A stretch of DNA of 28,882 bases from a virus. Below the pieces are notes generated by a model that searched no databases, had not been told where the DNA came from, and saw nothing but the letters and a program-made list of their open reading frames with translations. This document shows, piece after piece, positions 1-28,882 of the stretch. The position numbers and the translations under genes are program-made. The DNA lies in IMG/VR virus record IMGVR_UViG_3300027743_000073, positions 1 through 28,882 of that record. One strand, given 5' to 3'. The number at the start of each line of letters is the position of its first letter. The first letter of the stretch is position 1.

Positions 1-109
1 CCGCAAGGTGTTCATTTAGCGCGTCCTGCGCTTCTTGGGAGTCGATACCCCCATCAAGAACTGCGTCTAAGATACCCTGCATTTCGGATGTGATTGCGTA
101 GAGCGACAT
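1..109 (-). CDS. Gp157-family protein, N-terminal fragment
   Basis: The reading frame starts with ATG at 109 and runs off the left edge, so only the first 36 residues are seen. They begin MSLYAITSEMQGILDAVLDG and continue with an acidic helix (GIDSQEAQDALNEHLA). This start matches the siphovirus Gp157 family, in which a short helical N-terminus is followed by a coiled coil. The family is commonly found next to phage recombination genes, and some members have been linked to resistance to phage infection; its biochemical role is unclear. The start codon overlaps the ERF stop codon (TAATG), so the two genes are translationally coupled. The position next to ERF supports a role in recombination or replication. 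The identification rests on the N-terminus only. Confidence 0.7.
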   Translation of the reverse strand, partial: MSLYAITSEMQGILDAVLDGGIDSQEAQDALNEHLA

Positions 110-909
110 TAGAAAGGAACCTCCTCTTTCACCGACTTCTTGGAATTGCCAAGGACGCGCATGATTTGAAGCGTGTCACCAATGCGCTCGACATCAAGGG
201 TGATTGACTCGTTGACAGTCTCACCAAGCAGGGTCGCGTACTCCTCCACGCTGGTCGCAATCCACGCGACGCCATGCTCTCCTTCAGCCTGGATGGCGTA
301 AGGCTTGCCCGGACGCGCAACCACGCGCAGGATTTTGAACACCCCGGCGTACTCTTCGGGGTAAGCGTCGCTGACAATCCTGTCCTTGACAGGCTCTGCC
401 TTGGCAGGTGCTGCCTTTGCAGGGGGCGCAGATGCCTTAGGAGCGGCCGGAGTCGCACCCTTGGCTTCTGTTGGCTTGAACGTCTTGCGAGGCTCAGGGC
501 GGTCATTACGGTCGCCGCTGCTGCCGGCGTTGCCGTCATCGTCCTCCTCGCCGACAATCCCGGTAATGGCTGCAAGCGAGTAACGGCGCAGGTAGGTGAT
601 GCTTGACCCCAACTGCTGCACCGTTGCACGATCAGGCAAGGCAGACCAAATCGTTTCAGCCATCCATTCCCCGCTTGAATGCAACAGGGTGGTGGTCACG
701 CCAACCGAGCCGCCATCGTTGCTGACAGTCTGAACTGCGCTGATACCGTGCGCTGCAAGTGGTGCGCGTACCGCGTTAATGATCGCACCCAGGCTGGCGT
801 ACCGCGACTTGAAGTGCGGGTTAATTGCGTCCAAGTTGGGGTTCTTGATGTGGCCGTTTGCCGCCGCCAGTGCCTTCGCCAACTCTCCGATTGTTTCGCT
901 ACGTTGCAA
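109..909 (-). CDS. erf: ERF-family single-strand annealing protein
   Basis: ERF proteins anneal complementary single-stranded DNA during phage recombination and genome circularisation, forming rings on DNA in the cytoplasm. The N-terminal half carries the family pattern: SETIGELAKALAAANGHI, then NPHFKSRYASLGAI, then a block reading SSITYLRRYSLAAITGIVGE followed by an acidic DDDGN stretch. A proline/alanine/lysine-rich linker of about 50 residues leads to a separate C-terminal domain ending in KEEVPF, as expected for the annealing core plus interaction tail. The frame is open from an ATG at 963, but that ATG lies only about 8 nt from the predicted transcript start. An AGAGAGGA ribosome-binding site sits just before the TTG at 909, and homologues start at this point, so I chose 909 (266 aa). 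RusA lies upstream in the same direction, giving a recombination module. Confidence 0.88.
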   Translation of the reverse strand: MQRSETIGELAKALAAANGHIKNPNLDAINPHFKSRYASLGAIINAVRAPLAAHGISAVQTVSNDGGSVGVTTTLLHSSGEWMAETIWSALPDRATVQQLGSSITYLRRYSLAAITGIVGEEDDDGNAGSSGDRNDRPEPRKTFKPTEAKGATPAAPKASAPPAKAAPAKAEPVKDRIVSDAYPEEYAGVFKILRVVARPGKPYAIQAEGEHGVAWIATSVEEYATLLGETVNESITLDVERIGDTLQIMRVLGNSKKSVKEEVPF

Positions 910-952
910 AGTAAAGTCCTCTCTAGTGACTACGCGGAACGCCGCGCACGAC

Positions 953-977
953 TGACACAACATGTGTCAATGTGTCA
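953..977. promoter_or_regulatory. Candidate operator: TGTGTCA repeats before erf
   Basis: TGACACA (953-959) and TGTGTCA (963-969) form a perfect 7-bp inverted repeat with a 3-bp spacer. A third copy, TGTGTCA, follows directly at 971-977. The cluster covers the expected start of the erf transcript, just downstream of its -10 box, which is where a repressor would act. TGACACA also occurs at 4545-4551, next to the -10 box of the main leftward promoter. The heptamer also occurs inside genes, where GTTGAC codons are common, so the evidence is the clustering at two promoters rather than the motif alone. Confidence 0.35.
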
Positions 978-1005
978 AATATACCAACAAGCAACCTACT
1001 GTCAA
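978..1005 (-). promoter_or_regulatory. Sigma-70-like promoter for erf
   Basis: On the minus strand, TTGACA (1005-1000) is followed by a 16-bp spacer and TATATT (983-978). Both boxes are near consensus. Transcription would start near 971, about 60 nt before the TTG start chosen for erf. The -35 box overlaps the last codons of the RusA gene, so erf and the Gp157 gene can be transcribed separately from the long upstream operon. Confidence 0.55.
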
Positions 1006-1421
1006 CCTGTAATGTAAATGGATATGCGAGATTCAGCAGTATTTCCGTATGTTTTGGTAGCAACAAGACTTACGACCTGCGAGTCATCGGCGTAAATAAT
1101 CCCTGTCAAGGAATCAAGGACAGCGCGGCACAGTTTGTCGATGTCCGGCTTGCCTGGGTGGGTTGCAACGCCAGCGCGAAGCACACCCTTTGCGTTGTAG
1201 TGGCTCTTTGGCCTGACGAACGTAAACGCAATCGACACTCCCACCGTCCCGTGCGTTGCGCCTTCAGCCCACACCTCACGCGCTGCAAGGGCTACCGTTG
1301 CTCTGTAGGGCTTCACGCGAGCGCAAGACTCTACGAGGGCAATGCGTCCACCTCGCGTCCTGAACGCCTTCTTGCTGCCCTGCGGAGCGGCGACACCAAG
1401 TACACGGAACTCAATCATCAT
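1002..1421 (-). CDS. rusA: RusA-family Holliday junction resolvase
   Basis: RusA enzymes are dimeric, metal-dependent nucleases that cut four-way DNA junctions. The product has the RusA layout: an N-terminal strand IEFRVLGVAAPQGSKKAF, a basic region, then the catalytic signature PDIDKLCRAVLDSLTGIIYA followed by DDSQV. The aspartates in PDID, in VLD and in the DD pair correspond to the family's metal-binding acidic residues. Length (about 139 aa) is normal. The ATG at 1421 lies inside the overlap with the upstream gene; a GTG at 1430 in the same frame would add three residues. In the phage it probably resolves recombination or replication intermediates before packaging, working with ERF downstream. 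Confidence 0.88.
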   Translation of the reverse strand: MMIEFRVLGVAAPQGSKKAFRTRGGRIALVESCARVKPYRATVALAAREVWAEGATHGTVGVSIAFTFVRPKSHYNAKGVLRAGVATHPGKPDIDKLCRAVLDSLTGIIYADDSQVVSLVATKTYGNTAESRISIYITG

Positions 1422-1566
1422 CGGTTCCACGCGCCTTGTATCGGTTGGCTATCTCGCGAGCAAGTTCAAGCCGCAAGTATTTGATTTCTTCAGACGCTTC
1501 AAGTAGCAGCGGATCGGTTGACTCGGAAGTCGCGATGCGGTCAACGATGTCTTCGATCTCGATCAT
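1411..1566 (-). CDS. 51-residue acidic helical protein, unknown
   Basis: This short gene starts MIEIEDIVDRIATSESTDPL, continues with a charged helix (EASEEIKYLRLELAREIANR) and ends in GTDDD. Its ATG overlaps the upstream stop codon (ATGA at 1566-1563), and its own stop overlaps the RusA start region, so it fills the space between two coupled genes exactly. That coupling is the main evidence that it is real. The composition suggests a single amphipathic helix or coiled coil. No family is recognised. Confidence 0.6.
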   Translation of the reverse strand: MIEIEDIVDRIATSESTDPLLLEASEEIKYLRLELAREIANRYKARGTDDD

Positions 1567-1766
1567 CCTTGCCCCTCGTACCAAACTTTGTCAAGTTTTT
1601 CAACAAATTTACTTCTGATCGTTTCCCTCAAACAGTCGCTTTCCGCTTGCGCTTTCGCAAGTTTCGCTTCAAGCAATTTGATTTGTAGTTCAAGTAATAA
1701 AACGTCCCTGCCGGGGGAACGCCCCCCAGCAGGAACGCCGCAAAAACCATCGTCAGGAGTTGGCAT
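1563..1766 (-). CDS. 67-residue coiled-coil protein, unknown
   Basis: The start is taken as the ATG at 1766, which lies within the last codons of the upstream helix-turn-helix gene; the frame is open further upstream, but that part would lie entirely over the other gene. The protein begins MPTPDDGFCGVPAGGRSPGR, then forms a leucine-rich heptad-like helix (LLLELQIKLLEAKLAKAQAE) and ends in a charged segment with WYEGQG. This is a probable coiled coil that could oligomerise. The stop codon overlaps the next ATG. The function is not recognised. Confidence 0.55.
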   Translation of the reverse strand: MPTPDDGFCGVPAGGRSPGRDVLLLELQIKLLEAKLAKAQAESDCLRETIRSKFVEKLDKVWYEGQG

Positions 1767-1917
1767 TGGCAACCTTGGCTTTGTGCCGGCTACCACGCAA
1801 GATCCGCGACACGCTGCCGGCACTGATGCCGTACTTCACGGCAATATCGCACTGGCGCATCCCGGCTTCCTTGTCAACACGCACACCCTCAACAATAAAT
1901 GGACTCAATTTTTTCAT
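1753..1917 (-). CDS. 54-residue helix-turn-helix DNA-binding protein
   Basis: This small gene lies on the minus strand between two coupled genes. Residues 21-42 read RQCDIAVKYGISAGSVSRIL then RG, a classic helix-turn-helix of the kind used by resolvases and small phage regulators: a first helix with IAxxYG, a turn at GIS, and a recognition helix starting SVSRIL. A basic tail (SRHKAK) follows, suited to DNA contact. The start ATG overlaps the previous stop (ATGA at 1917-1914). With little more than the DNA-binding unit, it may act as a dimeric repressor or as a partner subunit. The repeats near the operon's promoters are possible targets, but that is inference. Confidence 0.7.
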   Translation of the reverse strand: MKKLSPFIVEGVRVDKEAGMRQCDIAVKYGISAGSVSRILRGSRHKAKVANANS

Positions 1918-2129
1918 GGCACTTTCCTGTTAATGGTTTGAAGCAATGACTTGATCTCTTCCGCTGCCTTCGCCCTGTCGAATTCTACCCCGCTGTCAAT
2001 AACCCCGCCAATGACTCCAAGCATCTTGCTTTGGTGTTGAATGTCCCTGATCTGTGCGCGTAGTTGCGTCACGATTAGGCCGCGTTCGTTGAGGAGCGAT
2101 TCGTAATAGCCTGGTGTTGGTGTACTCAT
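1914..2129 (-). CDS. 71-residue hypothetical protein
   Basis: The gene begins with ATG at 2129, overlapping the previous stop (ATGA), and has an AAGGATGG ribosome-binding site directly upstream. The product starts MSTPTPGYYESLLNERGLIV and continues with a mixed-charge helical region (LRAQIRDIQHQSKMLGVIGG) and a C-terminal helix with AKAAEEIKSLLQTINRK. It appears to be helical and soluble, with no membrane segment or metal ligands. Its function is unknown; the tight coupling to neighbours supports expression. Confidence 0.65.
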   Translation of the reverse strand: MSTPTPGYYESLLNERGLIVTQLRAQIRDIQHQSKMLGVIGGVIDSGVEFDRAKAAEEIKSLLQTINRKVP

Positions 2130-2326
2130 AATCCATCCTTATGTCTCACGATTCGGTACTTTTGTTCAGCCCTGATGCTGACCCTGATCCTGTCGTTCAC
2201 CTCAGACCCTTGCACTTGGGCATAGATCTGCGCAATTTGATTGCCGTCCTCGTCATTGATAATGACCGAGTCACCCCATTTTCGGAGGGTCACGGTCAAA
2301 CAGCCGATTGGTATTTTAGGAGACAT
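2126..2326 (-). CDS. 66-residue CsrA-like small beta protein (putative)
   Basis: The frame is open further upstream, but the upstream gene covers that part, so the ATG at 2326 was chosen; it overlaps the previous gene by 11 bp. The sequence LTVTLRKWGDSVIIND resembles the start of carbon storage regulator CsrA (LTRKxGExxxI). The later segment RIRVSIRAEQKYRIVRHK resembles CsrA's QVRIGIxAP...I.RE, including the arginine used for RNA binding. CsrA dimers bind GGA motifs in mRNA leaders and alter translation and stability. A phage version could reprogramme host or phage mRNAs. The match is by eye and covers two blocks with a longer middle loop, so this is a hypothesis; otherwise it is a small beta-rich protein of unknown role. 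Confidence 0.5.
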   Translation of the reverse strand: MSPKIPIGCLTVTLRKWGDSVIINDEDGNQIAQIYAQVQGSEVNDRIRVSIRAEQKYRIVRHKDGL

Positions 2327-2705
2327 ATTTGATCTTGGTTGATGGTTCACATTTGGTGATAAAGTTGACACATTTATTAAGCAAATCGTCGCGCACGGAC
2401 TCAAGGGTGTCATCCGGGTCGCGGACACACAGACTTGAAAACCGCGTTCCATCAATCCCCGTAGGCGTTGAACTGACAAGGTAGACGGATGACCGCCAGT
2501 ACTGAAATACAGGATTGCCGTCACCCTCGTCAACGCGGTGCAGCATGGGGTCGCCGGCAACAATGATGACCGCCGGCAAACCGACATGCTTTGCCAGCCC
2601 CTCCCTGATGCCGCGCTCGTTTAGGAACGCGGGAATGCCTGTTGCGTGTTCCCAAGAAACGTCTTCCATGACAGGCCGAGCCCATCGGTTGTCATCGTCT
2701 TTCAT
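2316..2705 (-). CDS. 129-residue hypothetical protein
   Basis: The ATG at 2705 overlaps the stop of the upstream gene (TAATG), which fixes the start although the frame is open a little further. The product begins MKDDDNRWARPVMEDVSWEH and contains a mixed alpha/beta core with the hydrophobic strand LPAVIIVAG. The C-terminal half has two cysteines and ends KCEPSTKIKYVS. There is no signal peptide, membrane segment or known catalytic motif. It is probably a soluble early protein; no family is recognised. Confidence 0.65.
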   Translation of the reverse strand: MKDDDNRWARPVMEDVSWEHATGIPAFLNERGIREGLAKHVGLPAVIIVAGDPMLHRVDEGDGNPVFQYWRSSVYLVSSTPTGIDGTRFSSLCVRDPDDTLESVRDDLLNKCVNFITKCEPSTKIKYVS

Positions 2706-3070
2706 TACTGGTTCTCCTTGTAGCAATCCCAGCCGCGTCTTGCGGCTTCTGCCATTGCCGCTGTTCGGTCAATGCTCACGACATCCTTTTTGTAAGTTCC
2801 GCTGACATAAGTGCAGGCGATTCGCCTCGCCTCGTCGCGCTCGGCGGTGAGGGTTGTGTCAATCTCCTTGTTAGGTGGCAGCACATCCATCACGACGAGA
2901 TCATCAAGGTCATTCCAAAAACAGGTGTCTGCGAGTTCGTTGCGGAACTTCCCCACCTTGCCGTTTGGGGAGATTTCAAGCAGCGTCCATTCGCTGCGTT
3001 GGATTCGCGTGATCATGTCAGTCAGCAGTAGCCGCTTGCCTTTGAGTTTTCCCCATTTGTATTCGCTCAC
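2705..3070 (-). CDS. 121-residue protein with RGWDCYK C-terminal module
   Basis: The gene begins at the ATG at 3070 (MSEYKWGKLKGKRLLLTDMI), overlapping the upstream stop by four bases. The N-terminal part looks like a small mixed domain rich in beta strands (WTLLEISPNGKVGKFRNEL). The last 50 residues contain TAERDEARR and end in RRGWDCYKENQ. The neighbouring gene at 3067-3306 ends in RTERDEARR and SRGWDCYKKEDGK, so this C-terminal module has been duplicated or shared between adjacent genes. The module's function is not known; its conserved tryptophan and cysteine suggest a packing or binding surface. Confidence 0.65.
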   Translation of the reverse strand: MSEYKWGKLKGKRLLLTDMITRIQRSEWTLLEISPNGKVGKFRNELADTCFWNDLDDLVVMDVLPPNKEIDTTLTAERDEARRIACTYVSGTYKKDVVSIDRTAAMAEAARRGWDCYKENQ

Positions 3071-3306
3071 TTGCCGTCCTCCTTTTTGTAGCAGTCCCAG
3101 CCACGGGATTTCATGTACCGGATGGCGATCTCTTGGAAACGATTGCTGTCCACATACATCAAGACGGTATCGGCTGAATCAACCATCGCTGCGAACTCAC
3201 AGCAAGAACGCCTCGCCTCGTCGCGCTCCGTGCGGAGCGTGTCCACTTGTTTCGTCAGGTAGTCAATCTCCTTGCACAATGTCGCTATGTCTCTCAGGTC
3301 GCTCAT
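3067..3306 (-). CDS. 79-residue protein with RGWDCYK C-terminal module
   Basis: The start is the ATG at 3306, which overlaps the upstream stop (ATGA); earlier in-frame starts would lie inside the other gene. The product is MSDLRDIATLCKEIDYLTKQ, then VDTLRTERDEARR, a helical middle part with two cysteines, and the ending YMKSRGWDCYKKEDGK. The N-terminal half has coiled-coil character. The C-terminal 50 residues are related to those of the next gene downstream (2705-3070), so the pair probably arose by partial duplication. No known domain is recognised. Confidence 0.65.
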   Translation of the reverse strand: MSDLRDIATLCKEIDYLTKQVDTLRTERDEARRSCCEFAAMVDSADTVLMYVDSNRFQEIAIRYMKSRGWDCYKKEDGK

Positions 3307-3602
3307 GTCGTTTCCTCGCCAAGTGTTTCTTTCCATTGCTGTAACGCCACCTTGTGCATCGTTTCGGTCAGGTCGCACAAACTCCTTAAACGCGACACTG
3401 ACACAAAGAACAACGCGTCGCTTGATCCTTCCTTTTCCTCTGGTCGCTTTACCGTAAAGCAAACCGTTGGCTCATCATCTGCGCCAAGATTTAGTGACTC
3501 AAACCATGCGATCAGGTCGCGGGTTGGGCTTTCGTTGTCACCCTCGTACCGATCAAGGTAAATGTGTAGATCGCCAGTTATGTTGTTGGTTTGCAATTTC
3601 AT
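3303..3602 (-). CDS. 99-residue hypothetical protein
   Basis: An in-frame ATG at 3644 exists, but the ATG at 3602 overlaps the upstream stop (ATGA), which is the rule in this operon, so 3602 is preferred. The product starts MKLQTNNITGDLHIYLDRYE, has an acidic central region (NLGADDEPTVCFTVKRPEEK) and ends in a helix with LTETMHKVALQQWKETLGEE. It appears to be a small soluble alpha/beta protein with no membrane segment. The function is unknown. Confidence 0.62.
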   Translation of the reverse strand: MKLQTNNITGDLHIYLDRYEGDNESPTRDLIAWFESLNLGADDEPTVCFTVKRPEEKEGSSDALFFVSVSRLRSLCDLTETMHKVALQQWKETLGEETT

Positions 3603-3928
3603 GCCGTCCTCCCAAACAAGGTTGTTGGTATCGGTAATGTCCACACACGCGCTGCTCGGCCTGACCGTGTTGGTCGCTTGCCGTCAGCAACAATCAGTCC
3701 ATCGTTCATTAGGCTGTTGACACACGCGCTGCAAGTCTGATGTGTCAATGACAACCGCACCTCAAGTTCGTCGCAAGTGCCTGGTTGTTGAGTAATCGCG
3801 TCAAGCACCAAGGCGTTTAGCGTCCCAAAGCGTGGTTGAATGTCTGACCAGGCTGCGTCTTGTGTATCCCACCGCGTTGCTTGCCGGCGCGTACTGCGCG
3901 GTTCGTTGCCGTCTGTTGACTTGTTCAT
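3599..3928 (-). CDS. Winged-helix DNA-binding protein
   Basis: The 109-residue product has a polar N-terminus followed, from about residue 35, by a winged-helix pattern. LNALVLDAITQQPGTCDELE is the first helix and the entry to the second; LSLTHQTCSACVNSLMNDGL is the turn and recognition helix; IVADGKRPTRSGRAARVW is the wing. Small phage and prophage proteins of this kind share the pattern (THQTxSAxVNxLxxxGLI...RPTRSGRxAxVW). They are MarR-like in fold and probably regulate transcription; the target here is not known. Start and stop both overlap neighbours by four bases. As an early gene it may act on the divergent promoters at 4551-4614. Confidence 0.72.
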   Translation of the reverse strand: MNKSTDGNEPRSTRRQATRWDTQDAAWSDIQPRFGTLNALVLDAITQQPGTCDELEVRLSLTHQTCSACVNSLMNDGLIVADGKRPTRSGRAARVWTLPIPTTLFGRTA

Positions 3929-4242
3929 GCGTCCTCCGGTGAACGATCTGCAATGTACTTGCGTACCTGCTCGGCGTCTTCAATGGCTGCGCGTACCTCG
4001 GCCATTGGAAAGTCTGACGGGACAATGTCTTGGTCAGTTAGTTCAACGTCATCAAGGGCAATCTCAAGGATGTTCCAAGAGATTAATTCCCAGCCCTGCA
4101 CCCCGGTGTAGTGTCCGGGCTTGTGATATTGCCAATGCACTTCAAGCGTTGCGGTCACAACGTGTTCGCTTAAGTACTCGGCAGCCTGGTCATCGGTGAC
4201 CCATTCCGACAGAACGTCAATTTGCATGATTTGCTTGGTCAC
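3925..4242 (-). CDS. 105-residue acidic hypothetical protein
   Basis: The GTG at 4242 overlaps the stop of the upstream gene (GTGA), so it is preferred over the open-frame ATG at 4272; an internal ATG at 4227 is an alternative. The product begins VTKQIMQIDVLSEWVTDDQA with GTG read as Met. The middle is a run of alternating strands (VVTATLEVHWQYHKPGHYTG and ISWNILEIALDDVELTDQDI). The C-terminal helix is very acidic. The strand pattern resembles small beta-sandwich phage proteins of unknown function. A DNA-mimic role is conceivable from the charge, but nothing else supports it. Confidence 0.62.
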   Translation of the reverse strand: MTKQIMQIDVLSEWVTDDQAAEYLSEHVVTATLEVHWQYHKPGHYTGVQGWELISWNILEIALDDVELTDQDIVPSDFPMAEVRAAIEDAEQVRKYIADRSPEDA

Positions 4243-4493
4243 AGGGTCACCTCTGTGTCGCGGTGAGCGCATAGAAACGCAGCCTCGGCGGCGTAGATTT
4301 CGTCAATGCAAGCGTCAAACGCAAACTCGTTGTCAACGTCAACGCAAGCGCGTTCGTTGTGTGCGCGAACAACGCGCTGGCTAACGGCATCGTTAATCTC
4401 GCGAGCGGCCGCAACAAGAACGTCACAGTAGATGCGAGCAAGGTGCGGGTTGGTTTGTGCGTCAGTAACGGTAACTTTGAACTTGGTAGTCAC
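4239..4493 (-). CDS. 84-residue hypothetical protein, first gene of the leftward operon
   Basis: This is the first gene after the leftward promoter. It starts with GTG at 4493, preceded at eight bases by a GAGAGGA ribosome-binding site very like the one before erf. The product MTTKFKVTVTDAQTNPHLAR continues with a helix (IYCDVLVAAAREINDAVSQR) and an alanine-rich acidic C-terminus with two cysteines. There are no known motifs. Its place at the head of the operon means it would be among the first leftward proteins made; its role is unknown. Confidence 0.68.
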   Translation of the reverse strand: MTTKFKVTVTDAQTNPHLARIYCDVLVAAAREINDAVSQRVVRAHNERACVDVDNEFAFDACIDEIYAAEAAFLCAHRDTEVTL

Positions 4494-4550
4494 GGTGTCA
4501 GTCCTCTCAAACTGCTTGCGTTATCAGCGGCACGCGCCTCTGATTGACAC

Positions 4551-4579
4551 AAGGTACTTACCCGTATATCGACTGTCAA
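4551..4579 (-). promoter_or_regulatory. Leftward early promoter
   Basis: On the minus strand, TTGACA (4579-4574) is separated by 17 bp from TACCTT (4556-4551). The -35 is consensus and the -10 moderate. Transcription would begin near 4544, leaving a leader of about 50 nt with a good ribosome-binding site before the first gene at 4493. TGACACA at 4545-4551 overlaps the -10 edge and matches the heptamer repeated before erf, suggesting a shared operator. Confidence 0.5.
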
Positions 4580-4584
4580 CGCCA

Positions 4585-4614
4585 TTGACATGAATTTGTT
4601 GACAAAAATATAGA
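4585..4614 (+). promoter_or_regulatory. Rightward promoter facing the structured RNA region
   Basis: TTGACA (4585-4590) is followed by an 18-bp spacer and TATAGA (4609-4614). A second TTGACA lies at 4599-4604 and a TATAGT at 4617-4622. Its -35 box is the mirror image of the leftward -35 box, only 5 bp away. Transcription would start near 4621, immediately before the first of a series of hairpins and about 450 nt before the next protein gene, as expected for an RNA gene or a long structured leader. Confidence 0.5.
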
Positions 4615-4620
4615 TGTATA

Positions 4621-5040
4621 GTGTTGGCGCGGAGATGTGGGTGAGACTCCCACTTGCGACGAGGCACAAGGCCGTGAGGTACGCCCCTCGTTTCCCAGGC
4701 AATGGGGTAACAGAACCTACCGACAGGACAGGGCGCGGCAACGCGCTGCTGTCTGCATAAACCTATGAATAATTTGAACCTTTATGCAGATCGACATAGT
4801 TTGGTGAGTGTGTCGATGCGGTCAACATTCCAATTTGACCTGTATTTCCTGCTCCGGAAACAAACACGGCTCGGGACTTTCGTCAACCGAGCCGCGCATC
4901 CGGGGATTTGAGTGTACCACGTTGCGGCAGATTTATGGTATGGTGCTTGTAACAACTCCCCGTGTGGGAATTGCCGAGCGGCTGCTACTGCTCAAAATTT
5001 CGACAACTGTGGGTGGGGCGGGTAAGCCAGCAGCCGCTCC
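4621..5040 (+). ncRNA. Candidate structured non-coding RNA upstream of the HNH gene
   Basis: No convincing protein is encoded on either strand, yet the region is full of perfect stems. They are: 4637-4641 with 4649-4653 (5 bp); 4659-4664 with 4686-4691 (6 bp); a two-part hairpin pairing 4727-4731 with 4749-4753 and 4733-4737 with 4742-4746 around a GCAA tetraloop (GNRA type); 4752-4761 with 4781-4790 (10 bp); 4790-4796 with 4811-4817 (7 bp); 4867-4874 with 4887-4894 (8 bp); and 4976-4986 with 5029-5039 (11 bp). A promoter ends just before the first stem. It could be a stand-alone RNA, several RNAs, or the long leader of the HNH gene. I cannot match it to RNase P, tmRNA, 6S or a known riboswitch. 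The RNA's 3' end is not clear. Confidence 0.42.
4752..4790. repeat. 10-bp perfect inverted repeat
   Basis: TCTGCATAAA (4752-4761) and TTTATGCAGA (4781-4790) are perfect inverted copies separated by a 19-nt AT-rich loop. It directly follows the GNRA hairpin and shares two bases with its outer stem, so the two structures could compete. There is no U-tract after it, so it is not a typical terminator. It could be part of the RNA fold or a binding site for a dimeric protein. Confidence 0.6.
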
Positions 5041-5070
5041 CCGCTCTGCCTACGGCTTTGGGAAATACGA

Positions 5071-5751
5071 ATGGCGACGAAATTAAAGACTCAAATTTCG
5101 CAGGAATGCAAGCCAATTAGGCGTGGCGTGTTCCTCGATTTGCGGCGTGGGTATTTTGTTGCTTTGGACGGCACACACGGGCCGTGGCCTTGCCGCAAAG
5201 AAGCGGAACAAGCGTATCAGCGTCTTTGCGCGGCTGAAGCGGCGAAGGTTGCAGCGCGTAGCGTTCGCGTGGCTTGGGCAATTAACGCGAATCAACAGGC
5301 AGCGGCAGAGCGCAAGAACGCAGCCCGAGCAGCAGCAAAGGTTGCTGCTGGTGCAAAGGAATCAAAGCGAATTGCACGGGCTGAAGGCAAACACGCGATA
5401 ATTCGCGAATCGTACGCTTGTGCGCGGCGTGGCGATTTCCGTGGGTGGGCGCGGCTGCACCTTGATTCACGAAGTAAACACGGCAAGGTTTATGAACTAC
5501 CAGCCGATGCGGATTGTCAACTCATGTGGTTGATTTACCGCCACCGTCCAGAGGGGTTTGAGGTAGACCACATCATTCCACTTGGTAAGGGCAAGCATCA
5601 TCAAGACAACTTGCAGTACCTTCGTGCGAGCGCGAACTCGCGCAAGGGCGCATCACTGAAGTATCGTTACGCTGATGGTGACCGCATTGAGTGGAAGACC
5701 GTGTTGTTAGCGGCAGGTATTCCGATGTGGAGAATCACAAGCAAATACTGA
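5071..5751 (+). CDS. HNH homing-type endonuclease
   Basis: The 226-residue product has an HNH nuclease domain near residues 163-193: FEVDHIIPLGKGKHHQDNLQ followed by YLRASANSRKG. D166-H167, H176-H177, N180 and N189 fit the conserved metal-binding and catalytic pattern of free-standing phage HNH endonucleases. The N-terminus (GVFLDLRRGYFVALDG...EAEQAYQRL) resembles three short strands and a helix, like the AP2-type DNA-binding module found in such enzymes. The middle is an alanine/lysine-rich helix, probably a DNA-binding spacer. These enzymes nick or cut DNA and often act as selfish elements. The ribosome-binding site is weak (GGGAAA). Structured non-coding DNA lies on both sides, which is unusual and may mean that the gene was inserted into an RNA locus. 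Its extent and family are clear; its target is not. Confidence 0.85.
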   Translation: MATKLKTQISQECKPIRRGVFLDLRRGYFVALDGTHGPWPCRKEAEQAYQRLCAAEAAKVAARSVRVAWAINANQQAAAERKNAARAAAKVAAGAKESKRIARAEGKHAIIRESYACARRGDFRGWARLHLDSRSKHGKVYELPADADCQLMWLIYRHRPEGFEVDHIIPLGKGKHHQDNLQYLRASANSRKGASLKYRYADGDRIEWKTVLLAAGIPMWRITSKY

Positions 5752-6121
5752 CAAACAAACGCATTTATTTCCAAACTCTTTGACCTGGTCGATACGCGCC
5801 GATGACGGCATATGCCAACAGGCGATTGACACTTGGTCGAAGGGATGCGGAGACACGGACGGCGGAACGTCCGGCGAAATCATGGGTAAGGCAAGCAACC
5901 GTCATGTGAGTTCACCGAATAGTTTCGGATCTCGTAGTGCTTCCAGCGTGGCAACTGCGCTTTGTGCAGACGGAATGAATAGGACGGTAGTAAGACCTTT
6001 GTGATCGGTGAGATACCCGGCGAAGGCCGACTGTGTTTGACAGTCGTAGGTGCAGGTGCGCAACCTAGGCGAATTTGTCCTCGCTAAAATTGGGGCAGCA
6101 CCCTCTTCTGTTGATGCGCGG

Positions 6122-6190
6122 CTCCGGCCATGCAACGACGCAGTAGCCCCGCCGAGGGGTTACTGCATCCACGCTCTCCGGTCATGCAAC
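6122..6190. repeat. 15-bp direct repeat flanking a strong hairpin
   Basis: CTCCGGCCATGCAAC (6122-6136) and CTCCGGTCATGCAAC (6176-6190) differ at one base and lie 54 bp apart. The 11-bp hairpin at 6140-6166 sits between them. The arrangement could reflect a duplicated RNA element or paired protein-binding sites. Confidence 0.6.
6140..6166 (+). other. 11-bp hairpin with GCCGA loop
   Basis: Bases 6140-6150 pair with 6156-6166: GCAGTA with TACTGC, one G-U wobble, then CCCC with GGGG, closed by a 5-nt loop GCCGA. It is the strongest local hairpin in the 5752-6396 interval. It is not followed by a U-tract, so it is probably an RNA structural element rather than a terminator. Confidence 0.6.
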
Positions 6191-6289
6191 AAGGGATGTG
6201 CGAAGCCAAGCAGTACGTCAACGAAGCGTCAGCATCGAAGTGCTGGGATTGAAAGAGATTTGAAAAATCTCGTCCTTCCCTTCCGATCT

Positions 6290-6382
6290 ACATCCCCGCT
6301 CTAGCACCGGCATTGAGCCTCGCTGAAATCAAAAAAAATCACTCGCCTAAACTTGCGATTTGACATCCCGCTTTAGCACCGG
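6290..6382 (+). repeat. 20-bp imperfect direct repeat upstream of the 6397 gene
   Basis: The 21-base block at 6290-6310 (ACATCCCCGCTCTAGCACC plus GG) recurs as a 20-base block at 6363-6382 (ACATCCCGCTTTAGCACCGG), with one deletion and one substitution. The second copy forms the spacer of the promoter at 6360-6389; the first has no good -10 box after it (CATTGA). The first copy may be a decayed promoter duplicate or a second site for the same regulator. Confidence 0.6.
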
Positions 6383-6389
6383 TTATACT
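6360..6389 (+). promoter_or_regulatory. Strong promoter giving a leaderless transcript
   Basis: TTGACA (6360-6365), an 18-bp spacer and TATACT (6384-6389) form a near-consensus promoter. The -10 box ends 7 nt before the ATG at 6397, so transcription is expected to start at or next to the A of the start codon. There is no ribosome-binding site between them. This is the classic layout of a leaderless mRNA. Confidence 0.68.
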
Positions 6390-6396
6390 TGCGCGT

Positions 6397-6846
6397 ATGA
6401 CAACAATCACATGGATGGACAACCGAAAGTTGATGGACGAACTGTGGCCGAAGTGGAGACTTGAGCCTGTATTGTCGAGCATCTTGAACGAGAAGTGGGG
6501 TCAACTGCATCAGGACAAACTGCAAAGTTGCATTCGCCAGCACCGTTTAGTGCGCGACTCAAAGCCTGATATATCAGCGATACACAAGGCGTACTGCGCT
6601 TTGATCCCTCAGAACCTGGTAGGGGAGCGCGAGGTTGAGCAGACCCGCAACGACCTACAGCGTTGCACCCCGATCAGCCCTGAAGAGTTTGCTGAGTGGG
6701 ATGTGTGGGCTGAAGCGATGTTGAAGAACGTGACGAACGAAGAACTTAAGCAGGTCAGCGAGTTCCTTGGTCATGTACCGGAGTCACGCCGAATCCTTGC
6801 AGTTGCCGTTGAGCATGTCCGCAAGCCAAGCGTGAGATACGCGTGA
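6397..6846 (+). CDS. 149-residue hypothetical protein, leaderless
   Basis: This is the first gene of the rightward accessory block, starting at the predicted transcription start. The product begins MTTITWMDNRKLMDELWPKW and contains two helical parts. The first (residues about 15-60) carries KWGQLHQDKLQSCIRQHRLV. The second is acidic (SPEEFAEWDVWAEAMLKNVT). It ends in a basic stretch (HVRKPSVRYA). The layout suggests a small all-helical protein, perhaps with a replication or regulatory role, but no motif supports a specific call. Its stop overlaps the next start by four bases (6843-6846), forming an operon with the following genes. Confidence 0.68.
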   Translation: MTTITWMDNRKLMDELWPKWRLEPVLSSILNEKWGQLHQDKLQSCIRQHRLVRDSKPDISAIHKAYCALIPQNLVGEREVEQTRNDLQRCTPISPEEFAEWDVWAEAMLKNVTNEELKQVSEFLGHVPESRRILAVAVEHVRKPSVRYA

Positions 6847-7178
6847 GGTACGAGAGCAAACCAGTATTGCGGCACATGAACGCACTTGCCATGTATTTGC
6901 GAGGAGAAGGCTTTACCGTTGGAATGACGCACACCGGATTTATTGCCATTGACTCGGAAGGTGTGGTGTTTCAGGTCAGTCCGTTCAGGACAAGCGCACA
7001 GATTCAGCACCCCATACACAAGCGATTCCGTGAGGAATACTCGCGCAAACTCCCACAAACGCATTGGTTTGACGAGCGGATGGAAATTCTGATTAAGTGG
7101 GCAAACAATCCAAAGAGCAAAGAATGGACTCGAAAGATGTCAACATCAAGACGACCTGTGCAGCGGACAAACGCATGA
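6843..7178 (+). CDS. 111-residue protein, first copy of a tandem duplicate
   Basis: The product contains AMYLRGEGFTVGMTHTGFIA, then IDSEGVVFQVSPFRTSAQIQ, then a helical half with REEYSRKLPQTHWFDERMEI and a C-terminal basic tail (MSTSRRPVQ). The next gene encodes a clearly related protein in the same order (AMYLRHEGFTVGQTKTGFVA, YRTSAQIFHP, REEYALSLQEIYWF, MSRRPV), so the two arose by tandem duplication. The first half looks like a small beta domain with a glycine-rich turn; the second is helical. The family is not recognised. Start and stop overlap neighbouring genes (ATGA). Confidence 0.72.
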   Translation: MRYESKPVLRHMNALAMYLRGEGFTVGMTHTGFIAIDSEGVVFQVSPFRTSAQIQHPIHKRFREEYSRKLPQTHWFDERMEILIKWANNPKSKEWTRKMSTSRRPVQRTNA

Positions 7179-7516
7179 TGTACCCAACCACCCGCAACAA
7201 AGCCAAGATCCTCCGAGCAGCCATGTACCTACGGCATGAAGGCTTTACCGTTGGCCAAACAAAGACAGGGTTTGTCGCTGTTGACGATGACGGCATTGTC
7301 ATTCAAGCAACCCCGTACCGCACCAGCGCACAGATCTTTCATCCTAAACTCAAGATCTACCGTGAGGAATATGCGCTATCCCTGCAAGAAATTTATTGGT
7401 TCACCGAAAAACTGTCATTGTTGACAGAGTGGGCAAAAGATCCAAACGCCAAAGAACCGCCGCGCATCATTGCCATGTCACGCAGACCTGTACCGTCACG
7501 GCAAGGAACCGCATGA
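7175..7516 (+). CDS. 113-residue protein, second copy of a tandem duplicate
   Basis: An upstream GTG at 7097 is in frame, but the ATG at 7175 overlaps the stop of the first copy (ATGA) and gives an N-terminus matching that copy, so it was chosen. The product is related to its neighbour over almost its whole length: conserved GFTVG, TGF, YRTSAQI, REEY and SRRPV blocks with many substitutions, so the duplication is not recent. Divergence with a kept core suggests that both copies are under selection, perhaps with different partners. The function is unknown. Confidence 0.7.
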   Translation: MMYPTTRNKAKILRAAMYLRHEGFTVGQTKTGFVAVDDDGIVIQATPYRTSAQIFHPKLKIYREEYALSLQEIYWFTEKLSLLTEWAKDPNAKEPPRIIAMSRRPVPSRQGTA

Positions 7517-7614
7517 TCCATACGCTTTGTGCTGTACCAATTGCTTTGATCTTCCTTGCCGCATGCGGCTTGTGGCTATGGTTCTTTGACGATTCATCTC
7601 CAGACTACGAATGA
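7513..7614 (+). CDS. 33-residue single-pass membrane miniprotein
   Basis: The gene begins with an ATG that overlaps the previous stop (ATGA at 7513-7516), and its own stop overlaps the next start (ATGA at 7611-7614). The product is MIHTLCAVPIALIFLAACGL then WLWFFDDSSPDYE: one hydrophobic stretch of about 22 residues and a short acidic tail. LAAC resembles a lipoprotein box, but the strongly hydrophobic residues after the cysteine favour a plain transmembrane helix with the acidic tail outside the membrane core. A role in lysis or superinfection exclusion is possible for phage miniproteins of this kind, but it is not shown here. Confidence 0.6.
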   Translation: MIHTLCAVPIALIFLAACGLWLWFFDDSSPDYE

Positions 7615-8156
7615 GACACACCAACCTACCCCACCATTTCTATGTGCAAGTTGACAACCAATACCTCGGCCCAAACATGCCATCCGGCACAACGCCTGGT
7701 ATGTGGCATGCCATCTACGCTCGACCCGGTCAGTACCTATCTTGCCATGTGATCCTTGCGTCTGGAGCGCACTGGTCAGGCTTGCCGCTTCACGCGCTGT
7801 CAACGACCGAGTCCTTTGACCCTGACTTTGATGATTCCTCGCAGCCGTGGGGAGCAATGGGAAACAACATCGAAGCCGTGCAATTCAAGGCACTTGAAGG
7901 TTTGACTGTCAACGCGTTCCGCGCCGAGGTGTCAGGCATACACACAGGTATTGTGATTGATTGGGCTGACGGCTACTCGCGATACCCCGCAGAACACAAG
8001 CCATTGAGCCTGATCATTGCCGATGAAGGTTGGTTCTTGCTGTTGCCCAACAACCACTTTACCGTTAAGGACAAGCATTTCGTTGACACCAAGAAGTACG
8101 TTGATCAAATGAAATTCTATAAAAGAGGCGATCTCGTATATTGGGAAACTGATTGA
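7611..8156 (+). CDS. 181-residue hypothetical protein
   Basis: The product starts MRHTNLPHHFYVQVDNQYLG and is rich in aromatic residues, glycine and beta-strand pattern (MWHAIYARPGQYLSCHVILA; LSLIIADEGWFLLLPNNHF). It ends in a charged segment (YKRGDLVYWETD). There is no signal peptide or membrane segment, and no catalytic motif is visible. Translation is coupled to the miniprotein upstream. It is the last gene of the 6397 operon, since a new promoter-like box follows at 8161. The function is unknown. Confidence 0.68.
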   Translation: MRHTNLPHHFYVQVDNQYLGPNMPSGTTPGMWHAIYARPGQYLSCHVILASGAHWSGLPLHALSTTESFDPDFDDSSQPWGAMGNNIEAVQFKALEGLTVNAFRAEVSGIHTGIVIDWADGYSRYPAEHKPLSLIIADEGWFLLLPNNHFTVKDKHFVDTKKYVDQMKFYKRGDLVYWETD

Positions 8157-8160
8157 CTTA

Positions 8161-8166
8161 TATACT
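8161..8166 (+). promoter_or_regulatory. -10 box for a probable second leaderless transcript
   Basis: TATACT at 8161-8166 is identical to the -10 box of the 6360-6389 promoter and ends 7 nt before the ATG at 8174. No ribosome-binding site is present. The -35 region is poor (near 8138-8143), so the promoter may be weak, activated, or an extended -10 type. Confidence 0.42.
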
Positions 8167-8173
8167 GACGTAG

Positions 8174-8416
8174 ATGACAATAAACACTTACGACGAATTC
8201 AAAACGCATATCCGCGAGACACTTGAGTCGCAAGGATCGACACGCGGGGAACTTGCGATTGCGATGGATCGAGCAGGGATACTCCGAGCGCACACGGTGA
8301 GGTGCTTGCTTGGTACGCCTGGTACGGTGATCGGCAAACGAAAGCCAGCGTTCGACTCTGCGCTTGCCATTGCCGGCGCAGCGGGGTTTGACATCGTCCT
8401 GCGTAAACGCACATGA
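8174..8416 (+). CDS. Small helix-turn-helix regulator (putative)
   Basis: The 80-residue product starts MTINTYDEFKTHIRETLESQ. From about residue 24 it reads GELAIAMDRAGILRAHTVRC, LLGTPGTVIGKRKPAFDSAL, AIAGAAGFDIVLRKRT. This order (LAxxxxxAGI...HTVxxLL.....GKRKPxxxSALxIAxAxGF) matches small Xre-like DNA-binding domains of phage regulators and antitoxins. No toxin-like partner is adjacent. Its stop overlaps the start of the next DNA-binding gene by four bases. It may control the packaging block or the promoter just upstream. Confidence 0.55.
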   Translation: MTINTYDEFKTHIRETLESQGSTRGELAIAMDRAGILRAHTVRCLLGTPGTVIGKRKPAFDSALAIAGAAGFDIVLRKRT

Positions 8417-8736
8417 TCACCAAGCGTATAGCCATCGTCGCTGTTAATGAAGACGGCTATCGCATCGGGCAATCGCATCACAACGCAAGAATCTCAGATT
8501 ATGCAGTACAGTGCATAAGAGACGCACGGGAGGAAAGAGGGCTTTCCTACGGCAAATTAGCGTCAATGTTTAAACTCTCAAAGTCCACCATACAGAAACT
8601 ATGCAACTATGAAAGACGCGCCCAAATCCCTCGCGCTTACAAAAAAGTCACCCAGTACCTCTGTGATCAAACGGCCAGTGGGCAAGCCGAAACGCGGCCC
8701 GGTCATGCACAACCCCAAGGCAGCGGAAGTACTTGA
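8413..8736 (+). CDS. Helix-turn-helix DNA-binding protein
   Basis: The 107-residue product contains, at about residues 22-70, HHNARISDYAVQCIRDAREE followed by RGLSYGKLASMFKLSKSTIQ and KLCNYERRAQIP. This is a helix-turn-helix common in phage proteins and beside HNH endonucleases (HNARLxxxxVxxIRxLxxEGxSYxxIAxxFxISxxTVxxIC). The N-terminal 20 residues (ITKRIAIVAVNEDGYRIGQS) look like two short strands. The C-terminal 35 residues are glycine, serine and glutamine rich and overlap the start of the small terminase gene in another frame. A regulator of packaging or late genes is plausible; the overlap may couple the two genes. Confidence 0.65.
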   Translation: MITKRIAIVAVNEDGYRIGQSHHNARISDYAVQCIRDAREERGLSYGKLASMFKLSKSTIQKLCNYERRAQIPRAYKKVTQYLCDQTASGQAETRPGHAQPQGSGST

Positions 8737-9073
8737 TTGGCTGTCAACGGGTGGAACCCTGCTTGAGTTTGCCAACCGCAAAGGCAACCCGGATGTGCGG
8801 ACGGTTCACCTATGGAAAGAGGAAGACGAGGAATTTGCTGCACTCTATAAGGTCGCCCGTGACAAGGGACAAGAGGCAATGCTTGAGGAATGCAAGACCC
8901 TGTGCGACACGGAGCCTACAGACGCAGTACAAGCCGCCTGGAGGCGTTTGCAGGTCGATACCCGGATGAAGTGCCTTCGGATGTGGAACCCCGCCCGGTG
9001 GGCAGAGCGCGTTGACATGAACCATTCCGGTGGCATTAGCCTGATGGTGGCAACAGGCGTACCGGAGCGGTAA
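8609..9073 (+). CDS. terS: Terminase small subunit, Sf6-like
   Basis: Small terminases bind the packaging site and load viral DNA into the motor. The 154-residue product has a basic N-terminus (KRPVGKPKRGP, AT-hook-like), then a helix-turn-helix region (KAAEVLDWLSTGGTLLEFAN...DVRTVHLWKEEDEEFAALYK), then VARDKGQEAMLEECKTL and the oligomerisation helix ending RLQVDTRMKCLRMWNPARWA. This order matches Sf6/P22-type small terminases (WLxEGKTL...TVYxW...F...Y..AR...D...RLxVDxRKW...P..YG). The ATG at 8609 overlaps the upstream gene by 128 bp; a later ATG at 8704 would shorten the overlap but lose the basic tail. Its stop overlaps the large subunit's ATG (TAATG). Confidence 0.82.
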   Translation: MKDAPKSLALTKKSPSTSVIKRPVGKPKRGPVMHNPKAAEVLDWLSTGGTLLEFANRKGNPDVRTVHLWKEEDEEFAALYKVARDKGQEAMLEECKTLCDTEPTDAVQAAWRRLQVDTRMKCLRMWNPARWAERVDMNHSGGISLMVATGVPER

Positions 9074-10398
9074 TGGCTCGCACCGTCAGTTTGCAGTACA
9101 AGCCGCGAGCATGGCAGCGGGCTTGCCATGTCAATAAGCGCAGGTTCACTGTGTTGGCACTCCATCGTCGTGCCGGCAAAAGCGAATATGCCATTATGGA
9201 ATTAATTGACAAGGCGATTCGGTTCAAACAGGAACTTGGCCTGTTCTTTTACGTTGCCCCGTATTTGAAACAAGCAAAGGCTATTGCCTGGGCGCGGCTC
9301 AAACAGAAACTTGCGCCCCTTGTCATGGAGAACGCAATTGACATTAACGAGGGCGAACTGCTCGTCACGTTTAAGCACAATGGGTGCGTTATTCGTATAT
9401 TTGGTGGCGACAACCCCGATGCAATGCGCGGTGTGCGACTTGACGGTTGCGTGATTGACGAGGTGTCACAGGTCAAGCCGGAGGTGTGGAACGACATCAT
9501 TCAGCCGGCATTGTCTGACCGTCAGGGTTGGGCAATGTTCATCGGGACACCGTCAGGCATCAACCTGTTCAGCGAGTTGTACTACCGCGCACAGTCGTTG
9601 CCTGATTGGAACGCCGCTCGGTACACGGTTTACGACACCCAGGCAATTGACCCCAAGGAAGTCGAACGCCTGAAGCGCGACATGCCTGAGACTGCGTTTG
9701 CTCGCGAGTACCTGTGCGACTTTGCCGCTGCCGGCGATGACCAGTTGATCAGCCTGTCAGACGCTGAACTTGCAGCAAGCCGCGAATATACGGACAAGGA
9801 CATTGAAGGATCACCCCGCATCCTTGGCGTTGATCCTGCACGGTTCGGTGATGACCGCAGCGTCATTGTCAAACGTCAAGGATTGATCATGTTCCCGCCT
9901 CTTGTGTACAGGGGCATTGACAACATGGAACTTGCCGCTCGCGTTGCGTCGGTCATGGAATCTTGGGAGCCGGACGCGGTGTTCGTTGACAGCGGTGCAG
10001 GTGCAGGAGTCATTGACAGGCTGCGTCAACTTGACTTTGATCCCATCGAAGTGCCGTTTGGTGGCCGCGCCATTCAACCCGATCAGTTTGTTAATCGACG
10101 CACCGAGATGTGGTGGGGCATGAAGGAATGGATTGAGCAGGGTGGCAAGATACCAAACGACGTTCAATTGAAGCAAGAGATGGCAACGCCTGTGTATTGG
10201 TTTGACCAGGCTGGTCGCAAGGTGCTTGAGTCAAAGGACGAGATTAAGAAGCGTTTGCAAGGTGGCGCATCACCTGACCTTGCCGATGCGCTCGCGCTGA
10301 CGTTCGCATATCCGGTTCGTAAACGATCCTTATTCGACAAGTACAGGCGCAAGTCAACTGCGAACGAAGAGTATGACCCATACAAACACGTTGTCTAG
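9073..10398 (+). CDS. terL: Terminase large subunit (packaging ATPase/nuclease)
   Basis: The 441-residue product is a complete phage packaging motor. The ATPase half has a Walker A-type loop HRRAGKSE at residues 31-38, a Walker B strand CVIDE at 126-130 and the coupling motif GTPSGIN around 158-164. The RNase H-like nuclease half has three acidic positions: LGVDPARFGDD (D254), VFVDSGAG (D306) and SPDLADALAL (D402/D405). The protein pumps DNA into the procapsid at the portal and cuts the concatemer. The ATG overlaps the small terminase stop. The stop codon TAG (10396-10398) lies inside a repeated element shared with the end of the portal gene. Confidence 0.95.
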   Translation: MARTVSLQYKPRAWQRACHVNKRRFTVLALHRRAGKSEYAIMELIDKAIRFKQELGLFFYVAPYLKQAKAIAWARLKQKLAPLVMENAIDINEGELLVTFKHNGCVIRIFGGDNPDAMRGVRLDGCVIDEVSQVKPEVWNDIIQPALSDRQGWAMFIGTPSGINLFSELYYRAQSLPDWNAARYTVYDTQAIDPKEVERLKRDMPETAFAREYLCDFAAAGDDQLISLSDAELAASREYTDKDIEGSPRILGVDPARFGDDRSVIVKRQGLIMFPPLVYRGIDNMELAARVASVMESWEPDAVFVDSGAGAGVIDRLRQLDFDPIEVPFGGRAIQPDQFVNRRTEMWWGMKEWIEQGGKIPNDVQLKQEMATPVYWFDQAGRKVLESKDEIKKRLQGGASPDLADALALTFAYPVRKRSLFDKYRRKSTANEEYDPYKHVV

Positions 10399-10431
10399 TA
10401 CCCGTATGCACGGTGTAGAGGGCTAATTTAT
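10396..10431 (+). promoter_or_regulatory. Bipartite repeated element, copy A
   Basis: TAGTACCCGTAT (10396-10407), 15 bases, then CTAATTTAT (10423-10431). The same two blocks, with the same 15-base distance, occur at 12981-13017. The spacer sequences differ, so the blocks are specifically kept. Position at gene junctions ahead of virion genes suggests a late promoter or an RNA-processing or translation signal. In this copy the acetyltransferase ATG (10430) lies on the second block, so a simple bacterial promoter starting 7 nt after the second block would miss the start codon. Confidence 0.5.
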
Positions 10432-10876
10432 GCTGACGATTCGCCGCGCAACAATTGACGATGTGGAGGTTCTTACGCATATGAGTAGGCAATTCCACAA
10501 CTTCGCGCCACACGCAGCGATGATCAACGCAACCGACACGGAACTGGAAGCCGCGATCCACGCGCTCATGGAACATGGGTGTGTGTTCGTCGCTGACCTT
10601 GGTGGCGTAGTTGTTGCCATGCTTGGCGCGATCATCAACCCCATTTGGTTCTGCCCCCGTGTCAAGATGGCGCACGAACTTGCATGGTGGGTTAACGAGG
10701 ATGCCCGTGGTAGCCGAGCAGCAATCCTGCTTGTCAAGGCGTACGAGGCGTGGGCAAAGGAACAGGGCGCACAGGTCGCCACAATGTCAGACCTGATGGT
10801 CAACACCACCGTGGAGCGGATGCTCACTCGGATGGGATTCCAGGCAAGCGAACGAACATACGCAAAGGAACTGTAA
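10430..10876 (+). CDS. GNAT-family acetyltransferase
   Basis: The 148-residue product has the GNAT fold order: an initial strand MLTIRRATIDDVEVLTHMSR, the strand VFVADLGGVVVAMLGAIINP, and the acetyl-CoA-binding segment where an AWWVNEDARGSRAAILLVKA helix replaces the usual Q/RxxGxG/A loop. The typical ending QVATMSDLMVNTTVERMLTR then MGFQASERTYAKEL follows. GNAT enzymes move an acetyl group from acetyl-CoA to an amine. Genes of this kind recur between terminase and portal in podoviruses, so a virion-linked substrate is possible, but it is unknown. GAGGG before the ATG may serve as ribosome-binding site. The stop overlaps the next ATG (TAATG). Confidence 0.85.
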   Translation: MLTIRRATIDDVEVLTHMSRQFHNFAPHAAMINATDTELEAAIHALMEHGCVFVADLGGVVVAMLGAIINPIWFCPRVKMAHELAWWVNEDARGSRAAILLVKAYEAWAKEQGAQVATMSDLMVNTTVERMLTRMGFQASERTYAKEL

Positions 10877-11265
10877 TGCCATTATTTACATCAGTTGGAC
10901 TTGCTCTTGGAGCATCAGCAGCAACCGCAGCCGCAACCGGAGCAGCAGCAATTGGAGCCGGCGCAGCCGCCGCAGGGGTTGGTGTGTCTGCCGCTTCGGC
11001 AATGGCGGGGCAGCAAGCGCAACAAGACGCAATGCGTCAGCAGAAGAAGGCGCAGAACCAGGCAACACAGGCAGCAGCCTCGCAGCAGCGTCAGTCCGAA
11101 ATGGCAATCAACGCTGCCAACCGCCGCTCACCTGATGTCAGCAGCATCATGGCAGGTGCATCAAAGGCAGCAGGTAGTGGCCCGTCAGGAACAATGCTTA
11201 CCGGGCCGGCAGGTGTTGACCCGAACTCGCTCGCGCTCGGACGCAGTTCGCTGCTAGGTGGATAA
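10876..11265 (+). CDS. Alanine-rich virion-associated protein upstream of portal
   Basis: The ATG at 10876 overlaps the acetyltransferase stop, and an earlier in-frame start would lie inside that gene. The 129-residue product has an N-terminal Ala/Gly-rich hydrophobic segment (GASAATAAATGAAAIGAGAA), a glutamine-rich helix (QQAQQDAMRQQKKAQNQATQ) and a C-terminus carrying RRSPDVSSIMAGASKAAGSG, PSGTMLTGPAGVDPNSLALG and SSLLGG. Proteins with this build and the conserved PSGTxLTGxxGV...LxLGxxxLLG tail are found just upstream of the portal gene in many tailed phages. The role is not settled; a head-assembly or ejected protein is likely. Confidence 0.65.
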   Translation: MPLFTSVGLALGASAATAAATGAAAIGAGAAAAGVGVSAASAMAGQQAQQDAMRQQKKAQNQATQAAASQQRQSEMAINAANRRSPDVSSIMAGASKAAGSGPSGTMLTGPAGVDPNSLALGRSSLLGG

Positions 11266-11267
11266 AC

Positions 11268-12983
11268 ATGAGTCAATACACTGGCGACAACAACTCGTAC
11301 GAAAACGCTCCAACACGCGACAGGCTGTTCACGCGGTGGGGTCAACTCAAGTCTGAACGTGCGTCTTGGTGGGCGCACTATCAGGAGTTGACAACCTTCA
11401 TCCTCCCTCGCAATGGTCGATATTTCTCGCAAGACCGCGACAAGGGACACCGCCGGCACAACGCCATCTACGACAATACGGGGACTCGCGCCCTACGAAC
11501 TCTCGGTGCAGGGATGATGGCTGGTGCAACTTCGCCGGCGCGGCCGTGGTTTCGACTCGGAACCGCCGACCCTGAGTTGAACTCCTACCAGCCAGTTAAA
11601 CTGTGGCTTGATGATGTCACGAAGCGCATGCAGTTGGTCTTTCAACGATCCAACACATATCGCGCATTGCACGGAATGTACGAGGAACTTGGGACATTTG
11701 GTACGGCCGCCTCAATCGTGCTGCCGGACTTCACTAATGTCATCCACCAGTACCCCGTGACTTGCGGCGAGTATTGCATTGCCACGGACTATCAGGGTCG
11801 CGTTTGCACCCTGTACCGAGAATTTGAAAAGACCGTCAGCGAACTCGTCAAAGAGTTTGGCTACAAGAACTGCTCAATCAGTGTGCAGAACCAATACGAC
11901 AGGGGTTCCCTTGACCAATGGATCACCATTATTCATGCGATTGAACCTCGCGCTGACCGCGATCATTCAAAGCGCGACAACAAGAATATGCCGTGGGGTA
12001 GTTGGTACTTCGAAGTTGGAGGAGAACCAAACAAGTTCTTGTCCGAAAGTGGATTTGCTCAATTCCCATGCCTTGTGCCTCGCTGGTCAACCGTTGGGGG
12101 TGATATCTACGGGAACTCGCCTGGCATGGAAGCATTGGGTGACATCAAGCAACTGCAACACGAACAACTACGCAAGGCGCAGGTCATCGACTACCAGACG
12201 AAACCGCCGCTGCAAGTCCCGGCGAACATGAAGAACCGCGACGTTGAGATGCTGCCCGGTGGTATTACGTTTGTCGATGGTGTCAACTCAGGGATCAAGA
12301 CCGCCTTTGAGGTCAACCTCAACCTGCAACACCTGCTCGGTGACATTCAGGATGTGCGCGAGCGTGTGCGCGGGTCGTTCTACGCTGATCTGTTCCTGAT
12401 GCTTGCTAACGCCACCGACACCCGCATGACAGCGACTGAGGTGGCAGAGCGGCATGAGGAGAAACTGCTGATGCTTGGCCCTGTGCTTGAGCGTCTGCAC
12501 AACGAACTCCTCGACCCGCTCATTGACATCACTTTCACCCGCATGGTTGCAGCCGGCATCGTCCCGCCAGCACCACCCGAACTGCAAGGCATGGACTTGA
12601 GCGTTGAGTTCGTGTCAATGCTTGCTCAGGCTCAACGCGCCATCGGAACCAACAGCGTTGACAGATTTGTTGGCAACCTTGGTCAAGTCGCCACCTTCAA
12701 GCCTGATGTGCTTGACAAGTTTGACGCTGACCAATGGGTTGACGCGTACTCCGACATGCTCGGCGTTGACCCAAGTCTGATCGTTGCCGACAAGCAGGTG
12801 GCATTGATCCGCGACGCACGCAACAAGGCGATGGCTGCAAAGGAGCAGGTCGCAGCAATGCAGCAGCAGAGCGAAACCGCCAAGAATCTTGCACAGGCTC
12901 CGACTGGCGGCGGTCAGAACGCGCTGATGGATGTGATGAACCAATTCTCAGGGTACGGATCACCGTCACCTTCTCAGGTGTAG
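11268..12983 (+). CDS. Portal protein (head-tail connector)
   Basis: The 571-residue product belongs to the podovirus head-to-tail connector family, which forms a twelve-subunit ring through which DNA is packaged and ejected. Family features include the start RLFTRWGQLKSERASWWAHY, ILPRNGRYF near residue 47, GAGMMAGATSPARPWF from residue 80, YRALHGMYEELGTFGTAASI, and the stem region with IYGNSPGMEALGDIKQLQHE and MTATEVAERHEEKLLMLGPV. The C-terminus is glutamine-rich (AAMQQQSETAKNLAQAP), probably the barrel or crown end. An AGGTGGA ribosome-binding site precedes the ATG. Length is normal for the family. The TAG stop falls inside copy B of the repeated element. Confidence 0.93.
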   Translation: MSQYTGDNNSYENAPTRDRLFTRWGQLKSERASWWAHYQELTTFILPRNGRYFSQDRDKGHRRHNAIYDNTGTRALRTLGAGMMAGATSPARPWFRLGTADPELNSYQPVKLWLDDVTKRMQLVFQRSNTYRALHGMYEELGTFGTAASIVLPDFTNVIHQYPVTCGEYCIATDYQGRVCTLYREFEKTVSELVKEFGYKNCSISVQNQYDRGSLDQWITIIHAIEPRADRDHSKRDNKNMPWGSWYFEVGGEPNKFLSESGFAQFPCLVPRWSTVGGDIYGNSPGMEALGDIKQLQHEQLRKAQVIDYQTKPPLQVPANMKNRDVEMLPGGITFVDGVNSGIKTAFEVNLNLQHLLGDIQDVRERVRGSFYADLFLMLANATDTRMTATEVAERHEEKLLMLGPVLERLHNELLDPLIDITFTRMVAAGIVPPAPPELQGMDLSVEFVSMLAQAQRAIGTNSVDRFVGNLGQVATFKPDVLDKFDADQWVDAYSDMLGVDPSLIVADKQVALIRDARNKAMAAKEQVAAMQQQSETAKNLAQAPTGGGQNALMDVMNQFSGYGSPSPSQV

Positions 12984-13017
12984 TACCCGTATTGTGAATA
13001 ACGCTCGCTAAATTTAT
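12981..13017 (+). promoter_or_regulatory. Bipartite repeated element, copy B
   Basis: TAGTACCCGTAT (12981-12992), 15 bases, then CTAAATTTAT (13008-13017). It matches copy A at 10396-10431 in both blocks and in the distance between them. Here the second block ends 3 bases before the ATG at 13021, and no ribosome-binding site is visible. As in copy A, the first block begins with the TAG stop of the gene before it. It stands at the head of the Bbp19-scaffold-capsid group. Confidence 0.5.
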
Positions 13018-13020
13018 CCA

Positions 13021-13362
13021 ATGAGCAACTATGACCCGCTCGACATCCGTGGACAGGAGCGCACGAAAGCAGAACGCGATCTGCGCGACAAACTGTCCAA
13101 GGAAATCGAGGAATCGGATATCAAGTGGTTGATGAGTAGCAAGCGAGGTCGCCGATTCTTGTGGCGACATCTAGATCAGGCTGGAGTATTTAGGCTTAGT
13201 TTCAACACCAATGCAATGGCAATGGCCTTTGCAGAAGGAAACCGGAACTTTGGACTGCGTACCCTCGACATGATCCACTCGCTTTGCCCGGAGTTGTACC
13301 CAACGATGGTGAAGGAACACAATGGCAGACACACTGACAACGACAACAGCAACAACCAATGA
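13021..13362 (+). CDS. Bbp19-like phage protein
   Basis: The 113-residue product has the Bbp19-type core IKWLMSSKRGRRFLWRHLDQ, then AGVFRLSF, then AFAEGNRNFGLRTLDMIHSL and CPELYPTMVKE. This small helical domain is regularly encoded between portal and capsid genes in BPP-1- and epsilon15-like podoviruses. Its position suggests a part in head assembly, but no activity is known to me. The last 41 bases overlap the scaffold gene in another frame, and the final residues (NGRHTDNDNSNNQ) read like overlap-driven sequence. Confidence 0.82.
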   Translation: MSNYDPLDIRGQERTKAERDLRDKLSKEIEESDIKWLMSSKRGRRFLWRHLDQAGVFRLSFNTNAMAMAFAEGNRNFGLRTLDMIHSLCPELYPTMVKEHNGRHTDNDNSNNQ

Positions 13363-13987
13363 CACTGCTGTCGCTGACGCTGCACCCAAGAGCGAAGTAA
13401 GCATTGCTGACGCGCTCTACGGTGGCAAGGCAACCGAAGGACAGGAACAGCAAGTTGCGGATGCAACCAAGGCTGTCGAAACCGACGCAACAAAGGTTGA
13501 CGCTCCACAGGGCGCACCCGAAAAGTACGAATTCAAAGCCTCTGAAGGCAAAGCATTCGACGCAGAAGTGCTAACCGCATTCGCTGATGTTGCAAAGGAA
13601 TTGAACCTGACCCAGGATGCTGCACAGAAGGTACTTGACCGCATGGCTCCAAAGATGGAGGCGCGTCAAGCCCAGCAGATCGAGACCCTCCGCACACAAT
13701 GGGCGGACAGTTCAAAGGTTGACAAGGAATTCGGTGGAGAGAAACTCTCCGAGAACCTGTCAACCGCGAAGAAAGCACTCGACCAGTTCGGGACACCTGA
13801 ACTTCGATCACTACTGAACGAATCCGGTCTTGGAAATCACCCGGAGTTCATCCGGTTTATGTTCCGAGCGGGTAAGTCAATTTCCGAAGACCGCTACGTT
13901 GGACAGGCAAACGGTGCAGCCCCATCACAGGGACGGCCGCGAGACTTCGCCAGCCAAGCAGCCTTCCTTTATTCCAAACAGTCCTAA
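13322..13987 (+). CDS. Capsid scaffolding/assembly protein
   Basis: The 221-residue product has the expected build of a podovirus scaffold: a disordered, threonine- and alanine-rich acidic N-terminus (about 60 residues) and helices from KYEFKASEGKAFDAEVLTAF onward, including FADVAKELNLTQDAAQKVLD. A conserved C-terminal part follows: DKEFGGEKLSENLSTAKKAL, DQFGTPELRSLLNESGLGNH, PEFIRFMFRAGKSISEDRYV. Scaffolds guide capsid subunits into procapsids and then leave. The gene lies directly before the major capsid gene, as usual. AAGGA precedes the ATG at good distance although it lies in the upstream gene. Confidence 0.82.
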   Translation: MADTLTTTTATTNDTAVADAAPKSEVSIADALYGGKATEGQEQQVADATKAVETDATKVDAPQGAPEKYEFKASEGKAFDAEVLTAFADVAKELNLTQDAAQKVLDRMAPKMEARQAQQIETLRTQWADSSKVDKEFGGEKLSENLSTAKKALDQFGTPELRSLLNESGLGNHPEFIRFMFRAGKSISEDRYVGQANGAAPSQGRPRDFASQAAFLYSKQS

Positions 13988-14006
13988 TTTATAAGGAATT
14001 ACTATT

Positions 14007-15023
14007 ATGGCAACTCTTTCTTCTACTAATTTAACGCTTGCTGATTGGGCAAAGCGTACTGATCCAGATGGCCGTACTCCGGTCATTGCCGAACTGCTCT
14101 CTCAAAGCAACGAAATCCTTGAAGATTGCGTATTCAAGGAAGGAAATCTGCCAACCGGAGAGCGCGTAGTCATCCGTACAGGTCTTCCGACCGTGTACTG
14201 GCGTGCGCTCAACCAAGGCATTCCAAACAGCAAGTCAACGACCGCGCAGGTCGATGAAGCATGCGGCATGCTTGAGGCTCGCTCCGAAGTTGACAAGGAT
14301 CTTGCGATGCTCAACGGCAACACGGCTCAGTTCCGTTTGTCCGAAGACACCGCGTTCCTTGAGGCGATGAATCAGACCCAGGCTACGACCATGTTCTACG
14401 GCAATCCTGCCATTGAACCAAAGTCGTTCCTTGGTCTTGCAGCCCGTTATTCAAGCCTTTCCGCAAGCAACGGCCAGAACATTCTGGATGCTGGTGGCAC
14501 TGGTTCGGACAACACTTCGGTGTACCTCGTTGTGTGGGGTGACAACACCGTGTATTGCCCGTTCCCAAAGGGATCGAAGGCAGGACTGATCCACGAAGAC
14601 CTCGGCGAGCAGACTGTCTACAGCGGCGACAACCGTTTGCAGGCTTATGCAACCCGTTACCAGTGGAAGAACGGTCTTGTTGTCAAGGATTGGCGTTACG
14701 TTGTTCGTATTGCCAACATTGACATCAGCGATCTGTTTGCTCAGACCGGGTCGCAAGCAACCGGCGCAGCCACCGCACTTGTCAAGATGATGGCACGCGC
14801 CATGTATCGCATCCCAAATTTGGCGATGGGTCGTTCTGCCTTCTACATGAACCGTACCGTTCACAGCGGTCTGTCGGTTGCTGCGCTTGACAAGAGCAGT
14901 GCTGTCCTCAAAATCAACGAAGGACTCTCGCAGTTCGGCACGGCAAGCAGTTACCTGTCGTTCCTCGGAATTCCGTTGCGTCGCGTTGATTCACTCATCA
15001 ATGCCGAAGCCCGTATTACCTAA
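14007..15023 (+). CDS. Major capsid protein, GP7/epsilon15-like
   Basis: The 338-residue product is recognised as the HK97-fold capsid protein of epsilon15-like podoviruses. Landmarks include the N-terminal LTLADWAKRTDPDGRTPVIA, then LPTGERVVIRTGLPTVYWRA, then GNPAIEPKSFLGLAARYSSL, and a glycine-rich loop before DNTSVYLVVWGDNTVYCPFP. The C-terminal half has WRYVVRIANIDISDL and the ending FLGIPLRRVDSLINAEARIT. An AAGGA ribosome-binding site lies 9 bases before the ATG in an AT-rich leader (CTAATTTATAAGGAATTACT), suited to strong translation. It follows the scaffold gene and precedes the cement protein, as in BPP-1. Confidence 0.92.
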   Translation: MATLSSTNLTLADWAKRTDPDGRTPVIAELLSQSNEILEDCVFKEGNLPTGERVVIRTGLPTVYWRALNQGIPNSKSTTAQVDEACGMLEARSEVDKDLAMLNGNTAQFRLSEDTAFLEAMNQTQATTMFYGNPAIEPKSFLGLAARYSSLSASNGQNILDAGGTGSDNTSVYLVVWGDNTVYCPFPKGSKAGLIHEDLGEQTVYSGDNRLQAYATRYQWKNGLVVKDWRYVVRIANIDISDLFAQTGSQATGAATALVKMMARAMYRIPNLAMGRSAFYMNRTVHSGLSVAALDKSSAVLKINEGLSQFGTASSYLSFLGIPLRRVDSLINAEARIT

Positions 15024-15049
15024 TACTTCTACAGAAAGAGAACAACAAA

Positions 15050-15553
15050 ATGATTTTAGATCAAAACCTTCGCTTTGGTTCGACTGGAGCAATCACCACT
15101 GCGTCCACCTATGTGTGTGCTGACGTTGTGAATCTTCAGGCAAAAACCGCGTACTCTGCCACCGCATCCGGCAGTCTGTACACGGTTTCTCAGGGAACCC
15201 AGAACCTCGACATTGGTTCTGGCACAGACCTGTATGTGTATTTCACCGTGACTACCGCTCTTGCCGGCGGTACTAACGCAACTTTCCAAGCCGTAGCGTC
15301 AAGCAGTGCAACGCTCGCGTCTGGAAACATTGTTGTTGGCGAAGTCAGCCTCATTGTGACTGCGAACCTTGGCGTTGGTCAGCAAGTTGCTGTCCGCGTC
15401 AGTCCGCAGCAACTCGGTGCTGCTGCACTTCAGTACCTCGGCGCACAAGTTATTACCACTGGTACTTTCACCACTGGTGCAATTTCTGCTGACCTAGTCA
15501 TGGACATTCAGGACGGCAAGCGTTCGTATGCTTCCGGTTTCTCAATCGTTTAA
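15050..15553 (+). CDS. Bbp16-type capsid cement (decoration) protein
   Basis: The 167-residue product begins MILDQNLRFGSTGAITTAST and is made almost entirely of beta strands and small residues (YSATASGSLYTVSQGTQNLD; LYVYFTVTTALAGGTNATFQ). It ends ISADLVMDIQDGKRSYASGF. This pattern and the place directly after the capsid gene match the Bbp16/epsilon15 gp10 cement proteins, which clamp neighbouring capsid subunits on the outside of the head. An AGAAAGAGA ribosome-binding region precedes the ATG. The length is normal. Confidence 0.85.
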   Translation: MILDQNLRFGSTGAITTASTYVCADVVNLQAKTAYSATASGSLYTVSQGTQNLDIGSGTDLYVYFTVTTALAGGTNATFQAVASSSATLASGNIVVGEVSLIVTANLGVGQQVAVRVSPQQLGAAALQYLGAQVITTGTFTTGAISADLVMDIQDGKRSYASGFSIV

Positions 15554-15565
15554 CAGGAAAGTTTT

Positions 15566-15790
15566 ATGCCAAAGGTTCAAGCAAAAATCCTGTGTTTCGT
15601 TGACAACGGTCTTCGCCAGCCTGGAGACATCTTTGAATACAGCGGCCCACGGAACAACAACGTCGAGATTCTTGACGGTTCTTGGGACGAAGGAATTACC
15701 AAACCTACGGTTGATGCTTCCGGAAGGAAGTGGAAAGCCAAGGGCAAGCGTAAGTCTTCAGATGATGAAGCGGACGTTGACGAAGGTTGA
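15566..15790 (+). CDS. 74-residue phage protein after the cement gene
   Basis: The product starts MPKVQAKILCFVDNGLRQPG, continues DIFEYSGPRNNNVEILDGSW and ends in a charged tail with alternating lysines and acids (GRKWKAKGKRKSSDDEADVD). An ACAGGAAAG ribosome-binding site precedes the ATG. The short beta N-terminal part (strand, turn at PGD, FxYxGP) resembles small proteins found in phage head modules; their role is unknown. It is the last gene before the terminator at 15814. Confidence 0.72.
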   Translation: MPKVQAKILCFVDNGLRQPGDIFEYSGPRNNNVEILDGSWDEGITKPTVDASGRKWKAKGKRKSSDDEADVDEG

Positions 15791-15813
15791 ACCTTTGATT
15801 TGATTTGCCGCAT

Positions 15814-15851
15814 GGGGGGAGTCGCTGGGAAACCACGGCTCCCCCTTGTTT
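15814..15851 (+). terminator. Strong intrinsic terminator between head and tail genes
   Basis: GGGGGAGTCG pairs with CGGCTCCCCC (one T-G wobble), extended after a single-base bulge by TGG with CCA around a GAAA tetraloop. The hairpin spans about 15815-15845 and is followed by TTGTTT. This is the textbook form of a rho-independent terminator. It lies between the 15566 gene and the tail adaptor, so it would lower tail-gene transcription relative to capsid genes. Confidence 0.85.
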
Positions 15852-15873
15852 CTAGTTGAAAGGAGCCACTAAA

Positions 15874-16554
15874 TTGGCCTCAGAAGTCGATATTTGTAAC
15901 CTTTCTCTATCACACATCGGGGATGAAGCGACAGTCTCAAGCATCAACCCACCTGAAGCATCGTTTCAGGCAGGTCTGTGCGCCCGTTTCTACCCCATTG
16001 CTCGCGACTCCCTGCTGCAAATGCACAACTGGAACTTTGGTTCTAAGCGTGTCAATCTTGCACAAGTGACCAACGTGTGGCCGCAATGGGAGTACGCATA
16101 CGCAGTGCCTGGTGACTGCGTGACCATTGTCAGTGTGCTGCCTCCTGACGCTGCCAACGACTACGCGACGCAGTTTGTCCCTACCGACAGCCCGTCATTT
16201 GGACACAACTACTCGCCGCTTATTGCCGCAGGTCAGTACGTCCCGCAGCCGTACGCCGTTGAGGCTGACACCCTTGGTGCAGGTGTGATCTACACCAACC
16301 AGGCAAGTGCAATGCTTCGGTATCAGTCGCTTGTTTCTGACCCAACCAAATTCACGCCGCTGTTCGTGATGACGTTGTCTTGGCACTTGGCATCGATGCT
16401 TGCGGGGCCGATCATCAAGGGCGATACCGGGTCTGCTGAAGCGAAGCGATGCCTACAGATGATGGCTGGGTATCTGTCTCAGGCGCGAACAAGTGACTCA
16501 AACATGCGAAACATCAAGGTGGAACACATCGTTCCCTGGTCAGCAGGAAGATAA
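15874..16554 (+). CDS. Tail tubular protein A-like adaptor
   Basis: The frame is open from a TTG at 15856, but AAAGGAG at 15859-15865 is a clear ribosome-binding site 8 bases before the TTG at 15874, so the protein starts there (226 aa). The start SEVDICNLSLSHIGDEATVS and the later CARFYPIARDSLLQMHNWNF then GSKRVNLAQV match the T7 gp11-type adaptor family (ICNxALxxIGD...C...Y...R..LL....WNFA..R). A ring of this protein joins the portal to the tail nozzle. The C-terminal half includes MLSWHLASMLAGPIIKG-like helices (here MTLSWHLASMLAGPI). The gene follows a terminator, so a promoter or read-through must supply it. Confidence 0.85.
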   Translation: MASEVDICNLSLSHIGDEATVSSINPPEASFQAGLCARFYPIARDSLLQMHNWNFGSKRVNLAQVTNVWPQWEYAYAVPGDCVTIVSVLPPDAANDYATQFVPTDSPSFGHNYSPLIAAGQYVPQPYAVEADTLGAGVIYTNQASAMLRYQSLVSDPTKFTPLFVMTLSWHLASMLAGPIIKGDTGSAEAKRCLQMMAGYLSQARTSDSNMRNIKVEHIVPWSAGR

Positions 16555-16556
16555 AC

Positions 16557-19493
16557 ATGCCGATGACACGCACCTTCTTCCGTTCGTTTGCCGGCGGCGA
16601 GTTGTCGCCTGAAATGTTTGGACGCATTGACGATGTCAAGTTCCAAACCGGGGCGGCAAAGTTGCGAAACTTCATTGCTATGCCACAAGGCCCGGCAGAG
16701 AACCGAGCCGGGACAGCGTTTGTGCGAGCGGTCAAGAACAGCGCAAAGCGCACTCGACTGATCCCGTTCACCTACAGCACAACGCAAACGATGGTGCTTG
16801 AACTTGGTGATGGGTACATCCGGTTCCACACGCAGGGTGCGACGCTGTTGGTTGGCACTCCAAGCGCATTCAGCACAACAAAGACCATCACGGCTGTTGA
16901 TATTGCCACAGAAACTGTGACAAGCAACGCGCACGGCTATGCAAACGGAACACCAATCCAAATTGCAGCCACAACAACAATTCCAGCAGGTTTGTCTGCC
17001 CTCACAACTTATTATGTTGTTGGCGCAACCACAAACACATTTCAATTCTCTTTGACTGTTGGTGGAGCGGCAATTGATATTACAAGTACTGGTGCTGGAA
17101 CAATTACGACAAACCAAGTTTATTCTTTGGGCGATCTTGTAAGTTCCGGTGGGTCAAACTATTACTGCATCCTTGCATCAACAGGCAATCTGCCAACCAA
17201 TGCAACGTATTGGTATCCGATTCCTTCAGCCGCGTACGAAATCCCTACCCCGTACGCAGAGGCTGACCTGTTTGACTTGCACTATGTGCAGTCTGCCGAT
17301 GTGCTGACCATTGTCCACCCAAACTATGCACCACGCGAGTTGCGCCGGCTTGGTGCAACAACGTGGACGCTGTCAACAATCTTATTTGTGTCGCCAGTTG
17401 CAGCACCTGCTGCGCCAACGGTAACTGCGAATCGTGGTCGATCCATCAACATTTCGGGCATTACAAACGCCGCAATTGCGGTGATTACAACAGTTGCCGA
17501 CCACAATTTTGCTCTTGGAGATCCGGTTGAAATTAGCGGTGTTCTTGGAATGACAGAGGCAAATGGATTTTGGATTGTCCATAAGAACACGCCTAGCACT
17601 AAATTAGAAGTGCAGTCTTACACGACCGGGGCGCACTTTAACAGCACTAATCCACCTGTTGGTATTTACACAAGTGGTGGAAGTATTCAGTACGCCAACC
17701 AGTCGCAAGACCTTGACAACTTCTATGTCATTACATCTATTGCAACAAACGGGTTTGACGAAAGTGTTGCTAGTCCTTCGGGGACAGTATTCAACAACTT
17801 GAATGTGACGGGCGCGTCGAATGATTTGACATGGACGGCTGTGTCAGGGGCATTGCGATACAACATCTATAAGAAGCAAAATGGTTTGTATGGTTATATC
17901 GGACAATCCGATACCAATTCGTTTACTGACAACAACATTGCGCCTGACATGGGAATCACGCCTCCCATCGTTGACCCGGTGTTCATGTCCGCAGGGAACT
18001 ACCCACAGGCCGTGAGTTACTTTGAGCAGCGTCGAGTGTTTGCCGGCACAACGAACGAGCCACAAAGCATGTGGATGACGCGGTCAGGAACCGAAAGCGA
18101 TATGTCGTACTCGCTTCCTGTCAAGGACGATGACCGAATCAACTTCCGTGTCGCAGCGCGAGAAGCCAACACCATCCGTCATGTCATCCCGTTGACACAG
18201 TTGATCCTCCTGACCAGCGCAGCGGAGTGGCGCGTCAGCCCGGTGAACAGCGATGCGATCACACCGACCACGGTGTCTGTGCGTCCGCAGTCGTACGTTG
18301 GCGCAAGCAACGTGCAGCCTGAGATCATCAACAACAGCATGGTGTACTGCGCTGCGAGAGGCGGTCACATTCGCGAACTCGGCTACTCATGGCAGTCGAA
18401 CGGGTTCATCACTGGCGACCTGTCAATCCGCGCTGCTCACCTGTTTGACAACTTTAACATTGTTGACATGTGCTACGCCAAGTCCCCGCAGCCGCTCTTG
18501 TGGTTTGTGTCAACGACAGGCAAACTGCTTGGGCTGACCTACGTCCCTGAACAGCAGATCGGTGCATGGCATCAGCACGACACCGACGGCGTGTTTGAGT
18601 CCTGCACCGTTGTCGCAGAAGGCAACGAAGACTCCTTGTACGTCATTGTTCAACGCACTATCAACGGCAACTCGGTGCGATACGTTGAGCGGATGGCAAC
18701 TCGGCAGGTCAACTTGCTCAAAGACTGTTTCTTCGTGGACGCTGGATCGACGTTTAACGGCACAAACCTGACCGCGACAACCGTTACGGTGACGGGCGGC
18801 ACATCTTGGGGGCCGGCAGACGTACTGACGATCACCGCCTCCTCAAACCTGTTCGTGTGGCCCGGAACCACCGATGTCAACGATGCCATTGTGTTGACAG
18901 ATTCCACAGGTGCTTCTTATCGCCTCAAGATCCTCGCTACGAGTTCCCCGACTGTGGCAACAGCCAAGGTGGACAAGGTCATTCCGGTCGCTCTCAGGGC
19001 AACTCCGACCACTGTGTGGGCATTTGCACGGGACACGGTCAGCGGTCTGTCGCACCTTGAGGGCAAGACGGTCAGCATCCTTGCCGACGGGGCGGTCATG
19101 CCGCAGGTGGTGGTGACCGGAGGGGTGGCAGTCCTTGAACGTGCGTCGGTGGTAGTTCACGTTGGTCTGCCGTACCAAAGCGACCTACAGACCCTGCCAG
19201 TGGCATTGAACATCGACGCATTCGCGCAGGGGCGCGTGAAGAACGTCAACCAGGCATGGATTCGGGTGTTCCAATCGTCGGGTGTATTTGTCGGGCCTGA
19301 CGCAAACAAGTTGACAGAAGTCAAGCAGCGCACCACCGAGCCGTACGGTTCACCGCCAGCCCTGAAATCCGATGAAGTCAGCGTTGCTATGACCCCGACA
19401 TGGGCGCAGTCCGGTCAAATCTACATTCGGCAGAGCGACCCGCTCCCGCTGACCATTGTCGGCATTACCACAGAGATTGTTGTCGGCAGTTAA
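16557..19493 (+). CDS. Tail tubular protein B / nozzle-like protein
   Basis: The 978-residue product starts FFRSFAGGELSPEMFGRIDD and continues LRNFIAMPQGPAENRAGTAF, the standard N-terminus of the large nozzle-type protein encoded after the adaptor in podoviruses. Added modules lie inside it. Residues about 112-185 are a small beta domain (HGYANGTPIQIAATTTIPAG, LTTYYVVGATTNTFQF). About 297-378 is an E1 FCCH-like domain (ADHNFALGDPVEISGVLGM). About 382-458 is a fibronectin type III-like domain. The second half returns to the family core (PQAVSYFEQRRVFAGTTNEP; LTSAAEWRVS). The inserted modules are AT-richer than the flanking core. The protein probably forms the tail tube tip, with the extra domains exposed. 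Confidence 0.85.
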   Translation: MPMTRTFFRSFAGGELSPEMFGRIDDVKFQTGAAKLRNFIAMPQGPAENRAGTAFVRAVKNSAKRTRLIPFTYSTTQTMVLELGDGYIRFHTQGATLLVGTPSAFSTTKTITAVDIATETVTSNAHGYANGTPIQIAATTTIPAGLSALTTYYVVGATTNTFQFSLTVGGAAIDITSTGAGTITTNQVYSLGDLVSSGGSNYYCILASTGNLPTNATYWYPIPSAAYEIPTPYAEADLFDLHYVQSADVLTIVHPNYAPRELRRLGATTWTLSTILFVSPVAAPAAPTVTANRGRSINISGITNAAIAVITTVADHNFALGDPVEISGVLGMTEANGFWIVHKNTPSTKLEVQSYTTGAHFNSTNPPVGIYTSGGSIQYANQSQDLDNFYVITSIATNGFDESVASPSGTVFNNLNVTGASNDLTWTAVSGALRYNIYKKQNGLYGYIGQSDTNSFTDNNIAPDMGITPPIVDPVFMSAGNYPQAVSYFEQRRVFAGTTNEPQSMWMTRSGTESDMSYSLPVKDDDRINFRVAAREANTIRHVIPLTQLILLTSAAEWRVSPVNSDAITPTTVSVRPQSYVGASNVQPEIINNSMVYCAARGGHIRELGYSWQSNGFITGDLSIRAAHLFDNFNIVDMCYAKSPQPLLWFVSTTGKLLGLTYVPEQQIGAWHQHDTDGVFESCTVVAEGNEDSLYVIVQRTINGNSVRYVERMATRQVNLLKDCFFVDAGSTFNGTNLTATTVTVTGGTSWGPADVLTITASSNLFVWPGTTDVNDAIVLTDSTGASYRLKILATSSPTVATAKVDKVIPVALRATPTTVWAFARDTVSGLSHLEGKTVSILADGAVMPQVVVTGGVAVLERASVVVHVGLPYQSDLQTLPVALNIDAFAQGRVKNVNQAWIRVFQSSGVFVGPDANKLTEVKQRTTEPYGSPPALKSDEVSVAMTPTWAQSGQIYIRQSDPLPLTIVGITTEIVVGS

Positions 19494-19505
19494 CAGGAGA
19501 AAGAC

Positions 19506-20246
19506 ATGAGTTCATTTGCATACGCAGCATCGTCAAGCAGCCTGATGAACATCCTCGGTTCATCACCAACCCCTGCCGGGTACAGCGCGGGTGGATCAAC
19601 GCTTCCTGCCGTTGGCGGTGCTGTCGGCGGTGCAGCCGGCACAAGTTGGACAAGCGGCGAAGCACTGATGATGGGCGGTTCGATCATGTCGGTGTTCGGT
19701 GCTGTCAACAGCGCAATCGGTTCGTTCTACGCCGCCGACAGTCAGAAGACGCAACTCAAGATGCAAGCGCAGAACCAACGGTTTCAGGCGCAGATGTCAG
19801 CGATCAACGCTCGCGGTGCTGAGATGCAAGCGCAGCAGTCGCTCCTTGCCGGCGAACGGGCAATCGGTCAGTACACAATGGGTGCAGGTCAACGCCGCGC
19901 ATCCGCTACCGCGTCAATGGCAGCGAGAGGAATTCAGGGTGGTGTCGGCAGTGCGCGTGAGGTCACCGCAAGCATGGACTTGATCAAGGAGATTGACAAG
20001 TTGACCATCAGTTCTAACGCCGTACGTCAGGCCGAGGCAGCGCGAGCGCAGCGGATCAATTACATCAACCAGGGTGTAATCGCAGGTACAAGCGCGAACA
20101 ACCTCATGGCTACCGCCGGCACAATTAGCCCGTACTCCAGTTCGTTTAGCAGTCTGCTTGGTAGTGCCTCAAGTATCGGGTCAACGTGGGCTACACAGCG
20201 TCGTATGGATGAACTTGTTGCAGCGCAATCACAGCGCAGATTCTGA
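19506..20246 (+). CDS. Internal virion protein, T7 gp14-like
   Basis: The 246-residue product has a glycine/serine-rich N-terminus with a hydrophobic stretch (MMGGSIMSVFGAVNSAIGSF). A long glutamine- and alanine-rich helical part follows (QLKMQAQNQRFQAQMSAINA; GAEMQAQQSLLAGERAIGQY), then RRASATASMAARGIQGGVGS and a serine-rich end. This layout, with the conserved MAARGIxxGxGSxxEVxAS motif, is typical of the first internal (ejection) protein encoded after the nozzle gene. In T7 the counterpart enters the host outer membrane during infection. CAGGAG precedes the ATG at 19506. Confidence 0.78.
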   Translation: MSSFAYAASSSSLMNILGSSPTPAGYSAGGSTLPAVGGAVGGAAGTSWTSGEALMMGGSIMSVFGAVNSAIGSFYAADSQKTQLKMQAQNQRFQAQMSAINARGAEMQAQQSLLAGERAIGQYTMGAGQRRASATASMAARGIQGGVGSAREVTASMDLIKEIDKLTISSNAVRQAEAARAQRINYINQGVIAGTSANNLMATAGTISPYSSSFSSLLGSASSIGSTWATQRRMDELVAAQSQRRF

Positions 20247-20287
20247 TAAAAACCGCAAACCCGTCGAAATCAACGGGATTAAACACC

Positions 20288-22345
20288 ATGCCAACAGTCC
20301 CAACATCGTTTGTGCCACAAGCCGACATTTCATCACAAGCGGGTGTCGCACCGTTTGAGGCAACGCCCGGTCAGCCAGCACAGAACCTAGCAGCGGGTCA
20401 AGCGGTCGAACTTGGCAACGCATTGGTGCAAGCCGGCAATGTGGAGTACCGAATCGGCGCGATCATGCAGGACAACCTGAATGACGGCAACGCCAAACAG
20501 GCTTTGACGCAATGGCAGGCGCAAGCGCAAGACGTACTGCGCGGTCAGAACGGCTACTTCAACGCATACGGCAAAGATGCTGACACCAACTACCAGGCAA
20601 CGCAAGATGCCCTGTCATCGTCTGCAAACTCGGTGATGGACGGACTTGGCAATGACACGCAGAAGGCGATGTTCATGCAAGCAGCGTCTAGCCACATGAC
20701 TCAATACCGAGCGCAGATGCTCGACCACAAGAGCAAAGAGGCATTTCGATACGCTGCAAACGAGTCACAGGCATATGTAACGTCGTTAACTAGTGAAGCA
20801 ATAAACAATTCCGAATTTCGCGACCAAGTTGATCAAAAAGGCAATCCAATTGGCCCATTCAATGCCGCCGAAGGGGCAGCAATTGCCGAAACGCGAAGGC
20901 GAGCAGCAAGTATTGGCATCCCAGTTAACTCGCAGCAAATGCTTGAGTTGGAACGCGGGGTTAGAACTGCCATTACAGGCGGTGTTGTCAACCGACTAAT
21001 GCTCAAAGATGAATACCAGGCTGCGCTTGACTACGTTGTTGAACAGAAAGACAAAAAGTACATTGACGAGAACGCAGCGCAAAGCCTGTTGACATCGGTG
21101 TCAGCAAACCGCGACCGACAGATGGCAAGCCAAATTGAGGAATCTATCTCTTTATACGGAACGACTACCACTACGGCTGGCACATCCAACAATGAGTTGC
21201 CTGTAAAGGGTGGCGAATACGCCCTTGTCACTCGACCGGGCAAAGACGGCGCAACGCTTTTTGTTGGTGCGTCAATTACTGCCGAGGTTGGCACTCCTGT
21301 TGTCAGCCCATCAGACGGCATTGTCATTGGCAAGACCGGAAAAGAAACGGTAATCCGGATGAATGACGGGTCAGAAGTGTTCTTTGAAGGCGTTGACAAG
21401 TCGCAATTGTTTGAGGGTCAACGACTGAAACGCGGCGAAGCAATTGGCTCAATTGGAATTGATACCCCGGTGTCGTACCGAATCCTTCGTAATGGCGAAT
21501 CAATTGACTATCGTAGCGTCAATGACGTTAACCCAATCATAAACAGGGATGCCGCTCGACGGCCGCAAACAGAACAAGAGGCGTTGGCTATTGCTGGGCT
21601 GATTGATCGGCGCGAGATCAGGGACGTTGTCAAGCAGAAGATCAGTCAGCGTTGGGCGCAAGACCGCGCAATGGCAGCGCAAGAAAACCAACGCGTTCTT
21701 GAAACGGTCACGCGAATGCAAGTGGCAGATTCAAACGCAGCCATCCCGCCGGCATTGTTTGCCGCGCTTACTCCAGCCCAACAGTCTGATGCACTTGGAA
21801 TTCAGCGCAAGTCAAACGAAACTGGTGCTTTGCTTGAACTAGCAAAAGATCCAAGCAAGTTAACTCGCGAATATATATTTGAAAACTGGAAAAATTTTAC
21901 CCCTGAGACATGTATCAAACTTCTTGACAAGGTCAATAGCGGAAACTTGATTGCAGCAAAGGTTGATGCAGACATGGTCAACGCAGCACTTGCTGTTGGT
22001 GGGATAAAATTGTCAGATGCAGAAAACTTGCAAATGCGTGTCAACATTGAAAAGAAGATCTTTGAAAAGCAGTCAGACACAGGCGTCAAATTGGACGATA
22101 AGCAAAAGCAAGAGATCATTGACAGGGCAATTTATGACACCGTGGACACGGGATGGTGGGGTACAACGCTAAAGCCGGCCATGGCTCTTACACCGTCCGA
22201 ATTAGAAGGACGAATGAAAACGCTTACGTCTGCAAATCGAGCCGCTGTCATTGAACGGTTGCAACTTATTGACGGCATTCGGAATCCGACTGAAAGTCAG
22301 ATTAAAGAGAAGTGGAAAACAATGGGCAAGGCAGGAACTAAATAA
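20288..22345 (+). CDS. Internal virion protein with degenerate M23/LytM domain
   Basis: The 685-residue product lies where the second internal virion protein (T7 gp15-like) is expected. Residues about 100-300 are helical and glutamine-rich. Residues about 300-415 look like a LytM/M23 peptidase fold: FVGASITAEVGTPVVSPSDG, then ETVIRMNDGSEVFFEGVDKS, then EGQRLKRGEAIGSIG, then SYRILRNGESIDY. However, the zinc ligands of active M23 enzymes (first His and Asp, the YxHLS His, and HxH) are replaced by other residues, so the domain probably binds rather than cuts. The C-terminal 270 residues are helical, with KQEIIDRAIYDTVDTGWWG. The ribosome-binding site is weak. The stop overlaps the next ATG (TAATG). 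Confidence 0.78.
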   Translation: MPTVPTSFVPQADISSQAGVAPFEATPGQPAQNLAAGQAVELGNALVQAGNVEYRIGAIMQDNLNDGNAKQALTQWQAQAQDVLRGQNGYFNAYGKDADTNYQATQDALSSSANSVMDGLGNDTQKAMFMQAASSHMTQYRAQMLDHKSKEAFRYAANESQAYVTSLTSEAINNSEFRDQVDQKGNPIGPFNAAEGAAIAETRRRAASIGIPVNSQQMLELERGVRTAITGGVVNRLMLKDEYQAALDYVVEQKDKKYIDENAAQSLLTSVSANRDRQMASQIEESISLYGTTTTTAGTSNNELPVKGGEYALVTRPGKDGATLFVGASITAEVGTPVVSPSDGIVIGKTGKETVIRMNDGSEVFFEGVDKSQLFEGQRLKRGEAIGSIGIDTPVSYRILRNGESIDYRSVNDVNPIINRDAARRPQTEQEALAIAGLIDRREIRDVVKQKISQRWAQDRAMAAQENQRVLETVTRMQVADSNAAIPPALFAALTPAQQSDALGIQRKSNETGALLELAKDPSKLTREYIFENWKNFTPETCIKLLDKVNSGNLIAAKVDADMVNAALAVGGIKLSDAENLQMRVNIEKKIFEKQSDTGVKLDDKQKQEIIDRAIYDTVDTGWWGTTLKPAMALTPSELEGRMKTLTSANRAAVIERLQLIDGIRNPTESQIKEKWKTMGKAGTK

Positions 22346-25300
22346 TGGACACAGATATTACCGATCCAAGTTTCAAGTACGCCCCATCACAAAATCCCAT
22401 TGATCCATTGAACAGTTCCGGATCTGCCGCGTTGCCGAACACAATGGCGCAGCAGGTTGACTTTGTTTCGTCCGGCAGTGACTTTGCTGACAACATCAGA
22501 AAGCAAACGCGCCAACTTATTGACAATCAAAACAATGCCATGATGCTGTCGATGTCTAAGGCCGCAGCCGGCAACGCCGAAGAGGCAGCAGCAGCGCAGC
22601 GACTTGGATACGAGACTGGGGTTGGTGCTGACATTGCTTCACGCAACAAGCAATTGCTTGAGCAGCGTTTGGCTACAGACCGATTGGCACAACTTGACCT
22701 GTTTAAGCGCGACCCTGTGCTTGCCCGTATGTTGGCAAACAAGGACTTTGCGGCGGTAGCGCACGATGACCTGCCAAACCTCATGGAGTCTGGTGAGCAG
22801 ATCAATCCTGACTTGTCGTGGATTGAAGAGTTTCTGATTGGACGAGCAAGAGGGTACAAAGGAACCGAACTCGGACTTACTGGCATGGATATGTTGGCTG
22901 CAAAGGCAAGCGGCGTTCCAATTCCGGAATCGCTGCGAGCAAAGGCAGCGCAACAGTCAAAAGAATTGGCTGAACTTCGGGCAAGTGGTGGGTTTTTAGA
23001 AAGTTTCGGTGCGCTTGAAGGCAACATTGAGTCAACGATTCCTAAACAAGCAGAGATGGCGTTGTACGGCGCAGTAGCGGGTGGGTTGATACTTGGTGCG
23101 CCAACAGGTGGTATTGGCATGGTTCCGGGAATGGTTGCCGGTGCGGGAATGGGAGTGATGTCTGCCGGAGTCGTGCAGTCATTTCAAATTGAAGGCGGCA
23201 ACTTATTTGTTGAAATGCTTGATGATGGCATTCCTGAAGACACGGCTCTTGTTGCTGCACCAATTGGTGGAGCGATTATGGCTGCACTTGAAATACTTCC
23301 GCTTAAGTTTGTGACTGGCGAAGCAAAGAAGTTGATTAAGCGCGAGGTTGCAGGACAAGTCATTGACACACTGAAGCAAACGGGAATGCTTGATGTATTT
23401 AAACGATTCTTGCAGTCGTATGGAATTGGCGTTACAACCGAAGTAGGAACAGAACTTGCCCAAGATGCTGTTGGTACTTATGTCCAAGAGATGGCGATGT
23501 TGGCAACCGATCCACTGTACGAGGAAAAGTGGAAGTCTGAAAAAGGTCGCGCCGAACTAGCAAAGCAATTTGTAGACACATTTATAGAAGTTGGACAGGG
23601 AATGGCAATCATGGGTGCTTTCCTCCCCGGCGCAAACTTCATCGGTGATGCTCGCCGCGCCCGTAAGGCAAAGGCAACGCGCCAGTTCTTTAAGGACATT
23701 GACAAGAACGCTTCAGAATCGAAGTTGAAGGGTCGCAACCCGCGCTCATACCAAGAGTGGTTTGAAGAGAAGGCGCGTGGAACAGCCAATCACACCCTGT
23801 TCATTGACATTGAGAAATTGCGCGAGGCGATGGCTAAGAACAATGTATCTGCCCAGCAACTCGAAACCATCTTGCCAGGCGTGACCAAGGCGATTGCAGA
23901 TGCAAAAGGCATGAGCGGTATTGACTTTGCTTTCCCAACATCCGTGTACGCAGCCCGTCTGTCCGACATTGCGTTTGGTCAGGCATTGCAAGAACACATG
24001 CGATTTGACCCGAACGACATGTCAATTGCCGAGAACAACCAATACGTCAAAGAGCGTGAGCAGATTGTCGAGGAGATGAAGAAATCGGCAATGGAGTTGA
24101 TGAAGGCTGACGCTGCTATTGACCAAAGCGCACAGGCCGTAGCCGACAGCGTCACCGCTCAATTGGTTGCTACTAGCAGGTACACAGAGTCAGAATCGCG
24201 GTCAATGGCTTCTGTGGCATCGGCTGTTGCAACAGTTATGTCGGCTCGTTTCAACATGACTCCGCTTGATTGGCACAACAAGTATGGCTCAAAGGTAGTT
24301 GGCGAAGGACAGGCAGCACCAGCCGCACCACAACAAGTTGCCACAACCGCTCCAATAAATCAACGTCAAACAGTGACTCCGGAAAGCATTACAGAACTTT
24401 CCGAAACAACTGCTGCCGCGCAAATTGAAGTGACAAGCGCAATTGAATCAAATGCGTTAAACGAACGTGATGGCAAACGTGCAAATGAATCTCTTTTCAA
24501 AATGAGGTTTGCATTAAAAAATGGAAAAATTGCAGATATTGCAGTTCAAACATGGAGGGCCATAAATAGGAATTTGCCGCAATTATCAAAAATGATTGAT
24601 AAAGCAAACGAATTTCTTAAAAAGAATGGCGTTGAAATTGTTGATCCAACTGGACAAATTTATACGGACGGATGGGCTGAGGTAGAGGTTGTTTCATGGG
24701 AACCATACGAAGAAGGACAAGAAAGTCCTGACGAATACCGCGTTGTTAAAACAATGGAACCTATTGTCCGTCAAAACGGTCAAATTATTAAACGCGGTGA
24801 AGTAATAGTGCGCGACATTCGTCCTGAGTCTGCTATGTCTCCGGCTGAGATTGAAACAAAACAAAAAAAACAAGATGACATTAAACGCCGTTTAGAGGAG
24901 AAATTAGCCGCTACTAAATTAGCAGAACAAGTTTTACCCGCCACGCTTGAGCAAGCGGCAAAGGCAGACGCAAACGCAATAAATGAACAGGCTTCTCAAG
25001 AAAGCGATGACACCGTTGCCACTGCTGAATCGCAACCAAACATTCCAACAGCAATTGATGATGCAATATCTCTTGATTCTGTTGCCAAACTAGCAACTAG
25101 TCGTGCGTGGGAGCGTGGGCGCGATCTTAAAGTAGAGATGCAAAAAGAAGCCACCACACTTGCTGGTGGTTCCGGTGTCGATCTTCTTATAGATACTCCG
25201 CAAACTACTGAATATTTGACGCGTGTTGGTCTTCGTGATGCTTTGTACGCGCTGCGTCAAAACCCTAATTCAGTTGGTTGGTATGACGAGAAAACGCGCC

Positions 25301-28300
25301 AAGCACTCGCTGTAATGGCGTTGGTGCATCCGGAAATTTTGACAGACGAGAACGCTCGCTTTGCGTTTACATGGGCGTTGGCAGTTACGTCTAATGGAAT
25401 TAAGGTTGGCAAGAACTTTGAACTTGCCGAAATGGTTTATCGACGATACAAGAGTGACGGCAAGATGCCATCAGATTTGGCTGCTGGAACATCACAGGAA
25501 GCAATCAACAATTCACTTAGTTTGTTCAACACATTGCGAGATGCCTGGGGAATTGACAACCTACGTCGATTTGCTCAGACTGAATACACCATTCAAGAAC
25601 TGAAGTACATCGTTGCCGATACTGATTCGGGCGGCGAATACGCAAGCACGGTAGTCAAGGGTGCTGCCGTACTTGGCCCAAAGATTGGCAATGGCTTCTT
25701 TAGCAATCTATACGGCGACTTCCGAAGTCTAACTATGGATCGTTGGCTAGTTCGTACATGGGGTCGATGGACTGGCACATTGATTATGCCAATGCCAGCG
25801 CAAACACAGAATGCACGAACGCGATTACAAACGGTCATCACTGCGCTCACTCAAGACGAACGCGCTTCTATGGCTTCCATATTGCGTGAAGCAGTTCCAA
25901 AGCAAGCAGCGGTCATTGATGCTGTTGAGGCCGGCAGTGGCGTTGACTTCGATGCACTGTCTTCTGTGATTCAGAAGGCAAGTATGGACAAAGAAGTTCG
26001 CGCAAAGATGAATGAAACCTTTGCTGGGCAAGAAGTTCGCAAGGCAGGTAATGGACTCGCCAAATACCTTGACGGTCAGAAGGAAGCACCAGCCGGCCCG
26101 GGCGAGCGCGTTCGCATTCGCGGCATCTTTACAACGATTCTTCAGCAATTACAGCAATTGCCCGAATACGCAGAACTCACTATGGCAGACCTACAGGCTG
26201 CCCTGTGGTACGCAGAGAAGCGACTTTATGAGACTGCGAAAGAAGATATTACGATAGATGAGGAAAATATCGAAGGGTATGCTGATGATGAAGCACCTGA
26301 CTACGCCAACGCAGCAGCGGATGTTGCGCGGGTTGCTGGTGTTTCAAACGACAAGATTTCACAAACACTACAGCGAGAATCCAACAATGAGCGATCAAGA
26401 CAATCACGACTACAAGAGAAAAGTGGCTCTCCCGTTGAAGCCCGTAACACGGCAGCAACTAGAGGATTCTCTGACAATGAAAAACGGCAGTTCAATGGAG
26501 CCGCCGTCATTCGCAATGACCGGGCCAGTCGCGGCAATATTGCGGGATCACCCGACCCTTACACCCGAAGCAGCAGTAAGACAAATACAAAGCCTCGGCT
26601 GGTAAAACTAATTCGCGCTAGAGTTGTCTCGCTGTTTCAACCGCAAGGAAGATTACGAAACGCACTTGCAGCAGCCGGCGGGGAAAAGCGTCCATTTGAC
26701 ACTCCTAAATTTCACGAATTAGAGAAGTCTGAGAAATCGCCAATAGCGTTTCACCGACTGATTACAGAAAGCAAATCAAAGAGCGAGTTCGGCGCGTCTG
26801 TCTATGCGTATACCGTTGAGGAATACGCTGACATGCGTTTGTTTGTATCTGAAGATGCTTTAAGTGGATTTGCATTGAAGGGCGACGACATTGTTTCTGT
26901 GTTCTCAATGTCTGACGCAGCGGTTGGTCATGCCCTCATGCAAATGGCTGTGTCTGTAGGTGGACGCAGACTAGATGCATTTGATACGGTGCTTCCTTAC
27001 CTGTACGCGCCACATGGCTTTCGCGCTGTGGCAAGATTGCGATGGGATGAGGGGCGCAAGCCAGAAGGCTGGGACAAGAAGACGTTTGCCAAGTTCAACA
27101 ATGGCGAACCGGATGTGGTGTTTATGGTGTACGACCCGACCTATTTCGGGCAGTATTCCAACAAAGATGGCAAGGTTGCTAAATCAGAAGACGCGGCAGT
27201 TCGCGTTCAGAAAAAGGCAACGAGCAATATTGCCAATGGTGGCATCCTTGAACAGGCCATGCCATCCGGCAAGCCGCGTGCAACGATTGACCTCAGCACG
27301 TTTATTACTACGCTGAACACGGCTGCTGATCTATCGTCATACCTGCATGAGATGGCACATTTCTATATGGTGACATATATAAATATTGCCAACGAGCCTG
27401 GTGCGCCTCCTCAAATCACGGCTGACCTGCAAATCATATTTGACTGGCTTGGCATTAAAGACCTTGCGGCGTGGAATGCCATGACGTTTGAGGAGCAACG
27501 CAAGTATTGGGAGTCGTTTGCTTACAACCACGAAATCTATTTGTTTGAAGGCAAGTCACCGAGCGTTGAGATGCAGGGTGTGTTTGACCGATTCTCTGCT
27601 TGGCTACGAGCAATTTACAAGAATATTCGCGTTGATCTTAACGCCATTTACCGTGAGAAGTTTGGCGAAGACCTGCCGATGCTGACACCCGAGATTCGTG
27701 GGGTGATGGATCGCATGTTGGCAACTGAGAAGCAAATCAAATACGCGGAGTCTGTCAACAACATGACACCGTTGTTCTTGACTCAAGAGCAGTCCGGATA
27801 CGACGATGCACGGTGGGCTGCGTACCAGGCGATGGTGCAGGAAGCGCACGACCAGTCCGTGACTGACTTGACCAAGGCAAGTCTCCGTCAAATGGAGTGG
27901 CTGTCAAACGCCCGTACTCGACTGCTCAAGGAAATGCAGGCCAAGCACGACGACATCCGCGACAAGATGCGTAGCGACATTGCTGAGGAGGTTGCAACCG
28001 AGCCTGTGTACATGGCGATGTCAGTCCTCAAGACTGGCAAGGGTCGAGTGGCAAACGGCGAAATGGTGGTCTTCAGCGACAAGTACAAGTTGAACCTAGC
28101 GATTGTCAAGTCGATGATCCCTGCTGAGAACCTGTCTAAGTTGGGATATGGCAAGTTTGGAATGCTGTCAGAAGATGGCTTGCACCCCGACATGGTCGCC
28201 GAGATGTTTGGTTTCAAGAGCGGTGACGAGTTGGTTCTTGCGCTTCTTGCTGCCAAACCTGTCAAGGAAGAGGTTGACAGTAGGCTTGACGCTCGCATGC

Positions 28301-28882
28301 TTGCCGAGTACGGGGACATGAACACCCCTGCTGAGATAGAGGTGCAGGTACAGAAAGCATTGCACAATGAGGCTCGCGAGCGTTTCATTGGTGTTGAGGC
28401 TCGATTTGTTGCCAGTGCTACTCAGCCTGTCCGTGCGATCACCGATGCTGCGCGGTTGGCTGCTAACACGATTGTCAACGCACAGAAGATTGAGAACATC
28501 AGACCGAGCAATTACGCCGCCGCAGAGGCTCGTGCAGCACGAGATGCTGCCGATGCCTACAAGCAGCGTCAGACTCCTGAACAGGCTCGTAAGACCTCCT
28601 ACACCCGCTCCTACAACGAGCAGATCGCTGCTGGGGTCGATGAGGCAACTGCCGTTGCCGAAGCCACCAAGAAGGGCGACCAGGCTGCTACCGCTGCCAA
28701 GGATCGTCAGGATGCGTTTGCGGCAAAGTACGGGAACCGCGAGCCGGCACAGGTGGTCATTCGCGCCAAGCAGGCGCAGGTAGTTCAGAACCAGTTGGTC
28801 AAGGTTTCTACCGCTGCGCTTGAGGAAGTTGACAAGGCACTCAAGGACTTTAGGAAATTCTTTAAGGCTGACGAGAAGATTG
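22345..28882 (+). CDS. Giant virion/polyvalent protein with zincin domain, 3' end outside window
   Basis: One frame is open from the ATG at 22345 to the window edge, giving at least 2,179 residues. Residues about 239-324 hold glycine-rich hydrophobic segments (GAVAGGLILGAPTGGIGMVP; ALVAAPIGGAIMAALEI), as in ejected internal proteins that enter membranes. Around 960-1140 is a conserved phage domain with GNGFFSNLYGDF and TMDRWLVRTWGRWTGTL. Residues about 1486-1600 resemble an acetyltransferase-like domain (ALMQMAVSVGGRRLDAF, YAPHGFRAVARLRW). H1668-E-M-A-H1672 with E1723 (WESFAYNHEIYLFEGKSPS) is a gluzincin-type metallopeptidase. The rest is charged, alanine-rich helix. This build matches the polyvalent proteins delivered with phage DNA to act in the new host cell. 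Confidence 0.85.
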   Translation, partial: MDTDITDPSFKYAPSQNPIDPLNSSGSAALPNTMAQQVDFVSSGSDFADNIRKQTRQLIDNQNNAMMLSMSKAAAGNAEEAAAAQRLGYETGVGADIASRNKQLLEQRLATDRLAQLDLFKRDPVLARMLANKDFAAVAHDDLPNLMESGEQINPDLSWIEEFLIGRARGYKGTELGLTGMDMLAAKASGVPIPESLRAKAAQQSKELAELRASGGFLESFGALEGNIESTIPKQAEMALYGAVAGGLILGAPTGGIGMVPGMVAGAGMGVMSAGVVQSFQIEGGNLFVEMLDDGIPEDTALVAAPIGGAIMAALEILPLKFVTGEAKKLIKREVAGQVIDTLKQTGMLDVFKRFLQSYGIGVTTEVGTELAQDAVGTYVQEMAMLATDPLYEEKWKSEKGRAELAKQFVDTFIEVGQGMAIMGAFLPGANFIGDARRARKAKATRQFFKDIDKNASESKLKGRNPRSYQEWFEEKARGTANHTLFIDIEKLREAMAKNNVSAQQLETILPGVTKAIADAKGMSGIDFAFPTSVYAARLSDIAFGQALQEHMRFDPNDMSIAENNQYVKEREQIVEEMKKSAMELMKADAAIDQSAQAVADSVTAQLVATSRYTESESRSMASVASAVATVMSARFNMTPLDWHNKYGSKVVGEGQAAPAAPQQVATTAPINQRQTVTPESITELSETTAAAQIEVTSAIESNALNERDGKRANESLFKMRFALKNGKIADIAVQTWRAINRNLPQLSKMIDKANEFLKKNGVEIVDPTGQIYTDGWAEVEVVSWEPYEEGQESPDEYRVVKTMEPIVRQNGQIIKRGEVIVRDIRPESAMSPAEIETKQKKQDDIKRRLEEKLAATKLAEQVLPATLEQAAKADANAINEQASQESDDTVATAESQPNIPTAIDDAISLDSVAKLATSRAWERGRDLKVEMQKEATTLAGGSGVDLLIDTPQTTEYLTRVGLRDALYALRQNPNSVGWYDEKTRQALAVMALVHPEILTDENARFAFTWALAVTSNGIKVGKNFELAEMVYRRYKSDGKMPSDLAAGTSQEAINNSLSLFNTLRDAWGIDNLRRFAQTEYTIQELKYIVADTDSGGEYASTVVKGAAVLGPKIGNGFFSNLYGDFRSLTMDRWLVRTWGRWTGTLIMPMPAQTQNARTRLQTVITALTQDERASMASILREAVPKQAAVIDAVEAGSGVDFDALSSVIQKASMDKEVRAKMNETFAGQEVRKAGNGLAKYLDGQKEAPAGPGERVRIRGIFTTILQQLQQLPEYAELTMADLQAALWYAEKRLYETAKEDITIDEENIEGYADDEAPDYANAAADVARVAGVSNDKISQTLQRESNNERSRQSRLQEKSGSPVEARNTAATRGFSDNEKRQFNGAAVIRNDRASRGNIAGSPDPYTRSSSKTNTKPRLVKLIRARVVSLFQPQGRLRNALAAAGGEKRPFDTPKFHELEKSEKSPIAFHRLITESKSKSEFGASVYAYTVEEYADMRLFVSEDALSGFALKGDDIVSVFSMSDAAVGHALMQMAVSVGGRRLDAFDTVLPYLYAPHGFRAVARLRWDEGRKPEGWDKKTFAKFNNGEPDVVFMVYDPTYFGQYSNKDGKVAKSEDAAVRVQKKATSNIANGGILEQAMPSGKPRATIDLSTFITTLNTAADLSSYLHEMAHFYMVTYINIANEPGAPPQITADLQIIFDWLGIKDLAAWNAMTFEEQRKYWESFAYNHEIYLFEGKSPSVEMQGVFDRFSAWLRAIYKNIRVDLNAIYREKFGEDLPMLTPEIRGVMDRMLATEKQIKYAESVNNMTPLFLTQEQSGYDDARWAAYQAMVQEAHDQSVTDLTKASLRQMEWLSNARTRLLKEMQAKHDDIRDKMRSDIAEEVATEPVYMAMSVLKTGKGRVANGEMVVFSDKYKLNLAIVKSMIPAENLSKLGYGKFGMLSEDGLHPDMVAEMFGFKSGDELVLALLAAKPVKEEVDSRLDARMLAEYGDMNTPAEIEVQVQKALHNEARERFIGVEARFVASATQPVRAITDAARLAANTIVNAQKIENIRPSNYAAAEARAARDAADAYKQRQTPEQARKTSYTRSYNEQIAAGVDEATAVAEATKKGDQAATAAKDRQDAFAAKYGNREPAQVVIRAKQAQVVQNQLVKVSTAALEEVDKALKDFRKFFKADEKI
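26387..26605 (+). CDS. Possible nested 72-residue gene inside the giant gene
   Basis: In another frame of the giant gene, an ATG at 26387 opens a 72-residue protein: MSDQDNHDYKRKVALPLKPV, TRQQLEDSLTMKNGSSMEPP, SFAMTGPVAAILRDHPTLTP, EAAVRQIQSLGW. It reads like a genuine soluble protein with a final helix. The giant protein over the same bases is a low-complexity serine/arginine/asparagine-rich linker (SNNERSRQSRLQEKSGSPVE). This contrast suggests selection on the nested frame. No good ribosome-binding site is seen. The alternative is chance, or an ancestral frame replaced by the linker. Confidence 0.35.
   Translation: MSDQDNHDYKRKVALPLKPVTRQQLEDSLTMKNGSSMEPPSFAMTGPVAAILRDHPTLTPEAAVRQIQSLGW

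Follow-up and report, generated by a model that had tools for sequence, protein, structure and literature searches.

Large structured RNAs encoded by phages are few, and their functions are unknown. Phages such as P4 possess an immunity RNA (CI RNA), and phage put sites or late-gene leaders adopt folds which modify RNA polymerase or gate termination, put sites being far under 420 nt. Among the large RNAs, GOLLD is better conserved in its 3' part than in its 5' part (PMC12286853). The putative RNA described here, of about 420 nt, resembles GOLLD in being a large structured phage RNA without known function which shows this same contrast between its 3' and 5' parts (PMC12286853), but it is about half the length of GOLLD, it has three alleles at one site, and no tRNA lies in the stretch analysed, whereas GOLLD is often located near tRNA genes. 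With ROOL it shares a phage origin, an elaborate secondary structure and the lack of a known function, while it differs in having no Rfam match and no tRNA island and in being restricted, in the scans run, to one phage clade. As in the HEARO/IscB systems, a structured RNA adjoins an HNH gene; here, however, the HNH gene is 5' of the RNA, can be replaced and is lacking from some relatives, and again there is no Rfam match. What likens it to the P4 CI RNA is that both come from phages and that specificity could vary from one relative to another, although the RNA considered here is much larger and no antisense target was found for it.

The window, that is, the whole stretch of DNA analysed, is an IMG/VR virus record of 28,882 bases (IMGVR_UViG_3300027743_000073) which carries podovirus genes. 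ERF and RusA recombination genes are oriented leftward, and opposite to them runs a rightward packaging cluster (Sf6-like small terminase, large terminase, head-tail adaptor and major head protein). The structured segment lies between these divergent clusters, 3' of an HNH gene (5071-5751) and 5' of a gene at 6397 which was found only within this phage clade; the phages bearing it are freshwater phages. Search for tRNA genes in the window gave none. Further along, the neighbouring genes at 6843-7178 and 7097-7516, without Pfam match, have about 67% DNA identity over 150 bases and are apparently a tandem duplication.

An earlier note, made from the letters alone, had described positions 5790-6271 as a large structured non-coding phage segment, and its general character was borne out by single-base indels as well as by the excess of folding and by compensatory changes, the two points on which the note had said that it could be refuted. 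The minimum free energy of 5770-6275 was -196.0, against -174.9 +/- 5.7 in 100 dinucleotide shuffles (z -3.71), none of which folded as well; for 5752-6396 the z value was -2.90, with none of 20 shuffles as good. The single-base indels between relatives, together with the high identity of the RNA, argue against a coding function. As regards the extent, the structured segment stood, while 6196-6271 is probably flank outside the folding core, since relatives diverge beyond about 6190-6195; the conserved end of the RNA thus seems to lie near 6195.

Relatives were gathered by a large terminase search, which kept 80 loci, and by an HNH protein search, which gave 11. When they were compared with the window, the left flank proved to be fixed, ending at 4919, and the right flank started at about 6244 in most of them, while the contents in between differed. 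Three such contents were distinguished: type A, that of the window; type B, an RNA of about 330 nt preceded by a 52-residue open frame or by what remains of it; and type C, an RNA of about 300 nt without any gene. Each of the 37 contigs with an intact interval carried exactly one type (16 A, 11 B and 10 C), these being the 39 contigs with the gene at 6397 minus two in which the interval was ended by the contig boundary. The large terminase gene of the type A phage L039 is 99.3% identical to those of the type B phages L037 and L038, and when the gene at 6397 is compared, L012 (A) and L050 (B) are nearest to each other. Judged from these sequences, the RNA type does not strictly follow the phage backbone, and alleles are exchanged between related phages. 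Leaving out L039, the median identity of the type A RNA is 99.0%, whereas the gene at 6397 has 94.0% and the large terminase 93.8%, a difference which can mean either strong constraint or recent spread. The open frame of type B (L015:6650-6810 and relatives) is basic, is placed 5' of the RNA and matches no family; L097 and L110 have it in degraded form but keep the RNA. In the left flank, a second structured RNA candidate was observed at 4586-4760 (plus strand), behind TTGACA-18-TATAGA at about 4586-4615; it has no Rfam match, and its hairpin loop reads GUGA, GUAA, GCAA or GAAA, all of them GNRA tetraloops, among 27 distinct relatives.

The HNH cassette, including its own leader, spans about 4920-5733, and HNH was the sole domain detected in the protein. 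Two relatives, L009 and L012, are without the gene and have the RNA about 75 nt past the left flank, while four relatives (L003, L004, L025 and L027) carry an unrelated AP2-HNH_3 gene in the slot instead; from this absence and replacement, the HNH gene is accessory. The stretch holding its last codons belongs to the RNA leader in L009. Most simply, the gene would be a homing endonuclease which has settled in the leader of the RNA. The two unrelated HNH genes have their first codons in common and their last codons partly so, as though their central parts had been exchanged in frame (5071-5114 and 5729-5751 in the window; L003:4990-5560). A structured 5' leader of the HNH gene, with a 10-bp inverted repeat (AGCGGCTGCT / AGCAGCCGCT), was also noticed at 4950-5070, and is missing along with the gene in L009.

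The features of the type A locus are collected in the table. Two of the helices proposed in the earlier note were confirmed by reading: ATGACGG at 5802-5808 is perfectly complementary to CCGTCAT at 5899-5905, giving the long-range 7-bp helix, and the 11-bp hairpin is formed by GCAGTAGCCCC-GCCGA-GGGGTTACTGC, its 11 pairs including one G.U. The three-way junction which had been drawn fared differently, since its closing strands, GGTGC at 6049-6053 and GCACC at 6098-6102, are perfect complements but the junction itself is absent from type B, where the second strand, AGACC, leaves only three pairs and where GGUGU/AUACC can pair locally. H3 competes with this junction, and H3 plus H4 are the arrangement that we prefer on comparing the sequences. 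R2 forms part of the candidate closing helix, and type B also has two like repeat copies at the corresponding place. The idea of R1 and R2 as a switch competing for one complement was dropped, the duplex energies being mostly not significant and the pairing being broken in some relatives. A similar 18-mer at 8692, within the small terminase gene, was discarded as an RNA target, as it does not change with the RNA type.

Positions in the window of the features of the type A locus (L039 is a type A relative; z values are from comparison with shuffled sequences)
Feature	Position	Strand	Basis or remark
Possible extended -10 promoter, TGGTATGGT	4936-4944	+	5' of HNH gene and RNA; by eye
Accessory HNH endonuclease gene	5071-5751	+	PHROG HNH/endonuclease VII matches
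5' leader of type A RNA	possible start ~5734	+	
Type A structured RNA, core	5776-6195	+	Folding excess, conservation in type A relatives, 3' divergence point
P1 stem, 5776-5785 with 5835-5844	5776-5844	+	z -4.9; two one-sided pair-keeping changes in L039
Candidate long-range closing helix, 5846-5853 with 6175-6178 and 6185-6188	5846-6188	+	Consensus fold of window and L039
Hairpin P2, CGGACG/CGTCCG	5856-5873	+	z -3.0
Hairpin H1, 5996-6002 with 6020-6026	5996-6026	+	Double compensatory change in L039; same position in type B
Hairpin H2, 6028-6034 with 6040-6046	6028-6046	+	z -3.7; type B counterpart
Hairpin H3, 6049-6053 with 6060-6061 and 6063-6065	6049-6065	+	Type B counterpart; weak energies
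Hairpin H4, 6075-6081 with 6092-6098	6075-6098	+	Type B counterpart; weak energies
Hairpin H5, includes repeat R1 at 6124-6136	6110-6139	+	z -3.4; shorter type B counterpart, z -2.5
Hairpin H6, the 11-bp hairpin of the earlier note	6140-6166	+	z -6.3; type B counterpart of unlike sequence, z -5.9
Repeat R2, CCGGTCATGCAAC	6178-6190	+	Near copy of R1, read from sequence
Separate sigma-70-like promoter of the gene at 6397, TTGACA-18-TATACT	6360-6389	+	Promoter scan

Compensatory changes among homologues were found, in small numbers, in H1 of type A and in three pairs of type C, and their scarcity is due to the closeness of the sequences within each type. In type A, L039 turns one H1 pair from U-A to C-G, and four other pairs which differ between L039 and the window stay paired, two of them in P1 and two in the candidate closing helix (5846-5853/6175-6188), where none is broken; over the whole consensus no differing pair is broken either, but that consensus was fitted to both sequences. 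In type C, double pair-keeping changes were seen in 3 of the 93 consensus pairs, one in a 5' hairpin and two, adjacent, in the long-range helix which closes the RNA. The changes in type B are one-sided, nine varying pairs being kept throughout and four being broken in at least one sequence. Plain folds of these two types exceeded their shuffles only slightly (z -1.6 for type B and -1.1 for type C).

Judged from their sequences, types A and B share homology along some 215 nt. Their local alignment scored 230, against a mean of 105 and a maximum of 158 in shuffled controls, none of 1000 reaching 230, and the reverse-complement control was not significant. Only the 3' parts align, the 5' parts giving no significant alignment, and both types allow H1-H6 to be drawn in one common order, several stems at a matching place having different sequences. 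Taken individually, H2, H5 and H6 beat shuffles in both types, H1 does so in B and is borderline in A (p 0.06), and H3 and H4 are weak. The shuffle test was relied on because the type A profile matched type B with strong E-values when shared flank was included, the core alone giving 0.03-1. Moreover, a covariance model built from type B alone did not recover type A with significance, so that the evidence for homology consists of the alignment test and the common genomic position; the match of this model in L051, at an E-value of 0.055, looks like noise. Type C was rejected as a sequence homologue of A and B, the similarity not being significant.

The earlier suggestion of a GOLLD- or ROOL-like RNA could be put to covariance models, and membership of GOLLD, ROOL or HEARO did not hold, since no Rfam family matches: the whole window is without a match at the gathering score, and types A, B and C gave only noise at E-values up to 10, with none of these three families among it. 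Neither was any group I or group II intron matched at E-values up to 10, the site being intergenic with no gene interrupted. BLASTN of the three types against 50,697 phage records gave no match, and when viral and genome contigs were scanned by pattern, the A/B core came up in this phage clade only; L159, a single genome contig from the pattern scan, turned out by profile search to be a chance hit. In the distant podoviruses MW202640 and MW202722 no RNA was seen on comparison, the gap 3' of a homing endonuclease in MW202640 being an open reading frame. The place of this RNA would be that of a new family among the large phage RNAs of unknown function, distinct by the tests run from GOLLD, ROOL, HEARO and introns.

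That the locus specifies a structured, conserved and exchangeable phage RNA is well supported, and that this RNA is independent and acts in trans is likely, its transcription being deduced from the DNA. The reading adopted here, to which we give a probability of roughly 60%, joins both: a structured phage RNA with exchangeable alleles which is transcribed independently and acts in trans. Host-type RNA polymerase would transcribe 5776-6195 rightward, independently of the next gene, into a non-coding RNA of about 420 nt, which would fold into the P1 stem and a core, probably closed by the long-range helix 5846-5853/6175-6188, and end in H1-H6. Promoter-like sequences close to sigma-70 are found directly 5' of B and C (TTGCAC-16-TATGAT; TTGCAT-16 or 17-TATGAT), while the promoter of type A is not clear, the sequence at 4936-4944 not having been found by the consensus promoter scan. 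Related phages swap the RNA at a single fixed site, where each has one of three alleles, so that the slot seems needed and the sequence replaceable. The fold would then act in trans, the likeliest ways being the binding of a protein, from host or phage, and self-assembly.

A different arrangement, rather unlikely, is a cis-acting leader of the rightward operon, in which read-through transcripts would carry a fold that modifies RNA polymerase or gates termination. The RNA is on the same strand, about 200 bases 5' of the operon, in all relatives which have the operon; but a strong promoter (6360-6389) stands between the two, so that the gene at 6397 does not need the RNA as its leader, comparable promoter sequences lie 3' of the RNA in the relatives read, and about 420 nt is far larger than put sites generally are. 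Two imperfect 31-base copies (74%) were observed at 6280-6310 and 6352-6382, and the promoter of the gene at 6397 overlaps with the second. It is improbable that the RNA is an ornate one forming homo-oligomers like GOLLD and ROOL while lying outside those families. Its size without any match, the 3' conservation which exceeds that of the 5' part as in GOLLD (PMC12286853) and the paired repeats R1 and R2 would suit such an RNA, whereas its smaller dimensions, the lack of nearby tRNAs and the repeat competition, unsupported by duplex energies, would not.

The position between divergent operons and the universal presence could also be explained at the DNA level, by a replication origin or a packaging site with single-strand structure, for example. 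This is quite improbable, as pairs alternate between Watson-Crick and G.U forms, the GAAA and cUACGg loops of type B fit a plus-strand RNA, and promoter-like sequences precede B and C. As for an RNA belonging to the HNH gene, either a HEARO-kind guide or a homing intron, the two do adjoin in most type A phages; this can hardly be maintained, and is already contradicted, because phages lacking the gene, or having an unrelated HNH gene in its stead, keep the RNA, neither HEARO nor intron models matched, no gene is interrupted and the protein has an HNH domain only. An obligate partner of the IscB type is likewise not what L009 and L012 show. Finally, a role in lysogeny immunity is weakened by the fact that the longest relatives, of 31.7 to 39.9 kb, yielded neither a tyrosine nor a serine integrase.

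Returning to the trans-acting RNA with exchangeable alleles, a broader and more tentative proposal is that it represents a new class of phage RNA needed for its fold and not for its sequence, whose three alleles, two of them homologous and the third with a covarying closing helix, would be exchanged like specificity cassettes. If this were true, such alleles could possibly confer type-specific assembly, host takeover or superinfection control. In addition, the clade offers a natural experiment at one site, with close phages differing in the RNA allele and with the HNH gene present, replaced or absent, and the necessity, exchangeability and type specificity of the RNA thereby become directly testable.
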